This document shows positions 1-64,000 of a DNA stretch of 64,000 nucleotides, one piece after another. Positions within the stretch are counted from its first letter, which is position 1. Every line of letters starts with the position of its first letter. The notes beneath the pieces were generated by a model. That model saw only the letters and a program-made list of their open reading frames with translations. It was not told the origin of the DNA and ran no database searches. The position numbers and the translations under genes are program-made. Location: positions 310,001-374,000 of the forward strand of contig NZ_JAINWA010000003.1 of the NCBI RefSeq assembly GCF_021021555.1. Direction: 5' to 3'. The stretch is from Teretinema zuelzerae. GTDB lineage: Bacteria > Spirochaetota > Spirochaetia > Treponematales > Treponemataceae.

Positions 1-1043
1 ATTTCCCGGAGAGCCTGGGCCCAGCGGCTGGTAGAGTCCGCGAGCAGAAGGACGTCGAGGCCCATCTGCCGATAGTATTCAGCGAGAGTAACGCCGGTGT
101 ATACGGAGGCTTCGCGGGCCGCGACCGGCATCGACGAAGTATTGCAGATGATGATCGTCCGCTCCATAAGAGATCGGCCGGTGCGCGGATCGGTCAATTC
201 GGGAAATTCCTTGAGGGTTTCCACGACTTCGCCGGCGCGCTCGCCGCATGCCGCTATGATTACGATGTCGACCTCAGCGTTGCGGCTGGTCGTGTGCTGA
301 AGAACGGTTTTTCCGGCTCCGAACGGCCCGGGGATGCAATAAGTTCCCCCTTTCGCAACCGGGAAGAAAGTATCGATCGTTCTTGTTTTGGTGGTGAGAG
401 TTTCCGTCGGCATGAGGCGTTCTGCATAGCAGTTTATTGCACGCTTAACCGGCCACTTGAAGCTCATCGTAACGGGGATAACGTTTCCCTTTTCATCGGT
501 TAGCTCGGCGATCGTATCGCTGAGGGCGTAATTACCGGCCCCCTGGATGCTCTTTACCTTGTACGAGCCGAGAAAACCGAACGGAACCATGATTCTATGG
601 GTAAAACTGCCCTCGGGGACGGTTCCGAGCGTATCGGCGCGGGCCACGGTATCGCCGACCTTCGCGACGGGAGTAAATTCCCAGCGGGTTGCGTCCGGAA
701 GGGGATCAAGGTAGATTCCTCTTTCGAGAAAGAATCCGGCCTGCTTCGCAAGATCGGGGAGAGGATTCTGGAGTCCGTCATACACCTGGCCGAGAAGGCC
801 CGGTCCCAGTTCAACTACAAGCAGATCTCCCGTGAACTCTACGGTGTCTCCTACCTGTATTCCCTTCGTAATTTCAAAAACCTGCAACTGAGCGACGTCG
901 CCGCGGATGCGGATAACTTCGCTCTTCAGCTTTTTTTCACCGACTTTTACGTAGCCAACTTCATTAAGGGCAACCGTACCGTCGAATTCGACGCTGATCA
1001 TGTTGCCGTTGACGGCGACTACCGTGCCTTTTGTATCCGTCAT
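1..1043 (-). CDS. atpA: V-type ATP synthase subunit A (partial, C-terminus beyond window)
   Basis: Catalytic nucleotide-binding subunit of the V/A-type rotary ATPase, which couples ATP turnover to ion movement across the inner membrane. About 347 N-terminal residues are visible on the minus strand; the rest lies left of position 1. The translation opens MTDTKGTVVAVNGNMI, the usual N-terminal barrel of A subunits, and has a Walker A motif GPFGAGKT near residue 240 followed by ACGERAGEVVE, typical of this subunit. The ATG at 1043 overlaps the stop of the upstream gene by four bases (ATGA), so translation is probably coupled. It is the third V-ATPase-operon gene in the order atpE, DUF2764-like, atpA. 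Assignment is secure; only the truncation limits it. Confidence 0.96.
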   Translation of the reverse strand, partial: MTDTKGTVVAVNGNMISVEFDGTVALNEVGYVKVGEKKLKSEVIRIRGDVAQLQVFEITKGIQVGDTVEFTGDLLVVELGPGLLGQVYDGLQNPLPDLAKQAGFFLERGIYLDPLPDATRWEFTPVAKVGDTVARADTLGTVPEGSFTHRIMVPFGFLGSYKVKSIQGAGNYALSDTIAELTDEKGNVIPVTMSFKWPVKRAINCYAERLMPTETLTTKTRTIDTFFPVAKGGTYCIPGPFGAGKTVLQHTTSRNAEVDIVIIAACGERAGEVVETLKEFPELTDPRTGRSLMERTIIICNTSSMPVAAREASVYTGVTLAEYYRQMGLDVLLLADSTSRWAQALRE

Positions 1044-1591
1044 GCTTCTTCTCCAAGGATCTGGTTATAGATTGAGGTATAGGATGCTCGGCCCGCTTCT
1101 TTAGTAAAGCGATCGCCGCGTTCATGCAGAAGGAGGCTAATCGCATAAGCGAAAAGAGCCTCGGAATCGAAAAAATGATTTCCTCTCAGCGATTCGGCCC
1201 AGCTTCTTCTGATGTTTTCCAGTGCGCGTTCCGCGTCCAAAGGACTTTCCAAGCCCGAAACGTTTTTAGCCGCCTGCTGGATGTCAGGATATTTGAGGAC
1301 AGATTCCTCTTCTTCCTGAGTCCAATGTACATCGCGTTTAAACCGCGCGGCCCGAAGGCGCTCGAGGCACAACCGGAGTATGCGTTCCCGTTCGTACCAG
1401 GAATCGACCAGAACAGAACCGGTTTTATGCTCGGGTCTGGGAGGCTCAAGGGAAAGCGCGGCAAGTATTTTATTATCGCGCGCCGAAATAAAACGCGAGG
1501 CAGTTTCCTTAAATTGGTCGTACGTGACGGGAAGCGGGAGATTCGGAAGGATTCCGGGCAGCTGCGCCATCAAGTAGTAATAACTGCTCAC
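1040..1591 (-). CDS. DUF2764-type V-ATPase-associated protein
   Basis: 183-residue soluble protein opening MSSYYYLMAQLPGILP and rich in charged helices, with no signal peptide or membrane segment. In spirochete, Chlamydia-type and some Bacteroidetes V-ATPase operons a protein of this size and N-terminus (family DUF2764) sits between atpE and atpA. It is suspected to replace a stalk or subunit-C-like component, but its role is not established. Here it lies exactly in that place: four bases after atpE and overlapping atpA by four bases. Placement and N-terminal motif give the family; the function stays inferred from context. Confidence 0.85.
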   Translation of the reverse strand: MSSYYYLMAQLPGILPNLPLPVTYDQFKETASRFISARDNKILAALSLEPPRPEHKTGSVLVDSWYERERILRLCLERLRAARFKRDVHWTQEEEESVLKYPDIQQAAKNVSGLESPLDAERALENIRRSWAESLRGNHFFDSEALFAYAISLLLHERGDRFTKEAGRASYTSIYNQILGEEA

Positions 1592-1595
1592 TTCC

Positions 1596-2213
1596 CTACA
1601 GCTCCTTCGCGGCCGACTTAAGAATTCCCGCTACCCGGGGATTCAGATAGGCTGCAAAAAGATCGGCGACGGCTTCTGCTGAAAAATCATAATAGGCTGA
1701 ACCGTCTTTGGTGCCGATCCTGAAACCTTTGGAGACATCGGTACTGATCTTCAGTTCCATGCCCTTGGCGATCTGGGACTTCAATGCCGAGGTAAAACCC
1801 GACTCGAGTTTAGCCGCGTCAGAGGGAGAAAGGAGCACGGCGATATCGTCGCTTCCCTGGGACGAGCTCCAGGACTTGACCACTGCGGGAACAAGTTCGG
1901 CAAGAAGAGACTCTGAATAGGCTGAAGCGGTCTCCGCGCGGATAAGCGCGTTCAATTCTGCGATGATGCTGTCGCGAAAAGCAATGATCAGGTTTCGGCC
2001 GGCCTGGGAAATGGCGGAGACGGAAGCTTTTTCGCTTCTTTCCGCTTCTTCGGAGGCTTTTTTCACAATTGATTCGGCTTCGCCGCGGGCGTTCTTCACG
2101 ATTTCCGCGGCCTTGGCCTCAGCATTTTTGATAATATCCGCGGCCTTGGCCTCGGCACTCTCAACACCGTCTTTTCTGATTTTTTCGACAAGTTCCTGTA
2201 ACTGGACGTCCAT
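1596..2213 (-). CDS. atpE: V-type ATP synthase subunit E
   Basis: 205-residue peripheral-stalk subunit. The N-terminal two fifths is a long alanine/glutamate/lysine coiled coil with near-repeats of AEAKAAEIVKNARGEAESIV, as expected for the stator helix of V-type subunit E (compare F-type subunit b). The C-terminal globular part contains the GSAYYDFSAEAVADLF region found at the end of E subunits. I chose the ATG at 2213 over an in-frame TTG at 2228 because a GAGAGGTGACT ribosome-binding stretch lies immediately before it. It starts 29 bases after the galM stop and is followed by the DUF2764 gene and atpA. Confidence 0.93.
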   Translation of the reverse strand: MDVQLQELVEKIRKDGVESAEAKAADIIKNAEAKAAEIVKNARGEAESIVKKASEEAERSEKASVSAISQAGRNLIIAFRDSIIAELNALIRAETASAYSESLLAELVPAVVKSWSSSQGSDDIAVLLSPSDAAKLESGFTSALKSQIAKGMELKISTDVSKGFRIGTKDGSAYYDFSAEAVADLFAAYLNPRVAGILKSAAKEL

Positions 2214-2242
2214 AGTCACCTCTCTCAAGTTATGTTGAATGC

Positions 2243-3280
2243 TTATTGCTCAAAATCGAAATGCCATACCGTTTCCTGGCGATATCGGTCGCCGGGAAGA
2301 AGAATGCTGGGAGGAAATTCGGGCCTGTTCGGAGTATCGGGGAAATGCTGGGTTTCAAGGCAGAATCCCGCGTTTTTTTCATAGCGCGCGCCGAGCTTGC
2401 CGATTTCGCCGGAGAGAAAATTACCGGTATAAAACTGAACGCCGGGCTGGGTTGATTCTACGGTGAGCTTGCGTCCCGAAACGGGATCGGTAACCAAGGC
2501 GACCGGATTCAAAGGATCGCCGGCACGGTTGATCTCCCAATTGTGGTCGAAACCGCCGGGAACTTTATCAATATCGAGGCCGATTTTCTTACCGGCTCTG
2601 AAATCGAAGGGCGTTCCCGCGACATCGAGAATTTTTCCCGAGGGAATAGCGTTTTGATCGACAGGGGTGTACCGATCGGCGAAGAGCTGAACCTCATGGT
2701 TCAACACTGAACCTGAATCGTGGCCGGCGAGGTTGAAATAGGTATGATTGGTAAGATTTACATGAGTCGGCTGGTCCGTTTTAGCGGAATACCGAAGCAC
2801 GATGTCGTTTGCAGCGGTCAGGGCGTACACAACCTTCATATCGAGATTTCCGGGGAAGCCTTGTTCGCCTGCGGGGCTTCGCCTTCGAAAAATAACGCCC
2901 GCTTCGCGCGAATTCGCGAAGACTTCGGCGTCCCAGACCGTCTTGTGATAACCGGGCCGCCCGCCGTGAAGGCAGTTTCCGTGATCGTTGGAATCGAGGG
3001 ACCAGGTTTGTCCGGCAACCTCGAAAGCAGCTCCTGAAACGCGGTTTGCAAAGCGGCCTACCAAACATCCGAGATAGGGACCGTTCAACGCGTATCCGTC
3101 GAGGGTGGAATATCCGAGAACCACGTCTACCGGGATTCTATTGGAAGAAGGAAGAAGAATGCTGGTGATGGCGCAACCTAAATTCGTTACCGAAAAGGAC
3201 ATTTCGCCGTTAGTAACCGTGAAAAGAGACACTTTCTTGCCAGAAGACAAGGTGCCGAACGATCTTTTTTTGACTTTCAT
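2243..3280 (-). CDS. galM: Aldose 1-epimerase (mutarotase)
   Basis: 345-residue galactose mutarotase, interconverting alpha and beta anomers of aldoses. Family landmarks are VDVVLGYSTLDGY, GCLVGRFANRVSGA (substrate-binding Arg), NDHGNCLHGG (catalytic-type His), NLTNHTYFNLAG (second catalytic His), GGFDHNW and a late Glu in FCLETQHFPDTPN. The start is placed at 3280, where GGGAG lies seven bases upstream; an upstream open stretch to 3406 has no such site. It is divergent from the J-domain gene; a weak TTGCAA/TATAAA pair with 15-base spacing lies upstream on this strand. It is directly followed by the V-ATPase genes on the same strand, so it may share their transcript. Confidence 0.95.
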   Translation of the reverse strand: MKVKKRSFGTLSSGKKVSLFTVTNGEMSFSVTNLGCAITSILLPSSNRIPVDVVLGYSTLDGYALNGPYLGCLVGRFANRVSGAAFEVAGQTWSLDSNDHGNCLHGGRPGYHKTVWDAEVFANSREAGVIFRRRSPAGEQGFPGNLDMKVVYALTAANDIVLRYSAKTDQPTHVNLTNHTYFNLAGHDSGSVLNHEVQLFADRYTPVDQNAIPSGKILDVAGTPFDFRAGKKIGLDIDKVPGGFDHNWEINRAGDPLNPVALVTDPVSGRKLTVESTQPGVQFYTGNFLSGEIGKLGARYEKNAGFCLETQHFPDTPNRPEFPPSILLPGDRYRQETVWHFDFEQ

Positions 3281-3353
3281 CTTATGACTCCCATGTACAT
3301 TAGAGCATACCATGAGTTTATAGAACTGCATCGGACTTTGCAAGTGAGCTTGC

Positions 3354-3382
3354 TTGTAAAAGTGTTTTTTTGCGGGTATAGT
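3354..3382 (+). promoter_or_regulatory. Sigma-70-like promoter of the J-domain gene
   Basis: TTGTAA, 17 bases, TATAGT. The predicted transcript would start near 3389, only about 16 bases before the ATG at 3405 and right at the CGGGAGG ribosome-binding site. A small inverted repeat (GCAAG-4-CTTGC, 3340-3353) abuts the -35 element. Confidence 0.6.
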
Positions 3383-3404
3383 TTTTTCGGGAGGCCGCTG
3401 CGTC

Positions 3405-3797
3405 ATGGCTGAAGATTATTACGAACGTCTCGGAAGCATCTTGAAAGACAGGCTAAACAGCGATGAAGATCCGTTCGCTTCCTGGGATCCCCACGACGGA
3501 AGGGGAAGAAAGGCTGGCAACAGAACGGAAAGAAGACCCCCTCCCCGCACCGCGAAAAAACCGGAATTAATCGCTGTTCCGGCAGAGCTCTCGGCCGATT
3601 ACGCCGTACTCGGCCTCCCTCCGGGCAGCTCCCTCGCGGAATGCAAATCGGCGTGGAAAAAGCTCATGATGAAATGCCACCCGGACCGCATCGAAGGCGA
3701 TCAGGAACAGAAAAACGAGGCTGCGAGACGGGCTGCGGGAATCACCGAAGCCTGGAGACGCATTTCCAGATGGTTCGACACCGGCATCGTTTCCTGA
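3405..3797 (+). CDS. Small J-domain (DnaJ-like) co-chaperone with C-terminal J domain
   Basis: 130 residues. The C-terminal half (about 62-125) is a J domain: YAVLGLPPGSSLAECKSAWKKLMMKCHPDR, with the diagnostic HPD tripeptide at 92-94 that stimulates DnaK ATPase. The first 60 residues are charged, proline- and arginine-rich and probably disordered. There is no glycine/phenylalanine linker, zinc finger or membrane segment, so it is not DnaJ itself but a type III J protein that presumably recruits DnaK to a specific client. GGGAGG lies ten bases before the ATG. The stop codon is only three bases from the convergent atoC stop, leaving no room for a separate terminator. Confidence 0.9.
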   Translation: MAEDYYERLGSILKDRLNSDEDPFASWDPHDGRGRKAGNRTERRPPPRTAKKPELIAVPAELSADYAVLGLPPGSSLAECKSAWKKLMMKCHPDRIEGDQEQKNEAARRAAGITEAWRRISRWFDTGIVS

Positions 3798-3800
3798 CGA

Positions 3801-5192
3801 CTACGCATCGCCTTCGTTTTCATCGAGATCCAGCGAACCATCCTTTTCCACGCCGTAGTCAGATAATTTCCGATGAAGCGTTTTCCGTCCGATTCCCAAC
3901 ACCTCCGCAGTCTTGCTTTTATTGCCGTTCTGAGTCGATAGAGTTTGCAAAATAACCTGTTTTTCCGCTTCCGCCATGGTCACCCCGACCGGAATATGAA
4001 GGAGCGGAGTCTCGTCGCCCTGTCTGATCGACGGAGGAAGATCGTCCAGAGTGATGATCGAGCCGGAGCTCATCACCACCGCGCTTTCGATGCAGTTTTT
4101 CAGCTGGCGGATATTGCCGGGCCAGTCGTACGCGTACAAGGCGGACCTGGCCTTCGGATCGATGCCTTCGATCTTCTTCCCGTTTTCCTCGGCAAATTCC
4201 CTGATGAAGGCCGTAATCATGAGCGGCAGATCGTCCTTCCTGTCGCGGAGCGGCGGGACGTGTATCCTGACCACGTTCAGGCGATAATACAGATCTTCGC
4301 GGAAGCGGCCTTCGGCGATCTCTTTCTCAAGATCGCGGTTCGTTGCGGCGATCACCCGGACATCGACCTCGAGGGTTTCCTCCCCGCCGACGCGCTCGAA
4401 CATCTTTTCCTGGAGAACGCGAAGTATTTTAATTTGCACGGTTTGGTCTATCTCGCCGATTTCATCGAGAAAAATCGTGCCCGAATGAGCCAACTCGAAG
4501 CGTCCGCGCTTTCGGGAGACCGCGCCGGTGAAAGAACCCTTTTCATGGCCGAACAGCTCGCTTTCGAGCAGGGATTCAGCCAGGGCGGCGCAATGTACTT
4601 TAATAAAGGGATTGGCGCTTCGAGGCGAAAGATTATGAAGGGCGTTCGCGATGAGCTCTTTCCCCACGCCGCTTTCTCCGGTGATGAGAACGGAGGCCTT
4701 GGTCGCCGCGACGCGCTTCACGACGTCGAAAACCTTGAGCATGGACGGGCTTTTACCGATTATGTGCTCGAAGGTTTTCCGGCCTTCTACCTCCCGCTCC
4801 AGCTCCCGATGCTGCAATACCAGTTCGCGGTTTTGCAGCGCCCTCTTCACTAAAAGGGAAAGCCGGTCGAGATTCAGCGGTTTCGTCAGAAAATCATACG
4901 CGCCCGAACGCATAGCGTCGACTGCCGTCTCGACCGTTCCGTGGCCGGTCAGCACGATGACCGGGACGCCGGGTTTTTCGCTCGTCACCCTGCGCAGCAC
5001 TTCCTCTCCGCTCACGCCCGGCATCCGAAGATCGGTGATGACCAGATCGATTTCGTTGTGCAGGGCGATTTCAAGGCCTTCCTTGCCGTCGCTCGCCTGC
5101 ATCACCTCGTAACCGTCCATTTCAAGGGCGGCGGCAAGGCCTGCGCGGATATTTTTTTCGTCGTCGATTACGAGTATGGTAAATTTAATCAT
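3801..5192 (-). CDS. atoC: Sigma-54-dependent NtrC-family response regulator
   Basis: 463 residues in classic three-domain order. The receiver domain (1-120) has acidic D10/D11, phospho-acceptor D54 in VITDLRMPG and K104 in FLTKP. The AAA+ domain (about 143-375) has Walker A TGESGVGKE at 171-179, sigma-54-contact loop GSFTGA at 219-224 and Walker B TIFLDEIGEI near 239-248. A C-terminal Fis-type helix-turn-helix (about 413-445) reads KSKTAEVLGIGRKTLHRKL. It should activate RNA polymerase carrying sigma-54 after phosphorylation by the kinase encoded just upstream, whose gene overlaps this start by four bases. Target genes cannot be read here and no rpoN lies in the window. The symbol follows the treponemal naming convention, not proof of an acetoacetate role. 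Confidence 0.93.
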   Translation of the reverse strand: MIKFTILVIDDEKNIRAGLAAALEMDGYEVMQASDGKEGLEIALHNEIDLVITDLRMPGVSGEEVLRRVTSEKPGVPVIVLTGHGTVETAVDAMRSGAYDFLTKPLNLDRLSLLVKRALQNRELVLQHRELEREVEGRKTFEHIIGKSPSMLKVFDVVKRVAATKASVLITGESGVGKELIANALHNLSPRSANPFIKVHCAALAESLLESELFGHEKGSFTGAVSRKRGRFELAHSGTIFLDEIGEIDQTVQIKILRVLQEKMFERVGGEETLEVDVRVIAATNRDLEKEIAEGRFREDLYYRLNVVRIHVPPLRDRKDDLPLMITAFIREFAEENGKKIEGIDPKARSALYAYDWPGNIRQLKNCIESAVVMSSGSIITLDDLPPSIRQGDETPLLHIPVGVTMAEAEKQVILQTLSTQNGNKSKTAEVLGIGRKTLHRKLSDYGVEKDGSLDLDENEGDA

Positions 5193-6358
5193 GTGGAAAA
5201 CTCCTCATAGCCGAGCAGCTTCTGCGCGCGACGGAGAACGGGCAGCGTTATGGTGAAGCAGGTACCCTTGTCGGCCTCTGATTTCACCTGTATGTCTCCT
5301 CCGTGCTCCTTCACTACTTTATACGTCATCGTCAAACCGAGTCCGGTTCCGTCGACCTTCGTCGTAAAATACGGCTCGAATATCTTGTGAATCACGTCGT
5401 CGGGGATGCCTGTTCCGGTGTCTTCCACCGCAAGCAAAATCACATCGTCCCTGAGGCGGGTTTTCAAATGGATAGAACCGCCCAACGGCATGGCCGCGAT
5501 CGCGTTTTTAACCAGATTAATGAGCATCTGGCGCAGGAAACGGTCGTCGCCGCGGATCGAAGGCAACCCCTGGGCAAGATCGAGCTGCAGATGGATCTTG
5601 TGCTGTTCGAGCTCGCCTGAGAAAAAGTCCGCCAGAGAGAGCACGAGGGCGTTGATGTCCACGGGAGAAAATTCGAATTTCAGGGGTCTGACCGCGAACA
5701 GGAAATCCACCACGATCCGGTTAAGCCGCTCGATCTCTTCGTCGACGACGTCGAGATACTTTACGTTCTGAGGCGAAAGGGTCTCTCCGCAGGAGGCGAT
5801 GTTTTTCCGTAAAAGCTGCACATAGATGCTGATCGATCCCAGCGGATTTTTGATTTCATGCGCGACCGTCGCGGCAAGATTCGTCAGGCTCGCCAGGCTT
5901 TCAAGCCTGCGGTTCCTCATTTCGTCGGCACGGCGGTCCGTAACGTCTTCTATCGTTATGATCGTTCCCCTGACGCTTTTGCTTCTGACGAGAGGCATGA
6001 CGGCAAGGCTCAGGATGCGTCGATCAGACGCCGTATCGATGACGAAGTCGCGGGGAGCGGCGTTTTCTTCCGATTCGATGGTTTCGTGCACGAAGGCGGA
6101 AATCTCCGGATCGCGGATGCAGCTCCATACCGGCCGATCCTGAATATCGTGAAATTCCATGGGAAGTATGCGAGACGAAGCCTTGTTGTTCTGCACCATG
6201 ATGTGGAAGGAATCGCAGACGATGATGCCGATGGAAACAGAATCCAGAACGGCGTCCAACAGTTCGTATTCTTCGGTGACGAGGCCGAGCAGACTCTGCA
6301 TCTGCTCGTTGTTCATTCTCGAAGTCTTCTGCAGCGCCCTTCTGATGAATTCCCTCAT
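5189..6358 (-). CDS. atoS: PAS-domain sensor histidine kinase, cytoplasmic
   Basis: 389 residues without any membrane-spanning segment or signal peptide, so a soluble sensor. A PAS-like domain covers about 35-140 (ending ITIEDVTDRRADEM). The dimerisation/phospho-acceptor helix has ATVAHEIKNPLGS with the phosphorylated His at 167. The ATPase domain carries the N box LINLVKNAIAAMP, G1 VEDTGTGIPDD and G2 GTGLGLTMTYKVV. It is the NtrB-like partner of the sigma-54 activator directly downstream (four-base overlap). It overlaps the upstream delta-prime-like gene by four bases as well. The signal sensed is unknown. Confidence 0.92.
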   Translation of the reverse strand: MREFIRRALQKTSRMNNEQMQSLLGLVTEEYELLDAVLDSVSIGIIVCDSFHIMVQNNKASSRILPMEFHDIQDRPVWSCIRDPEISAFVHETIESEENAAPRDFVIDTASDRRILSLAVMPLVRSKSVRGTIITIEDVTDRRADEMRNRRLESLASLTNLAATVAHEIKNPLGSISIYVQLLRKNIASCGETLSPQNVKYLDVVDEEIERLNRIVVDFLFAVRPLKFEFSPVDINALVLSLADFFSGELEQHKIHLQLDLAQGLPSIRGDDRFLRQMLINLVKNAIAAMPLGGSIHLKTRLRDDVILLAVEDTGTGIPDDVIHKIFEPYFTTKVDGTGLGLTMTYKVVKEHGGDIQVKSEADKGTCFTITLPVLRRAQKLLGYEEFST

Positions 6359-7626
6359 AAGGCGGCCTTCATCTCTTCCCGAAGTTTTTCAATCGCCGCC
6401 TGGGCGCCGATATTATACACATTAACCGAATCGGAAGCGTCTCTCAGCAAAACCGTCCACCGGCTGAAACAGGAAATTTCGCGCGCGTCTGCTGAATCGT
6501 TTCGAAGCGCGTCCCGCATATAGCGGGCGATCCGGCTCAAGAACAGCGTCCAGACGATCGAAGGCTTGCATCGATTCAGGATTGCAAGTATCGAGGCCGG
6601 AGCGCCGGAATCAGAATCCATACGAGGTGCGGAATCGGAACGGAGCGACTCCTTCAAGGCCGGAAGCGGCCGGCGTCCTTCGTCGAGGGCGTCGAGAAGG
6701 ATTCCGTTCAGGAAGGCCGAAGCCGCGGCGGAGATCTGCTCGGGCGAGACCGGAAGAAAGCGGTTGAAATAGGCATCGAGCGTGGAGCCTTCCTGAGGCA
6801 CGTCCCTGAAAACCCGGGAAATTACTTCATGCTGAGACGCGATGGATCTCTCCACGAAGGCGTAGGTGCGAACCCTGGACAGTATCGTGGGAAGGATGGC
6901 GCCTCTGCGGTTCGTCGTAAGAATGAAGGCGACGTTTTCCGGCGGCTCCTCCAACACTTTCAGGAAAGCGTTGCGCGCGGATTCCTGCATGCGATCGGCG
7001 TTTTCGACAATCAGTATTTTGCGTTTTCCCGCCGGGCTCAGCCGAACCCAGGAAGAAGCGTTCCGCACCTGGCTGACGGGAATCGAATCAGTAAGAAAAT
7101 CATCCTCGAGCTTTCCCGCGAGATTCTTCAGGGACTCGACCTTTTTCTTCAGCGCTTCGGAGTCGCTTTCTATCGGTCGGCGCGGGGAAAACTCCTCAAG
7201 CGCTTCTTCGATGTCGGCTAAAAGAGAGGCGGCTTTCGAAAAGCGGGATTCGTCGCCTTCCTGCAGTACCGGATGAAAGCGAAGCGTCAATTTACGCACG
7301 GCCCGTATGAATAGATAGCGCGAAGCCTGTGTTTGAGATCTCAAAAAAGCTTCCGCCGATGCCTGAATTTCCAGATAACAATTGCGCGAACCGATAATTA
7401 ATAGATCTGGATGAACCAATTCCTTATGCCGAAGACAGGAAGGACATTCGCATTGCCAAGGCGCGTCGGCGTTTTTGCAGGATAACGAGCGGGCCAGTTC
7501 CAGGGCAGCGGTCAATTTTCCCGAAGACGACGGGCCAGAAAAGAGTATCGAAGGGGGAAGCCTGCTGCCTCGTATATCGTCCATCAATAAAACGGCAGCT
7601 GGTTGGGAAATGACGTTCTCGAACAT
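6355..7626 (-). CDS. holB: DNA polymerase III delta-prime-like clamp-loader subunit
   Basis: 423 residues. N-terminal AAA+ fold with the P-loop-like GPSSSGKLTA at 31-40, four cysteines of a zinc site (50, 59, 61, 64) and the highly diagnostic stretch ILIVENADRMQESARNAFLKVLEEPP followed by FILTTN. The sensor-1 position usually read as SRC is SRV here (LSRVRTYAF), a common feature of non-hydrolysing delta-prime subunits. An unusual insert of about 100 residues with acidic helices separates the zinc region from VSQVRNASSWV. GGAGG precedes the ATG. Replication role is firm by family; partners (gamma/tau, delta) are not in this window. Confidence 0.85.
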   Translation of the reverse strand: MFENVISQPAAVLLMDDIRGSRLPPSILFSGPSSSGKLTAALELARSLSCKNADAPWQCECPSCLRHKELVHPDLLIIGSRNCYLEIQASAEAFLRSQTQASRYLFIRAVRKLTLRFHPVLQEGDESRFSKAASLLADIEEALEEFSPRRPIESDSEALKKKVESLKNLAGKLEDDFLTDSIPVSQVRNASSWVRLSPAGKRKILIVENADRMQESARNAFLKVLEEPPENVAFILTTNRRGAILPTILSRVRTYAFVERSIASQHEVISRVFRDVPQEGSTLDAYFNRFLPVSPEQISAAASAFLNGILLDALDEGRRPLPALKESLRSDSAPRMDSDSGAPASILAILNRCKPSIVWTLFLSRIARYMRDALRNDSADAREISCFSRWTVLLRDASDSVNVYNIGAQAAIEKLREEMKAAL

Positions 7627-7659
7627 TATGTATGCATCCTCCGGGATGGGTAATTCTGA

Positions 7660-8145
7660 CTATGCCGGCAAAAAGCCGGAAATCGCGGATCGTCCTTCTT
7701 GAACAAAGGGCAGCAGGAGACGGGCGAACAAGCTTCCCTCCAACAGCGACGAAACGTCGAACCACGGCTGCATGGTCATGAGTGAAAGCACGACCATGAC
7801 AAGCAGAACGCCCTCTGCGAAACCCAGGAAAAAGCCGAGGGCGCGGTCCAGATTCGCCATGGTTTCTCCCTCGAAGGCATTGCCCGCCAACTGTTGCAAA
7901 AGTTTTATTGCCAGATACAACACCAGAAAAATAGAAAGGAAGGATGCCGGCGCCGCGAATACGCCGGGACCGAGAATGCGCGCCGCATAGGGTTCCAGGG
8001 TGCGGAAAAAGAGAATTCCGCCCATCAGGCCGATGAGTATCGCGGCTCGGGAGAAAAACTCCGCGATAAAGCCTGTAAGCGTTACCTTTATCACCAGCAA
8101 CACAATTATCAATAAGCAGACTAAGTCGAAGGGAGCTATCGTCAT
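7660..8145 (-). CDS. cvpA: CvpA family inner-membrane protein
   Basis: 161 residues with four predicted membrane helices (about 5-24, 31-48, 62-85, 101-122) and the family pattern MTIAPFDLVCLLIIVLLVIKVTLTGF / LDRALGFFLGFAEGVLLV. CvpA was first linked to colicin V export in E. coli; later work ties the family to cell-envelope stress, and the exact activity is unsettled. The start codon overlaps the murG stop (ATGA), placing it in an envelope-biosynthesis context, with holB 33 bases downstream. Confidence 0.85.
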   Translation of the reverse strand: MTIAPFDLVCLLIIVLLVIKVTLTGFIAEFFSRAAILIGLMGGILFFRTLEPYAARILGPGVFAAPASFLSIFLVLYLAIKLLQQLAGNAFEGETMANLDRALGFFLGFAEGVLLVMVVLSLMTMQPWFDVSSLLEGSLFARLLLPFVQEGRSAISGFLPA

Positions 8146-9257
8146 ACCGGCCCCTGAATGGTCGTTTCAATAAGCATATCCGCGATGATTTGCGCGGGGT
8201 TAGCCTGAATCAATCTTGCCGACGCGGACGCCATGGCAGCGAGCGCATCCGGATTCTGCGCAAGGTTGCTCACGACGGCGCATAATTTCTCCGCCGACGC
8301 GTTCTCTCCTGTGAGACTAACTGCAGCTCCGCGAGTCTCGAAAAAGTGAGCGTTTTCAACCTGGTCTCCGCGGGAACTTCCTTTCTCCAGAGGAATGAGG
8401 ATCATCGGTTTTCCCGCGGCCGCGCATTCCCAAACCGTATTCGCTCCGGCCCTGGCCACCACAAGGGATGCGGAAGCGAGAACGTCGGCCATCTCGTCTC
8501 TGATGAACGGATACGGCTTGTAGCGCCCGGCGGTTTCAGGGTCGTCGTAAAGCTCCGTTTGATCGAAGTGGGAAGGACCCGTCTGATGAACGACGATGAA
8601 AAATCGGCACAATTCTTTCAACGACCGGCTCACCAGTTCGTTCACCTGCCGCGCGCCGAGGCTGCCGCCGAGAACGAGCAGAATGGGAAGGCCGGACTTG
8701 TCCGCTCCAAGAAAAATCCGCCCTGCATCTGAGCGCGCGGAGTAGAAGGCGGATCGCACCGGATTGCCGACGACGACCGCTTTCTGTTGTTTGGAAGGAG
8801 AGAAGAATTTTTTAGTTTCATCGTAGGTAACCAGAATTTTCTTCGCAAACAGGGAATTGATGCGGGTGGCAAGGCCGGGAGAGAAATCGCACTCATGCGT
8901 GAACACCGGAATTCGCAGAACCCAGGCTGCGCAGCACACCGGAACGCTTACGAATCCGCCTTTCGAAAAAACGAGAAGGGGGCGATCCTTAAGCAGATAT
9001 CCGAGCGAAACGAAAAAACCGCCCGCGATTCTGAATATGTCCGTGAAGTTTTGAAAACTCGCGTATCTGCGCAATTTGCCCGTCGGGATGCCCTTGAATG
9101 ATATTCCGGCGCCGGAGACAAGTTCGCGGTCGACGCCGCGCGAAGAACCGATCCAATACACCGAAAGATCGGATTTTTTCAGAAACTCTTCGATTATTGC
9201 CAAACCCGGAAAGATGTGGCCGCCAGTGCCTCCGCCGGTAAACACGATGCTTTTCAT
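8142..9257 (-). CDS. murG: UDP-GlcNAc:undecaprenyl-pyrophosphoryl-MurNAc-pentapeptide GlcNAc transferase
   Basis: 371 residues. MurG adds GlcNAc to lipid I to form lipid II on the cytoplasmic face of the inner membrane. The N-terminal glycine loop GGGTGGHIFP lies at 8-17; the second donor-binding loop is LLVLGGSLGARQVNELV; the UDP-GlcNAc site shows ARAGANTVWECAAAGKPMILIPLEKGSSRGDQ. The start at 9257 is the only methionine consistent with the family N-terminus. It has no Shine-Dalgarno sequence; instead a -10-like TACAAT ends seven bases before the ATG, suggesting a leaderless transcript. It overlaps cvpA by four bases. Confidence 0.96.
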   Translation of the reverse strand: MKSIVFTGGGTGGHIFPGLAIIEEFLKKSDLSVYWIGSSRGVDRELVSGAGISFKGIPTGKLRRYASFQNFTDIFRIAGGFFVSLGYLLKDRPLLVFSKGGFVSVPVCCAAWVLRIPVFTHECDFSPGLATRINSLFAKKILVTYDETKKFFSPSKQQKAVVVGNPVRSAFYSARSDAGRIFLGADKSGLPILLVLGGSLGARQVNELVSRSLKELCRFFIVVHQTGPSHFDQTELYDDPETAGRYKPYPFIRDEMADVLASASLVVARAGANTVWECAAAGKPMILIPLEKGSSRGDQVENAHFFETRGAAVSLTGENASAEKLCAVVSNLAQNPDALAAMASASARLIQANPAQIIADMLIETTIQGPV

Positions 9258-9264
9258 GGAAGCG

Positions 9265-9293
9265 ATTGTATCATGATGAGGTATGGTTGAAAA
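9265..9293 (-). promoter_or_regulatory. Predicted leaderless promoter of murG
   Basis: On the minus strand TTTTCA (9293-9288), 17 bases, TACAAT (9270-9265), then seven bases to the murG ATG. The TGA stop codon of the upstream ankyrin gene (9273-9271) directly precedes the -10 and forms a TGN extended -10. Confidence 0.5.
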
Positions 9294-10173
9294 GCTCCAG
9301 CAATTTTTCATTTTTAAAAAGACGGGCGTAATCCTTCGAAGACATTCCAAGGCTGTCTTTAATGTCGGGACTCGCGCCGTGCGCAAGAAGGAGGGAACAC
9401 ATGTCCGCGTCTCCCCTTCCCGTGGCAACGACCAGAGCCGTTTGTCCGTCCTTGCTTCTAATGTCGGGGTCAGCTCCTCTTTCCAGAAGAATTCCCGCAA
9501 TAGCTGCGTCGTTCTTTTGAACGGCGTCCATAAGCGGGGAATACCCGCGATCATGGGACAGTCTGTTTATATCCGCGCCCGCGTCGATCAAACGGGAAAC
9601 AACCTTCGGAAATTGAGCTCGAACGGCCAAAGACAATACGGGGGTTCCTTTCGCGTCTGCAAGAGAAGGGTCGAAACCTGCATCCAAAAAAAGAGATACC
9701 GATTCGGCGTCGCCCGAGGTAACCATCATGATGAAATTCTCGTCGAAGCAGGAAATGCCGCGATCAAGCAAGATGCGCCTTGCATGGGCTTTTTTATCTT
9801 CGATGCGGAATCTTTCTATTTCAGTATATATGAAATCTTCGAATTCTTCGGGTTTTAAAACCACTCCCAGATGGCGGATGTTTTCAGGAATAACCAGTCC
9901 TTTCGCGATTTCCACGACTATTACCCGGATGCCCTTTCCCAACGCCATGCCGGCGAAAAAAAGGAAGGAGGAAAGATCGTCCGAGTCTCCGTCCGATATG
10001 TACACGAGATGGGACTTGCTGTCCAGAACCTGCACGGGATTTCTGCAGTACGCGCTGTCCCAGATTCTTTTAATATTGAAATACTCGACGCCGCATCCTT
10101 TAGTGGTCATGATGGATCCGACAACCAACGCCTTGTCTTCTGTGGAAGGAGAATGAATCAATGCGGTTCTCAC
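9271..10173 (-). CDS. Ankyrin-repeat protein with N-terminal Rossmann-like domain
   Basis: 300 residues, GTG start with GAGG six bases upstream. The C-terminal part (about 145-295) holds four to five ankyrin repeats, for example GYSPLMDAVQKNDAAIAGIL and GQTALVVATGRGDADMCSLL. The N-terminal 125 residues show alternating strands and helices (KALVVGSIMT, HLVYISDGDSDDLSSFLFFAGMALGKGIRVIVVEI) reminiscent of Rossmann-type folds such as nucleoside-deoxyribosyltransferase- or TIR-like domains, but I see no complete catalytic motif. No signal peptide, so probably a cytoplasmic interaction protein. It lies directly upstream of murG, whose -10 element abuts its stop codon. Function unknown. Confidence 0.8.
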   Translation of the reverse strand: MRTALIHSPSTEDKALVVGSIMTTKGCGVEYFNIKRIWDSAYCRNPVQVLDSKSHLVYISDGDSDDLSSFLFFAGMALGKGIRVIVVEIAKGLVIPENIRHLGVVLKPEEFEDFIYTEIERFRIEDKKAHARRILLDRGISCFDENFIMMVTSGDAESVSLFLDAGFDPSLADAKGTPVLSLAVRAQFPKVVSRLIDAGADINRLSHDRGYSPLMDAVQKNDAAIAGILLERGADPDIRSKDGQTALVVATGRGDADMCSLLLAHGASPDIKDSLGMSSKDYARLFKNEKLLELFNHTSS

Positions 10174-10251
10174 AATACACCTCGCGCTTGCGGATTCTTC
10201 AATTACAGTGTCGGATTAAAAAGCAAAAAAATAAAGAACCGCCGTTTAAAA

Positions 10252-10280
10252 CAAAAAAAAACCACCCTTATCGGGTGGTT
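10252..10280 (-). terminator. Rho-independent terminator of tRNA-Phe
   Basis: Immediately after the tRNA 3' end on the minus strand: AACCACCC-GATA-AGGGTGGTT (the final two T of the stem begin the run) followed by six more T. An 8-bp perfect stem with a tight loop. Confidence 0.9.
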
Positions 10281-10353
10281 TGCCGTCGGACAGAATTGAA
10301 CTGTCGACACATGGATTTTCAGTCCATTGCTCTACCAACTGAGCTACAACGGC
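10281..10353 (-). tRNA. tRNA-Phe (GAA)
   Basis: 73-nt cloverleaf on the minus strand. The acceptor stem GCCGTTG pairs with CGACGGC (one G-T), discriminator A. The D arm contains TAGCTCAGTTGGTAGAGCA. The anticodon arm ATGGA-CTGAAAA-TCCAT gives anticodon GAA (Phe). The T arm GACAG-TTCAATT-CTGTC is perfect. The 3' CCA is not encoded and must be added. Own promoter and terminator flank it. Confidence 0.97.
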
Positions 10354-10364
10354 TTGATGAATTA

Positions 10365-10393
10365 CTTATACCCAGTATGAAAAAAAAAGTCAA
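10365..10393 (-). promoter_or_regulatory. Promoter of tRNA-Phe
   Basis: Minus strand: TTGACT (10393-10388), 17 bases, TATAAG (10370-10365). Predicted start near 10358, about five bases before the mature tRNA 5' end. The spacer begins with a run of eight T. Confidence 0.75.
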
Positions 10394-10427
10394 TACAACC
10401 AGGAAAAAAAACCTGATTTGGCTTGAG

Positions 10428-10456
10428 TTGATTTTATGCTCCTTCGGGAGTATAGT
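10428..10456 (+). promoter_or_regulatory. Promoter of the 10478 exported-protein gene, with palindromic spacer
   Basis: TTGATT, 17 bases, TATAGT, with a predicted start near 10463 just before the GGAGG site. An inverted repeat TATGCTCC-TTCG-GGAGTATA (one G-T pair, 10435-10454) fills most of the spacer and runs into the -10, which could be a regulator-binding palindrome. Confidence 0.6.
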
Positions 10457-10477
10457 TGCAGACGGAGGACTTACACT

Positions 10478-11374
10478 ATGAAAAGACTTTCAAGTTTCCT
10501 GTTGACTCTCGTGCTTGCCGCTGGTTTCGCAAGCGCGCAGACGCCAGACGAAACCCTCGACCAGTTCAACGCAGCCCTTGAAGATTTTCTCGTCGAAATC
10601 AACACCGCCCTTCCGGACAACGCAGTCGTAGGAGGCGCATGGTCCGACGCATATATCGGCCAGATTGTGGGCATCCCCCCTCATTTCGGCGCGGGCGTCG
10701 CGGCGGGTGTTTCAAGATTTCCCGTAACAGCTCTTAAAACAGCCATTGAACTCACGGGTCAGGACTTGCCCGTTGAAGAGCTCGTTCTTCCCAATTTCGC
10801 TATCGAAGGCAGAATCGGAGGATTCCTGCTCCCCTTCGACATCGGATTGCGGGGCGGACTTCTCCCGGAATTCACGTTCGACGATGTAACAATCGGCTAT
10901 ATGAACATCGGAGCTGACATACGCTACGCCCTTCTGAAGGGAAACCTCGCGATGCCGAGCGTAAGCGTAGGCCTCGGATACTACTACACCTCGGGAAGCG
11001 TATCTTATATGTTTGATCCGAACGATCTTGTCGACTTTAACTATCCCGGAGCGGAAGAACCCAATCTCCCCGACCAGGAGCTCGCAATCGATTTCTCAAC
11101 CCAGGTCATCGAAGCCAAGGCTCAGATTTCCAAGGGCTTGATCATCGCGACCCCCTACCTGGGAGCGGCAGCGTCGCTTTCCATGTCCGAGGCGACATAC
11201 AAGCTGATCAACCAGACGAAGACCGTCAGCACCGCGGACGACCCTCAGCTGGGAATGAGGATTTACGGAGGAACTTCCTTCAATCTCCTCCTTCTGAAAA
11301 TCGATCTGACCGGCATGTACAACATCCTCAGCGGAAACTGGGGAGCGAACCTCGGAGCCCGCATACAGCTGTAA
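10478..11374 (+). CDS. Predicted exported outer-membrane beta-barrel protein
   Basis: 298 residues. Signal peptide MKRLSSFLLTLVLAAGFASA with likely cleavage before QTPDE. The mature protein is rich in alternating hydrophobic/polar strands and glycine (RIGGFLLPFDIGLRGGLLPEF; SVGLGYYYTSGSVSY; GAAASLSMSEATYKL) and closes with NWGANLGARIQL, the pattern of a small outer-membrane barrel. No lipobox. The ATG at 10478 has GACGGAGGAC ten bases upstream; the in-frame ATG at 10436 lies upstream of the promoter -10 and is unlikely. Monocistronic: its own promoter in front and strong hairpins behind. I do not recognise a named family, so the cargo or function is unknown. Confidence 0.82.
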   Translation: MKRLSSFLLTLVLAAGFASAQTPDETLDQFNAALEDFLVEINTALPDNAVVGGAWSDAYIGQIVGIPPHFGAGVAAGVSRFPVTALKTAIELTGQDLPVEELVLPNFAIEGRIGGFLLPFDIGLRGGLLPEFTFDDVTIGYMNIGADIRYALLKGNLAMPSVSVGLGYYYTSGSVSYMFDPNDLVDFNYPGAEEPNLPDQELAIDFSTQVIEAKAQISKGLIIATPYLGAAASLSMSEATYKLINQTKTVSTADDPQLGMRIYGGTSFNLLLLKIDLTGMYNILSGNWGANLGARIQL

Positions 11375-11381
11375 TGAAAGG

Positions 11382-11429
11382 CTGAATCCTGCTTATTACG
11401 CGCAGGAATGTTCGATTCAGGCGCGTAAT
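11382..11429 (+). other. Competing stem-loops in the 3' region of the exported-protein gene
   Basis: Two exact inverted repeats interlock: CTGAATC (11382-11388) with GATTCAG (11414-11420), and ATTACGCGC (11395-11403) with GCGCGTAAT (11421-11429). A third, CCTGC (11388-11392) with GCAGG (11402-11406), overlaps both. They can only form alternatively or as a pseudoknot. Confidence 0.5.
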
Positions 11430-11444
11430 GGGCGAGAATGCAGA

Positions 11445-11482
11445 AGAAGGCTGTCCTGCAAGTAGTTGCATGGCAGCCTTCT
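11445..11482. terminator. Probable bidirectional terminator between convergent transcripts
   Basis: Long near-perfect hairpin: AGAAGGCTG pairs with CAGCCTTCT, continuing after a short irregular stretch into TGCAA / TTGCA around a GTAG loop. On the plus strand it is followed by CTATTTT. It lies between the exported-protein gene and the end of the flagellar operon, so it may serve both. Confidence 0.6.
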
Positions 11483-11487
11483 CTATT

Positions 11488-12324
11488 TTAAAGATAGGAT
11501 GGGATAATAAGGGTGAAGGAAAAGTTAATGCCGCCGACCGGGGCGGAAACCGGGTAGTAGCCGCGAGTCCGCCGGTTTTCTATGCGGCAGGCTGGTATCG
11601 GTATGTGTTTTATGCTGACGACGTTAGAGCATACCAGAACGCGGCTTCCGTAATCGTGATTGATTTGGACGATAGAAGACCCGTTCGCGCCGGGAGAAAC
11701 TGACTGGACCTGGAATTCCGGCAACCCGCACAGTTCTCCGTCCTGTTCGAAAAACAAAAAAGGAACGGTCAAGGATGGATTCGTCTTAATTGCGGTCAGA
11801 GGAGCCGTAGATTGGAGCAGAGGCGCATACTCGGCAACGAGCGCGCGATACTCAAGCAAAATAGTGATCAGCATCCTTCTCGATTCATGAAGCGACTTGA
11901 AGGCCCTCGCGAAGGGTATCGTCGATTGGGTCGAAGAGTCGTACACAGCGCGTCCGCAAAGGGCGTCCTCGACTCTTCTGCGGTCAATTTCCTCGATGAT
12001 GATCCGGGGCGAAACGCTATGCAGAATGTTCGAAAAAATCCGCGGAGGAGCGGGCGACGTGCACATAACGGAAAGATAGTGGAGAGAGTCGTCGGATTTG
12101 ATGATCGCGTCTATTACTATCGCTTTCGCCTCGATGAATCCGAGGAGCATCCGCATTCGCAGATTGCCTGAACGCACCGAGCGGAACGGTGAAGACTCTT
12201 CATAAATGCGGACCTGGTATAAATACTCGCTTCTGGCGCATGAATGCTGAAGAGGGAGAAAATTATCCGATTTATACAACCGTTCAGTCGTTACCATCTT
12301 TTCAAGTATCGACAAACTTGTCAC
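11488..12324 (-). CDS. Conserved hypothetical at the end of the flagellar operon, possible CheW-like C-terminus
   Basis: 278 residues, GTG start overlapping the upstream stop by four bases. No signal peptide or membrane helix. The middle region is helical (ARAFKSLHESRRMLITILLEYRALVAEY). The C-terminal 90 residues contain VPFLFFEQDGELCGLPEFQVQSV and GSRVLVCSNVVSIKHIPIP, which resemble the two halves of a CheW-type adaptor fold (ylvF..gg...lP...V; vlVd.V..i..ip). That resemblance is by eye and weak. It is the last gene of the flagellar run and is followed by a strong hairpin. Function unknown; a chemotaxis- or motility-linked role is inferred from position. Confidence 0.72.
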   Translation of the reverse strand: MTSLSILEKMVTTERLYKSDNFLPLQHSCARSEYLYQVRIYEESSPFRSVRSGNLRMRMLLGFIEAKAIVIDAIIKSDDSLHYLSVMCTSPAPPRIFSNILHSVSPRIIIEEIDRRRVEDALCGRAVYDSSTQSTIPFARAFKSLHESRRMLITILLEYRALVAEYAPLLQSTAPLTAIKTNPSLTVPFLFFEQDGELCGLPEFQVQSVSPGANGSSIVQINHDYGSRVLVCSNVVSIKHIPIPACRIENRRTRGYYPVSAPVGGINFSFTLIIPSYL

Positions 12325-12884
12325 ATACTTGAATTGTTCATATCCAAAATCAGTTCGACCTCTCCAAGCGACAGCGACAGAGTCGAGGCTATTAAATCGG
12401 AAGAAAAGCCTTTTTGAAACAGATCGACGACCTTATCGCGGGTCGTTTCGGTCGGCAGAAAAGTCTTAGAAGATGGGCGGGGCGCAGGTTTTGTGTAGAT
12501 TACCACCGGCTCGTCGCGGACGACCACGGGCTGAGAGTGAAGCGTTGCAGAAGGAGCATGAGGCGCTGCCGATGGTGTTGGAAGCGGCGGCTCGTAGGGA
12601 ACAGAGATAATATCGGCCACCTGCCGTCTTTTTTCTGTTTCTTTACCGGCGAGGGCCGTACGCCTGTCGGCCTCGTCGATGAGAGAGCGCAGCGACGCAA
12701 TCCTGCTCTCGAGAAGGGCGACGTCGCGATCCGCCTCGCGCCCCAGATCCACAAGAAGCCGGTCGACTTCCTGTCGTATATCGCGAAGAATTCTCTTTTC
12801 GGAAAACCTCGAACGCAAAATGTAATAAAAAACTATGAAAAGGAGGATATTTAGAAGTAACAGAAACACCGCGGTAAACGTCAT
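12321..12884 (-). CDS. Membrane-anchored coiled-coil protein with C-terminal HTH-like segment (DUF2802/DUF6115-like)
   Basis: 187 residues. One N-terminal membrane helix (about 2-23, FTAVFLLLLNILLFIVFYYIL), then a coiled coil (about 27-90), a proline-rich linker (95-145) and a C-terminal segment RDKVVDLFQKGFSSDLIASTLSLSLGEVELIL. That last segment matches the 'G.s..eIA..L.ls.GEVelil' pattern of DUF2802/DUF6115 proteins, which occur beside flagellar genes in other bacteria. Orientation suggests a cytoplasmic C-terminus. It is coupled to the downstream 278-residue gene (GTGA overlap). Role unknown. Confidence 0.75.
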   Translation of the reverse strand: MTFTAVFLLLLNILLFIVFYYILRSRFSEKRILRDIRQEVDRLLVDLGREADRDVALLESRIASLRSLIDEADRRTALAGKETEKRRQVADIISVPYEPPLPTPSAAPHAPSATLHSQPVVVRDEPVVIYTKPAPRPSSKTFLPTETTRDKVVDLFQKGFSSDLIASTLSLSLGEVELILDMNNSSM

Positions 12885-12887
12885 GAA

Positions 12888-13220
12888 TTATCCTGAAATA
12901 TCTATATGTTTGCCTAAAGCAGGATCCTGTATGATCTCCTTGTCGGGAGCCGGTTCATCATTCTGTGAATCTTTTTGCTTTTTATCCGGATTCGGAGCCG
13001 GTTCTTCTCCGGAAGAACCGCGTTCATGAACCGCTCCTGCGGACTCGTCTCCCGCCTCGGTTCCGTGGACGGTACGGAGCCGCTCTGCCGCGTCCTGTAC
13101 ATTCTTCGCCATATCCTGGTCTCTCGCCGCCTGAGCGGCCTGTTGCTGTTGGACCTGGCTTTTGCCTATCTTATCGAGCTGAGTATACAGGGTTTGCAGG
13201 TCAATCGGCTGTATAGCCAC
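12888..13220 (-). CDS. Small acidic hypothetical protein of the flagellar operon
   Basis: 110 residues, GTG start preceded by AGAGGG, overlapping the end of the FapA-like gene by 20 bases. Opens MAIQPIDLQTLYTQLDKIGKSQ, continues as a glutamine/alanine-rich helix and ends in a charged, proline-rich, probably disordered tail. No membrane segment or signal peptide. The initial I-D-L-Q-T-L-Y motif looks like a conserved docking peptide. I do not recognise the family; position between FapA-like and DUF2802-like genes suggests a motility-linked accessory role. Confidence 0.68.
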   Translation of the reverse strand: MAIQPIDLQTLYTQLDKIGKSQVQQQQAAQAARDQDMAKNVQDAAERLRTVHGTEAGDESAGAVHERGSSGEEPAPNPDKKQKDSQNDEPAPDKEIIQDPALGKHIDISG

Positions 13221-15171
13221 TGGGAACCCTCTTCATATCATCGTCGGCGCCCTGATATTTTCCGTACCGGATCAGACCGTTTTCCAGATAGAACGTGGTC
13301 GCCTTGCAGTCGGCCCGGACTTCTTCCGTGAAGTCCCTGATCACGATTTTAACGCCGGCGTATACCTTGACGGAAGCGGACACCTTTCCCTTTGTTTTCA
13401 GGGTATTAAGGTAATCCTGAATCTGCTTGATTTCAAGATCGACTTCTTCCAATTCGGTTTTAAGGATGTATTGGCGTTCGCCGTACTTTTTAAGTATTGC
13501 TTCCTTTTCTTCGGGAAAGTCCTTTTTCTGCTTCTTCATATTAAGCAGCGTGTTGAAATTCAATTCTACGTCTTCAAGTTCTCTTTCAGCCGCTTGTTTG
13601 TTTGCAAGAAGAACGTCCAGGCGTTCCTTGCTTCTTGGATCGAAACCGACGTTTAGAACAGTTTCGCTCGCTCCGCCGAGGCTGCCGAGGCTTTTTGCGT
13701 GTATTTCTTCAGCTGCGCTCAAGATTCCGCCGATGATCGCCGCGCGCTTGCCCTGGCAGAGAATTTTACGGTTAGCCGCTACCTGTGAATTGATGATTCC
13801 GTCCGAGACGATGACGAATTCGCCGGCTTCCACCTTGGTGTTTTCGATGAATTTAGACCATATCGATTTTCCGGCATGGACAAAGCCCTCTCCCTTTCCG
13901 GCGATGCCCTGGCCGACGACTATATCGCCTTCGGCGTCGAGATCGGACTTGCCGACCGTACCCTTGACTTCGATATTTCCGGAAGCCTTGACGGAGAAGC
14001 CGTCTTCAACGTTTCCGCTGATGTACACATTGCCGAGGAACATGATGTTGCCGGTTTTAAGCGAAACATCGCCGTCTATATTGAGAATCGGCTCGACGTT
14101 GATTTTATTATTCAAGATCAGAACCTGGCCGTTCGTTTCCGCTACGATCGTCAAGCCGTCTTCTGCCAGCCGGGTGTTTTTTCCGAGCGGCATCGGAATA
14201 TCTTTTCCGTTTTTCGCTTCGAGATATTTTCCCGTGACCGTCTTACCGCCCTTTCCCCGTTCAGCCAGAATTTTCTGGGCGAGGGGCTGGCCTTCCACGA
14301 CGTTCTGGACGAGGTTGAGTTCTTTGAAGTCGACTTTACCGGAAGCGCTTTCCTTGAGCCTTATTTTTGTGCGATCCGTTTCAAAATTATAAATGATTTT
14401 CGCGTCGGCGCCGTCCTGAGGCTTTATTCCCTCCGCAACCAGATAATTCTGCTTGTAGATCGGTCTATCCTGGAATTCCCGGATCCGCTCTTCGTCGATG
14501 CCCGCTACGACGCGATTGTTTTTTAAAAAAGCTATGATCATGTCCGCGGAAAGATCCGCTCCTCCAGGGCCTGGGGGGGTTGCGAAGAGCCAGGCCTTCA
14601 TTTCCTGATCAGTGATATCGACAGACATGAGAGCGTCGTTGCCCGGGTTGTGTTTATAAGGCCCGATTTTTACGTATTCTCCCGCCGCGGACTTCACCAC
14701 GGGTTTAAGAACATCCTCTGCAAAGCCTGTTAAACCGCGATCCCTGAGGCGTTCCATCGCGTCCCGCACGGTAGCGTCTGATCCGTTTCCGACGGGAGGA
14801 GTTACTTTTATGAAAACACCGTCGAAGGCGCAGAAAACAAAGACATCGCCGTTGCGGTCTTCAATAACAGGTACGGCTTCGGCTGCAGTCGTATCGGCGG
14901 CCGCTTTTTTCTGGGCAGCGAGGGCTGCTTTCTTGGACTTTTGGGTTTGATACGCCCTCAAATACCAGTTTTTTTTATTTAACGCAAAAAAGCTGTTGGT
15001 TCCGCGCTGCAGAATTTCATATTCTACGTCTCGAACAGGAACATTAAGCTGTATACCGGCATTGGCTAGAGCCTCTTCCAGAGTATCTCCGGTTACCTCG
15101 ACAAAAACCCGTGACTGATCTTCCTCAAGCTGACGTGCCATTGCCTCGCGGATTTGTTCAAGATTGACCAC
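13201..15171 (-). CDS. fapA: FapA (DUF342) family protein with N-terminal Jag-N-like domain
   Basis: 656 residues, GTG start with GGGGAG seven bases upstream. Residues about 20-65 (VEVTGDTLEEALANAGIQL...RDVEYEILQRGTNSFF) resemble the Jag N-terminal domain. From about 180 onward it is the FapA/DUF342 family: a beta-helix of short polymer-forming strands (SLKTGNIMFLGNVYISGNVEDGFSVKASGNIEVKG) and a late coiled coil (about 515-585). The family member best studied elsewhere (Vibrio FapA) affects flagellar assembly and polarity. Placed directly downstream of fliA in the motility operon, which fits. The exact activity is not established for spirochetes. Confidence 0.88.
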   Translation of the reverse strand: MVNLEQIREAMARQLEEDQSRVFVEVTGDTLEEALANAGIQLNVPVRDVEYEILQRGTNSFFALNKKNWYLRAYQTQKSKKAALAAQKKAAADTTAAEAVPVIEDRNGDVFVFCAFDGVFIKVTPPVGNGSDATVRDAMERLRDRGLTGFAEDVLKPVVKSAAGEYVKIGPYKHNPGNDALMSVDITDQEMKAWLFATPPGPGGADLSADMIIAFLKNNRVVAGIDEERIREFQDRPIYKQNYLVAEGIKPQDGADAKIIYNFETDRTKIRLKESASGKVDFKELNLVQNVVEGQPLAQKILAERGKGGKTVTGKYLEAKNGKDIPMPLGKNTRLAEDGLTIVAETNGQVLILNNKINVEPILNIDGDVSLKTGNIMFLGNVYISGNVEDGFSVKASGNIEVKGTVGKSDLDAEGDIVVGQGIAGKGEGFVHAGKSIWSKFIENTKVEAGEFVIVSDGIINSQVAANRKILCQGKRAAIIGGILSAAEEIHAKSLGSLGGASETVLNVGFDPRSKERLDVLLANKQAAERELEDVELNFNTLLNMKKQKKDFPEEKEAILKKYGERQYILKTELEEVDLEIKQIQDYLNTLKTKGKVSASVKVYAGVKIVIRDFTEEVRADCKATTFYLENGLIRYGKYQGADDDMKRVPSGYTAD

Positions 15172-15187
15172 TGCGAATCTCCCCGGC

Positions 15188-15976
15188 CTATAGAATGCCT
15201 TTCCTGATGTTCGTCAATTTAGCCCGCAACCGCAAGTTAGCCTTTGTATGCAGCTGAGAAACCCGGGATTCGGTAACGTTTAAAACCTGACCGATTTCTT
15301 TCAATGTCAAATCCTCGTAATAATAGAGGACCAACACCATTTTTTCTTTTTCCGGCAGTTCATTGATAGCTTCGACGATGACCCGTTTAATCTCTTCTTT
15401 TTCGACGATGACGTCAGGATTCATCGAAGAAGGAGATTCGATGCTGTCTCCGATCGATATCCGTTCAGAATCGTCTCCCGAGTACCAGACATCGTTGAGC
15501 GACATGATGGAGGTGCCGGAAATCTTGAAAAGGGTTTGATGGAATTCGTCTTCCGAAACTCCGAGAGAGCCGGCCACTTCGCTGTCGCTCGCGGTCCGTC
15601 CCAGCCTGGATTCAAGACGGGAGACGGCATCCTCGATTTCGCGCGTTTTTTGGCGGACTGAGCGCGGAACCCAATCCATTGAACGAAGTTCGTCGAAAAT
15701 GGATCCCCTGATTCGGGTTACCGCGTATGTTTTAAACTTAACGTTTTTATCCGGATCGAATTTATCGATTGCGTCCAATAATCCGAACACTCCGAAGCCG
15801 ACCAGATCGTCGAATTCGACATTGTTCGGCATGCCGACAGCTACCTTACCCGCAACGTATTTAACCAGAGGAGCATATTGCTTGATAAAAAATTCTCGAA
15901 TCGCGGGGTCCTTTTTCTTTTTATAGTCTTCCCACAATTCTTCTTCAGTTTTTTGCTCTAAAAGCGCATTCCCCAT
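15188..15976 (-). CDS. fliA: Flagellar sigma factor sigma-28 (FliA/WhiG family)
   Basis: 262 residues. Region 2 reads [22 protein letters not shown] and [29 protein letters not shown], the hallmark of FliA/WhiG sigma factors. Region 3 follows ([12 protein letters not shown]), and region 4 closes with [40 protein letters not shown] recognising the -35 element. It should direct late motility genes. AAAGGG lies eight bases before the ATG at 15976. The gene sits inside the export-gene operon rather than alone. No anti-sigma factor FlgM is recognisable nearby. Confidence 0.95.
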
Positions 15977-16024
15977 GTACTACACCCTTTTGTTATGTCT
16001 AAATCCCGGCCAAAATTCGGCGGT

Positions 16025-16756
16025 TCAAGGTTCCCGAGCCAATATAGTCCTAATCGCCTTTGCCATAGTTACCGCTTCTCCCGGAGACGAACCGGAATCG
16101 TCGCCCGAGAAAAGCGAAGATGTTCCTCCCGGGGATGAATCGCCAAGCCCGGAAGAAATCTCGTCTTTCTGCTCCTGTTCGACTCCCTGAGCCGGAATAA
16201 AATCATCCAGATCAGGCAATTCATCCAAACCGTCTGTTCGATGCGCCGAATGCTTTGCGGCTTGCTGCGCTGCCGGGGAAGCAGGATATCCGGGAATAAA
16301 AGCCGGTTTTTCCTGCACCGAAGCTGAACCGCCTGATTTTTGATTCGCGAGAGAATCTCCGGGCAAACCCTCTATTCCAGGCGATGATTCGGCTGATCCC
16401 AGTATACCACTTTCTGGAGAATTTTTCTGACCGGACAGAAAATCGGGCAATGGCGCATCCGAAGGAAAACCGCCGGAAGCGGAAGAAGAATCGGATAGAG
16501 GATCGTCGATCGTTATGTTTACGGACGATCCGGGAGAATCCTCATCCGCCCCTGAATCTGAAAAAGGCGAGGTAAGCTCCGGAAGAAACTTCTGAACCAG
16601 AAAAAGAATTCCGAAGGCTATCGCCCCCCAGAGAACAGACATTCCCGACGCGCGAAAAAAAACGAGGGGAAAGGGAACTCCGCTTACAAAACCGGTGAGA
16701 AGGGAAAGAAGGAAACCTGCAACTGCAGCGAATACAGGTGCTTTCGAATTGAACAT
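16025..16756 (-). CDS. Conserved treponemal two-helix membrane protein upstream of fliA
   Basis: 243 residues. Two N-terminal membrane helices (about 8-30 and 38-57) followed by a long serine/proline/glutamate-rich, low-complexity tail of about 160 residues. It ends in a more conserved-looking helix EAVTMAKAIRTILAREP. No enzyme motif. GGGGAGG precedes the ATG, and a separate promoter lies in the 78-base gap after flhG, so this gene and fliA can be transcribed apart from the rest. The architecture suggests a membrane anchor with a flexible cytoplasmic tail ending in a short interaction peptide. Function unknown. Confidence 0.72.
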   Translation of the reverse strand: MFNSKAPVFAAVAGFLLSLLTGFVSGVPFPLVFFRASGMSVLWGAIAFGILFLVQKFLPELTSPFSDSGADEDSPGSSVNITIDDPLSDSSSASGGFPSDAPLPDFLSGQKNSPESGILGSAESSPGIEGLPGDSLANQKSGGSASVQEKPAFIPGYPASPAAQQAAKHSAHRTDGLDELPDLDDFIPAQGVEQEQKDEISSGLGDSSPGGTSSLFSGDDSGSSPGEAVTMAKAIRTILAREP

Positions 16757-16774
16757 GCCTCCCCCTCCCCATAT

Positions 16775-16803
16775 AGACTATGCGAAAAAGAGGGTCTGGT
16801 CAA
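16775..16803 (-). promoter_or_regulatory. Internal promoter upstream of the membrane protein-fliA-fapA segment
   Basis: Minus strand TTGACC (16803-16798), 17 bases, TAGTCT (16780-16775), with a predicted start near 16768 and GGGGAGGGGGAGG before the ATG at 16756. It lies in one of the few sizeable gaps of the flagellar operon. Confidence 0.55.
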
Positions 16804-16834
16804 GGTTTTTTTAATATGAGGGAGGGCTCGCCCG

Positions 16835-17740
16835 TCAGCTCCAGTCGCGCCCGAGAAGCTTGCGCATGAATCGTCCGAATCCTTCGGTTTCCTGAAAATC
16901 GGTTTTCTCGATTCGCGACACAATGTGTCGGAGACAGACCGAAGCCTTGCCTTTCGGGTCGTTTATTATAAACGGTTTTTGACGCAGTACCGATTGACTC
17001 ACCAACAAATCGTCGTATATGAATCCCAGATACTCGATTTTCAGATTGAGAAATTGAGCGGCGATTTGAATCATCCGATCGGCCACCCGTTTGCCTTCAG
17101 AAGCGGTTTGAACGCGGTTTACGATCATTTTAAGATTAATATTCAAATTGTCGACTTCGGTAGCGATGATTTTAATCATCCCGTACGCGTCGGTAATTGC
17201 CGTCGGTTCGGGAGTGGTGACTACGACTACTTCATCCGCTGCCGCTACGAAGCCAAGCACGTTTTTCGAGATGCCCGCGCTGGTGTCTATGATGATGATG
17301 TCGGCGTCCGAGAGCGAATACAGTTCTTCGATGAAGGAGTTGCGCTCTTCTTCGGTCATGTTCGCAATTTTAGAGAAGCCGGAGGCTCCGGCAACCAGTT
17401 TGATCCCGTATTCCGTGTCGAGAATAATCTCCGACATTTTCTTCTGTTTGCGCATGACATGGTAGAGATTATACTGGGGGATCAGGTTCATCATGACGTT
17501 AACGTTCGCCATTCCGAGATCGGCGTCGATGAGAATAACCTTCTTGCCCATCTGGCCGTAGGTGATCGCCATATTGGTGGCGACGTTGGTCTTGCCGACG
17601 CCTCCCTTCCCGCTGGTGACGGTGATGATTCTGGTTTTCCGGGCGTTCCGCGGAGCCGGATCCGAGACCGCTTCTTGAGTCTCCTCGAAACGGTTTTTGT
17701 CCTTCATGAGCAATCGCAGTGTTTCAGCCTGATCTTCCAT
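16835..17740 (-). CDS. flhG: FlhG (MinD/ParA-like) flagellar number regulator ATPase
   Basis: 301 residues from the ATG at 17740. The deviant Walker A motif SGKGGVGKT at 43-51 is followed by VILIDADLGMANVNVMM and DIIIIDTSAGISKNVLGF, typical of FlhG/YlxH. The C-terminus KTDFQETEGFGRFMRKLLGR is an amphipathic tail. FlhG works with FlhF to set flagellar number and place. I prefer 17740 (GGAG six bases upstream, start embedded in the flhF stop as TAATG) over an in-frame ATG at 17752. The N-terminal DQAETLRLLM segment matches the FlhF-activating DQA.xLR motif known for this family. Confidence 0.93.
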   Translation of the reverse strand: MEDQAETLRLLMKDKNRFEETQEAVSDPAPRNARKTRIITVTSGKGGVGKTNVATNMAITYGQMGKKVILIDADLGMANVNVMMNLIPQYNLYHVMRKQKKMSEIILDTEYGIKLVAGASGFSKIANMTEEERNSFIEELYSLSDADIIIIDTSAGISKNVLGFVAAADEVVVVTTPEPTAITDAYGMIKIIATEVDNLNINLKMIVNRVQTASEGKRVADRMIQIAAQFLNLKIEYLGFIYDDLLVSQSVLRQKPFIINDPKGKASVCLRHIVSRIEKTDFQETEGFGRFMRKLLGRDWS

Positions 17741-19068
17741 TACTGTCTCCATTCAAATCTATTTTCCGGCAAGGGAAAGAGCTCCTCGATTTTGCTCCGG
17801 TTAATCCGGAATCCGTCGAGGTTGGTGAGGAACCGGACGACCGATGCCTGTTCGAAATCCTGCGGAACGCGCTGGCCGGTCGTAACATACGCCACAGGTT
17901 TTCCGCGCTCCTGCACTACGCTCAATATATTGCCTACATGAGCGGTTTCATCGAACTTGGTGATGATAAGGGAGGTGACTCCGAAGGTTTCATACTGCTG
18001 CATGATCTCCCTCATATCGCTCGCCTTGGTTGTCGCGCTCATCGTCAGATGCATTTCGGAAATCGTTCCCGCGGCCTCCAGAATATGCCGCATTTCGGCG
18101 ATCTTACCGTAATCCTTCGGGCTTTTTCCGATCGTATCTATAAGAATAACATCGGCATCTTGATGAAGAACCATGAGGTCTTGCAGATCGCGGGCAGATT
18201 CCGCGAAAGAGACGGGAATATTCATGAGATTACCGTAAATTTCAATCTGCTGTTTGGCTCCGATGCGGTAATTATCGATAGTAATAACCCGGACATTGAG
18301 AGGCCGCGCGCTTTTTACCGGAGCGAGGGAATACGCCGCCGCGAGTTTAGCGACAGTGGTGGTTTTTCCGACTCCGGTGGGGCCGACAAGAACGATGATC
18401 CGCGGCTTGTCGTGATGAGCGAGATCGGCTATCGGAACCGACTCGCCTATCCAGGATACGACTGCATCCTGGACAGAATCGAAGGAATCGAGTTCTTCAA
18501 GGGAAAACTGTTTTTTAAGGCGGCCGATCATTGTTCTGATGAATGATGCGGAGAAATCGTTCTGTTCAAGAAGTTTTTCGATCCGGGATATGGATTCGTG
18601 TTCTTCTGAACGGGATGCGCCTTCTTCTTCCTTATCGAGGCGGGATTCGAGCTTGCGGACAACCTTCAGGATGGTTTCCAGACTGTCCGGCTCTGTTCGC
18701 CCGCTGGAAGAGGAAGAGGAACTTTTCATTGTAGTAGAGGCGGATTCGGCGGTTCTTGCGGCGAGAGCGGCCATATGAGGCGCAACCCGGGTAGCCAGTT
18801 CCGGCGATGTTTGAGCCGCCTGCCGGATGATTTTCTTACGCTCTTCATCGAAATCTACCGGCCGGGCGCCGTAACCGGACGACATAAGGCGCGACGGGTC
18901 GCGGGTAAGCATGAAGCTCAGTTCGACGCCTTCTTTTTCAAAAAAACCGAGGAAGCCGCCCATACGGATTTTTTTTTGTCGGAGAATATGTATATTTGGA
19001 CCGTATTTTTCCTTGATTCGCGAGAGGCACTCGTCGTAGTCCGGCCCCTGTTCAGTCAATATATCCAT
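17740..19068 (-). CDS. flhF: FlhF SRP-type GTPase
   Basis: 442 residues. The SRP-GTPase G domain starts around 223 with P-loop GPTGVGKTTT (229-238), then RVITIDNYRIGAKQQIEIYG, DVILIDTIGKSPKD and LIITKFDETAHVGN. The N-terminal B domain (1-150) is basic then serine-rich, as is common in FlhF. FlhF determines where flagella are inserted; in spirochetes this means the subpolar position of periplasmic flagella. It lies between flhA and flhG, and its stop codon overlaps the flhG start. Confidence 0.95.
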   Translation of the reverse strand: MDILTEQGPDYDECLSRIKEKYGPNIHILRQKKIRMGGFLGFFEKEGVELSFMLTRDPSRLMSSGYGARPVDFDEERKKIIRQAAQTSPELATRVAPHMAALAARTAESASTTMKSSSSSSSGRTEPDSLETILKVVRKLESRLDKEEEGASRSEEHESISRIEKLLEQNDFSASFIRTMIGRLKKQFSLEELDSFDSVQDAVVSWIGESVPIADLAHHDKPRIIVLVGPTGVGKTTTVAKLAAAYSLAPVKSARPLNVRVITIDNYRIGAKQQIEIYGNLMNIPVSFAESARDLQDLMVLHQDADVILIDTIGKSPKDYGKIAEMRHILEAAGTISEMHLTMSATTKASDMREIMQQYETFGVTSLIITKFDETAHVGNILSVVQERGKPVAYVTTGQRVPQDFEQASVVRFLTNLDGFRINRSKIEELFPLPENRFEWRQ

Positions 19069-19087
19069 TCACCCCACCCTGTATCAT

Positions 19088-21166
19088 CTATTCTTCCAAT
19101 TTAATCTCGCCGAGAGACTCTACTTTTATTTCATTCGCTATTTCAGGCACGGACAGTACCACTAGATCGGGGATTTCGCGCTCGGTCGAGCTCTTGATCA
19201 GAATTCTCGCTTCCTCGGGGCAGAGGATGATGGGCAGATACCCCGCCTGTTGGACGGCTGCGACAGAACGTGACAGAGAGCGGATCCAGCCTCTTTGAAT
19301 CACCGGCTCAAGAGCGGCTATCGGACCGTTTACGGTATCAATGCGCGCATCCACTATCTTTTGCGTCAGGGACGGCTCCACCGTAAGAACATGGAGGGTA
19401 TGGCTGTCGTCGGCATACTGAAGGCAGATCTGGCGTGAAAGAGATTGCCTGACCTTTTCTGCAAGTACGGTAGTATCCTTCGTTATAGGACGGTAATCAG
19501 CAAGGGTTTCGAGAATGACGACCATGTTTCTGATCGATACCTGTTCGCGTAAGAGATACTGCAAAACCTTTTGAATCTCTCCGAGCGAACAGATTTTCAT
19601 GACTTCGTCGACGACGGCTGAATAATCCTTGCGGATCGCATCGACGATGGACTGGACTTCCTGTCTGCCGAGTATTTCGGAAGCATGGCGCTTTATAATC
19701 TCGGTTAAATGCGTAGCGATTATGGAGGGAGGATCCACAACGGTGTAGCCCGCGCGCTCGGCCCGCTCCCTGTTTTCCTCCGCGATCCAGATCGCGGGAA
19801 GGCCGAAGGTCGGGTCTACCGTTTTTTCGCCCGGGAGCTCTTCGGTAACTCCGCCGGGATTGATTCCGAGATACCAGCCCATGCGTATCCGGCCGTGAGC
19901 GACTTCCACGCCCTTGATTTTAAAGCAGTACTCGCTCGGTTCCAGGCGCATGTTGTCGATGATGCGGATTCTGGGAACGACGAGGCCGAGATCGAGAGCG
20001 GATTCCCGCCTGATGCGGGTGACGCGCTCCAGGAGTTCGGCGCCCTTATCCTTGTCGACCAGGGGAATAAGGCCGTAGCCCAATTCGAGGGAAAGAGGGT
20101 CGAGGGGAACTACGGGGCTTATATCGGCCGGCGCTTCTCCCGTTTTTTCCTTTTCCTTTTTTTCAGCCGTATCGAGCTTCGCCTTGAAACTGGCCGATTC
20201 GGCCTGGCCGAGCTTCCAGCCGAAATACACGAAGGCTCCCGCCAAAGGTATGAGCACATACCAGGGGAAGCCGGGAAGCAGCGCGAGAACGGCGAGAGTC
20301 GCCGCGGCGATATAATATACACGGGCATCTCGGGAAAACTGTTTTTTAACGTCTGTGCCGAACGAATCGTCGGAAACGGAGCGCGTTACGATGAGGCCGG
20401 TCGCAACCGACACGAACAGGGCAGGAAGCTGGGAGAGAAGGCCGTCGCCGATGGTCAGCGAAGCATAGGTTCCGATGGCCTTGCCGAACGGTTCTCCGCG
20501 GAAAATCATGCCGAAGATCAAACCGGCGATGATGTTCATCACCGTAATGAAGATGCCGATCTTTACGTTTCCGGACACGAACTTGCTCGCTCCGTCCATT
20601 GCTCCGTAGAAGTCCGCTTCTCGCTGAACGTCTTTTTTTCTGCTTCGGGCTTCGTCTTCTGTGATGGCGCCGGAGTTGTACTCCGCTTCGATTGCCATGT
20701 TCTTGGTTGGCATGGCGTCCAGCGTAAAACGGGCGGCGACTTCGGCGACGCGGGTAGCTCCCTTGGTGATGACGAAGGCCTGCACGGCGATTATGATGAT
20801 GAAAATGACGAAGCCGATGACGATGCCTTCGGTTCCGCTGGATCCTATGACGAAGGTGCTGAAGGCCCGAACCATCCGTCCGTTGAATTTCATGCCCTGG
20901 GAAAGAATCAGGCGCGTGGAGGAAACGTTCAAACCCAGGCCGAATACGGTCGAGACGAGAAGCAGGGTCGGAAACACGGAAAAATCGGTTGCCTTCCTGG
21001 TATACAGGACGATCAGAAGGATGACCAGATTGAGGACCAGATTCAAAGCCATCAACAGATCGAGAAGAACGGTAGGAAGCGGAATGATGAGCATCAGCAC
21101 GATGAGCACCGCGCTGACAGCTACTATGAGATCGCTTCTATTTCCCAAGACTCCGTTTTCAGCCAT
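19088..21166 (-). CDS. flhA: Flagellar export gate protein FlhA
   Basis: 692 residues. The N-terminal third has seven to eight membrane helices (from VAVSAVLIVLMLIIPLPTVLLD to the PGFPWYVLIPLAGAFVYF hairpin), including the conserved FSVFPTLLLVSTVFGLGLNV and the cytoplasmic loop with GAMDGASKFVSGNVKIGIF. The C-terminal cytoplasmic domain (about 350-692) forms the chaperone/substrate-docking ring. FlhA is part of the type III export gate and participates in proton-driven export. Only a weak ribosome site precedes it, consistent with coupling to flhB 11 bases upstream. Confidence 0.97.
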   Translation of the reverse strand: MAENGVLGNRSDLIVAVSAVLIVLMLIIPLPTVLLDLLMALNLVLNLVILLIVLYTRKATDFSVFPTLLLVSTVFGLGLNVSSTRLILSQGMKFNGRMVRAFSTFVIGSSGTEGIVIGFVIFIIIIAVQAFVITKGATRVAEVAARFTLDAMPTKNMAIEAEYNSGAITEDEARSRKKDVQREADFYGAMDGASKFVSGNVKIGIFITVMNIIAGLIFGMIFRGEPFGKAIGTYASLTIGDGLLSQLPALFVSVATGLIVTRSVSDDSFGTDVKKQFSRDARVYYIAAATLAVLALLPGFPWYVLIPLAGAFVYFGWKLGQAESASFKAKLDTAEKKEKEKTGEAPADISPVVPLDPLSLELGYGLIPLVDKDKGAELLERVTRIRRESALDLGLVVPRIRIIDNMRLEPSEYCFKIKGVEVAHGRIRMGWYLGINPGGVTEELPGEKTVDPTFGLPAIWIAEENRERAERAGYTVVDPPSIIATHLTEIIKRHASEILGRQEVQSIVDAIRKDYSAVVDEVMKICSLGEIQKVLQYLLREQVSIRNMVVILETLADYRPITKDTTVLAEKVRQSLSRQICLQYADDSHTLHVLTVEPSLTQKIVDARIDTVNGPIAALEPVIQRGWIRSLSRSVAAVQQAGYLPIILCPEEARILIKSSTEREIPDLVVLSVPEIANEIKVESLGEIKLEE

Positions 21167-21177
21167 CTATACAACCG

Positions 21178-22380
21178 TTAAAGTTCCCTGACGATTTGAG
21201 ATTTTTTACTGTTCAGGGCGTAGACCTTGGCGAGAATTACCGCTAAAGCCTGATAATATTCATCTGGAATCATATCACCGATTTCGACTTCCGCATAGAG
21301 AGCGCGGGCCAGAGGACGGTTCTCCACGATGGGGACTTCATGTTCACGGGCGATTTCCCTGATGCGCAGGGCGAGCTGGTCGGCGCCCTTTGCGGTGAGC
21401 ATGGGAGCGCGCATGGTGGAACGGTCCCATTGCATGGCGACTGCGTAGTGGGTCGGGTTGGTTATGATCACGTCGGCTTTCGGAACGTTGACAGCCATGT
21501 TCTGGCTTAACAGTTCGCGCATGCGCTGGCGCAGCCGGCTTTTCACCAGCGGGTCTCCCTCCATCTGCTTGTATTCTTCCTTTATTTCCTGCTTCGTCAT
21601 TTTCAGCGATTCCATGAACTGGCGGCGCTGGAAGATGTAGTCCGGAATAGAGATGGCGAGAAAGAGAAACCCGGCTGTAAGCAGCAGCCGCGAAGCCATA
21701 TCGGCGATAAATACGATGGACGACCAGAAACCTGCTTCCAGCATCGTCACGAGCTTGGGGATTTCGCCGCGGATGCTCGACCAGGCTACCAGAACGATGA
21801 TGGCGACCTTGATCAGGGATTTCGCGAGATTGAACAAGCCCTCCGCGGAAAACAGGGCCTTCGAAAAAAAACGGGCGAAATTGGGCGAGATCTTGGAAAG
21901 CTTCGGAGTGATGCTTTTCACGCTGAAAATAAAACCGCCGTTCTGCAAAACGTTGGAGGCGACTCCGGAAACAAGGGCCGTCAGAGTCACCGGCAGGACG
22001 AGGCGGATGAAGTAATGAAAAAAAGCTCCGACGAGGGCGGGATCGTTCAACTCGGTAGAGGCGCTTCGCGAAAAATAAAAGCGGATCAATTCGACGAAGG
22101 TGTTGAGCATCCACGGCGCGAACAGGATCAGCGATATGGCCGGCAGAAGGAGAACGAGGGCACCGTTGAGTTCCTGGCTTTTTGCGACCCGGCCCTCCTC
22201 CCTCGCTTTTCTGATCTTGTAATCGGTAGGATCTTCGGTTCTTCCCTCGTCCTCGGCTGCGAACCATTGAAGGTCCATCAGCTCGAGAACAGCGGATATT
22301 TCAATGCGCTCCTCGGACAGGAGGGAGCCGGAAGAAGCGGGGACGAAAAGGCGAGGATGAACAGGGGTTGAGGCCGTCAT
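21178..22380 (-). CDS. flhB: Flagellar export switch protein FlhB
   Basis: 400 residues from the ATG at 22380, which overlaps the fliR stop (ATGA). A roughly 40-residue N-terminal extension precedes the family start-like [28 protein letters not shown]. Four membrane helices follow (within about 75-260), then the cytoplasmic domain with the self-cleaving NPTH motif in [17 protein letters not shown]. Cleavage there switches export from hook/rod to filament substrates, with FliK as the ruler. The C-terminal part ([28 protein letters not shown]) is canonical. Confidence 0.96.
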
Positions 22381-23171
22381 AAAGGAAGTCCTGCGCGCGC
22401 AAGCAAGTCTTCCAGTGACAGGAAGCCCTGGCCCATTATTTGAACAAAGAGATTTATCATCAACGGAAGAGAGACCATCAAAAGGAAAAAGGTGACCAGA
22501 ATCGTTATGGGGAATCCTTCCGAAAGAAGGTTCATCTGGGGCGCCGCTTTGGAGAGGAGGCCCATCGAGACGTGTATCAAAAAAAGCGTTCCGACGATCG
22601 GAAGAGCTATTATCATGGCGTTTGAAAACAAAGAGGTTAAACCGCTCAGGAAAAAAGTCAAAAAGACGCCCTGGTTGTCCATCAGGGAAAAGCAATTGAG
22701 AGTTTGAAAACTCCGCAGAATGCCTCCCAGAAAGAGGGTCTGAAATCCGTCTATTTGAAGAAATACAAGCATGGCGATGAGATTAAGATATTGTCCGAGC
22801 AAGGGATTTTCGATCTGGGCAAGCGCGTCGTATACTTCAGAAGCTCCGAAACCCATCTGATAGGAAAAGAATTGGCCGGCCGAACTGAATGTGGCGAACA
22901 GAACGCTCACGAAAAAACCGGTAATGATGCCCAGAAGCCCCTCCCCAACGACGAGAAGGGCGAAATGCAGGGAGAAGGGTTCCACGTCCCATCCGGCGGG
23001 ATAGGCTTGGGGAAGAACCAATACGGCGACGGAACCTGCCAGCGCGACTTTTGCGATTCTGGGCACCGACTGTATTGACAGCATGGGAGTTGAAAGCATC
23101 ATGCCGAAAATTCGAGCCGCAACCAAAAAAAACAAAGGAGCTCGAACCAGCAGACTCTCGAAAGGACTCAT
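22377..23171 (-). CDS. fliR: Flagellar export gate protein FliR
   Basis: 264 residues with six predicted membrane helices and FliR landmarks: [22 protein letters not shown] at the start, [25 protein letters not shown] in the middle and [25 protein letters not shown] near the end. FliR joins FliP and FliQ to form the core export channel. It lies six bases after fliQ and overlaps flhB by four bases. Confidence 0.95.
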
Positions 23172-23177
23172 ACGAAT

Positions 23178-23447
23178 TTACCGCACCATTTGAGGTATGA
23201 GGGCGAACAGTCCGAAAGTATAGTCTCTCAGAGAAGCGAACATCCACCCGGCTAAAAGCGCCAGAACGCCGAGAATGGTCATGATCTTTGGCACAAAGGT
23301 GAGCGTTTGTTCCTGAATAGACGTGGTCGCCTGAAAAATAGCGACGATCAGGCCGACGACCAGGGCAGACATGAGAATAGGCGCGGATAGAACGAGAATT
23401 TCAAAAATGCCGCCACGCATAATGGCTACGACTGTACCTAAGGTCAT
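23178..23447 (-). CDS. fliQ: Flagellar export gate protein FliQ
   Basis: 89 residues, the usual family length, with two membrane helices and the conserved stretch VGLIVAIFQATTSIQEQTLTFVPK. It packs around FliP/FliR in the export gate. Located between fliP (21 bases upstream) and fliR (6 bases downstream) in the standard order. Confidence 0.95.
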   Translation of the reverse strand: MTLGTVVAIMRGGIFEILVLSAPILMSALVVGLIVAIFQATTSIQEQTLTFVPKIMTILGVLALLAGWMFASLRDYTFGLFALIPQMVR

Positions 23448-23468
23448 ACGACGGAACCTCCCGGTTTA

Positions 23469-24296
23469 TTACAGAAAGGAATTGAACAATTGCTGCGTCA
23501 ACAGGCCCCAGCCGTCGACCAGAATAAACAGAATGAGCTTGAAGGGCATTGAAATCTGTACAGGAGGAAGCATGATCATGCCCATCGACATGAGGATGCT
23601 CGCAACGACCATATCAACGATGATGAACGGTATATACAGCAGAATGCCGATCTTAAAAGCTACGGTGAGCTCATGCAGGATAAAAGCGGGAATAAGCACG
23701 CGCGTCGGCACGTCCGCAAGCGTTTGCGGCTTGTCGAGCTTCGCCATCGACATAAAAAGAGCGATGTTCGACGTATCGGCGGACATCTGCCGGTACATGA
23801 ACATGCGTATAGGCCCCTCGGCTTGCGTGTACGCCTCTTCGATTCCGATCTGTCCGTCCGCGAGTGGTTTAAAAGAACTGTCGTATATCTGGGTGAAGGT
23901 AGGCCACATGATGAACAGGCTTAAAAAGAGGGCGATTCCGTTGAGCACCTGGGTCGGCGGAACCTGTTGAAGTGACAGAGCTCTTTTAATGAAATCGAGA
24001 ACGATGGAAATTCTGAGAAAGCTGGTCGTAAGTATGAGAAGGCTCGGTGCGATCGATAAAATCGTCAAAAGAAGCAGCAATTGTATGGAAAAAGCTACTT
24101 CCTGATTCGATTGAGGCTGGCGTATGTCAAGATTAATGAAAGGAATATTCGCCGCAGGCCGGGAACCGTTTATCGAGGTTCTTCCCTGGGCGGCTCCCGA
24201 GGGAAAGGAATCGGCGGTCTGAGCTTCCAGGGGAATCGCCGTCAGAGCGAAAAGCAGGAGACAGACTACGCCGAAGGAAGCCGGGCGTCCTTTCAT
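23469..24296 (-). CDS. fliP: Flagellar export gate protein FliP
   Basis: 275 residues with a cleavable signal peptide (PASFGVVCLLLFALTAIPLEAQ) and four membrane helices. Diagnostic stretches are LTTSFLRISIVLDFIKRALSLQQVPPTQVLNGIALFLSLFIM, FILHELTVAFKIGILLYIPFIIVDMVVASILMSMGMIMLPP and LPFKLILF-like end residues (MPFKLILFILVDGW). Five FliP copies form the gate ring. Overlaps fliO by four bases (ATGA). Confidence 0.97.
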   Translation of the reverse strand: MKGRPASFGVVCLLLFALTAIPLEAQTADSFPSGAAQGRTSINGSRPAANIPFINLDIRQPQSNQEVAFSIQLLLLLTILSIAPSLLILTTSFLRISIVLDFIKRALSLQQVPPTQVLNGIALFLSLFIMWPTFTQIYDSSFKPLADGQIGIEEAYTQAEGPIRMFMYRQMSADTSNIALFMSMAKLDKPQTLADVPTRVLIPAFILHELTVAFKIGILLYIPFIIVDMVVASILMSMGMIMLPPVQISMPFKLILFILVDGWGLLTQQLFNSFL

Positions 24297-24958
24297 TGCT
24301 GGTCTCCTTCGCCCGAATTCCGGAGCCGTTCCCGCTGTCGCCTGAGAAAATCCGCAGTATCGGCTGCCGAGTCGGAAAGGTAGTCGTCTTTCGCGGGCCG
24401 CTCGGTTTGGGTATTCTTTTTTTCGCCGGTAAACTGGGACAAAGGAAGAAATTTTGCGATCAAAGACGAAAACCCCGCGGCGGCCGCGGCCCCTCCGGTC
24501 CGTGAGGATTCCAGCAGCATGGAATCGATAAGCTCGCGGTCGGTTATTTCCGTCAAAAGAGTGCAGGAATGATCGGCGAGGCCAATTAAAAAAGCCCTAT
24601 CTCCGACCGACACGACGCGGACCGACTGCGTAGCTGATAAAGGAAGAGACGCCAGAACCTTGAGGTAGGGATCGTCTGCTGCGTTGAAGCGTGTCGATTT
24701 CTTTAAAAGATTCATTATGCCCCAGAGTCCGGCGCATACGAGCAGCAGAACGAGCACTACCCGTACAAGGGCGCCCGCTCCGTTATTCGAAGACTGATAC
24801 GCGGCCGGCGAATCGGTCGCTTCCTGTTCAAGAACTATCGAAGATTCGGACTGAACGGCATCTTGCCCGCCCTGAGCGGCTTGGGCGTGCGCACCGAGCG
24901 TAAAATAAAACAAGAGAGCGCCGCAAGCGAGAGCTCTCTTAGAGAAAATAGCATTCAT
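24293..24958 (-). CDS. fliO: FliO-family export-gate assembly protein (treponemal FliZ)
   Basis: 221 residues. N-terminal signal-like helix (ALACGALLFYFTLGAHAQA), a periplasmic linker of about 45 residues, one membrane helix (about 62-86, VRVVLVLLLVCAGLWGIMNLL) and a cytoplasmic FliO domain (SLPLSATQSVRVVSVGDRAFLIGLADHSCTLL). FliO assists FliP oligomerisation. In spirochete literature the gene in this position is often called fliZ. It lies between fliY and fliP as expected. The tail is charged and probably disordered. Confidence 0.88.
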   Translation of the reverse strand: MNAIFSKRALACGALLFYFTLGAHAQAAQGGQDAVQSESSIVLEQEATDSPAAYQSSNNGAGALVRVVLVLLLVCAGLWGIMNLLKKSTRFNAADDPYLKVLASLPLSATQSVRVVSVGDRAFLIGLADHSCTLLTEITDRELIDSMLLESSRTGGAAAAAGFSSLIAKFLPLSQFTGEKKNTQTERPAKDDYLSDSAADTADFLRRQRERLRNSGEGDQQ

Positions 24959-24982
24959 GAAGTCCCCCCACCCGTATGCGAG

Positions 24983-26188
24983 TTACATTTCCGAAACCCG
25001 CTCTATCGGCGACAAAATCTCCGTAACGCGGACGCCGAAGTTTTCATCGATAACGACGACTTCGCCTTTTGCGATCGGTTTATGATTGACTAAAATGTCG
25101 ACGGGCTCTCCGGCGAGCTTGTCAAGTTCGATAATCGTTCCTTCGCCCATGCCGAGAATTTCCTTGATGACCTTCCGGGTGCGGCCGAGTTCTACGGTCA
25201 TCTCCATGTACACGTCCATGATGAGACCGATATTCCCCTGCTCCGTGCCCATAGGACTCATTTGCAACGAAGGATATTGGACAGCCTGTACATTGGGATT
25301 CATTCCCATAACCTGGCCCATGCCCTGCATCTGGCCCATGCCCATGTTCGGCATCTGACCCATGCCCATGCCTTGCATCTGACCCATGCCCATGCCTTGC
25401 ATCTGGCCCATGCCCATGTTCGGCATCTGACCCATGCCCATGTTCGGCATCTGGCCCATGCCCATATTCGGCATCTGACCCATGCCCTGGCCCATTCCGT
25501 TCATACCCATTTGATCCTGGCCGAAACCAGCGCCGTCGCCCTGCGAGGCGCCGAAGGCGTTTGAAATATCGATAGCGGTCTGCAAGGGCATGATTTCCCA
25601 AAATGAGAAGGCCGTGCCGTCGAGGTTGACCGGATATGTAACAACTGCGAAATCCTGTTGCGGAAAACGAACCATGGCTTTCGGCACGTTCAGGGATTCT
25701 GCCGGCGCATTCGATACGCCTTTCAAGCCGTTTTTATCAAGGGCGGTGAGCTGAATTCCGACGAACTGAGAAATCGTCTCGCTGATAACCGACAGGGACA
25801 TCTCGTCGAGCTCGGCGTTCGGCTCATTATTGACAAGGCTGACGATTTTCTGTGCGAACTCCTGGGGCAGAATAAAGACATGATCGCCCTGCAGGCCCGA
25901 TGAATAATCGATCATGCTCGCTACGACCATTTCAGGAATCTTCCGGAGGAACCCGTCGCGTTTCAATACTTCAATAGTGGTCTGGCCGCAGGAAGCATCC
26001 TTTCCGGTCATAGAAGCAAGATTCGAGGACAGGCCGGGAATATTATCTCCTACATAGCTTTGAAGGGCTGTTTTCTGGCTTTCATTCAGCTGAGCCGAAG
26101 GAGCGGAGGAGGAAGCACCCATTCCGCCCATATCGACGCCGGCTAACAGGGCATCAATCTCGTCCTGGGATATGGATCCGTCACTCAT
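24983..26188 (-). CDS. fliY: Flagellar motor switch protein FliY/FliN with Met-Gly repeat linker
   Basis: 401 residues from the ATG at 26188, chosen because AAGGAG lies nine bases upstream; the in-frame ATG at 26197 abuts that site. The N-terminal SDGSISQDEIDALLAGV is the CheY-binding EIDALL-type motif. Residues about 45-225 are a CheC/CheX-like domain, although the CheC phosphatase signature is degraded. Residues about 235-310 are a Met/Gly/Gln-rich linker built of 8-residue repeats (MGMGQMPN and MGMGQMQG). The last 85 residues are the FliN surface-presentation domain (MTVELGRTRKVIKEILGMGEGTIIELDKLAGEPVDILVN). It forms the C-ring base with FliM. The start overlaps the fliM stop. Confidence 0.95.
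   Translation of the reverse strand: MSDGSISQDEIDALLAGVDMGGMGASSSAPSAQLNESQKTALQSYVGDNIPGLSSNLASMTGKDASCGQTTIEVLKRDGFLRKIPEMVVASMIDYSSGLQGDHVFILPQEFAQKIVSLVNNEPNAELDEMSLSVISETISQFVGIQLTALDKNGLKGVSNAPAESLNVPKAMVRFPQQDFAVVTYPVNLDGTAFSFWEIMPLQTAIDISNAFGASQGDGAGFGQDQMGMNGMGQGMGQMPNMGMGQMPNMGMGQMPNMGMGQMQGMGMGQMQGMGMGQMPNMGMGQMQGMGQVMGMNPNVQAVQYPSLQMSPMGTEQGNIGLIMDVYMEMTVELGRTRKVIKEILGMGEGTIIELDKLAGEPVDILVNHKPIAKGEVVVIDENFGVRVTEILSPIERVSEM
25333..25476. repeat. 24-bp tandem repeat inside fliY (six full units plus degenerate flanks)
   Basis: Six head-to-tail 24-base units of the form GRCCCATGCCCATGYTYSGCATCT (plus strand) with partial units on both sides, from about 25313 to 25495. The unit length is a multiple of three, so copy-number change would keep the fliY frame. 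On the coding strand each unit gives eight residues of the MGMGQMPN/MGMGQMQG type. Confidence 0.95.
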
Positions 26189-27215
26189 AGGTATCATCTC
26201 CTTCTACAGATAGTTCTTCGAAATCTTCCTGATCAATATCGGCCAGTTTCTTCAGCACCTGAACAGCAACCTTTTTTCCGATAACGCCGGCCTGACAGAG
26301 AAATTTTTTCTTGCTTCCGACGCTCAGGGTGAACGGATCGCCGACCCGCACGTTAGAAAGACGCACGATGTCTCCGACCCGAAGGTTGAGCACGTCGCGA
26401 ACAGGCAGGTTGATCGTGCCGATCTCGGCCACGACGTCCATATCGACTGAAGACAGTTTTTCTTTTAGAACGCCCATGTACTGGGTGGTCGAGCTTCTGC
26501 GTACCGAAGAAAACCAGAACTGGCTCGAGAGCTTCGAGATGATCGGTTCGATGGTTATGTAAGGAATGCAAAAGTTCATCATGCCCTCTTCTTCGCCAAC
26601 CTTGGTTTCAAGGGTGACGAGGACGACCATTTCCGAAGGCGGAACGATCTGGGCGAACTGGGGATTGGTTTCAATCTGCCCGAGCCGGGGACGGAGGTCG
26701 ATTACCTGGGTCCACGCTTCGCGCATATTGGCAAGGATGCGCACGATGATGCCTTCCATTACCGATTGTTCGATGTCCGTCAGATCCCGCTGGACCTTGG
26801 TGCCCTTTCCCGTGCCGCCGAACAGGCGATCGATGATGGAAAAGGTAACCGAAGGATCGATCTCGAGGATGGCGTTACCCTTGAGCGGATCCATATTGAT
26901 GACGGCTAGAGTCGTAGGGGTCGGGATCGAACGGATAAATTCTTCGTACGTCAGCTGGTCTACCGAGGCGACGTGGACATGGGCCATGCTCCGCAGCTGG
27001 GCGGAGAGGGCTGTAGTCGTCAGACGGGCGAAGGTTTCATGCATGATGGATACGGTTCGAATCTGTTCTTTCGAAAATTTGTCCGGACGCTTGAAGTCGT
27101 AAATCTTGATTTTGCGCGTGTCGTTAACCGGACGGAAATCCTCCGTTTCGGTATCGCCCGCGCTGATCGCGGTGAGGAGCTGGTCTATCTCGTCCTGCGA
27201 AAGAACTTCTGTCAT
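26181..27215 (-). CDS. fliM: Flagellar motor switch protein FliM
   Basis: 344 residues. The N-terminal TEVLSQDEIDQLLTAI is the CheY-phosphate docking helix. The middle domain (about 50-230) includes SIMHETFARLTTTALSAQLRS and the GGTGKG-containing turn; the C-terminal domain (about 255-335) is a FliN-like SPOA domain (LPVRDVLNLRVGDIVRL). FliM links chemotaxis signalling to rotor direction in the C-ring. Followed by fliY with overlapping stop and start; fliL lies six bases upstream. Confidence 0.97.
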   Translation of the reverse strand: MTEVLSQDEIDQLLTAISAGDTETEDFRPVNDTRKIKIYDFKRPDKFSKEQIRTVSIMHETFARLTTTALSAQLRSMAHVHVASVDQLTYEEFIRSIPTPTTLAVINMDPLKGNAILEIDPSVTFSIIDRLFGGTGKGTKVQRDLTDIEQSVMEGIIVRILANMREAWTQVIDLRPRLGQIETNPQFAQIVPPSEMVVLVTLETKVGEEEGMMNFCIPYITIEPIISKLSSQFWFSSVRRSSTTQYMGVLKEKLSSVDMDVVAEIGTINLPVRDVLNLRVGDIVRLSNVRVGDPFTLSVGSKKKFLCQAGVIGKKVAVQVLKKLADIDQEDFEELSVEGDDTYE

Positions 27216-27221
27216 CTTTCT

Positions 27222-27758
27222 TTATTGCTCCACAATCTCGTATTTGGTGAACCGTACATCCTTTATTTTCGATTTAGAAAGGATGTTGTCGTTAATGTAA
27301 TTTCTGATCTCGATCTTGATTTTTTCTTCGTTCTTCAGTTCCGCAGCTGTTTTTCTCTGGATGAACGAACGGAGAAAGTCCTTGATTTCTACAAGACGGG
27401 AAGAAAGCTCTGCGGGAGTGACCTTATCGTCGAAAGTATAGCCGAACGCGACGTCCATGACTACGGAAGCGGGGATGGAATCGGTCGTGCGCGTTTGAAT
27501 GGTGCCCACAGCCTGATACCACTGGAGCACTTCGCGCAAGCCGGTATATTCTTCAGAAACGGGAATTGAAGTTTGATTCTTGCCCGAGCCGCCCATGATG
27601 TTAACGGTGACTACGACGACCGTTATGATGAAAATAAGGGCGCCCAATACGATCGCCACCCATTTCAGGAGCTGGGGCAGCATTCCTCCGCCCGATTTTT
27701 TTCCTTCGCCTGCTCCGGCGTCTCCGCCTTCCAGATTGATGTCGTCCTGATCACTCAT
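27222..27758 (-). CDS. fliL: Flagellar basal body-associated protein FliL
   Basis: 178 residues. A glycine-rich cytoplasmic N-terminus (about 1-30), a single membrane helix (about 31-54, LLKWVAIVLGALIFIITVVVV) and a periplasmic FliL domain ending with LRSFIQRKTAAELKN and INDNILSKSKIKDVRFTKYEIVEQ, the family's C-terminal pattern. FliL sits around the stator and supports MotA/MotB function; in Borrelia it affects flagellar orientation. Between motB and fliM, standard order. Confidence 0.93.
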   Translation of the reverse strand: MSDQDDINLEGGDAGAGEGKKSGGGMLPQLLKWVAIVLGALIFIITVVVVTVNIMGGSGKNQTSIPVSEEYTGLREVLQWYQAVGTIQTRTTDSIPASVVMDVAFGYTFDDKVTPAELSSRLVEIKDFLRSFIQRKTAAELKNEEKIKIEIRNYINDNILSKSKIKDVRFTKYEIVEQ

Positions 27759-27791
27759 AGTGCATTTCCTTTTTTGCTATCTATATTACCA

Positions 27792-28508
27792 TCAAAAATG
27801 ACCCGCGTCCAGAATAATTATATCTACGCGGCGATTGTACGCCCTGCCTTCGGGGGTGTCGTTCGAATAGTACGGCCGCGTATCCGCGTATCCCGCGACC
27901 GAGAAGCGGGCTTCTTCGGCTCCGAAATCGGTCAGATAATGAAGCACGTTCACCGCTCGAGCGGTCGAAAGCTCCCAATTGCTGGGCCAGAGAGCGGGAT
28001 CCGTATCTCCGGAATCGGTGTGTCCTTCGATCCTGAAGCGCTGCCCCGCGATTGCCGGGTCCGACAGGAGCTGGCTGATCCGCAACAGGGTATCGCGGGT
28101 TTCTTCAATGTTTAATTCTGCGCTCGCAACTTTGAAAAACGAATCGGCCGCGAGTGTTATGACCAGGCCCCGCTCGTCGCTGGTCACCGAAATCTTGTTC
28201 GTCTTTATATCCGGGGCGAAAAGGCTGACAGCCCGCTTCACCGCGAGTCCGAGAGATTTGCCTTTTTCCATGGAAGGAAGCGTGTTTATCGTGTTTCCGA
28301 GATCGGAAAGCCGGCCAGCGGCAAGGGACTGCCCGCCTCCGGTCAAATCGTTGCTGACGGAAGCGGTCATCGTGGCGAGCTGGGTGATATCTACTTCGGA
28401 AGGGTCGTACAACATGACGAAAAAGGCCATCATGAGGGTAACCATATCGGCGTAGGTATTAAGCCAACCGGAACCCGCCGCCTGCGCCTCCCGCTTCTTT
28501 TTTGCCAT
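27792..28508 (-). CDS. motB: Stator protein MotB
   Basis: 238 residues. Basic N-terminus [10 protein letters not shown], then the single membrane helix [21 protein letters not shown], in which D21 is the proton-carrying aspartate equivalent to E. coli Asp32. The C-terminal OmpA-like peptidoglycan-binding domain (about 115-235) contains [30 protein letters not shown] and [10 protein letters not shown]. It anchors the stator to the cell wall. Eleven bases after motA. Confidence 0.96.
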
Positions 28509-28519
28509 TACCGTCTCCC

Positions 28520-29299
28520 TTAATCTTTCATAACATCTGATTCGATCGCTTTGCGGTCTTTCGGCGTCAGATAGGTGAGCATCTTCTGCGCGAGGATGCG
28601 GGGATTGTCTCCGGCCTGGATTGAGAGAACGCCCTCAATGACCATCTCTCTCGACTTCACTTCCATAGAATTCTGATAGCCGAGCTTTCCGGAAATCGGT
28701 ACGAAGAGCCAGTTCTGCATCATCGAACCGTAGAGGGTAGTAACGAGAGAGACGGCCATGTTCGGACCGAGAGAACTCTTGTCCTCGAGGTTCGAAAGCA
28801 TACCGATAAGGCCGATAACAGTTCCAAGCATTCCGAAACCAGGAGCGAGGGTCGCCCATGCGTTGACGAGTGTAATCCAGACCATGTGTCGGCCTTCCAT
28901 CTGGTTAAGCTCGTTCTCCATGAGCGTGCGGATGACCTCGCCGTCCGTTCCGTCGACAACCAGGCGGAGGCCGGCGCGCATGAACTCGTCGTCGAGATCC
29001 TGGATTTCCTCTTCCAGAGCGAGAATGCCTTCGCGGCGCGCTTTCTCGGAGAAGGACACGAGTTTTTGAACCAGGGCTTTTTCGCCGAAATCGAAGGTTT
29101 TGAAGACCCGGCCCATAACGTTGAAAATGCCGAGAACATACGACAGAGGATAGGTTGTGAAGAGGCAGAGGAATGATCCTCCGCCCGTGATGAACAGAGA
29201 AGGGATATCGATGAGGCCGCCGAGAGAACCTCCGGAAAACGCGCCGAACGCAACAACGCCGAGTCCGCCGAATATACCGATAAATGACGCTATATCCAT
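28520..29299 (-). CDS. motA: Stator protein MotA
   Basis: 259 residues with four membrane helices (about 2-22, 29-52, 150-173, 183-205). The cytoplasmic loop includes [18 protein letters not shown] and [24 protein letters not shown], and the pore-forming part includes [20 protein letters not shown]. Five MotA surround two MotB to make the proton-driven torque unit. It lies six bases after flbD. Confidence 0.96.
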
Positions 29300-29305
29300 T
29301 GATAT

Positions 29306-29503
29306 CTACTCCTCATTTTTAAACGCGCCGATCCGGCGCCTGTATTCTACGATGCTGTCTATGACCTGTTCGGGTTTTTCACGCACCACGAGATGTTTGC
29401 CGGAAAGCATTACCAGAGTAACATCCGGATTCGCTTCAATCAATTCGATTTGATGGGGATTAATCCAGTACTGTTTTCCGTTCAATTGCGTTACAGATAT
29501 CAT
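29306..29503 (-). CDS. flbD: FlbD-family small flagellar protein
   Basis: 65 residues, matching the usual length of FlbD/SwrD. Sequence ISVTQLNGKQYWINPHQIELIEANPDVTLVMLSGKHLVVREKPEQVIDSI covers the whole family domain (shown here in overlapping short motifs: LNGKQYWINPHQIE; TLVMLSGKHLVV). In Bacillus the SwrD homologue raises stator torque. The start at 29503 has AGAGGTCTT directly upstream; the open frame continues to 29563 but that part lies inside the terminator hairpin. Confidence 0.92.
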   Translation of the reverse strand: MISVTQLNGKQYWINPHQIELIEANPDVTLVMLSGKHLVVREKPEQVIDSIVEYRRRIGAFKNEE

Positions 29504-29510
29504 AAGACCT

Positions 29511-29570
29511 CTCGAAAAACAATGCGCGGGCGGATGAATCTGCGTTTTAAACAGCCTATCCACCCGCGCA
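29511..29570 (-). terminator. Strong intra-operon terminator/attenuator between flgE and flbD
   Basis: On the minus strand TGCGCGGGTGGAT (29570-29558) pairs over 13 bp with ATCCGCCCGCGCA (29535-29523), one G-T pair, loop of 22, followed by TTGTTTTTCG. It lies 12 bases after the flgE stop and 8 bases before flbD, so it should reduce read-through into the stator and export genes. Confidence 0.75.
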
Positions 29571-29581
29571 ACTATATCCTA

Positions 29582-30973
29582 TTAGCGTTTCAGATTCAAC
29601 ACGGTATCCAAAAGCGTGTCCGAGGTTTGAATAGTCTTCGAACTAGCCTGGAAACCGCGCTGGGTGACGATCAGATCGGTAAACTGCTCCGTCAGATCGA
29701 CGTTGCTCATTTCAAGGGCTCCGGCGATGAGCTTCCCCTTCCCCGCCACTCCGGATACGCTGACATTCGCGACGCCGGAGTTGTTAGACTGCATGTAGGT
29801 GTTCTCTCCCGCCTTTTCGAGTCCGCCCTGGTTCGCGAATCCTGCCAGCGCGATCTGGCCGAGCGTGCGGTTAGCTCCGTTCGAGTACACGCCGGTGATG
29901 GTTCCCGACTGATCGATCTTGAAGTTTTCAAGATACCCCATCGTGTAGCCGTCCTGCTCGTAGGCCTTAGTGGAACTCCGCTCGGCGAACTGGGTGACCG
30001 TATTCACCGTCGAGCCGATTTCGCCAAGATTGATGTTGAAGGTTTGTCTGCGGGGAGCTCCCGTTTCGTCGGCATTAGCTCCGGTTACATTGAAGGAAGC
30101 CTGGATGACTACCTGCCCCGCCGCGGCGGACGCGTTGCCGGCTGAATCCTGGATTCCGGCCAGCTTGCCGAAGTTGTCGAAATTGACGATGAAGGTATTG
30201 GCCGTTCCGTCGGTAGTGCCTACGCCGACCCGCGTAGCGGTGGCGTCGGCGTTCTGCGGATCGACAAGGGCGGTTGCCTGCCACTGATTCTGGGTACCGG
30301 GTACGCGAGTAAAGGACACCTCAAGCTGGTGCTCTTCGCCAAAATCGTCGTAGATCTTGAAGCTGGTCGCCCAGGTTGAATTAATGACGTCGGCGCGGGA
30401 AGCCCCTTCCGGAATCTCGGGAAGGCGTTTATCTAGATTGCACGCGTAGTTGACGCTTGTAGTCGCGCGGGCGGAAATCTTCTGTCCAACCGGAATGGAG
30501 AGGTCTTCGGTCTGGGCTGAAGTGTTCAGAATGAACTGCCCGTCGACGTCCTGAGCCTGCCAGCCCTGAACCCTCATTCCGTTGGCGGGATTGACGAGGG
30601 TTCCCTCGCTGTCGACTCCGAAGGTGCCGGCGCGGGTAAAATAGGTTTTTTCTCCGGATTTCATGACAAAAAAGCCGTTCCCCTGGATCGCGATGTCGGT
30701 TTGTATGCCGGTGGTTTGCAGCGAGCCCTGGGTGTGGATGGTGTCGATGCTCGCGACGTTCATGCCGAGCCCGACTTCCTTGGGGTTGACGCCGCCGAGT
30801 TCGTCAGTGGGACGTGCCGCTCCGGACATCTGCTGAGAAAGCAGATCCTGGAAATTGACGCGGCCCCGCTTGAAGCCGGTTGTATTGACGTTGGCGATAT
30901 TGTTTCCCAGAACATCCATTCTGGTCTGGTGGTTTTGCATTCCGGAAACGCCGGAATAAAGCGATCTCATCAT
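29582..30973 (-). CDS. flgE: Flagellar hook protein FlgE
   Basis: 463 residues. N-terminal D0 rod motif [34 protein letters not shown] (seen in short pieces [10 protein letters not shown] and [14 protein letters not shown]) and C-terminal [25 protein letters not shown], both needed for axial polymerisation. Lys165 (PVGQK) and Cys178 with Asn179 (NYACNLDK) fall at the positions known in Treponema denticola FlgE to form the lysinoalanine crosslink between hook subunits. Overlaps flgD by four bases; followed by a strong terminator-like hairpin before flbD. Confidence 0.96.
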
Positions 30974-31455
30974 AATGAAGTACCCCCGTTTTGTGCATAT
31001 ACGGTCTTGACTGCAGACCAGTCGTACCAGGAACCGTTAACCTGGACTTGCGGATAGTCTCCGCGGGTTGCCGCGGTAATCTGGCCTGAAACTTTCGAAT
31101 CGTCGATTTCGATGTCGACGTTGCGGCCGACGGCGCTCGCGGCTTCGGATCCCGTAAGAAGAGAAGTCAAACGCGTAAAGCCTGAACTCATGTTCGTCAT
31201 TTGCTCAAGGCTCGTGAATTGGGCCATCTGCGCGATGAACTGAGTATCCTCCATCGGCGCAGTAGGATCCTGGTGGGACAACTGTGCGATGAGGAGCTGG
31301 AGAAAATCATCCTTGCCGAGTTCCGTCTTGGCTGTCCTTCCGTTGACCGCAAGCGTCTTGTTGAATGTGTCCACCTGAAGCTGCGTCACGGCATGGTCTT
31401 TCGATGACATGGCCGTATTGAGCGAACTTCCGGTTAACATTGATCCGATGTCCAT
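30970..31455 (-). CDS. flgD: Hook-cap scaffold protein FlgD
   Basis: 161 residues. The N-terminal signature [40 protein letters not shown] is diagnostic (key pieces [15 protein letters not shown] and [13 protein letters not shown]). The C-terminal part is a short beta domain ending [18 protein letters not shown]. It lacks the extended Ig-like insert of enterobacterial FlgD. It caps the growing hook. AAAGGGG lies before the ATG; overlaps flgE by four bases. Confidence 0.94.
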
Positions 31456-31481
31456 ACTACCCCTTTATAAAGCGTTTGCTC

Positions 31482-32804
31482 TTACGCAAACACGTTTATC
31501 CCGGACAACGAACGTCCGGTGATTCCGCTGATTCGAGTATCGGCAGATGAACCGTCCGACATTACAGAAGGAATCGACGATGCGTAAAAAGGCGAAATTT
31601 TCGCCGCTTCGGCTTCTGCCTGCTTTCCGTAGGAAGAGCCCTCTCCGGACCAGGAAAGATCGAAGCCGGCGCTTTCGAATCCGCCTTCGGTAAAGGCTTC
31701 AGAGAGCCCGGTCAGGTTATCGCTGAAGGCGTCCCAGGCCTCCTGGGAGGAAACAATGATTTTTCCGTTTATTTTCCGGTCCGACAGGTCCAGACGAATC
31801 TGGACGCTGCCGAGGCTTTCCGGATGCAGGGTAAGCCTGATTACGCCGGAATTGTTGTCTCGGAGTATTATCTGTCCGGCTTTGACGAATTCGGAGGATT
31901 GAGCCGAAATCTCGGACGACAGCATGCGGGTGAACGAGTTCTGTCCGCCTTCGGCAGGACCGCGGGAATACATTCCTTCGCCCCGGTCGCTTTTTACCGA
32001 AGCGTCGGCGCGGAAACCGATGGACATGTCTATCGAGGATTCTTGAGCAGGCGTTTCCGCGGCGGTCGAAGACGTTTCTGACGTTCGCAACGGCGAATCG
32101 CCTTCTATTCTGCGTTCATCGCGCAAACCGATGCGAGCCTTGGACTCTTTCTTTGTTGCGGTTCCGGAGATTTCAGTTCCGGAGGTTTCTGCCCGCGCAT
32201 GAAGCGAAAGAGAATCTGCTTCTATCGACAGTCGTTCGCCGGCGGCGCCGGACTCTGCTTCGTCCGCGTTCGTATGAGTATTTCGTTTGATTTCCGGCTT
32301 GAGAGCGATATCGATTCTGTGCGCAATTCCGTCTACACGGGCGCCTTCATCTTCGCGCTCCGGTTTTTCGAGCGGAAGTTCGGCTTCGAGGGCCGTACGC
32401 GCAGACACTTCTTCCCGAAGCGGGGATGCCTTTTTTCCGTTTTTCTTGAGATTCGATAGCGCTTCATCGGGAGACGCGCTATCAATTTCGTTCCGATTGA
32501 GAGACCGTTCTCCCTTCGGCGCGTCCTTTGTCTGCGGATTGAAAGAAACGAGCTTCGAGGTTTTTCCCTTCGAGCCTTTCTTCAAACCGGACGCTGCGTT
32601 CTCCGGGACAGACATGCTGTCCTCTGCTCCTCTTTCGGCGTAGGCCCCTTCCATGGAACCGGCGATCATCTTTTCGATGAGCGCGAGGAATGAAGATCCC
32701 TTTCGTACAGATTCCGCGCCTGTCTTTCCCTCTAATCCCTTCCTCGTCGATTCGGCGATTTTATCCGCGGCTACGGGAAGTTGAAGGTCAAGCGTCTGTA
32801 TCAC
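31482..32804 (-). CDS. fliK: Hook-length control protein FliK
   Basis: 440 residues from a GTG at 32804, chosen because AAGGA lies six bases upstream (a TTG at 32810 would leave no spacing). The N-terminal two thirds is charged, low-complexity and poorly conserved, as is usual for the ruler part. The C-terminal hook-length domain contains GVIRLTLHPESLGSVQIRLDL and INGKIIVSSQEAWDAFSDNL. It measures hook length and triggers the FlhB substrate switch. In treponemes this gene was first named tap1. The 188 bases between the flbB stop and this start hold an imperfect CCGGGAAC/GTTCCGG hairpin but no convincing promoter. Confidence 0.88.
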   Translation of the reverse strand: MIQTLDLQLPVAADKIAESTRKGLEGKTGAESVRKGSSFLALIEKMIAGSMEGAYAERGAEDSMSVPENAASGLKKGSKGKTSKLVSFNPQTKDAPKGERSLNRNEIDSASPDEALSNLKKNGKKASPLREEVSARTALEAELPLEKPEREDEGARVDGIAHRIDIALKPEIKRNTHTNADEAESGAAGERLSIEADSLSLHARAETSGTEISGTATKKESKARIGLRDERRIEGDSPLRTSETSSTAAETPAQESSIDMSIGFRADASVKSDRGEGMYSRGPAEGGQNSFTRMLSSEISAQSSEFVKAGQIILRDNNSGVIRLTLHPESLGSVQIRLDLSDRKINGKIIVSSQEAWDAFSDNLTGLSEAFTEGGFESAGFDLSWSGEGSSYGKQAEAEAAKISPFYASSIPSVMSDGSSADTRISGITGRSLSGINVFA

Positions 32805-32992
32805 GTACAATCCTTCGCACGGGCATGTGCATCATGAATAAACGATGCGGAGAATGCTTGACCGGAACTGTTACCGTGCCTCAGGTTCCCGGACAAAGCG
32901 GTATACGGACTCATTTTCCGCATGCCTGCTCTTCAATTGTCGCCAGGGATGAGAGGTCTATTGACTGTTTTTTTTTGCGGGGATGAATTTAA

Positions 32993-33616
32993 TCAGGGAA
33001 GAGAGAGCGGCTTGTTGGCCATTTTACGCTGAATTTCCGCCGCGCGGGACGCGGGCATAAGGGAGAACCAGTAAGCGACGGAGGAAGTTTTACCCTCGGC
33101 GGCGGCGATCGATTCAACCGTTCTCAGAATATCGATGATATCCTGATCGTCCATCGCCAGAAGATTTTCAACCGCGTTTTTGGGAGGCATTCCGTTGACA
33201 TAGCGGGCTATCTGATCGATATTCGCTTCGCGTTCTTCCTTTTGCCTGATGGTTTCGTTAAAGGTGCGCTCCCGCTCTTCTACGGACGAGAGCCTGTCGT
33301 CGAGCTCCTGGGAGACTTGCAAAAGTTCGTTTTCCTTTCGGACGAGTCCCTCTTCCCGGAGGTCGAGCTCCTGCGAGCGCAGTTCGATCGCCTGCAGGCG
33401 TTTGGCGATGCGGTCGGCGTCGAGGTCTCCGTCGTCCACCGGAAGCGTGGACACGCCGGTTCTCGGATTCAGGCCGAACAGCGAATAGACGGGGGCGAAG
33501 ATATGCCGGGACTGGAGGATTCCCAGATAATCGAACCACAGGATGCCCCCGGTCGCCAGGACGAGAATCAATATGAGAAGAACAAACACGCGTCCTATCG
33601 TACCTCGACCAGCCAC
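32993..33616 (-). CDS. flbB: FlbB, spirochete periplasmic-flagellar collar protein (MotE-like)
   Basis: 207 residues, GTG start with GGAGGGAGG upstream. One N-terminal membrane helix (about 9-30, VFVLLILILVLATGGILWFDYL), a long coiled coil (about 67-125, LQAIELRSQELDLREEGLVRK and continuing) and a C-terminal MgtE-N/MotE-like helical domain (MPPKNAVENLLAMDDQDIIDIL; SLMPASRAAEIQRKM). In Borrelia FlbB is the base of the flagellar collar and stator assembly. It is the first gene of the long flagellar operon here; the fliJ/flbA gene that precedes it in Borrelia is absent. Confidence 0.87.
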   Translation of the reverse strand: MAGRGTIGRVFVLLILILVLATGGILWFDYLGILQSRHIFAPVYSLFGLNPRTGVSTLPVDDGDLDADRIAKRLQAIELRSQELDLREEGLVRKENELLQVSQELDDRLSSVEERERTFNETIRQKEEREANIDQIARYVNGMPPKNAVENLLAMDDQDIIDILRTVESIAAAEGKTSSVAYWFSLMPASRAAEIQRKMANKPLSLP

Positions 33617-33658
33617 TTTTCCTCCCTCCAGCGAAAGCTTGCGCCCTCAATCTCGACA

Positions 33659-33687
33659 ATTATATCCGTCTGCATCCAAGCGCACAA
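33659..33687 (-). promoter_or_regulatory. Sigma-70-like promoter of the flagellar operon
   Basis: Minus strand TTGTGC (33687-33682), 17 bases, perfect TATAAT (33664-33659). Predicted start near 33652, giving a leader of about 36 bases with GGAGGGAGG before the flbB GTG. I see no sigma-28 (TAAA-15-GCCGATAA) or sigma-54 (GG-10-GC type) element here. Confidence 0.65.
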
Positions 33688-33735
33688 GTATTATTTACGG
33701 CCGCCCGCAATAAGTTCTTGAATCGGGCGCTCGAA

Positions 33736-36579
33736 TCACAAGTCAGAGTTGAACACGGCGCCTACGGACCAATAACGGGAACCGCCCCGGAGAGGCACCG
33801 TGTATTGGAACTCCGCGCCGAACACGGTTCTTGAAAGGATGCCGATTATCGGAGTTCCGTGCAAAGAGGCCGAACCGTATACGGAGTCGAGCCACAGGGG
33901 GTCGCCGCCGAAGCCGAACAGGGCTCCCTTATACCCGGCTTCCATGAGGAAGCGGTTGAAATACACGGGAAGCAGGGGGACTCCCTCTTGTATCTCGAGA
34001 GAAAGAACCTTAAGCGTTCCTACCGCACCGAATGCGGTATCGGTAGCCCGGGCCGCTTCATAGGCGTTCTTGTACTCGGGGAAGAGGGGGATATAGCGCT
34101 TTGTTCCGGCAGAGTATTCACGTGCGCGGTCCGCATTAACCCAGGTTCCGTCGGGAGCGAAAACAAGCCCCCGAGCGGCAGAAGCCGAAAGAGAAATTTC
34201 TACGGGAAGAACAGGCGCAAACATGCGGAGGAGGCCGTGAAGAGCCGGAACCGGAGTTTCGCCCGGAAGGGGGAGAATCAGATCGCCGGAAACGGCGGAG
34301 AGCCAACCGGTGCTCGTGTTTCTAAAGAGGGGAAAGCCCTGCAAAGCCGTTGTTTTCACATCGGAGAATTCAAGCTCTCCGGAGAGGAAGGCCGAAAACG
34401 TTGAAAATTCTGCGGAATACGGGTCTGCGCCGACGATGCCTCCGGCGAAACCGCGCACGCCTGCGTTCAACGAAGAACTCAGGGACGTTCCGTAATTCCA
34501 TGCAGTAAAGGTTCGGGAAATACCGGTTGAAAAAAGAAGCTCGCGGTAGGGATCGAAGACGGAGACGGCGGGAAGCAGGCGATCCGAGACGGCAGCCGAT
34601 ACCGTGCACGAGTCGAAGGCGAAGGCTGAGGAGAGGGAGTATTCCAGAAATCGAGGATCGACATGAAATACGGGACTGAAGGAGAGGGTCGCGAATTCTC
34701 CGGGATCTGACGTTATCCAGGCGAAGCCTCCGGTCCACTCCCCGTTTCCCGCTCCGAGGGGCTGGCTGGAAAAGAGGGGATAGAAAAAGCCGTCGCCGAA
34801 CCATTTCCAGCCACGGTAGGGCTTCGCTTCTATTGCGCCGAGGGAAGCGCCTTCGACGGGGTTCCGGGCGCGGTTAACCGGTTTGGCATCCATCTGCTCC
34901 GTAGGAGGGAAACCTTCGGCGTAAGAGGCGGGATTCAGGGGGACGCGGTCGAGCCGGCGATAATCCGGGAAATCCGCTATCCATACGACCGAATCTCCCG
35001 AGGGGCCCAGAACGGGTGAATGCAGGACGCCCGGATAATCCTCCTCTTGGAGAAGAAAGGTTTCGGCATTCATATCGTAAAAGCCCCAGCGGATGAGTCC
35101 CTGTGGTCCTGTCCAGGCGAAGCTCAAGAAATCGCCGGTTTTGATTGAAAGCGATTGAAGGTCGCGTACCTGCGGAATCGCGCCGGTCAACAGCGAGACT
35201 TCTCCGGTTTCAGGATCTACCGAGCCGATCCAGCGGTTGGGGCCGTCGCAGCCGAGGAAGGCGATCGAGCCGGAAGGCATCCATGACGGAGAAAACACCA
35301 GCCCCGGACGCTCGGACAGGCCGGAGGTCATCAGCGTGCGCTCTTCTCCTCCGGAACGGGAAAGAAGCACGAGGCTCGATTCCTGGGAGCGGGTTCGCAC
35401 GCCGACGATGCGCCGAGAATCGCCGGCGAAGGCGGCGTCGCGGAGGCCGCTGAAGCGTTCGCCGGTAAACCGCCGGTTTTCTACGTCGTAGACGCGTACT
35501 TCCTGGACGATCTTCCGCCCGCGCGCGGAGACGCCCGAAACGAGAAGAAAATTGCCGTCAGGGGAGAAGGAAAGGCGGTGCAGGCCCGAGGAAGCGCGAA
35601 AAAGGCGGTCCGGTTTCTGTCCGTCCCGCGCCAGAGTTACCGCTCCCGAATCCGGATCGAACCAGGCGACTCCAGTATTTCCGGAGGTTAGTACGGAAAA
35701 TCTTCCCTTCTCCCCTCCGGGAACGGTTTCAGGAGAGCGGGAAGAGAGAACCGGCAGGGCGAAGGATTCGGAGAAACGCGTCCATGCGCTGTCGAGGGTT
35801 TCACCGTAGGCATCGCGAAAGACCGCGCGAAGCCCCGGATGGAGGATGTGGAGGCCTGAGCCTGTCTTCCATAACCGGGCGTACCGCTCCATCCCGTATT
35901 CCTTCTGAAGCCATGCGGAAAATGCGCCGCCGTAGATATAGGCGGTTTTTGCTCCCGGATAGACGTCGCGGGCGCCCGAGGCTTCCTTCCAGCTCAGGAA
36001 ACGGCCGGAAAGCCGCTCATGGACAAGATAGGCTTGTATCCGGTCGTCGTTGAGACGGCCTTCGCCTTTCGCGCTCTCGAAGGAGACGGTGACGCCTTCG
36101 ATGAAGGAGAGGGGCATGGTGAAAAACTGGTTCACGGAAACGATGTCGCCGAAAACGACCGATGCGAGCTGCCAGAACGGAGTCCGCATGGTCAGGGACA
36201 CGGCGTGGGTGAGTTCGTGATAGAAAATCATGAGAAGGGAGTCGGAAAATACCGCGAGGGATCCTTCCAGGGGAACGGTGTCGTAGAGATATATCCTGCT
36301 GTAGGGATGCCCGGTATAGTATCCGTTTATGTCTTCGACGCGGGCGTCAAGGTAGACGGGGATACGGTCCTTCAACGGGGCGTTCAGAAATGAACAGATC
36401 TCGTCTGCGAAGCCGTCCGCGTATTCGGCCAGAAGCAGGGCCGCCGCTTCGGAGGGCGGCGAATAGATGATGTCGAAATGGCGGGTGGAGAGCACCTGTT
36501 CCGGGTCTTTAGCCGAAGAAAACGCGGACCACTGCAGGGAAACGAAGAGCAGAGCTGAAAGAAGTAATAATCGTCTCAT
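33736..36579 (-). CDS. Secreted HExxH peptidase-like protein with beta-propeller and predicted outer-membrane barrel
   Basis: 947 residues. Signal peptide MRRLLLLSALLFVSLQWSAFSSA. Residues about 30-265 look like a gluzincin metallopeptidase: FYHELTHAV with H121, E122, H125, and a second acidic element FIEG with E161 36 residues later. Residues about 290-560 show PD40/TolB-like propeller repeats (LHRLSFSPDGNFLLVSGVS; SWMPSGSIAFLGCDG). The last 350 residues have barrel-like amphipathic strands (YSLSSAFAFDSCTVSAAVSD; ISLSASAARGLVFAP). The start at 36579 has no Shine-Dalgarno; a -10-like TACCCT ends ten bases upstream. Likely an outer-membrane-anchored surface or periplasmic protease; substrate unknown. 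Confidence 0.8.
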   Translation of the reverse strand: MRRLLLLSALLFVSLQWSAFSSAKDPEQVLSTRHFDIIYSPPSEAAALLLAEYADGFADEICSFLNAPLKDRIPVYLDARVEDINGYYTGHPYSRIYLYDTVPLEGSLAVFSDSLLMIFYHELTHAVSLTMRTPFWQLASVVFGDIVSVNQFFTMPLSFIEGVTVSFESAKGEGRLNDDRIQAYLVHERLSGRFLSWKEASGARDVYPGAKTAYIYGGAFSAWLQKEYGMERYARLWKTGSGLHILHPGLRAVFRDAYGETLDSAWTRFSESFALPVLSSRSPETVPGGEKGRFSVLTSGNTGVAWFDPDSGAVTLARDGQKPDRLFRASSGLHRLSFSPDGNFLLVSGVSARGRKIVQEVRVYDVENRRFTGERFSGLRDAAFAGDSRRIVGVRTRSQESSLVLLSRSGGEERTLMTSGLSERPGLVFSPSWMPSGSIAFLGCDGPNRWIGSVDPETGEVSLLTGAIPQVRDLQSLSIKTGDFLSFAWTGPQGLIRWGFYDMNAETFLLQEEDYPGVLHSPVLGPSGDSVVWIADFPDYRRLDRVPLNPASYAEGFPPTEQMDAKPVNRARNPVEGASLGAIEAKPYRGWKWFGDGFFYPLFSSQPLGAGNGEWTGGFAWITSDPGEFATLSFSPVFHVDPRFLEYSLSSAFAFDSCTVSAAVSDRLLPAVSVFDPYRELLFSTGISRTFTAWNYGTSLSSSLNAGVRGFAGGIVGADPYSAEFSTFSAFLSGELEFSDVKTTALQGFPLFRNTSTGWLSAVSGDLILPLPGETPVPALHGLLRMFAPVLPVEISLSASAARGLVFAPDGTWVNADRAREYSAGTKRYIPLFPEYKNAYEAARATDTAFGAVGTLKVLSLEIQEGVPLLPVYFNRFLMEAGYKGALFGFGGDPLWLDSVYGSASLHGTPIIGILSRTVFGAEFQYTVPLRGGSRYWSVGAVFNSDL

Positions 36580-36589
36580 AATGCGGATA

Positions 36590-36618
36590 AGGGTATCCCT
36601 TAGAGGGTTCTCTTTCAA
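36590..36618 (-). promoter_or_regulatory. Predicted leaderless promoter of the 36579 gene
   Basis: Minus strand TTGAAA (36618-36613), 17 bases, TACCCT (36595-36590), then ten bases to the ATG. The -10 is weak, but no ribosome-binding site exists as an alternative. Confidence 0.4.
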
Positions 36619-36626
36619 GGGAGACG

Positions 36627-36664
36627 AAAAAAAAGGCTGATCCGCGTCGTACAGCGGAACAGCC
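36627..36664 (-). terminator. Rho-independent terminator of the DEAD-box gene
   Basis: Minus strand GGCTGTTCCGC / GCGGATCAGCC (11-bp stem, one mismatch, loop TGTACGAC) followed by eight T. Lies 22 bases after the helicase stop codon. Confidence 0.88.
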
Positions 36665-36686
36665 CATTTTTAGATGCGTTGATCGA

Positions 36687-38054
36687 TTATTTTGGCAGGA
36701 AGGTCAGGGCGCATCCGGTTTTTCCGGCCCTGCCCGTGCGGCCGATCCGGTGCACGTAGTCTTCGTACGTGTTCGGCTGGGAGTAATTGATGACATGGCT
36801 GATGTCCGACACGTCGATTCCGCGGGCGGCGACGTCTGTGGCCACCAGGATGTCGATTTCGTCTGCTTTCAGCCGCTTGATGGCGCGGGTGCGCTGGGCC
36901 TGGCTCTTGTCTCCGTGGATGCGGTCCACGCGGAAGCCGCGGGCGTCGAGCTCCTTGGCGAGGCGCTCGACGAGGCGCTTGGTGTCGTCGAATATGATGG
37001 TTTTAACGCATCCGTTTCCGATGAGGATGTCGTGCAAACGCTCGATCTTGTCGTCCTTATCCTTGTACCAGACCACGTCCTGGCTCACGTTTTCCGCGGT
37101 CGATCCCACGCGGACGGAAACGGTGACCGGATCTTTCGAGAAGCGGGAAATGAGGTTTTTCGTGTCGCCTTCCAGCGTGGCGCTGAAAAACAGGGACTGG
37201 CGGTCGGGATTGAGTTTCGAGAGAATCGCGGTGATGTCGCGAATGAAGCCCATGTCCAGCATGCGGTCCACTTCGTCCAGCACGAGGCGGTTGAAGCCGG
37301 AAAGGTCGAGCGTCTTCTGGGAGATATGATCCTTGATGCGGCCGGGAGTGCCGACTACGATCCTGGGGCGGGCGCGGAGGTCGCGGGTTTGGATGTTCAT
37401 CGACGCGCCGCCGATGAGGAGCGCGATCTTGAGGCCGCAGCCCTTCGAGAAAATCAGCATTTCCTCTACGATCTGCTGAGCCAGTTCGCGGGTCGGTGCC
37501 ATGACGAGGAGGCGGTTGTCCATGTGGGTGACCAGATCGTGGATGAGGGGGATCGAGAAGGCTGCCGTTTTGCCGGTGCCGGTATTGGCGATTCCGGTGA
37601 CGTCGCGGCCGGAAAGCACCTGGACGATGGTCTGGTCCTGTATCGGCGTGGGAGTTTCATATCCGCGCGCGAGCAGGTTTTCGATGATCCTGGGATGGAC
37701 CTTGAAGTCCTGGAAGCGGTGCTGGGGGATGTAATCGTCGCGGACAACCTGTTTGGCCTCGCAGACGAACTTTGACGGGTCAATGTACTGTTTGACGCGG
37801 CCTCCCCGTCCCTGCGCGCCTGCGGTCTGCGCGTTATTGGCGTTTCTCTGGCGCGGCTGGGAATAAGATGGCGTCTTCGCGGCGGGCGATGCCCGTCTTC
37901 CTCGTTCTGTAGAAGATGTTCTCTGTGCTATTGCGTGGTCCCGGGTTCCGGGAGCAGAATGTCGTTCTGTTGTTCTGGATGCCGAAGGGCGGCGAGGAAG
38001 GGCCGCGGAAGCGTCCGATGAGACTGCCTTGGCGGCAGAAGTTCTTGATTGCAT
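36687..38054 (-). CDS. DEAD-box ATP-dependent RNA helicase
   Basis: 455 residues. A basic, low-complexity N-terminal tail of about 90 residues (Ser/Arg/Ala-rich) precedes the helicase core. Core motifs: Q motif GYETPTPIQDQTI, motif I ANTGTGKTAA, Ia PTRELAQQ, Ib TPGR, motif II DEVD (variant of DEAD) in LVLDEVDRMLDMGF, motif III SAT, motif V ATDVAARGID and VI HRIGRTGRAGK. RhlE/CsdA-like RNA remodeller; the RNA-binding extension is N-terminal rather than C-terminal. AAAAGGA precedes the ATG and a perfect hairpin sits just in front of it. Divergent from pcrA. Confidence 0.94.
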   Translation of the reverse strand: MQSRTSAAKAVSSDASAALPRRPSASRTTERHSAPGTRDHAIAQRTSSTERGRRASPAAKTPSYSQPRQRNANNAQTAGAQGRGGRVKQYIDPSKFVCEAKQVVRDDYIPQHRFQDFKVHPRIIENLLARGYETPTPIQDQTIVQVLSGRDVTGIANTGTGKTAAFSIPLIHDLVTHMDNRLLVMAPTRELAQQIVEEMLIFSKGCGLKIALLIGGASMNIQTRDLRARPRIVVGTPGRIKDHISQKTLDLSGFNRLVLDEVDRMLDMGFIRDITAILSKLNPDRQSLFFSATLEGDTKNLISRFSKDPVTVSVRVGSTAENVSQDVVWYKDKDDKIERLHDILIGNGCVKTIIFDDTKRLVERLAKELDARGFRVDRIHGDKSQAQRTRAIKRLKADEIDILVATDVAARGIDVSDISHVINYSQPNTYEDYVHRIGRTGRAGKTGCALTFLPK

Positions 38055-38064
38055 GAAAATCCTT

Positions 38065-38079
38065 TTCCGTTTTACGGAA
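38065..38079 (-). other. Hairpin directly upstream of the DEAD-box gene ribosome-binding site
   Basis: Minus strand TTCCGT-AAA-ACGGAA, a perfect 6-bp stem with a three-base loop, ending two to three bases before the AAGGA site. Position suggests an RNA structure in the leader rather than a protein site. Confidence 0.5.
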
Positions 38080-38100
38080 GTTTATGATAATATCTGACAT

Positions 38101-38129
38101 ATAATACCATTTAATTGAACGAGAGTCAC
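38101..38129 (-). promoter_or_regulatory. Promoter of the DEAD-box gene
   Basis: Minus strand GTGACT (38129-38124), 17 bases, TATTAT (38106-38101); predicted start near 38094, giving a leader of about 40 bases that includes the hairpin and ribosome-binding site. Confidence 0.45.
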
Positions 38130-38180
38130 CCTTCCCCGCTCTATTCCCCGCCAAATTTATCACTTTTCGGCGTTTCTGCT

Positions 38181-38208
38181 TTGCCATACCGGATATCCAT
38201 GCTATACT
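38181..38208 (+). promoter_or_regulatory. Predicted leaderless promoter of pcrA
   Basis: TTGCCA, 16 bases, TATACT, then nine bases (CCGCATCCC) to the ATG at 38218. Transcription would begin about three bases before the start codon, and there is no ribosome-binding site. Confidence 0.65.
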
Positions 38209-38217
38209 CCGCATCCC

Positions 38218-40218
38218 ATGACATTCGACTATCAGGCTGAATTGAATCCGGAACAGTACGAGGCGGTTTCTTCAATAGAAGGACCCGTATTGATCATCGC
38301 GGGAGCGGGATCGGGAAAAACCCGCGTCATTACCTTCCGCATGTCCTATATGCTCGACTCGGGCATTCCCCAATCTCAAATTTTGGCGCTCACCTTCACA
38401 AACAAAGCCGCGAAGGAAATGTCCGAACGGGTAAAGCAGTTGACCGGAAAAAAACTCCAGATGCTGACGGTGAGCACCTTCCACGCCTTCGGCGTAAAAA
38501 TTCTCCGCGAGGACATCAACCGGCTCGGATGGCGGGAAAATTTCAGCATCTACGACGACGTGGACCGGAATCAGCTGATAAAAGAAACCGGGCGGGATCT
38601 GGGCTTCACGGCCGAGGCTCTGGACGTATACAAGATCGGCACCCTCATCTCCCAGGTGAAAACAGGCATGAAGCACTGGGGAGACGGCGCGAACGACCAG
38701 TACAAACAGCTGTACGAGGAATACCAGTCGGGACTGAAGCTCTATAACGCCGTCGACTTCGACGATCTCATCATCCTTCCCCTGAAACTCTTCCGGGAAC
38801 ACCCCGACGTTCTGGCAAAGTACAAGGACCGGTATAAATACATCATGGTCGACGAGTTCCAGGACACCAGCCTCCAGCAGTATCAATTCATGCATTCCCT
38901 CGCGGATCGCAACGTATGCGTCGTGGGCGACGACGACCAGTCCATCTATTCCTGGCGCGGGGCGAATTACGAAAACCTGGTGATGTTCGAAAAGGATTTT
39001 CCCGGACTGAAAGAGATCAAGCTCGAACAGAACTACCGCTCTACCGGCACGATTCTGGCCGCGGCGAACGGAGTGATTAAAAACAACACCAACAGAAAGG
39101 AAAAAGCGCTCTGGTCCGGGAACGGTTCTGGAAAGCCGATCGAGATTTACATTCCGGAAAACGAATCGACCGAAGCGGATTTCGTCGCCGAATCCATTCA
39201 GGGAATCAGGATGGAGGAAAAGCGGAGCTACGCTGATTTCGGCGTGCTGATACGCTCGAACACCCTGTCGCGGGCAATCGAAGAAGCCTTCCTCGAGCAG
39301 AACATCCCCTATGTCATGTCCGGAGGAACGAGCTTCTTCCAGCGCAAGGAAATTAAAGACGTCATCAGCTATCTCCGGGTGATCGCGAATCCGGACGACG
39401 ACATCAATCTGCTCAGGATCATCAATACTCCCCGCAGGGGAATCGGGCGGAAAACCATAGAAGATATTTCAGCCGTGGCGAATGCCCAGCATTGTTCTCT
39501 CTGGACGGCGATGAACGCCCTAGTAGCGGCCGCCGATACGCCGATTTCCGAGAAAACCCGCGTCGATCTTGAGCTTTTCATCAATTTCGTCACCGAGCAC
39601 CGCTCTACCATGCTTTCAGGAAAGGATCTTTCCGCCAAGGTGAAGAAAATGGTCGACGAGATCGACTACTGGAGCTATCTGGTGCAGGAATACCAGAAGA
39701 GCGAGAAAGCGGCGAGATACAAATTCCTCAATATCGACAGCCTCATCAATTCGATCTCGACCTGGGAGAAGGATCCGGACAACTTCAAGAAATCGCTGTA
39801 CGATTACCTGAACCGCATTACGCTCATAAGCCGGGACGATATGGAAGACGACGAAGACAAGGGAAAGGTGAACCTGATGACGATCCACGCGTCCAAGGGC
39901 CTGGAGTTCCCGATCGTGTTCATCATCGGATGCGAAGAGGGAATCATTCCGCACGCCAGAAGCCTTGAGGAAGGCGAAGGAAACGTTGAGGAGGAGCGCA
40001 GGCTCTTCTACGTCGCGATAACGCGGGCCCGGGACAAGCTGTTCATATCGAGCTGCCAGAGAAGGCGGAAGATGGGAGGGGTCATGGAATGCACGCCGTC
40101 TCCCTTCCTTCAGGAAATACCGGAAAATCTGGTTGAATACCATGAACCCGCCGAACCGCTGGAAACTGAAGACGCCCTCGATGTTCTCGCTAAAATGAAA
40201 GCCCGTTTCATCATGTGA
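38218..40218 (+). CDS. pcrA: UvrD/PcrA/Rep family 3'-5' DNA helicase
   Basis: 666 residues. Superfamily 1A motifs in order: Q-motif LNPEQYEAV, Walker A AGAGSGKT (28-35), Ia LTFTNKAAKEM, II VDEFQDTS, III VGDDDQSIYSWRGA, IV QNYRST, V VNLMTIHASKGLEFPIVFIIG, VI ERRLFYVAITRA. It unwinds DNA in repair and clears replication roadblocks. The C-terminus is short compared with Gram-positive PcrA, lacking the long Tudor-type tail. Start has no Shine-Dalgarno; a good -10 lies nine bases away, so the mRNA is probably leaderless. Confidence 0.95.
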   Translation: MTFDYQAELNPEQYEAVSSIEGPVLIIAGAGSGKTRVITFRMSYMLDSGIPQSQILALTFTNKAAKEMSERVKQLTGKKLQMLTVSTFHAFGVKILREDINRLGWRENFSIYDDVDRNQLIKETGRDLGFTAEALDVYKIGTLISQVKTGMKHWGDGANDQYKQLYEEYQSGLKLYNAVDFDDLIILPLKLFREHPDVLAKYKDRYKYIMVDEFQDTSLQQYQFMHSLADRNVCVVGDDDQSIYSWRGANYENLVMFEKDFPGLKEIKLEQNYRSTGTILAAANGVIKNNTNRKEKALWSGNGSGKPIEIYIPENESTEADFVAESIQGIRMEEKRSYADFGVLIRSNTLSRAIEEAFLEQNIPYVMSGGTSFFQRKEIKDVISYLRVIANPDDDINLLRIINTPRRGIGRKTIEDISAVANAQHCSLWTAMNALVAAADTPISEKTRVDLELFINFVTEHRSTMLSGKDLSAKVKKMVDEIDYWSYLVQEYQKSEKAARYKFLNIDSLINSISTWEKDPDNFKKSLYDYLNRITLISRDDMEDDEDKGKVNLMTIHASKGLEFPIVFIIGCEEGIIPHARSLEEGEGNVEEERRLFYVAITRARDKLFISSCQRRRKMGGVMECTPSPFLQEIPENLVEYHEPAEPLETEDALDVLAKMKARFIM

Positions 40219-40287
40219 TGCAGACGGGAATTCGCAATAATAAAACAATGCTCTTACACTTTAGTGCAAACCCATCCGGAGGTCTTG

Positions 40288-42504
40288 ATGAAAAATATCT
40301 TCGCAAATCTGCGTTTAACCGCGAAAATGGTCCTCTTTATCGGAGGAGCCGTCCTGGCGGTGCTTTTCATAAGCGGATTCATGGTATGGAGAGGCGCCCG
40401 GGCCAATACACGGGCCATGGCGCTCGCGTACATGGCGACTCTGACGCAACGGGAGGCGGCGATGCTCGACAGCGAGCTCGAAGCCGCAGTGAATATCGGA
40501 AGAACAACGGCTCACAGCCTCGCGTCGCTTATGGGCGTAGACGCGGAAATCCGCCGCGCCCAGGGAAACGAACTGCTGCGGGCGGTTCTGGCCGGGAATC
40601 CGCGTTTCTACGGAATTTGGACCTGCTGGGAGCCTGACGCCTTCGACGGACTCGACAGCGAATACGCAGGATCCTTTCTGCATGACGAAACAGGGCGCTT
40701 CGCTCCCATCTGGAGGCGGGACGGCAGCGGCACCCCGAAAATATCCCTCCTCGACGGATACAGAGACGGCGGCTATCTGACAGAAGCGTACAACGCAAGC
40801 ATTTCGTCCGCGGAAGAGAGCGTTCTCAAGCCATGGACGCTGATAACCGGCGAATCGACGCTGTTGATGACGACCTTCGTCCTGCCTATAAAGAACCGCT
40901 GGGGACGGGTGATCGGAACCGTGGGGCTTGAAATGAGGCTCGACGCCTTCTCGCGGATAATCGGAGACACCAGGCTCTACGAAACCGGCTATATGCAGCT
41001 GATGAACGCGGACGAGACGCTCCTGTATCATCCGATAGAAGAAAAAATCGGAACCGAAGCGATCGAATTCCGCGACCCAAAGGAAGCGCCCGTCTGGGAA
41101 AACATTCTCTCCGGCGCCCAGGAAACGAAAGAATATAAATCCTCCGTATCGACCGACCTGGTGAAAAGCTTCGTGCCGGTATTCATCGGCAATATTTTCG
41201 ACCCCTGGGTAGTGTGTTCAGTCGTGCCTCTTCCTGAAACGATGAAAGAAGCGAACGCCCTCGTCTCATACCTGCTTCTGGTGTTCATGGCCGGTGGCGC
41301 GTTCATACTCCTCGCGGTTCTCGCCCTGGCGAGGTCGCTGTCCAGGCCGATCATCCAGGCAGGGGCCGCTTTGGAGGAAATAGCCGGAGGAGGAGGAAAC
41401 CTCACGAACCGGCTTGCCGTCGCCGGAAACGACGAAATCGGAAAACTCGCGAAGGATTTCAACCGCTTCCTGGAAAGCCTCGCGCGCATCGTCAAATCGA
41501 TACGCGGGTCGGTGCATCGGCTTGAAGAAGTGGGCATAGGACTCGCCTCCAGCATGGAGCAAACGTCGGCCGCGGTGTACCAGATCAACGCCAACATTGA
41601 AAGCGTAAAATCCCAGGTGATCCACCAATCCGCCGGAATCACCGAGACGACCTCGACGGTTGAGGAAATCTCGCGCAATATAGACGGACTCTCATCGGGC
41701 ATCGAATCGCAGGTTCGAAGCATCACCGACAGTTCCGCAAGCGTCGAGCAGATGGTGGCGAACGTCGAATCGGTAGCGAAGAATCTGGAAAAGAACGAGA
41801 CGCACTTCAACGGTCTGACGGCGGCCTCGGAAACCGGCTATTCGAAGATTAAAGACGTAATAGACCGGATTACCGTCATTGAAAAACAGTCTCAGGGCTT
41901 GAGCGCGGCGAACTCGATCGTATCGGCGATTGCAGCACAGACGAACCTCCTTGCCATGAACGCCGCAATCGAAGCCGCGCATGCCGGAGACGCGGGCAGC
42001 GGTTTCGCCGTCGTCGCGGACGAGATTCGAAAGCTTGCCGAAAACGCGGCTCTTCAATCAAAAACGATCTCCCGGGATCTGAAGGAGCTCAAACGGTCGA
42101 TCGATCAGGTGGTCAGCAGCAGCACGGACGCGGGAGACGCCTTCAACGCCGTGAGAACCTCCGTCGAGACGGTTACCGAAGAGCACCGGCAGATCAAGAT
42201 CTCCATGGAGGAGCAATCCGTCGGGAACATACGAATACTCGAAAGTTTGGGAAAAATGAAGGACGAGACGATGAGCGTGCAAACGCGGTCAGACCAAATC
42301 CGCGAGGGAAGCGGAGCGATACTTTCGGAAATGCAGGAACTAGTGGCCATCTCGCTGAAGATCAAGGAAAGCATGGATGAGATGACCGTCGGCACCGCGG
42401 AAATCAATAAGGCGGTCAGCGAGGTCGTCGCTTTGGCTCAGCAGAACAAGGAAGGAATCTGCGAGGTTTCGCTCGAGATAGGAAATTTCACCGTAGACGA
42501 ATGA
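40288..42504 (+). CDS. Methyl-accepting chemotaxis protein
   Basis: 738 residues. Membrane helix about 14-36, periplasmic Cache-type sensor domain (about 40-328, with [21 protein letters not shown] and [19 protein letters not shown]), second helix about 329-356, HAMP (to about 405), then the signalling domain with hairpin tip [37 protein letters not shown]. Signals small-molecule binding to CheA/CheW. No C-terminal methyltransferase-tethering pentapeptide is present. The start at 40288 has GGAGGTCTTG directly upstream. A possible promoter is TTCGCA-18-TACACT about 30-65 bases before the start. Confidence 0.95.
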
Positions 42505-42518
42505 CGGAAAAAAGGATT

Positions 42519-42545
42519 TCGGCAGGGCCTTTCAAAAGGGAGGCC
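42519..42545. terminator. Possible terminator hairpin between convergent genes
   Basis: GGCCTTTC-AAAA-GGGAGGCC (42526-42545, two G-T pairs). A-runs lie on both sides, so on the minus strand a T-run follows only after about 12 bases; the plus-strand side has none. Weak but the only candidate between the chemoreceptor and the 42563 gene. Confidence 0.35.
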
Positions 42546-42562
42546 ACAAAAAAACGAAGATT

Positions 42563-43171
42563 CTAAAACGGCCGCCACTCCAAACGCCCTGACGAAGCGG
42601 CAAACAGGCTGTATTCGATTCCCGGTTCGAACGAACGGATCGTTACGCGCTCATGATGGAGGCTTCCGAGGATGCGGGGCATCCATCGTTCCGTCCGGAC
42701 GATGAAAAACAGGCGAGACAGGGATTTTCTTTCCGCCTGCTGCAGAGCCCCCTTATCCCAGATTGCGGGGAATCCGTTTCGATTATAAATCTTCAACAGG
42801 TTTACGCCCCGATCAGGACTCGATTCGTCGCTGTAGAGCGTGTACGGAAAAACGAGCCACCCGTTCCCCGTTCCCACCACGATGCAGTCCAACACCAATT
42901 CCCAACCGCTCCAGGATCGCTCGACGGTTCCGAGGATTTCGCCCACAGGATTGTAGATCGTGAGCCGGGCGCTTATGGTGTCGCTCGAGCGGCCGAATAC
43001 GGTTATGCCGACCGGCAGGCGGCCCGCCTCCATGGCGACGGACGGAAGGTGCTTCTCCAGCGAGCCGTTCCAGAAAAGCGAAGCGGACGCAAGTCCGGCG
43101 ACTGCGCCGATGCAGAGCGCGGATGCAATCAAAACGAGGGATAGACGGATATGAACCGGAAACCGGTTCAT
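42563..43171 (-). CDS. Exported or membrane-anchored hypothetical protein
   Basis: 202 residues. A hydrophobic N-terminal segment (about 9-31, RLSLVLIASALCIGAVAGLAS) acts as signal anchor or signal peptide; no lipobox. The rest is predicted beta-rich and periplasmic (VGITVFGRSSDTISARLTIYN; GWLVFPYTLYSDESS). The ATG overlaps the ligA stop by four bases, so it is co-translated with DNA ligase although nothing suggests a shared function. I do not recognise the family. Confidence 0.72.
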   Translation of the reverse strand: MNRFPVHIRLSLVLIASALCIGAVAGLASASLFWNGSLEKHLPSVAMEAGRLPVGITVFGRSSDTISARLTIYNPVGEILGTVERSWSGWELVLDCIVVGTGNGWLVFPYTLYSDESSPDRGVNLLKIYNRNGFPAIWDKGALQQAERKSLSRLFFIVRTERWMPRILGSLHHERVTIRSFEPGIEYSLFAASSGRLEWRPF

Positions 43172-45135
43172 AGGTTCAGCTCCATCTGCGGCGCCGCCGG
43201 GCTTCCCGCGGTTGAAGGACCGTCCTGCAAGAGAGCGAGGAACTCTTTTTCACCGATGACCGGGATTCCCAGAGACTCGGCCTTTCGGTTCTTGGAGGAG
43301 CCGGACGAAGGATCGTTGGTTACCAGATATGAAAGCCCCTTAACAACGGATGTTTTAATAATTCCGCCCAGATCCTTCACCTTCTGCTCGGCCTGAGGCC
43401 TCTTCATGGAGGAAAGTTCGCCGGTGAAGCAAAAGGACAGGCCGGACAGAATTCCGCCCGCAAGCGGCGGCAGTATGCGAACAGCCCCCGACTCGAGCAA
43501 TCTCTCCATCTCCAGGCGGACCGAGGCGAGTCCTTCGAAGAAATCTTTCGCCATGATCGGCCCGAATTGGCGCACACGGGAGAAATCTTCCGCCGAGGCG
43601 GAAAAAAGCTTATCAATGGTATCCAAGCCGGCTTCCACCAGTTTTTCGACCATGGCCTCCCCGATGCCCTCGATGTCGAAACCCGCGATAAACGCGGGCA
43701 GGCTCACCTCGGGACGGGAACGCAGCGATTTGAGCACCTTCGCCGCGCTCAGCTCGCCCATGCGCTCGAGCGAGGAGAGTTCTTCCTCCGTCAGGGTATA
43801 CAAATCCGGAATCGAGCGGACGCGGGATGAATCGAAAAGACGGCGGATTAATCCGGTTCCGAAATCGCGAATGTCCAAAACGGAAATCCATTTTTCCAAT
43901 CGATGATGAATTCTTTTAGGGCATAAGGCATTGGGACAATAAAGCCGGGTGCCTTCGTCCGCGAGCGCAGTTCCGCAGGAGGAACATGAGGCCGGCTGCT
44001 CGATGGGAGCGGCATCAGGAGGATTTTCGACCAGGGATTCGATTTTGGGAATGATTTCACCCCGCTTTACGACGACAACCCTGCTCCCGATTTTCAGATC
44101 GAGCGAAGCTATTATGTTCGGATTCGCGAGATTTGCCCGTTGCACCGTCGTGCCTGCGAGCTGAACAGGATCGATTATCGCTATCGGCGTATAGGTGGCG
44201 CCCGATTCGCTCCATTCGACCTCCCGCAAAACGGTCACGGCCTCTTCGAGGCTGAATTTAAAGGCTATTTGTTTTTCAGGCCGAGAACGGGCCAGATCGG
44301 CGTAATCTATATCGAGTCCCTTGACTACCAGTCCGTCGATATCGTAGGGAAGAGACGGCCTCATGTCCATGACCCGGGAGCGGTGCGCGATCACTTCGAG
44401 GTCTCCCCGGCAGAGTTCAGCGGGCACCGTATCGAAGCCGGCATTTTTCAGCCGCTCGAGCTTCTCCTGTTCGCTGCGAAACAAGGGGTCATCCGATGAA
44501 GCGCCGGAAGACGAAGCGTCGTAGCAGATGACGCGCAGATGCTCGCAGCCCGCGCCGTCCTTGCGTTTCATAAGCCCGTTCGCGGCGTTCCTGCAATTCG
44601 CCTTGTCGGGAAAATAACGTGCATGAACGTCGCGCGTCATGATTACTTCGCCCCGGACGCCTCCGGTAAAAGGCGTTTTCCCCTCAGGACCCCAGTCTCC
44701 GGAAAGAACATGGACGACGCCCTTCATTTTTTTTGCGTTGAAACTGATGTCGTCCCCGATTTTTCCGTCGCCGCGGGTGACCGCGCGCGAAAAAACGCCC
44801 TTTGAATACTGAAGTTCCAGGCTCGCTCCGTCCAGTTTGTATTGGACGAAAAAAAGATCGAAGCTCATTTTTTTCGCCCAGGCTGAAAAGGATTCCGGGT
44901 CTGCGGCTTTTTCCTGGCTCCCCATCGGGATCACATGCGCGGCCTTTGGAAAACCGTCGGTTGATTCCGGGCTTACCTCTGAAAAAAGCGGATTATCGGG
45001 TTCTATCGAGCGAAGTTCATCCCAGAGAGAGTCGAACTCGTGATCGGGGATTTCAGGCTCCGCGTTGTAGTATTTGTCTTGATGATAGCGCACCAAGGCT
45101 TCGAGCTCGGCCGCCCTCGGACTCCGCGCAGGCAT
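43168..45135 (-). CDS. ligA: NAD-dependent DNA ligase
   Basis: 655 residues. Ia domain YHQDKYYNAEPEIPDHEFDSLWDELR binds NAD; adenylation motif VQYKLDGAS with the nucleotidyl-accepting Lys100; TRGDGKIGDDISFNAKKM; OB fold TVQRANLANPNI; zinc finger CSSCG...YCPNALCPKR; helix-hairpin-helix repeats and a C-terminal BRCT domain (ILSGLSFCFTGELSSMKRPQAE). The loop usually PMLSLDNAF is PMGSQEKAA, a local divergence. The ATG follows directly after the trmB stop, with GGGGAGG inside the trmB end. Confidence 0.95.
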   Translation of the reverse strand: MPARSPRAAELEALVRYHQDKYYNAEPEIPDHEFDSLWDELRSIEPDNPLFSEVSPESTDGFPKAAHVIPMGSQEKAADPESFSAWAKKMSFDLFFVQYKLDGASLELQYSKGVFSRAVTRGDGKIGDDISFNAKKMKGVVHVLSGDWGPEGKTPFTGGVRGEVIMTRDVHARYFPDKANCRNAANGLMKRKDGAGCEHLRVICYDASSSGASSDDPLFRSEQEKLERLKNAGFDTVPAELCRGDLEVIAHRSRVMDMRPSLPYDIDGLVVKGLDIDYADLARSRPEKQIAFKFSLEEAVTVLREVEWSESGATYTPIAIIDPVQLAGTTVQRANLANPNIIASLDLKIGSRVVVVKRGEIIPKIESLVENPPDAAPIEQPASCSSCGTALADEGTRLYCPNALCPKRIHHRLEKWISVLDIRDFGTGLIRRLFDSSRVRSIPDLYTLTEEELSSLERMGELSAAKVLKSLRSRPEVSLPAFIAGFDIEGIGEAMVEKLVEAGLDTIDKLFSASAEDFSRVRQFGPIMAKDFFEGLASVRLEMERLLESGAVRILPPLAGGILSGLSFCFTGELSSMKRPQAEQKVKDLGGIIKTSVVKGLSYLVTNDPSSGSSKNRKAESLGIPVIGEKEFLALLQDGPSTAGSPAAPQMELNL

Positions 45136-45843
45136 TCAGTCCTCCCCGGGAAGCTTCCGGAACATCAATTCGCATATCCGGTGATTGGCCTTGATGCCCT
45201 TCTCTTCGAATCTCGTCTCCGGCCGCCAGGTTTGATGAGGAGCGAATCCTTCGTACATGCTTTGCAGTCCGGGCGTGGCCGCGAGCTGCTGCCAGGCTTC
45301 CTCGCCGTACTCCTCCCAGTCTGTGGCCATGTAGAAGTAGCCGTCGGGCATGAGCTTGGACGCGAACAAATCGGTTCGCGGCCGCTGGACAAGACGCCGC
45401 TTATGATGGCGTTTCTTGGGCCAGGGATCGGGGAAAAAGACGTGAAAAGCCGAGATGGACGAGTCGGGAATCATGTGCGTCAATACTTCCAGGGCGTCGT
45501 GTTCGATGATTCTGAGGTTCGACAGGCCCCGCCGCTCGATTTCACCGAGAAGCCGGCCGACCCCGGCTCGGTGGACTTCGATGCCCAGGTAATTGCGGTC
45601 GGGGTTTTCAGCGGCGATTATGGCGGTTGCCTTGCCCATGCCGAAGCCGACTTCTATCGTGACCGGAGCCGTATTTTCGAAAATATCTGTCAAGTTTAAT
45701 ATCCGCTCCTGGAACGGAAGACACCAGCGGGCGGAATGAATGACGTAATCCCTTTTCTGGGCCTCCGTCATTCTGCCTGCGCGCAAAACGTACGTATGAA
45801 TTTGCTGAGGATACAATACGCTCTTGGAATTATCTTTTTCCAT
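45136..45843 (-). CDS. trmB: tRNA (guanine-N7-)-methyltransferase
   Basis: 235 residues. Transfers methyl from SAM to G46 of tRNAs. SAM-binding motif [21 protein letters not shown], then [12 protein letters not shown] and the TrmB signature [22 protein letters not shown]. Start at 45843 is preferred over a GTG at 45852: the latter would lie upstream of the likely transcription start, and neither has a ribosome-binding site. TAGAAT ends 11 bases before the ATG and includes the TAG stop codon of the upstream lipoprotein gene. Confidence 0.94.
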
Positions 45844-45854
45844 AATTAGCACCG

Positions 45855-45881
45855 ATTCTACCGTATTTTAAGGGGTGTCAA
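45855..45881 (-). promoter_or_regulatory. Predicted leaderless promoter of trmB
   Basis: Minus strand TTGACA (45881-45876), only 15 bases, TAGAAT (45860-45855), then 11 bases to the ATG. TAG of the -10 is the stop codon of the preceding gene. Confidence 0.45.
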
Positions 45882-46556
45882 CAATACCCCGGCCGTGCTT
45901 CCCGAGTTTTCGACATAGCAGCGGACCGTCTCGGCCTTCGAGGACAGAGACTTCAAACTGGCGACCCGGCCTTCGACGGTCGTCTTCGCGGCGGTGTCGG
46001 GAATGCGCCATGAATACAGCAAAACATCGGCCGAATCGTATAAAAAAAGATAAAAACGGGAAAAAAGCAGCGAATCGGGATTCTTTTCCATGATCCACTT
46101 ATCTCCCTCGATGCGGAAACTCATGGGAGCACGCTCCGGAAAATCAGGCGGAGCGAGATCGAAATTCGACAGGGATTCGTTTCCCGCAAGGTCTGTCAAA
46201 CTAAGCGTATACCGGCCGGTCGGAAAGGAGAGTCCTCCCGGCCCCAGAAGGCGGTTCGAACCGACCCAGCGATCCTTCCAGCGCAATCTCGCCTGAGCTT
46301 CCTGAGCCGGAACAGTCCATTGCAGGCCTGTTTCGTCGTGAAAAAGAGTCAACGAAGAAAAATCGGCTTCGCCGTCGCTGTCCTCGAAAAAAACAAAGAG
46401 AGACAGCCGCTCCACGAAAGACCCGTCGGCCTGCTGGTCGCGATACACCTGCCAGGAGGAGGAGCGGATTTCAGGATTTCCCTGAGAGCAGGCCGTTGCA
46501 ATAATTGAGAATACAGAGAGAACCAGAAAAACGGGAGTTTTTACCGCCGAATGCAT
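45858..46556 (-). CDS. Predicted lipoprotein of unknown function
   Basis: 232 residues. Signal peptide [17 protein letters not shown] followed by a lipobox-like IIATACSQG, with Cys23 as the probable lipidated residue. The body is beta-rich ([44 protein letters not shown]), with the look of one or two Ig-like sandwich domains. AGGA lies four bases before the ATG, and the gene starts six bases after the 388-residue gene upstream. Probably anchored in the inner or outer membrane. Function unknown. Confidence 0.78.
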
Positions 46557-46562
46557 ATAATC

Positions 46563-47729
46563 CTAAAAAAAGAAGGTTAGATTGATGACGGTCAAATCCG
46601 AATCCCTGAATTGATTCGCCATTGATTCAAATTTGACATTTACCTTATCGCACGCTTCGCTCAAATACGAAAGATAGTACATGCCGAGGTTCGTGTCTTC
46701 CTCGCCGTCGGGGGTTTCTTTGTAAAAATCGATGAGGGACTTCCGCTTGAGATCCGCGTTCTTTTTATCGTTGATGGTTTCGCGAACCTGCTCGGACTGA
46801 TCGTCCTTGTTGTACAGGGTGATCTGGAGTTTACCCTGCGTTCCGATCGAGGTGCTGCCGCCTCCGAGCTTCCAGGACACGAATACCAGCTCGTGCTTGC
46901 GTTCAAGCTCCGCGATCACCTTTTTCCTGATGTTGGGATCGAACATGACCGTATTTGGATCGACCGTCCCCTTGTACATATTCTTTACTTCTTTGCGGAG
47001 ATTGGTGTTCTCCGCGTTCACCACCAGCTCCATGAGCATCAGCGAGATGTATTCGGCGATCTTCGCCTTGTCCATATATTCGGTCAGGGCAGAGCGTATA
47101 GTGCGAAGGATAGATTCAAAGCCGTCGGCATCCTTGAACTTCGTGATGATGAACCAGGTGAACGGCCGTAGATTGTTCATAAATTTTTCGCTGAGCAGAA
47201 GCTGAATATTTTTTTCTTCGGGAAGCAGGGAATTATTTTTATTAATAAAGGTGTACAAGGGAGATAATATTTCCTGCTTCGCCTCGAAAATAATCTTTTC
47301 ATTCTTTTTTAAGACGTTTCTCAGGAAATTTTCGTTGATATGCGTCTTTTCGTCGATAATATTCGCCGGATTCAGCCGATTCCATTTTTTAATCACATCG
47401 GAGCTGAGAACCTGATGGAAAATATAGGCGTCGTACTGTCGATATAAAACGGAATACACGATGAGCTTCGACAAATCCATCGTTTCCTGGCGCGAAGTAA
47501 TGAACTCGGGCTTTGAAATTTCTATTTTCGAGATGTAATCGATGAGCAGAAGACGCTGAACAGTCGCCGGAGTGAACTGGTCGAGAGAAATCCCGTATTC
47601 CTCCACATTGTCCGCGAGCTTGAATTTCAGAAGCTTCTTGTTTTGACGGATGAAAAAAGTCGAGCCTTCTTGAGTAAGGATCAGCTTCAATGGAAGGTTC
47701 AGTATAGTCTTTCTCTCACCCGCTGCCAT
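46563..47729 (-). CDS. Conserved hypothetical protein, possible GHKL-like ATPase C-terminus
   Basis: 388 residues from the ATG at 47729 (GGGGGAG five bases upstream); no signal peptide or membrane helix. The N-terminus (LNLPLKLILTQEGSTFFIRQNK) is beta-rich, the middle strongly helical and rich in Lys/Asn. The stretch KIAEYISLMLMELVVNAENTNLRKE resembles the N-box helix of GHKL ATPases (E.v.NA..H), and GMYYLSYLSEACDKVNVKFE with a terminal VINLTFFF resembles the closing strands of that fold. The canonical G1 (DxGxG) box is not evident, so catalysis is doubtful. Starts the lipoprotein-trmB-ligA operon. Probably a spirochete-specific family. Confidence 0.72.
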   Translation of the reverse strand: MAAGERKTILNLPLKLILTQEGSTFFIRQNKKLLKFKLADNVEEYGISLDQFTPATVQRLLLIDYISKIEISKPEFITSRQETMDLSKLIVYSVLYRQYDAYIFHQVLSSDVIKKWNRLNPANIIDEKTHINENFLRNVLKKNEKIIFEAKQEILSPLYTFINKNNSLLPEEKNIQLLLSEKFMNNLRPFTWFIITKFKDADGFESILRTIRSALTEYMDKAKIAEYISLMLMELVVNAENTNLRKEVKNMYKGTVDPNTVMFDPNIRKKVIAELERKHELVFVSWKLGGGSTSIGTQGKLQITLYNKDDQSEQVRETINDKKNADLKRKSLIDFYKETPDGEEDTNLGMYYLSYLSEACDKVNVKFESMANQFRDSDLTVINLTFFF

Positions 47730-47763
47730 GCCATCTCCCCCGTCCAACCTTGGTAGGTGTTTT

Positions 47764-47792
47764 AGTATATCCCACTTCGATTTATTTGTACA
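47764..47792 (-). promoter_or_regulatory. Promoter of the 47729 gene
   Basis: Minus strand TGTACA (47792-47787), 17 bases, TATACT (47769-47764). Predicted leader of about 28 bases containing the GGGGGAG site. Confidence 0.5.
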
Positions 47793-47859
47793 TGATTTAT
47801 GAATTCGCTTCTAATATCGGCCTCGAACGAGGATATCTTGAACAAGCGAAAAACGACCC

Positions 47860-47889
47860 TTGACTGCGCGAGTCTTGAAACCCTATCCT
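47860..47889 (+). promoter_or_regulatory. Predicted leaderless promoter of the 47898 gene
   Basis: TTGACT, 18 bases, TATCCT, then eight bases to the ATG at 47898. No ribosome-binding site precedes that ATG; its position supports the signal-peptide methionine as the true start. Confidence 0.5.
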
Positions 47890-47897
47890 ATACCGAT

Positions 47898-49862
47898 ATG
47901 TCCCGAAGTGTTGGATTGATCGCACTGTGTTTTCTCCTCATTCTTCCCCGCATGCACGCTGACGGCTCCCCTTCATGGAGGGAGTTCGGCCCCTCGGACG
48001 GCAAAGCGCTGGTCGTCGCCTGGAGGGCCGACGCGGGAGCGGAGACGGAGCGGATCATAGACGCGCTTTCCGAAGAATTGTCCCGGACAGTGCTCGCCTC
48101 CCGGGTGTGCCTCGCGCCGCTCGCTTCGAATTCCCTGACCTTCCGCGGCGATTCCCGCGAAGAAATCGGGTATTCTTTAAAATCGCTTGCCGCTATCTCG
48201 GAAGCGGGGCCTATTCAAGCTGTCGTTTACATCGAAGCCGGAAATGACGATAACATCAGCGCTGAATGCGGCGCGGGGGGCCTAACGAGCCCGCGATGGC
48301 TTCTGGAAAAGGTTCTCGCCCTGGAGAATCCTCAGGTCCGTCTCGCGGAAACGCGAATGAGCCTCTACCGCCTGAAATGGGTTCCCGGCGACCCGGTGCT
48401 CGCAAACCTTTTAAATGACGGATATTCGGCGATTTTGCTCAGAGGCGGAGAGGGACTCGCAAGCGCGCTGAAGCGGCTCGCGGTTGACGACTCGAAACAA
48501 GACATGAACGGATACGACAGGCACTACCTCCTCTTTCAACGAACCAACGGATTGGCAGTGATCAGCGAAGGAGTCATCGTATTCGCAGCCATAACCGCAG
48601 CGGGCTTCGTGCTGTTCTCGGTCTTTTTCCTGGGTTTTCTGTTCGGAAAATCCCGCGACCAGAGGCTGAAGGATTTCCGGAGATTCTGGTGGCTTCCCCT
48701 GGTCTACCTGTTCGTAAACATACTCTGTCTAACCGCGGGAAGGCTTGCCGTCCAGCTGCTTCTTTCTTTCAGGTTCGCTCATTCGGCCGCATGGACGCTG
48801 CTGCCGCAATTCGCTCTCCTGGCCAAGCTGGCCCTCGCCCTTTTTCTCGTCGATCTCATCTTTTCCCTTAACCAGTTGATCCGCTTTCCGTCGGACGGCT
48901 TTATTTACGGATACTTCGCGAGCCTTGCCTGCGGCGTCAATATTTTTCTTTTTTCCGCTACGGACTTTTCGCTGACGTTCTACTTTCTCGCTTTCTATCT
49001 CGTTGTTTACATCGCTTCGCATAATTCGCATCCGGCTACGAGCTTCGCGGCGGCGATTCTCCTCGTCGCGCCGGTGATCCCCTGGGCGCGGGAGCTTCTC
49101 AAAAACGACTGGAGAACCATCTCTCCCCTTTTTACCGGAACCGATCTATGGGACGTAAAAATCTCCTTTTATCTGATACCGATCCAGTTTCTCGTATCCC
49201 GGCTTCTCCATTCGGCGGGAAGATTCGGAATGAAAAACAAACTGTATATTCCCTTGAATGCGGTGCTGATGTCGATACCCGCTCTCGCCTCGGCCTTCAT
49301 GCTTTTATACGTTCCTGCATGGTCGGCGGATAGGCCGGTGCATGTGCTGATCAGACAACGCATCGGAAAAGAAGGTTCAAATCTTACGCTGGAAGCGCCG
49401 GCTGTTCCCGAAGGACTCTCGCCTGCCATGGATCCGGATGCGCGAACTTCTTCTCTTCCCGAAGATCCCGAAGCGCTGCTGCCGTATACGCTCGCGAATC
49501 GCCGTTTCCTGGAGCGGAACATCAATACCCTCGCTATCAGTCCCCGCATCTTCGCCGAGCGTCTTATCATAGAGGTACGCTCTGCAGAGGGGGTATCGGT
49601 TTTCAGCGCCTCGGAAAACTTCATTCTCGCGGACGCGGGAAAAACGGCAAGGTTCGGCATCGATACGCCGGACGGAAAAGGCGCGACGATAGAGTTCACA
49701 TCCGAAGCGGGCGTTCCGCTTGAAATTTCGATCACGGCGTTGACGACGAAGAATCCGTGGGGGATTATCGTCGAGCATCCGGCCATCACATCGTCCTATA
49801 TGCTGGAGGTAGAGCGCATCGTAGTCGCGAACGCCGCCGATCAAACCGGAGAAGCCGAATGA
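47898..49862 (+). CDS. Polytopic membrane protein with large periplasmic ends, unknown function
   Basis: 654 residues. Signal peptide MSRSVGLIALCFLLILPRMHA, a periplasmic domain (about 20-215) with alternating strands and helices, then about eight membrane helices (about 222-475, e.g. VIVFAAITAAGFVLFSVFFLG, LVYLFVNILCLTAG, LIPIQFLVSRLL, NAVLMSIPALASAFMLLY) and a C-terminal periplasmic domain of about 170 residues with beta character. No transporter or enzyme motif is recognised. The start matches a leaderless promoter. The stop overlaps dinB by four bases, which in turn overlaps the giant outer-membrane gene, so all three are translated together. Possibly an inner-membrane partner of the giant protein (inference). 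Confidence 0.78.
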   Translation: MSRSVGLIALCFLLILPRMHADGSPSWREFGPSDGKALVVAWRADAGAETERIIDALSEELSRTVLASRVCLAPLASNSLTFRGDSREEIGYSLKSLAAISEAGPIQAVVYIEAGNDDNISAECGAGGLTSPRWLLEKVLALENPQVRLAETRMSLYRLKWVPGDPVLANLLNDGYSAILLRGGEGLASALKRLAVDDSKQDMNGYDRHYLLFQRTNGLAVISEGVIVFAAITAAGFVLFSVFFLGFLFGKSRDQRLKDFRRFWWLPLVYLFVNILCLTAGRLAVQLLLSFRFAHSAAWTLLPQFALLAKLALALFLVDLIFSLNQLIRFPSDGFIYGYFASLACGVNIFLFSATDFSLTFYFLAFYLVVYIASHNSHPATSFAAAILLVAPVIPWARELLKNDWRTISPLFTGTDLWDVKISFYLIPIQFLVSRLLHSAGRFGMKNKLYIPLNAVLMSIPALASAFMLLYVPAWSADRPVHVLIRQRIGKEGSNLTLEAPAVPEGLSPAMDPDARTSSLPEDPEALLPYTLANRRFLERNINTLAISPRIFAERLIIEVRSAEGVSVFSASENFILADAGKTARFGIDTPDGKGATIEFTSEAGVPLEISITALTTKNPWGIIVEHPAITSSYMLEVERIVVANAADQTGEAE

Positions 49863-51052
49863 CGGCGCAACCCGTTTTTTTTCATGCCGATCTGGACGCG
49901 TTCTTCGCGGCGGTCGAGCAGCTCGATCATCCGGAATACCGGGGGAAACCGGTCATTGTCGGCGGTGAGCGCGGGAAGCGCGGGGTGGTCTCCACCTGCT
50001 CCTACGAGGCCCGCGCATTCGGCGTGCATTCTGCGATGCCGATGAACCGGGCGGAGGCGCTCTGCCCGGACGGAATATACGTTCGCGGACGAATGCACCG
50101 GTACCATGAAAAATCGAGGGAGGTGATGGCGGTATTCAGCCGCTGGTCTCCCTCCGTGCAGCAAATCTCCGTCGATGAAGCCTTCATCGACATGACCGGG
50201 ACCGAACGGCTATTCGGTCCTCCCGAATTGGCGGCGGCGAAGCTCAAAGCAAGCGTAAAAGAGGAAACAGGACTGACCGTTTCCATCGGCGTCGCTCCTA
50301 ACAGGTATGTAGCTAAAATCGCTTCCGGATTGAACAAGCCCGACGGACTGACGCTCGTCCCCTCCGGCGGAGAGCAAGAGTTCATGAGAGCCCTCAGGCT
50401 GAAGGATGTATGGGGAGCCGGGGAGAAGACGAGGCAGAGGCTCGAGGAAGCAGGACTCGGGACAGTCCCGCTCTTGCTGGAATGCTCGGAACCGCTGTTG
50501 CAGGGCATACTCGGAAAAGCGGGCGGTTCGTTTTTGTTCAACGCGCTCAGAGGCTGCGATCCGGGGATTTTCACCGGATCTTCGGCCAGCCGTTCGATAT
50601 CGAGCGAGCATACCTTTCCCTTCGATATAAAAGATGCCGAAACCGTCGAAACGGCGATACTCGAACTAGCGTCGGACGTGTCCTACCGCATGATGGACTC
50701 AGGACTTTCGAGCAAAACAGTGCACATTAAAATCCGCTACGACGATTTCACGACGGTCTCGATTCAGGAAACCTTCGACACAACGATCAAGGACATGGAC
50801 GATCTCTTCCGGCGTTCATGCCTCCTTTTCCGCAGAAAATACGCGAACGGCGTTCCAGTCAGGCTCATCGGCGTCGGCGTGTTTAATCTGACGGACAAAC
50901 CGGAAGCGGATCAGCTGGATCTCTTCGCCGCGCCGGATTCCGGGAAAAAGCGCAAGGTGCAGGAAGCGGTGCGCGCGCTTGAAAAAAAGCGAGGTAAAGG
51001 CCTTGTAACCCGGGCGCGCCTCCTCGACCGCCCGGGAGGGCGGGAAGAATGA
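49859..51052 (+). CDS. dinB: DNA polymerase IV (Y-family translesion polymerase)
   Basis: 397 residues. Catalytic acidic residue D11 and steric-gate F15 in FFHADLDAFFAAVEQ; second catalytic pair in QISVDEAFIDMTGTERLFG; helix-hairpin-helix region GAGEKTRQRLEEAG; little-finger domain SISSEHTFPFDIKD. Near the C-terminus QLDLF is a beta-clamp-binding peptide. It copies across damaged template with low fidelity. Start and stop codons overlap its two neighbours (ATGA at both ends). No LexA-like box is visible at the promoter of this three-gene unit. Confidence 0.95.
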   Translation: MTAQPVFFHADLDAFFAAVEQLDHPEYRGKPVIVGGERGKRGVVSTCSYEARAFGVHSAMPMNRAEALCPDGIYVRGRMHRYHEKSREVMAVFSRWSPSVQQISVDEAFIDMTGTERLFGPPELAAAKLKASVKEETGLTVSIGVAPNRYVAKIASGLNKPDGLTLVPSGGEQEFMRALRLKDVWGAGEKTRQRLEEAGLGTVPLLLECSEPLLQGILGKAGGSFLFNALRGCDPGIFTGSSASRSISSEHTFPFDIKDAETVETAILELASDVSYRMMDSGLSSKTVHIKIRYDDFTTVSIQETFDTTIKDMDDLFRRSCLLFRRKYANGVPVRLIGVGVFNLTDKPEADQLDLFAAPDSGKKRKVQEAVRALEKKRGKGLVTRARLLDRPGGREE

Positions 51053-54000
51053 AAACCCGCGGCGCGGCGCTGTGCGCATCTTTCCTTCTCGGCCTCTTTC
51101 CGCTTTCGCAGGCTCAGTCTCAAACCGCCGACGATCCTGTTCACGACCTTCCCGAAGGGTTGGATCCGGACGCCGCGCTCCTTGCCAGAATCAGCGGTCT
51201 GTTCAGCAGAGAGGATCCGACCTCTCTGTATCAGTTCGGAGTCTACGACGAGGAAGTAGAGTTCATACTCGACGGTTCATGGGAAGCTTCGTTCACCGGT
51301 TCGCTCGGCCTGGCCTTCTCGGACGGAGCGGCAGCACTGTCTTTTTCGCCCCCCGTATTCACCCAAAGCGTCGACATGTCTACCTGGATTTTCATAGACG
51401 GGCGCTGGTATTTTGAAGCGAATTTCGCGGAAGGGTTCTCAAAGAACACCGTCGCCGCCGGATATGTCGGAGGAGAAGACGAAAACGTGAAGCACGTTCG
51501 CCTGGGAAACAGCGGGATCGCCTTCCCCGACGAGTATCCCTTTATCGCTGCGGGCGGCGGCAAAGCTCCGGGACCCGGTATTTCTGGAACATTCGCCGGG
51601 AAAAAATGGAAAGCCGACGCGGTAGTCAGATGGGACGCGGTGTCATCCGAGGAGCTTCTGCTTTCCGGAATGAACGAAGCCGCTGATTCATGGGTTTCGG
51701 CGGCTAATCCCGTGCGCGGCAAATGGTTCATTCTTCCCGTGACAGCGGCGACGGGAGGGATAACCGTCTACGTGGAAGATTCCAAGGGAGACTTCAGCGA
51801 CTCGGAGGAAGGAGTTTCCTGGAGGCGGTTGAACGAGGCCGAGTACTCGCTCGACGGCTTAAGCGGCATGCTCGAGCTGGCCGAAAGCGCCTCAGGCAGG
51901 GTCGCGGTCGAACATCAGCAAAGCGTTTCGCTGCCTGCGTTGACTCAATTTCTGGAACAGGAGCGGGCGTGGTTCGAGTCCGTTCTCGGCGACGAAACCA
52001 TCCTTGCCCGCTATTTTCCGGAAGGCGCCGACGAAGCGGCCGTAACAAAGAAATACCTCAGGACTATCTCAGGCCGGACAGCCCTGGTTCTCCGGCAAAA
52101 AAGCGCCTTCTCTCCCTTCGAAATCCTATCGCGGTACGACACCGGCGGAGAAGAAGCCGAGCCCGTGTGGAAGGAAAGCGGAATCGCCGCGAAGGAATGG
52201 ATTACGCAGATCATCGAATCCGAGTGGACAGCCCTCCTCCCCGCGGAAGGAATCTCTTCGCCCAGGGATCAGCAAGCGCGCTATCCGCTTCTTGCGGGCA
52301 AAGAAGCGCTCTGGATTCCGGAGATATACTTGAGCGCGCTCGGAGGCGGAAAGGCCGAAACCGATTTGTCACTGCGCGCAAGAAAATGGCAGGCGATCGA
52401 AACGATAAGCCTCGGAGAAGACGCGATAGCCGGCACCGTGCAAGTCTACAGAAACGGAATCAGATCGGCGGATTTTACTCTGGACGACGCGACCGGCATC
52501 CTCTCTCTCGGACAACCGCCCCAAACCGGCGAAACGATACGCATCACCTGGAAGAAAACCGACGCCTCCGCCCGCAACGGCACGCTCACCGCAGCCGGAG
52601 GAATAGCCTGGACCCCTGTGCCAGAACTGAATCTCCACGCGGCGCTGGGCTTGATCTGGAACCTGTCGGGCGCATCGTGGACGGACTCGGCGAACGACAG
52701 CCCGGGAACCTTGACTGCGGCAGCCGGGGGTACATGGACAAAGGGAAATCTTGAACTTTCCTCCGACTTCGCATGGCAGGTTTCAGTACCGGACACCACC
52801 GGCGTGTATCGGATCGACGGAATGGAAACGACGCCGACGACCCTCTATCCGGACAGCTCCTGGTACGCACCGATAGCGGCGAATCTCCTGCCGGACATTT
52901 CGGAAGCGCATAACGCCGAGACTACGCCCGTATTAACCCTTGACGGCCGGGTGGAGCCTTCTTCCGGCGGAACGATACTTCCCCGAACCGAATCGGGAGT
53001 ATCAGGATTCATCCTGCCCATCGCCGCGACGATTTCAGCCGGAGAATGGACGGGAGCGGACATACTCGCCGGGGACGAAACCGGCCTTACATTCGCAGAA
53101 GCCGCGTCAGTCTCCGTAGCGTTGAAGAACAACGGTTCGTCGGCGCCTCCCGAATACGATCTCTGGATTCAGTTGGGAGCGGCCCGAAAACAAAGCGATG
53201 AATTGCCGCCGTACATCAGAACCTGGAAAATTCCCGCATCCGAGCTGCCCTCCGGAGGAAGCGGATGGAAAATCATCACCATTCAACTGGACGACGAGGA
53301 CAGGTCACTCCTTGCCTCCGCGGGCAACATACGGCTTTTGGCTACGCCCACAGACGGGATCGGAGCCTTCGATTCCGCGGAAGTTTCCCTCCTTTCGGGT
53401 CCGCTCGAATTAGGAAAAACGGGATACTCCGCGCGCGCCTTTCCGTCGATCGAGGACGCTTCGAATATCCGGCTCGAAGAATCGACAGGCTCCGAGGCCG
53501 ACACCCTCGTCAAACAGTTCGACATGCCTTCGCGCTTCAATGCCGGAGGACGAAACAGCGTCCTGAAGCTCTTCTTTTCGCCCGAGCCCGATACCGAAAG
53601 CCTGAGCATTTCCCGGACAACAAGTCTGATGCCCCTACATTCCTATGAAAAACTGATGTTTCATGTATTTCCCGTAGACACGGGAGAGGATTCTCAATCG
53701 CCGGAAGGACTGCCCGACGACGCGATGCTCGCGCTTTCTTTAGAAGGAAGATCAGCCGATACCGGAGCGGCCGTAGTCGTCGGGAGGCTCGAAGTCCGGG
53801 CGAACTCGCTGAAAACCGGCGTGTGGCAGGAACTGGCGGCAAATATGACAACCGGAGAGGTATCTCTCGACGGGACTGTTCTTCCGGGGGCGCAAGCCCG
53901 ATTCAGCTATGCGAATCAGCGGGTATCGCCTAACCGGATCATCATTTCCCTTGAAGGCTGGCCCGACGCGCTAACCTCGACGGGAGAAGACGCGGCATAC

Positions 54001-55713
54001 GAACTTTTGCTCGACGAACTCTATCTTTCAGGCGTTCAATCGATAACAGCGCTCCGGAACAGAAGCTCAGCGGAGTGGAAGAAGGACGGACCGGTTATCG
54101 GTTCAGGATCCCGCGCCCTGCTGGCGAATCCCTCGTTCTCGGGGGTCTTCGAATCCGTTGCCGTGCCGGGAGAATCGCAGACGACGGCGAGCGGCTCGCT
54201 GAAAAGCGGCGTTTCGGTTCTCGGAGCCTCCCTCGAAGGAGGGATCGCGGCCGCGTCGACTACAGAGGGGGCAATCTCTTCCGCATGGCATGGAATCGCG
54301 GTTCCGCTCGCCTTTATCGACGCGAAGGAACGGTTTTCAGTGGATTTCGCCGGAGAAAGCGTCGAGAGATTGAACGAAGTGTCCGTGCAAGGACCGGTGC
54401 CGCTAAAAATGATCGGCAGCGTCTCGCGGAGTTCCGTAAAGGAAACCTCGTCCGTCTCGGCGAGTTCGGCGCCCTCGATTCGGCTTCCGGGAAACGCCGC
54501 GCTCGGCTTTTTCGCGGAAACGAAACTGTCTCAAACGAACAGCGCCGACTTCGACAGCGGCAGGGACTGGTTCGGTTTCTGGCGCTCGAGCGGCGAATCC
54601 TTTCTCTCGGAGGGCGAAGAAAGCGCGCTGAAGAGAAAAGAAAACGCCTCTTTCAAAGCCGAACTTTCGCGGCAGAAAGGCGACCAAGGGAAATTCAGCT
54701 TCGCAGGAGCCTCGGTGAAGGCCGAGGGAATAAGCGAGTACGCCGCGTCGTCGGGGCGAGAGGCTGCGGGAAAGCTTTCGATAGCGATACCGGTTTCAAT
54801 CGGCTATTCAAGCCTCGAGTTCATTCTCGCGCGCAGCTATGCGCTCTCCACGAGCGGGTATACGGGCGGCAACTACTATTCCGACGCAGACAACCTGAAG
54901 GAAGCCCTGAACTCGGGCGGATGGTTTTTCGCGTATTATCCGTTCATCGATCTATTCGACGAGACGCTCTACGCCGAGGCATTGCGTAAATCGGAGACCC
55001 CTGCGGTCCTCGTCAGCCTCTATCAGGCGGTGTGGAAACGCCCGTCTCCGGGGCTTTTGCAGGACTTGTTCCTTCCCTCGTCCCTTACCGCGGAAACGGG
55101 AAGAACGGTCAAGGCCGATCCGGTTTCGCAAACAGGAAGCGATATTCGCAACGCCTCGGTCCGCATGGGTTTCAGCGCCCTGAACATGGCGGGGACGGCG
55201 GGAATCGTACCGCTGTTCGACTGGTACGAACAGGATGAGATCTCGCAATTGTACAGCGCGTCGTTTGAGTGGGGAAGCGGATTTAAAACCTGGAACCTCG
55301 ACGCGTGGCATTCGGTAACGGTTCTCTTCCCTCTTTCCGGATCGGCGGCGGCTGAAAACAGTTTCCATTACAATACGCCCGATATTTCCGGAAAGGACGA
55401 ATCCATCAGCAATACTACGAGGATGATATGGAAACGCCCCGGAAAAAAATCCTTTCCCGGGTCTCTTCTCGAGAAATACTTGAAACGGAAAATTCCCGCG
55501 AGCCGGGAGAATACGCTCAGCGGAACCTGGGAGCGTACGGAAGGAAGCTCGGATATACAGGAATCGCTTCGCGTAGAGGCGACTCATCTTCTGGCCCTGC
55601 ATATGTCTGCGAAGGCCCAGGCGCGGCTGTCGGGTTCGTTCGCCGTCGACCGGGACGACGAAGAAACAGTCCTCATGCTCAGCCTCGGAATCGGCGGAAA
55701 AATAACCTTTTAG
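51049..55713 (+). CDS. Giant exported outer-membrane protein, SprA-like in pattern
   Basis: 1554 residues. Signal peptide MKTRGAALCASFLLGLFPLSQAQS; last residue Phe in LMLSLGIGGKITF, a BAM-type beta-signal. The N-terminal part reads HVRLGNSGIAFP...GPGISGTFAGKKWKADAVVRWD, then VYVEDSKGDFSDSEEG with YSLDGLSGMLELAE and later VQVYRNGIRSADFTLDDATGILSLG. These match the 'GN..iP ... G....g.' and 'Y.ld..tG.i.l' patterns of Bacteroidetes SprA/Sov translocons. Internal discoidin-like pieces occur (RTWKIPASELPSGGSGWKIITIQLDDED). The final roughly 450 residues are dense amphipathic strands. The SprA resemblance is by eye. Coupled to dinB by ATGA. Confidence 0.78.
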   Translation: MKTRGAALCASFLLGLFPLSQAQSQTADDPVHDLPEGLDPDAALLARISGLFSREDPTSLYQFGVYDEEVEFILDGSWEASFTGSLGLAFSDGAAALSFSPPVFTQSVDMSTWIFIDGRWYFEANFAEGFSKNTVAAGYVGGEDENVKHVRLGNSGIAFPDEYPFIAAGGGKAPGPGISGTFAGKKWKADAVVRWDAVSSEELLLSGMNEAADSWVSAANPVRGKWFILPVTAATGGITVYVEDSKGDFSDSEEGVSWRRLNEAEYSLDGLSGMLELAESASGRVAVEHQQSVSLPALTQFLEQERAWFESVLGDETILARYFPEGADEAAVTKKYLRTISGRTALVLRQKSAFSPFEILSRYDTGGEEAEPVWKESGIAAKEWITQIIESEWTALLPAEGISSPRDQQARYPLLAGKEALWIPEIYLSALGGGKAETDLSLRARKWQAIETISLGEDAIAGTVQVYRNGIRSADFTLDDATGILSLGQPPQTGETIRITWKKTDASARNGTLTAAGGIAWTPVPELNLHAALGLIWNLSGASWTDSANDSPGTLTAAAGGTWTKGNLELSSDFAWQVSVPDTTGVYRIDGMETTPTTLYPDSSWYAPIAANLLPDISEAHNAETTPVLTLDGRVEPSSGGTILPRTESGVSGFILPIAATISAGEWTGADILAGDETGLTFAEAASVSVALKNNGSSAPPEYDLWIQLGAARKQSDELPPYIRTWKIPASELPSGGSGWKIITIQLDDEDRSLLASAGNIRLLATPTDGIGAFDSAEVSLLSGPLELGKTGYSARAFPSIEDASNIRLEESTGSEADTLVKQFDMPSRFNAGGRNSVLKLFFSPEPDTESLSISRTTSLMPLHSYEKLMFHVFPVDTGEDSQSPEGLPDDAMLALSLEGRSADTGAAVVVGRLEVRANSLKTGVWQELAANMTTGEVSLDGTVLPGAQARFSYANQRVSPNRIIISLEGWPDALTSTGEDAAYELLLDELYLSGVQSITALRNRSSAEWKKDGPVIGSGSRALLANPSFSGVFESVAVPGESQTTASGSLKSGVSVLGASLEGGIAAASTTEGAISSAWHGIAVPLAFIDAKERFSVDFAGESVERLNEVSVQGPVPLKMIGSVSRSSVKETSSVSASSAPSIRLPGNAALGFFAETKLSQTNSADFDSGRDWFGFWRSSGESFLSEGEESALKRKENASFKAELSRQKGDQGKFSFAGASVKAEGISEYAASSGREAAGKLSIAIPVSIGYSSLEFILARSYALSTSGYTGGNYYSDADNLKEALNSGGWFFAYYPFIDLFDETLYAEALRKSETPAVLVSLYQAVWKRPSPGLLQDLFLPSSLTAETGRTVKADPVSQTGSDIRNASVRMGFSALNMAGTAGIVPLFDWYEQDEISQLYSASFEWGSGFKTWNLDAWHSVTVLFPLSGSAAAENSFHYNTPDISGKDESISNTTRMIWKRPGKKSFPGSLLEKYLKRKIPASRENTLSGTWERTEGSSDIQESLRVEATHLLALHMSAKAQARLSGSFAVDRDDEETVLMLSLGIGGKITF

Positions 55714-55734
55714 GAAGCGCAGAGATGCGCGGCG

Positions 55735-57768
55735 CTATTGAAGGGGAGCGAAATACCCCGTTTCGTCGCGTCCGGAGCGGTTCATCAAATAGGATTCGAC
55801 CTCGACGGGAAGAAATCTTCTTCCAAAGTCGGTCGGGAGAGCCGAAGTATACGAAAGTACGTAGCAGCCGTTCGCCGCGGTGCGCAGTTGATCCACCGCG
55901 GCCGACAAGCCTTCGTTCCGCCATATATACCAGGATTTTCCGCCGGTCGCCGAAACGAGGTATTCATACTCTCCAGGCGGCGCGGCGCGGTCCAGATACA
56001 CGGCGGAGAACACCACGCCGTTGTTTCCCATATTTGCGGCCAGATCGTTTAAGCCGTAGCGATTGAAGCCGTTCGGAGAAACTTCCCCCGTTGTAAGGAA
56101 AATGACTCCTCGCTTCTTTGCGCCCTTCACTAAATCGTTGACGGACAGCCTGAGCGCGAGATCGAAGGACCAGGACGGCGACGGCTCGTTGCCGAATGAA
56201 AGAAACTGAAAATTTCCCGCGTCGGGAGGTCCGGAACCTTCCTGTACGGGAATCTTCCCGGCGGAAATTATCCTGAGCGTTCCTTTTCCCTTCATCGCGG
56301 CCGCGATTTCCGCGATAGCGGATTTGATCTCCTCCTGAAAGGATAGCGAACGCTGAGATCGTTCCACGATCACCGTGATATCGGACGAATCTTCAAGATA
56401 GCCGGCTCCCATGAACTGAAAATCAGCAACCGGCCGTTTTTCCTCGGTTACGAAAAAATTGGCGGATTTCAAGCCGACCAGGGGATTTCTCGAACGATCC
56501 TCGACCCTGACTTCCAGCACAACCTTGGGAAAGGCATCGGAATGAACCCTGTCTATCTGAACGAATAAACCGCCCGCAAGATCGTTGGTGCGCGATACGA
56601 TCTGCACGGTGTTTCCCTGATAATCGGCGAGAATCAGGTTTCCGTTCGCGTCGGGAGCCGCTCCCGTTATTCTCATGGGAGCGTTTCCAAGCCGCGATGC
56701 GTCGAAAGAGGCTCCTGAAGCCGGATCGACGACGAGCACGCGGTTTTTCAAGGCCGCCAGAAGATAGCCGTTCCACACGCGGAGCGATTCTGCTCCTTTG
56801 ATGCTTCCCGCCGGCAACAGGGTTTCGCGGTAATTACCGGAAGTATCGAAGACATGGAGGGCGCCCGAAACGGAATCGGCTATGTAGAGCCGTCCTTCGA
56901 GGAACGCTATCCCGGCGGGCGCGGCGAAACCGGCAAAGGCAAAGCCGGCCGTGCCGAAGGAAAACAGGGGCTTCCCTTCAGGATCGTACACTCCTACCCG
57001 CGCGTTGCCGTAATCGGTGACGTAAAAATTTCCCGCGTCGTCCGCGGCGACAAATTGAGGGCCGGATAAATCGCCGAGCCCCCGGCCCTTTTTCCCGAAG
57101 GAGAAAAGAAAGGAGCCGGAGGGAGAAAGCACGCTTACCCGGTCTGCGGCGACTTCCGTCACGGCCAGACGGCCGTCTTTCAGGCGAATAATATCGAAGG
57201 GACGATCGAAGCCTCCGACGGGACCGCGGGACCGGTCCGCCACGATTCCGTTCACGTCGAATCTGAGAATTTCATTGGAACCGTAGGCCGCTATCCAAAA
57301 GGAGCCGTCGCTCAAGGGAGCGACCGAAACCGGTTGGCGGAACAATATCCCGTTTTCGTTTTTTGCCCGGATAGACGCTGTTTCAACGAAGGGAGGCGCG
57401 TCGATGAACGAAGGCCTCAGCGTTCTCCGCTCGCGGACCACTTCGATGCGGTTCGATAAAAGGGTTCCCCCGTAACCTGCGTCCAGGGCGAATTGCCACT
57501 GTTGCAAGGCGGCGCCTTCGACTCCGGTTCGAAAATAGGATTTGCCCAGCCAGTCGAGAATGAGAGGCTCTCCCGGTATGAAGGAAAGAGCTTTTTCGAA
57601 CACCAGAACCGCGTCGTTGAACGCGCCGCGGTGAAAGGCCTGAACGCCGCGCCTGAATTCCTCTTCGGCGAAGGCCTTGTCCGAAGCGGAAGGAGCCTGC
57701 GCAAAAACGGACGCGTGAATAAGGCCGATGCAAGAAAAAACGAAAAGGGTTCGCACGAGTCTGTTCAT
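55735..57768 (-). CDS. Secreted TPR / NHL-propeller protein with VWA-like C-terminal region
   Basis: 677 residues. Signal peptide LVRTLFVFSCIGLIHASVFAQ. TPR-like helices about 30-110 (AEEEFRRGVQAFHRGAFNDAV; FEKALSFIPGEPLILDWLGK). A six-bladed NHL propeller about 130-410 (RPFDIIRLKDGRLAVTEVAAD; GPQFVAADDAGNFYVTDYGNARVGVYD). The C-terminal 250 residues look like a von Willebrand A-type fold (DSSDITVIVERSQRS; KKRGVIFLTTGEVS; NGCYVLSYTSALP) without a clear MIDAS DxSxS. I recall a comparable treponemal protein (TP0421-like). Overlaps the upstream TPR gene by four bases. Likely periplasmic or surface scaffold; ligand unknown. Confidence 0.83.
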   Translation of the reverse strand: MNRLVRTLFVFSCIGLIHASVFAQAPSASDKAFAEEEFRRGVQAFHRGAFNDAVLVFEKALSFIPGEPLILDWLGKSYFRTGVEGAALQQWQFALDAGYGGTLLSNRIEVVRERRTLRPSFIDAPPFVETASIRAKNENGILFRQPVSVAPLSDGSFWIAAYGSNEILRFDVNGIVADRSRGPVGGFDRPFDIIRLKDGRLAVTEVAADRVSVLSPSGSFLFSFGKKGRGLGDLSGPQFVAADDAGNFYVTDYGNARVGVYDPEGKPLFSFGTAGFAFAGFAAPAGIAFLEGRLYIADSVSGALHVFDTSGNYRETLLPAGSIKGAESLRVWNGYLLAALKNRVLVVDPASGASFDASRLGNAPMRITGAAPDANGNLILADYQGNTVQIVSRTNDLAGGLFVQIDRVHSDAFPKVVLEVRVEDRSRNPLVGLKSANFFVTEEKRPVADFQFMGAGYLEDSSDITVIVERSQRSLSFQEEIKSAIAEIAAAMKGKGTLRIISAGKIPVQEGSGPPDAGNFQFLSFGNEPSPSWSFDLALRLSVNDLVKGAKKRGVIFLTTGEVSPNGFNRYGLNDLAANMGNNGVVFSAVYLDRAAPPGEYEYLVSATGGKSWYIWRNEGLSAAVDQLRTAANGCYVLSYTSALPTDFGRRFLPVEVESYLMNRSGRDETGYFAPLQ

Positions 57769-58460
57769 CGTCTCGCTCCCGGTGAGTTGATCGAGTGTTC
57801 AAGTATCTCCCGGAGATGGGAGCCGATTATCTGATTGTCCGGGGCGAACTCGCGCGCGCGCCGGGTATGATTCTTCGCCTCCGGCGAGAGTCCCAGCTTG
57901 AAATACACCCATCCCAGCGAATCAAGGTACGCCGGGTTGTCGGGCGAAGAATCGAGGGCTTTTTTGCAGAAGGATAAGGCCCGGGTGAGATCCCTGCCGG
58001 TATCGGCCAGAACATAGCCCAGCCCGTTCAAGGCGGTCGCGTTCGCCGGTTCAAGGCTCAACGCCTTTTCGTACCACTCGATGGAGGAATCGACGTCTCC
58101 GGTCTCCCAGGCGATGTATCCGAGAGAACAGAAAACCTGAACCGACTCGTATCCGGAATCGATGAGTTTGCGCAGCTCGAAATCGGCCAGGCGGGTTCTG
58201 CCGGTAAGGGTGTAAATCACGGACAGAAGCATCCGGCACTGGTAGACCCTGGCGAGATCGGTATCCGCGGTGACGACCTGCTCAAGATACACGAGGGCGT
58301 CGTCGTGGCGCTCCAGGCGGGCATAGCACAATCCGATGTAATAGGCCAGTTCGAGGTTGTTTTCGGGTTTGCCCGAAGGCACCTCGAGAAAAGCCGCGAG
58401 AGCGTCCGTAAATTTGCGTTCCTTATATAACTGAATGCCTTTTTTCATCGTATCAGCCAT
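57765..58460 (-). CDS. Tetratricopeptide-repeat protein
   Basis: 231 residues made almost wholly of TPR helices, for example MKKGIQLYKERKFTDALAAF, LAYYIGLCYARLERHDDALVYL, VQVFCSLGYIAWETGDVDSSIEWYEKALSLEP and PAYLDSLGWVYFKLGLSPEAKNH. No signal peptide, so cytoplasmic by this reading. Lies between surE and the secreted TPR/NHL gene and is translationally coupled to the latter. It probably acts as an adaptor; partner unknown. Confidence 0.85.
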   Translation of the reverse strand: MADTMKKGIQLYKERKFTDALAAFLEVPSGKPENNLELAYYIGLCYARLERHDDALVYLEQVVTADTDLARVYQCRMLLSVIYTLTGRTRLADFELRKLIDSGYESVQVFCSLGYIAWETGDVDSSIEWYEKALSLEPANATALNGLGYVLADTGRDLTRALSFCKKALDSSPDNPAYLDSLGWVYFKLGLSPEAKNHTRRAREFAPDNQIIGSHLREILEHSINSPGARR

Positions 58461-58481
58461 GGCTCCCCCCGGATCGACCCA

Positions 58482-59219
58482 TTATAAACGAAACAAACGC
58501 GCTTGACCCGCATCGGGCTCGAGCGCGAACGGTTGGGACGCGATACGGGAAATCGACACGCAGCCCGACTCCACCGCTTCGAAATCGCTCTTTTCATCTC
58601 CGTCCGTTTGAATGTCTCCGCCCCTGAAGAAACTGTATTTGCAGCCGTCAGGCCCGTCGTGCATCAAGATGCTGTCACGGTAATCACGGCGGGAGACTCC
58701 GGTCATGCGGACGCCCGCGTATTCAGAGATTGAAGGCGCGTTCACATTTACGAACACATCCCGGGCGCACAACGACAGTAAAGCGCTGAGATTGTCGCGT
58801 ATGAAGCCGGCGAGCGGCTGCCAGAGATATTCGTCCGTTTTGCTCACGAGGCTCACCGCTATCCCCGGAATTCCCGCGAACGAAGCTTGGCGGGCGGCGG
58901 CGGCCGTTCCCGAGTAGACTATGTCGGTGCCGAGGTTCGCGCCGCGGTTAATGCCTGAAACGATTGCATCGGGAATACAGGGCATGATGCCCTGGGAGCC
59001 GGTGATGGAACAGTCGACGGGCAGTCCGGTGCAGGAAAACTCTTTCGGACCGGATTGCTTAAAGCGCAGCGGTTCGTCCATGGTGATGCCGTGGGACACG
59101 CCCGAACGGTTCATCGATGGAGCCACGATCCACACGTCGTGATCCCGGGAGAGAGCAGAAGCGAGAACCTGCAAACCTTCAGAACTGAGCCCGTCGTCGT
59201 TGGTAACCAGAATATTCAT
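58482..59219 (-). CDS. surE: 5'-nucleotidase SurE
   Basis: 245 residues. Metal-binding N-terminus MNILVTNDDGLSSEGLQ (acidic pair at 8-9), phosphate-loop region APSMNRSGVSHGIT, and GINRGANLGTDIVYSGTAAAARQ containing the conserved Asn and the YSGTV-type loop. Hydrolyses nucleoside 5'- and 3'-monophosphates and is linked to stationary-phase survival. No ribosome-binding site; TATACT ends seven bases before the ATG and directly follows the galK TGA, so the gene may have a leaderless start of its own besides read-through from galK. Confidence 0.95.
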   Translation of the reverse strand: MNILVTNDDGLSSEGLQVLASALSRDHDVWIVAPSMNRSGVSHGITMDEPLRFKQSGPKEFSCTGLPVDCSITGSQGIMPCIPDAIVSGINRGANLGTDIVYSGTAAAARQASFAGIPGIAVSLVSKTDEYLWQPLAGFIRDNLSALLSLCARDVFVNVNAPSISEYAGVRMTGVSRRDYRDSILMHDGPDGCKYSFFRGGDIQTDGDEKSDFEAVESGCVSISRIASQPFALEPDAGQARLFRL

Positions 59220-59226
59220 AGGGCTC

Positions 59227-59235
59227 AGTATATCA
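59227..59235 (-). promoter_or_regulatory. Extended -10 element of surE, fused to the galK stop codon
   Basis: Minus strand TGA-TATACT (59235-59227): the TGA is the galK stop codon and provides the TGN of an extended -10. No good -35 is seen. Seven bases separate it from the surE ATG. Confidence 0.45.
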
Positions 59236-60390
59236 TAAAACCCGGGCGCCGCCAGCGGGCGCGACGATATGGCGGACCGGCTTGAAACCGAATATCCGTT
59301 CGTATTCCTCGGTGCGCTGGATATACACTGCCGCGTTTTCTTTGGGAACGATGGCGTAGGTGCAGCCGCCGAAGCCCCGTCCGGTCATGCGGGAGCACAC
59401 CAGATCCGGCTGATCCGGAACGATGAACTCCAGAGCCCGCTTGACCAGCCAGTCGAGTTCCGGGCAGGAAATCTCGAAGCGGTCGCGCAGGCCTTCATGG
59501 GAGCGGTTGACGATCCGCGAAAAACCGAAGAGATCTCCGGCTTGGAGTGCGTTTACAGCCTCCCGCACGCTCTCGGATTCCCGTATGATGAAGATAACCC
59601 GGCGGCGAACCGATTCGGGAATCGATACGATTTCTTCCAGAATCTCTTCCGTCAATTGGTTAAAATCTGCAGGCGCGTCCGGATCCATTTTCACCGTCTC
59701 GTAAGCCCGTATGCACTCCTGTATTCTCCGGTTCAGCTCCTCGCGGGCGAGGAGGCGGGGAACGCTCGTGTCGGTGAGCACGATGGAATAGTTTTCGGAG
59801 GGAAACGCGATGAGTTCGGCCGTCACCCGGTTATGGTCTGTTTTTACGCAATAGCCTTCCCGCGCGGAAAGGGCGCACAGAATATCGGCCCGATGGGCGT
59901 AGGTTTTCAGGAAATGAGTGTTGGCGCGCTCCAGGATGGCGACGAGGACTGCTTCTTCCAGATCGGGAGCGTAGAGTTTGCGCAGAACGAGGGCGGTCGC
60001 CACTTTCAACGCGTTCGGCGTGCCGAGGCCGGCGTCGGCGGGAATCTCGGAAAGGATGGTGAAATTCAAGCCGGGTATCTGGATGCCGTATTCCATGAAG
60101 GAAGAAATCACGGCCTTCACGGAGTTAGCCCAGCGGTCTTCCTTGCGGTATTTCAGGTTCGATGCGGATATTTTCTTCCGTTCGTTGAGAGCCACGGAGT
60201 ACAACCGGTAATTGGAATCCGTCCGGTGAGACACGCCGACAAAAAGCTCATGATTTATAGCCATCGAAAGGGTGTTTCCCCGGGCGAACCAGGTATGCTC
60301 ACCCAGCAGGTGAAAACGTCCCGGTACAGCGGCCATCGCCTCCGGTTCGGTCTCAAATTCGCTGACATGGAAGGGCACAATTTTCTGCAT
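59233..60390 (-). CDS. galK: Galactokinase-family GHMP kinase with divergent substrate motifs
   Basis: 385 residues. GHMP motif 3 is intact (SRMTGRGFGGCTYAIVP), and motif 1 begins normally (VPGRFHLLGEHT, 23-33) but continues WFARG where galactokinases have DYNDG or similar; the sugar-binding Asp is Trp34. Motif 2 is EIPADAGLGTPNALKVA instead of the P.G.GLSSSA.. form. A likely catalytic Asp remains in HRADILCAL, and R25, E31 and H32 are kept. It may be a galactokinase with altered specificity or a related sugar or cyclitol kinase. Leaderless-type promoter; first gene of the galK-surE-TPR-NHL unit. The symbol is by family only. Confidence 0.8.
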   Translation of the reverse strand: MQKIVPFHVSEFETEPEAMAAVPGRFHLLGEHTWFARGNTLSMAINHELFVGVSHRTDSNYRLYSVALNERKKISASNLKYRKEDRWANSVKAVISSFMEYGIQIPGLNFTILSEIPADAGLGTPNALKVATALVLRKLYAPDLEEAVLVAILERANTHFLKTYAHRADILCALSAREGYCVKTDHNRVTAELIAFPSENYSIVLTDTSVPRLLAREELNRRIQECIRAYETVKMDPDAPADFNQLTEEILEEIVSIPESVRRRVIFIIRESESVREAVNALQAGDLFGFSRIVNRSHEGLRDRFEISCPELDWLVKRALEFIVPDQPDLVCSRMTGRGFGGCTYAIVPKENAAVYIQRTEEYERIFGFKPVRHIVAPAGGARVL

Positions 60391-60396
60391 AGCACT

Positions 60397-60425
60397 ATAA
60401 TATGGTCAATATTGAAACAATTCAA
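60397..60425 (-). promoter_or_regulatory. Predicted leaderless promoter of galK
   Basis: Minus strand TTGAAT (60425-60420), 17 bases, TATTAT (60402-60397), then AGTGCT and the ATG. The transcript would start at or next to the A of the start codon. Overlaps the divergent lnt promoter. Confidence 0.55.
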
Positions 60426-60441
60426 CAAAAAACAGTAAAAT
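60412..60441 (+). promoter_or_regulatory. Predicted leaderless promoter of lnt
   Basis: TTGAAA, 18 bases, TAAAAT, then ten bases to the ATG at 60452. The -35 lies inside the spacer of the galK promoter on the other strand, so the two should compete for RNA polymerase. Confidence 0.55.
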
Positions 60442-60451
60442 AGATTCAATT

Positions 60452-62044
60452 ATGACCCTACCAACCGCTCTTTTCATGACGGTCCTTTCGGCCGGTCTTC
60501 TGGTGCTGTCCATTCCGAACGAACTCATGCCCTTAGGTTCGTTTTCGATCGGCCTGATCGCGCTGGCCCCTCTCTATCTGGCTCTTCTCGGCAACAAAGG
60601 GAAAAGCCGCGCCGGATTGATGGGCGGACTGTTGATGCTGCTAGTGCATCTGGGGTCGAGCTTTTGGCTCGCGTACTTTAAGGAATTCGCGATATTCACC
60701 CTGGGGGCCTCGGCTCTCGGCTGTTTTCTCATCGGCGTACCGGCGGGCTTTGTATTCCGCTCGAGCGTAAAAATACGGCGTCCGTTGCGTCCCTTTCTGT
60801 TCGCGGCAGCGTGGACTGTGTGGGAATGGGGAAAATCGATCGGTTTTCTGGCCTACCCCTGGGGAACGGTGTCGATGTCCGCGCACCGGGCCTTGATTCC
60901 GGCTCAGATCGCGGAAATCACCGGCACCTGGGGAATATCCTATCTCATGGCTCTATTCTCCGCGGTTTTTGCCGAATGCGTATTCTCTGTCGCTTCAGGA
61001 TCGATCAGAAACGATCTGAAGCGCAGCGCACCGCTTTTTAAAACGCTCGCGTTCTCCGCCTTTCTCTGGGGCGCGGCACTCTGCTTCGGTTCTTACCGGC
61101 TCGTCGCCCCCCGCTCGCCGTCCGGAACGCTCGCGGTGACCCTTGTGCAGCAAAACGCCGATTCGTGGGCCGACGGCGGGGCGAAAAAGGCGATGGAGAC
61201 ATCGCAGCGGCTGACGGGAGAATCCATCGCCGCCGCGGGCAAAAAGCCCGATCTCATCGTGTGGAGCGAGTCCACCCTTCCCTTTCCCTTCGCCGAATAC
61301 CGGAACCGGTTCAAGCGCTTTCCTGAATCTTACCCCTTTCTGGATTTCTTGAAGGATACCGATGTTCCCCTCCTTGTCGGCGCTCCGGTGGTAGTGGACG
61401 AGGAAAACTGGGGGCTCTCGAATTCGGCCGTTCTCATTTCTCCTGAAGGAGTCGTGACTGATTGGCACGCAAAGGTTCAGCTGGTGCCCTTCGCCGAGTA
61501 CATGCCCTTCACGGAATACGAGTGGGTGAGGAATTTCTTCGACGCCCTCGTCGGTTTCTCGCGAGGCTGGGTTCCCGGAACGAAGATCAAAAGCCTTGTT
61601 CTGCATACCGAAAATGCCGGAACCGTGCGCTTCGCCGCGCCCATTTGCTTCGAGGACGCGTTTTCTTCGCTGGTTGCCGGCTTCCATAATACCGGGAGCA
61701 ACCTCCTCATAAACATGACGAACGACTCATGGTCGAAAACCGACAGCGCCGAATATCAGCACCACGCCGCGGCTCTCTTCCGGGCGATAGAACTTCGAAC
61801 GACGCTTATCAGATCGACGAACGCCGGCTATTCGACCGTCATAAACGCCGAAGGCAGAATACTCGCCGATATGCCCCTGTTCGCAGAGGCCGCGATCACC
61901 GTCGACGCTCCTCTGTATCAGAACCGAACGACCTTCTACGCCCGATTCGGGAACTGGCTCCCCGCCCTCCTGGCTCTCGCCCTGATATTCGTTTTTATTT
62001 TCGTTCCGGAAACCCGAAAAAGAACTGTCCTTTTGGAAAAATGA
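60452..62044 (+). CDS. lnt: Apolipoprotein N-acyltransferase
   Basis: 530 residues. N-terminal membrane part with about six helices (1-215), then a periplasmic nitrilase-type domain and a final membrane helix (about 505-522, LLALALIFVFIFVP). Catalytic triad read as E273 (VWSESTLPF), K341 (WHAKVQLVPFAEY) and C399 (APICFEDAF). It adds the third acyl chain to lipoproteins in the inner membrane. No Shine-Dalgarno sequence; a -10 ten bases upstream indicates a leaderless start. Confidence 0.96.
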   Translation: MTLPTALFMTVLSAGLLVLSIPNELMPLGSFSIGLIALAPLYLALLGNKGKSRAGLMGGLLMLLVHLGSSFWLAYFKEFAIFTLGASALGCFLIGVPAGFVFRSSVKIRRPLRPFLFAAAWTVWEWGKSIGFLAYPWGTVSMSAHRALIPAQIAEITGTWGISYLMALFSAVFAECVFSVASGSIRNDLKRSAPLFKTLAFSAFLWGAALCFGSYRLVAPRSPSGTLAVTLVQQNADSWADGGAKKAMETSQRLTGESIAAAGKKPDLIVWSESTLPFPFAEYRNRFKRFPESYPFLDFLKDTDVPLLVGAPVVVDEENWGLSNSAVLISPEGVVTDWHAKVQLVPFAEYMPFTEYEWVRNFFDALVGFSRGWVPGTKIKSLVLHTENAGTVRFAAPICFEDAFSSLVAGFHNTGSNLLINMTNDSWSKTDSAEYQHHAAALFRAIELRTTLIRSTNAGYSTVINAEGRILADMPLFAEAAITVDAPLYQNRTTFYARFGNWLPALLALALIFVFIFVPETRKRTVLLEK

Positions 62045-62062
62045 AACAACGCCCCCTATTTA

Positions 62063-62091
62063 TTGACACTTTCCGCCTCTTTCGTTAACCT
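62063..62091 (+). promoter_or_regulatory. Promoter of birA-bioY-bioM
   Basis: Consensus TTGACA (62063-62068), 17 bases, TAACCT (62086-62091), predicted start near 62098, about four bases before the birA ATG. The -10 is embedded in the left half of the BirA-operator-like palindrome. Confidence 0.7.
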
Positions 62092-62110
62092 GTTTTCATA
62101 AATGGTTAAC
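62084..62110 (+). promoter_or_regulatory. BirA operator-like palindrome over the birA promoter and start codon
   Basis: GTTAACC (62084-62090), 13 bases, GGTTAAC (62104-62110), perfect 7-bp inverted repeats; flanks TC and AA extend it imperfectly toward TTGTTAACC/GGTTAACAA, the half-site known for BirA operators. It covers the -10, the predicted start of transcription and the ATG of birA, so biotinyl-AMP-loaded BirA would block transcription of its own gene and the biotin transporter. Confidence 0.75.
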
Positions 62111-63118
62111 AACAACTATTCCGACACTTCTGTATCCCAGCCGATGAAACACGGCTCGTCTGAAAGCGCGGCCGAAGGCCGCGGAAAGAACACCCGGGCG
62201 AAGGTCCTGGACATGCTGAGAAGCGCCGCGGGTGGCATCTCAGGCGAAGCAATGGCGGCCCAAATCGGAGTCAGCCGCGTAGCAGTGTGGAAGGCCGTCA
62301 AGGGACTGTGCGAGGCGGGATACGAAATAGCGGGAAATCCCGAAGGCTATGCGCTGGTGCGCGATAAGACGGACAGCATCGACGAATGGGAGTTCGGAGC
62401 GGACGCCCCGCGCTTTCGCCATCTTGAATCGACCGACTCGACGATGAACCGCGCGTTCGACGAGGCGCTCCGGGGAGCCGCGCACGGATTGGTGGTCACC
62501 GCCGACAGACAGCTCACCGGGCGGGGCATGTCCGGGAAAGCCTGGAATTCTGCCGCGGGCGGGCTTTTTTTCACGATTGTTACGCGGCCCGGACTCGCCG
62601 TATGGGATTCCCACCGCATGGTCATGGCGGCCCAGTGCGCCGCCGCAGAGGCTGTCCGCTCGGCGACGGGAGTCGAGTGTTCTCTGGATTGGCCGAACGA
62701 TCTGCTTGTCGGATCAGGCAAAATCGGAGGAATTCTCGGAGAAGGACTGTTTTCAGGAACCACCCTGTCCTTCATGAATCTGGGGGTTGGCATCAATACC
62801 GGCGAACGTCCGGACATGCCCGGCACAGGCGCCGTAAACGGCGGCAGAAAAGAAATTCTCGATTTCTTTTTGAAAAATTTCGATCGCATTGATCCCGAGT
62901 CTCCCGGCCTCGCCTCGCGCTGGAATTCGAAGTGCCCGCGGATCGGACAGAGCATAATCGGGAAAACAGTCGGCGGCGCCCGGGTAGAAGGAGCTTTTCT
63001 CGGCATCGATGAAGCAGGACGCGCGCGGATACGGGAAGATAAAGACACAGGCGGTTATGGAGAACGGCTTTTTTCGCCGGGTTCCTTATCAATAGAAACA
63101 AAAGGATGGAGAAGATGA
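62102..63118 (+). CDS. birA: Bifunctional biotin-protein ligase / biotin operon repressor
   Basis: 338 residues. Winged helix-turn-helix about 30-88 (LRSAAGGISGEAMAAQIGVSRVAVWKAVKGL), ligase domain with biotinyl-AMP loop GRGMSGKAW at 140-148, the biotin-site DWPNDLLV and KIGGILGE, and a C-terminal SH3-like domain. It biotinylates acyl-CoA carboxylase-type carriers and, with biotin-AMP, represses transcription. The DNA-binding domain matches the operator-like palindrome at its own promoter. The first ATG gives a 30-residue tail before the HTH and has no ribosome-binding site; a later in-frame ATG (62144) has none either. Confidence 0.93.
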   Translation: MVNNNYSDTSVSQPMKHGSSESAAEGRGKNTRAKVLDMLRSAAGGISGEAMAAQIGVSRVAVWKAVKGLCEAGYEIAGNPEGYALVRDKTDSIDEWEFGADAPRFRHLESTDSTMNRAFDEALRGAAHGLVVTADRQLTGRGMSGKAWNSAAGGLFFTIVTRPGLAVWDSHRMVMAAQCAAAEAVRSATGVECSLDWPNDLLVGSGKIGGILGEGLFSGTTLSFMNLGVGINTGERPDMPGTGAVNGGRKEILDFFLKNFDRIDPESPGLASRWNSKCPRIGQSIIGKTVGGARVEGAFLGIDEAGRARIREDKDTGGYGERLFSPGSLSIETKGWRR

Positions 63119-63681
63119 ATCAACTCAAGACCAGCACCCTCAAATCGGTGTTCACCGCGGTATTCGCGGCTCTCATTTGCGCAGGATCGATTATGGCCGT
63201 GCCGATAGGGCCTGTCCCGATAGTCCTGCAAAACGCCTTCGCGGTATTGGCGGGCCTCCTGCTCGGACCGGTCCAGGGAGCCGGGGCGGTGGGACTCTTC
63301 CTCATCGCGGGGATGATCGGGCTTCCGGTATTCTCAGGCGGTAAAAGCGGATTCGCCGTGATCGCAGGGCCTACGGGCGGATACCTCGCAGGATACTTCA
63401 TCGCCGCTCTTATCGGCGGCTACGCGGTGCAGCGCGCGTCCAAGGACAATCCGAAGCAAGCGCTTCCGATAATAATCAGCGCGTCGATAGCGGCCTTCGC
63501 CTGCATTTACATACCGGGAGTCCTCGTGCTGAAGAGGAGCCTCTCCTTGAGCCTCGCGGACGCGATCGCGAAGGGATTCATACCCTTTCTCATCGGCGAC
63601 GCCGTGAAGATCGTCGCAATCGTTCCGATAACCCTGAAGCTCCGGCCGATAGTGGCGAGATATTTGTCCCAGGATGATTAA
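63115..63681 (+). CDS. bioY: Biotin ECF transporter substrate-binding protein BioY
   Basis: 188 residues, start at 63115 overlapping the birA stop (ATGA), with AAAGGA eight bases upstream. Six membrane helices with BioY landmarks: PIGPVPIVLQNAFAVLAGLLLGP, GAGAVGLFLIAGMIGLPVFSGGKSGFAVIAGPTGGYLAGYF and FIPFLIGDAVKIVAIVPI. It binds biotin in the membrane. With BioM, encoded next, and a transmembrane BioN presumably beyond the window, it forms an ECF importer. Regulated with birA by the palindrome upstream. Confidence 0.96.
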   Translation: MNQLKTSTLKSVFTAVFAALICAGSIMAVPIGPVPIVLQNAFAVLAGLLLGPVQGAGAVGLFLIAGMIGLPVFSGGKSGFAVIAGPTGGYLAGYFIAALIGGYAVQRASKDNPKQALPIIISASIAAFACIYIPGVLVLKRSLSLSLADAIAKGFIPFLIGDAVKIVAIVPITLKLRPIVARYLSQDD

Positions 63682-64000
63682 GCTGGATAACCTCAGGCGA
63701 CGCTTTCCGGGGCAGGATAAGGACGCGCTGAAGGGCGCGACCTTCTCGGTACGGGACGGCGAGTTCGTCGTCATCGGCGGGGCGAACGGCTCCGGAAAAA
63801 GCGTGCTCATGCACCTGATAGCCTCCCTCGACAAGCCGACTTCAGGCATAGTCTCCTGCACGGACGCCGAAGGAAGGCCTGCTCGCGTGGGCCTCGTGTT
63901 CCAGGACGCGGACGCGCAGATTCTCGGCGACACCCCGCTTGAGGACGTTTCCGTGGGACCGAAGAACCTCGGCTTCTCCCGAACGGAAGCCGCCGCTATC
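63674..64000 (+). CDS. bioM: ECF transporter ATP-binding protein BioM (partial)
   Basis: 109 residues are visible; the rest lies beyond position 64000. ABC ATPase start IKLDNLRRRFPGQDKDALKG, Walker A GGANGSGKS at 35-43, and Q-loop VGLVFQDADAQILGDTPLEDV, whose ADAQ..... V form is typical of ECF energising subunits. The ATG overlaps the bioY end by eight bases. Energises biotin uptake through BioY. Confidence 0.92.
   Translation, partial: MIKLDNLRRRFPGQDKDALKGATFSVRDGEFVVIGGANGSGKSVLMHLIASLDKPTSGIVSCTDAEGRPARVGLVFQDADAQILGDTPLEDVSVGPKNLGFSRTEAAAI

Follow-up and report, generated by a model that had tools for sequence, protein, structure and literature searches.

In leaderless mRNAs, the AUG stands at the 5' end and is directly recognised, in many cases by 70S ribosomes. 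In Mycobacterium and Deinococcus, leaderless genes carry a -10 box directly upstream of the AUG and are found alongside genes led by a Shine-Dalgarno (SD) site, as appears to be the case in the spirochaete DNA described here, although their leaderless share is larger and has been shown experimentally. Leptospira belongs to the same phylum as Teretinema zuelzerae, but to a different class. The dRNA-seq analysis of Leptospira interrogans revealed a mapped 5'UTR of <10 nt for approximately 440 genes, so that in this species, too, leaderless genes stand beside leadered ones (PMC5243855). While that study mapped 5' ends and reported no general promoter motif besides sigma54, the genes addressed here possess sigma70-type -35 and -10 elements at a fixed spacing, known from the sequence alone. 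Based on the same kind of evidence as ours, Zheng et al. 2011 predicted leaderless genes in silico in 6 of 18 Spirochaetes genomes, amounting to 1.8-6.9% of genes (PMC3160421). Their main text names no treponeme, whereas our study provides a motif-based estimate of ~12% of called genes together with conservation and switching at the level of orthologues. The novelty for treponemes hinted at in the preliminary description of this DNA is weaker than it was made out to be: no treponeme-specific 5'-end map was found in the literature searched, most subscription journals lying outside it, but leaderless genes of spirochaetes have already been published (PMC3160421, PMC5243855). The case of the Treponema family is a well-supported instance of a known phenomenon, and not a new mechanism.

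Promoters and start codons in the window

The window, i.e. the whole stretch of 64,000 nucleotides analysed, corresponds to positions 310001-374000 in a 3.62-Mb assembly. Nine genes had been described as having a -10 hexamer 6-11 nt before the start codon and no GGAGG-like site. All nine arrangements are present with correctly given spacers, and a correctly placed GGAGG-like site was found in 0/9 of these genes when the sequence upstream of each start was read. The identities of lnt, birA, surE and galK were confirmed by family searches and that of trmB by Pfam, and murG is the ORF 8142-9257 with the Pfam Glyco_transf_28 N and C domains. The pcrA ORF matches PcrA/Rep helicase models strongly, yet below the curated cut-offs; its closest named relatives are Spirochaetales and Treponema MAGs and isolates with 62-86% identity.

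On the forward strand, the promoter and start of pcrA (38181-38220) read TTGCCA-16-TATACT-9-ATG, with the -35 element at 38181-38186, the -10 element at 38203-38208 and the ATG at 38218. The corresponding arrangements are TTGAAA-18-TAAAAT-10 for lnt (60412-60454; -35 at 60412-60417, -10 at 60436-60441, ATG at 60452), TTGACA-17-TAACCT-10 for birA (62063-62104; 62063-62068, 62086-62091, ATG at 62102) and TTGACT-18-TATCCT-8 for the gene with its ATG at 47898 (47860-47900; 47860-47865, 47884-47889). On the reverse strand, we found TTGAAT-17-TATTAT-6 for galK (60388-60425; 60425-60420, 60402-60397, ATG at 60390), TTGACA-15-TAGAAT-11 for trmB (45841-45881; 45881-45876, 45860-45855, ATG at 45843) and TTGAAA-17-TACCCT-10 for the gene with its ATG at 36579 (36577-36618; 36618-36613, 36595-36590). 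These elements agree with sigma70-type promoters, in which a TTGACA-like -35 box lies ~17 bp upstream of the -10 box, while surE and murG, both on the reverse strand, use an extended -10 instead. The surE element TGATATACT (59217-59235) reads TGA-TATACT-7 before the ATG at 59219 and has no good -35 box; galK ends with its TGA (59235-59233). The murG element TGATACAAT (9255-9273) reads TGA-TACAAT-7 before the ATG at 9257, with a weak -35 TTTTCA, and its TGA terminates the upstream ORF 9271-10173. The TGA stop codon of the upstream gene thus also serves as the TG of the extended -10 in both cases.

Not all of these arrangements are equally convincing. The -10 hexamers of birA and of the 47898 and 36579 genes are weak, and as single cases the latter two could be due to chance. 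The weaker case of trmB is ambiguous, given its 15-bp spacing and its SD-like pairing by duplex energy. The 47898 and 36579 starts both lie inside longer ORFs, but the resulting N-termini resemble signal peptides (MSRSVGLIALCFLLILPRMHA, MRRLLLLSALLFVSLQWSAFS), which makes the start choice of the preliminary description reasonable. For the 36579 gene, the longest ORF begins with a TTG that is likely the -35 box (36613-36618), so that a rule based on ORF length would misplace this start.

Position of -10 hexamers across the genome

The analysis was extended to 772 kb (21%) of the same genome, including 36 further stretches of at most 20 kb each. Genes were called by a hexamer coding score and a start-codon prior, a simple procedure that is blind to upstream DNA, and strong -10 hexamers, defined as ten sequences of the form TAnnnT, were counted by their distance to the start codon. 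An intact anti-SD (GGATCACCTCCTTT) is present at the 3' end of the 16S rRNA, and 53% of the called genes have SD-like sites, in agreement with the proposed coexistence of two initiation modes.

Among 505 genes, -10 hexamers peaked at spacers of 6-12 nt only where an SD-like site was lacking. They occupied this position in 38/150 SD-less operon heads, compared with a mean of 4.0 (standard deviation 1.9, maximum 10) in 200 shuffles, and in 3/122 SD-led operon heads. SD-less genes within operons yielded 9/85 versus 1.4 in shuffles. When the window was left out, 35/139 SD-less heads versus 3/113 SD-led heads remained (Fisher p=2.1e-7), and the enrichment persisted when SD sites were defined by an anti-SD duplex energy, with cut-offs between -3 and -8 kcal/mol (p between 8e-6 and 4e-9). 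A lack of -10 enrichment near SD-less starts had been named beforehand as the result that would speak against leaderless starts; in the 21% of the genome sampled, this enrichment is strong in SD-less genes and absent from SD genes. When the hexamer was relaxed to TAnnnT, its excess over background corresponded to ~38% of SD-less heads and ~27% of all SD-less genes, and hence to ~12% of called genes, figures that are estimates from motif excess and not counts of proven cases. The median anti-SD duplex energy was -1.3 kcal/mol for candidates, which had been chosen in advance as SD-less by motif, versus -7.9 kcal/mol for SD genes. When every ATG was considered regardless of gene calls, the excess of hexamers with a TTG -35 was weaker (44 versus 18.7 expected).

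It may be argued that -10-like hexamers occur by chance anywhere in A/T-rich intergenic DNA. Individual hexamers are indeed common, and the background reached 23% per 7-nt window in an A/T-rich genome of another spirochaete family (G168, f13). However, the excess is position-specific in comparison with shuffles, with SD-led genes and with windows elsewhere in the same upstream regions. For the candidate set as a whole, this refutes chance, to which we assign a negligible probability.

The candidates also bear the marks expected if transcription started at the AUG. In 75 candidates pooled from four genomes, the modal spacer between the -10 box and the start codon is exactly 6 nt (28/75), and spacers of 0-5 nt are nearly empty. 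A TTG -35 triplet lies 17 bp upstream of the -10 box in 21/75, whereas other gaps account for 0-5 candidates each, and gaps of 16-18 bp together for 30/75; an extended -10 TG is present in 24/75. ATG is the start codon of 45/47 candidates of the own genome versus 136/188 other SD-less genes. A pyrimidine occupies position -1 in 85% of candidates compared with 60% of SD genes and 55% of other SD-less genes (p=2e-5 and 4e-6, respectively). Since a pyrimidine-purine (YR) step is the usual pattern at bacterial transcription starts, this preference is the YR signature predicted for a start at the A of AUG. Taken together, the spacer mode, the pile-up of -35 triplets and the -1 pyrimidine are what would be predicted if transcription started at or just before this A. 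The motif statistics, along with the phylogenetic data below, thus support the earlier proposal that transcription starts at or within a few bases of the start codon.

The A/T-rich hexamer might instead be a non-SD ribosome-binding element, of the S1 type or Bacteroidetes-like, that acts on a normal leader. According to a survey from 2017, S1 binding rather than Pribnow boxes could underlie the A/T-rich signals that SD-less genes show at -20 to -10 (PMC5397173). Such an element would need no -35 partner, no extended -10, no lower bound of 6 nt and no pyrimidine at -1. The TTG partners at 17 bp, the TG dinucleotides, the sharp cut-off of the spacer below 6 nt and the base preference at -1 therefore all count against it, as do the overlapping -35 boxes of galK and lnt in a conserved bidirectional promoter, and we consider it improbable that ribosome binding accounts for the motif.

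Conservation and possible switching among orthologues

The same -10 peak was seen in 200 kb from one genome of each of three further genera in the family (p=1.7e-6, 2.4e-3 and 3.4e-4). Among five spirochaete genomes of other families, also at 200 kb each, the peak was missing in f13, not significant in f3, f8 and f20, and borderline in f4 (p=0.02), a sample size too small to show absence in these families. Given that they lack a clear signal at 200 kb, we claim the pattern for the Treponema family only. SD-like sites accompany only 21% of the genes called in the f20 genome (G112, loci L263-L272), although a clear -10 peak next to the start is lacking as well; this genome may use some other SD-independent mode.

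Across genera, the pcrA, lnt and galK promoters keep a conserved register relative to the start codon. For pcrA, a strong -10 lies 5-14 nt before the start in 61/80 loci of the Treponema group and a weaker TAnnnT in another 13/80, while two to three loci have an SD site; pcrA of the outgroup families f3 and f13 is preceded by an SD site, with a TATAAT-like sequence far upstream in f13. galK and lnt share a compact bidirectional promoter at 60388-60454 with 61 bp between the start codons and overlapping back-to-back -35 boxes, which form the palindrome TTGAAACAATTCAA (60412-60425, both strands). This arrangement is retained in 18 loci from several genera, including that of the window. galK has a strong -10 near its start in 18/29 loci, the own genome included, and is SD-led in most others; in the relatives, galK and birA were examined within the lnt loci. 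Where the galK promoter is not kept, an A/T-rich -10-like sequence of another kind stands just as close to lnt. The palindrome was also considered as the operator of a regulator; this was rejected since the overlapping -35 boxes explain it and similar palindromes elsewhere are few, but an operator role alongside the -35 boxes is conceivable.

A further explanation is that the promoters are real, but the start codons misplaced, with translation from a downstream SD-led codon behind an ordinary leader. In 6/47 candidates, an SD site might serve an in-frame start no more than 25 codons downstream, a rate above that of SD genes (17/270), but not above that of other SD-less genes (30/188). Moreover, alignments of the PcrA, Lnt, GalK and SurE orthologues begin at residue 1 or close to it, and the start codon is in promoter register. 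Systematic misplacement of the starts is, accordingly, as improbable in our judgement as the ribosome-binding element.

The extended -10 of surE is kept in most of one genus (g1) and in one neighbouring genus, and surE is SD-led in most other genera. trmB has a promoter-like sequence in g1 and SD sites in other genera, the g1 cases being ambiguous as they pair with the anti-SD by energy. An arrangement closely similar to that of birA was found in two relatives (L122 and L125). In the window, the birA-bioY genes are preceded by a BirA-box-like inverted repeat, GTTAACC-N13-GGTTAAC (62084-62110), which covers the birA -10 box and start codon and suggests a putative autoregulation of birA; L122 and L125 are similar in this respect. 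Considering galK, surE, possibly trmB, and pcrA in comparison with the outgroups, we see about even chances that the same orthologue has repeatedly switched between leaderless and SD-led initiation within one spirochaete family by rewiring the last 40 upstream bases.

Two proposed initiation modes in the Treponema family

We hypothesize, with high confidence, that a sizeable minority of genes in this genome is transcribed from sigma70-type promoters that give rise to leaderless or near-leaderless mRNAs with an SD-independent start, while SD sites serve the rest. The genes concerned, mainly operon heads and some operon-internal genes with a promoter of their own, would have a -10 box ending 6-12 nt before the AUG. 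The usual gap between the -10 box and +1 being ~6 nt, transcription would begin at the A of the AUG or a few bases upstream, and the mRNA would have no room for an SD site, so that translation would have to follow an SD-independent route. The other genes would rely on ordinary SD initiation. With spacers of 9-12 nt, leaders of ~2-6 nt would remain, and some genes would therefore be near-leaderless rather than strictly leaderless. We infer the transcript ends and the translation route from what was observed in the DNA, namely the motif, its spacing and -35 partner, the SD depletion, the phylogenetic conservation and the change of mode among orthologues.

These two modes are of practical relevance, as treponeme start codons may be misplaced by gene finders that expect SD sites. 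Leaderless mRNAs differ in their response to some antibiotics and stresses (PMC9581028). The family comprises pathogens as well as rumen and gut commensals, and it would therefore be useful to know which of their genes are leaderless. The proposed repeated switching between leaderless and SD-led initiation among orthologues is the most interesting aspect, and the conserved pcrA and galK-lnt promoters, together with their SD-led orthologues, provide matched pairs for testing how the mode of initiation evolves. If this switching is true, the family would represent a natural experiment on the gain and loss of leaderless initiation, and the switching might link these genes to conditions under which leaderless translation is favoured.
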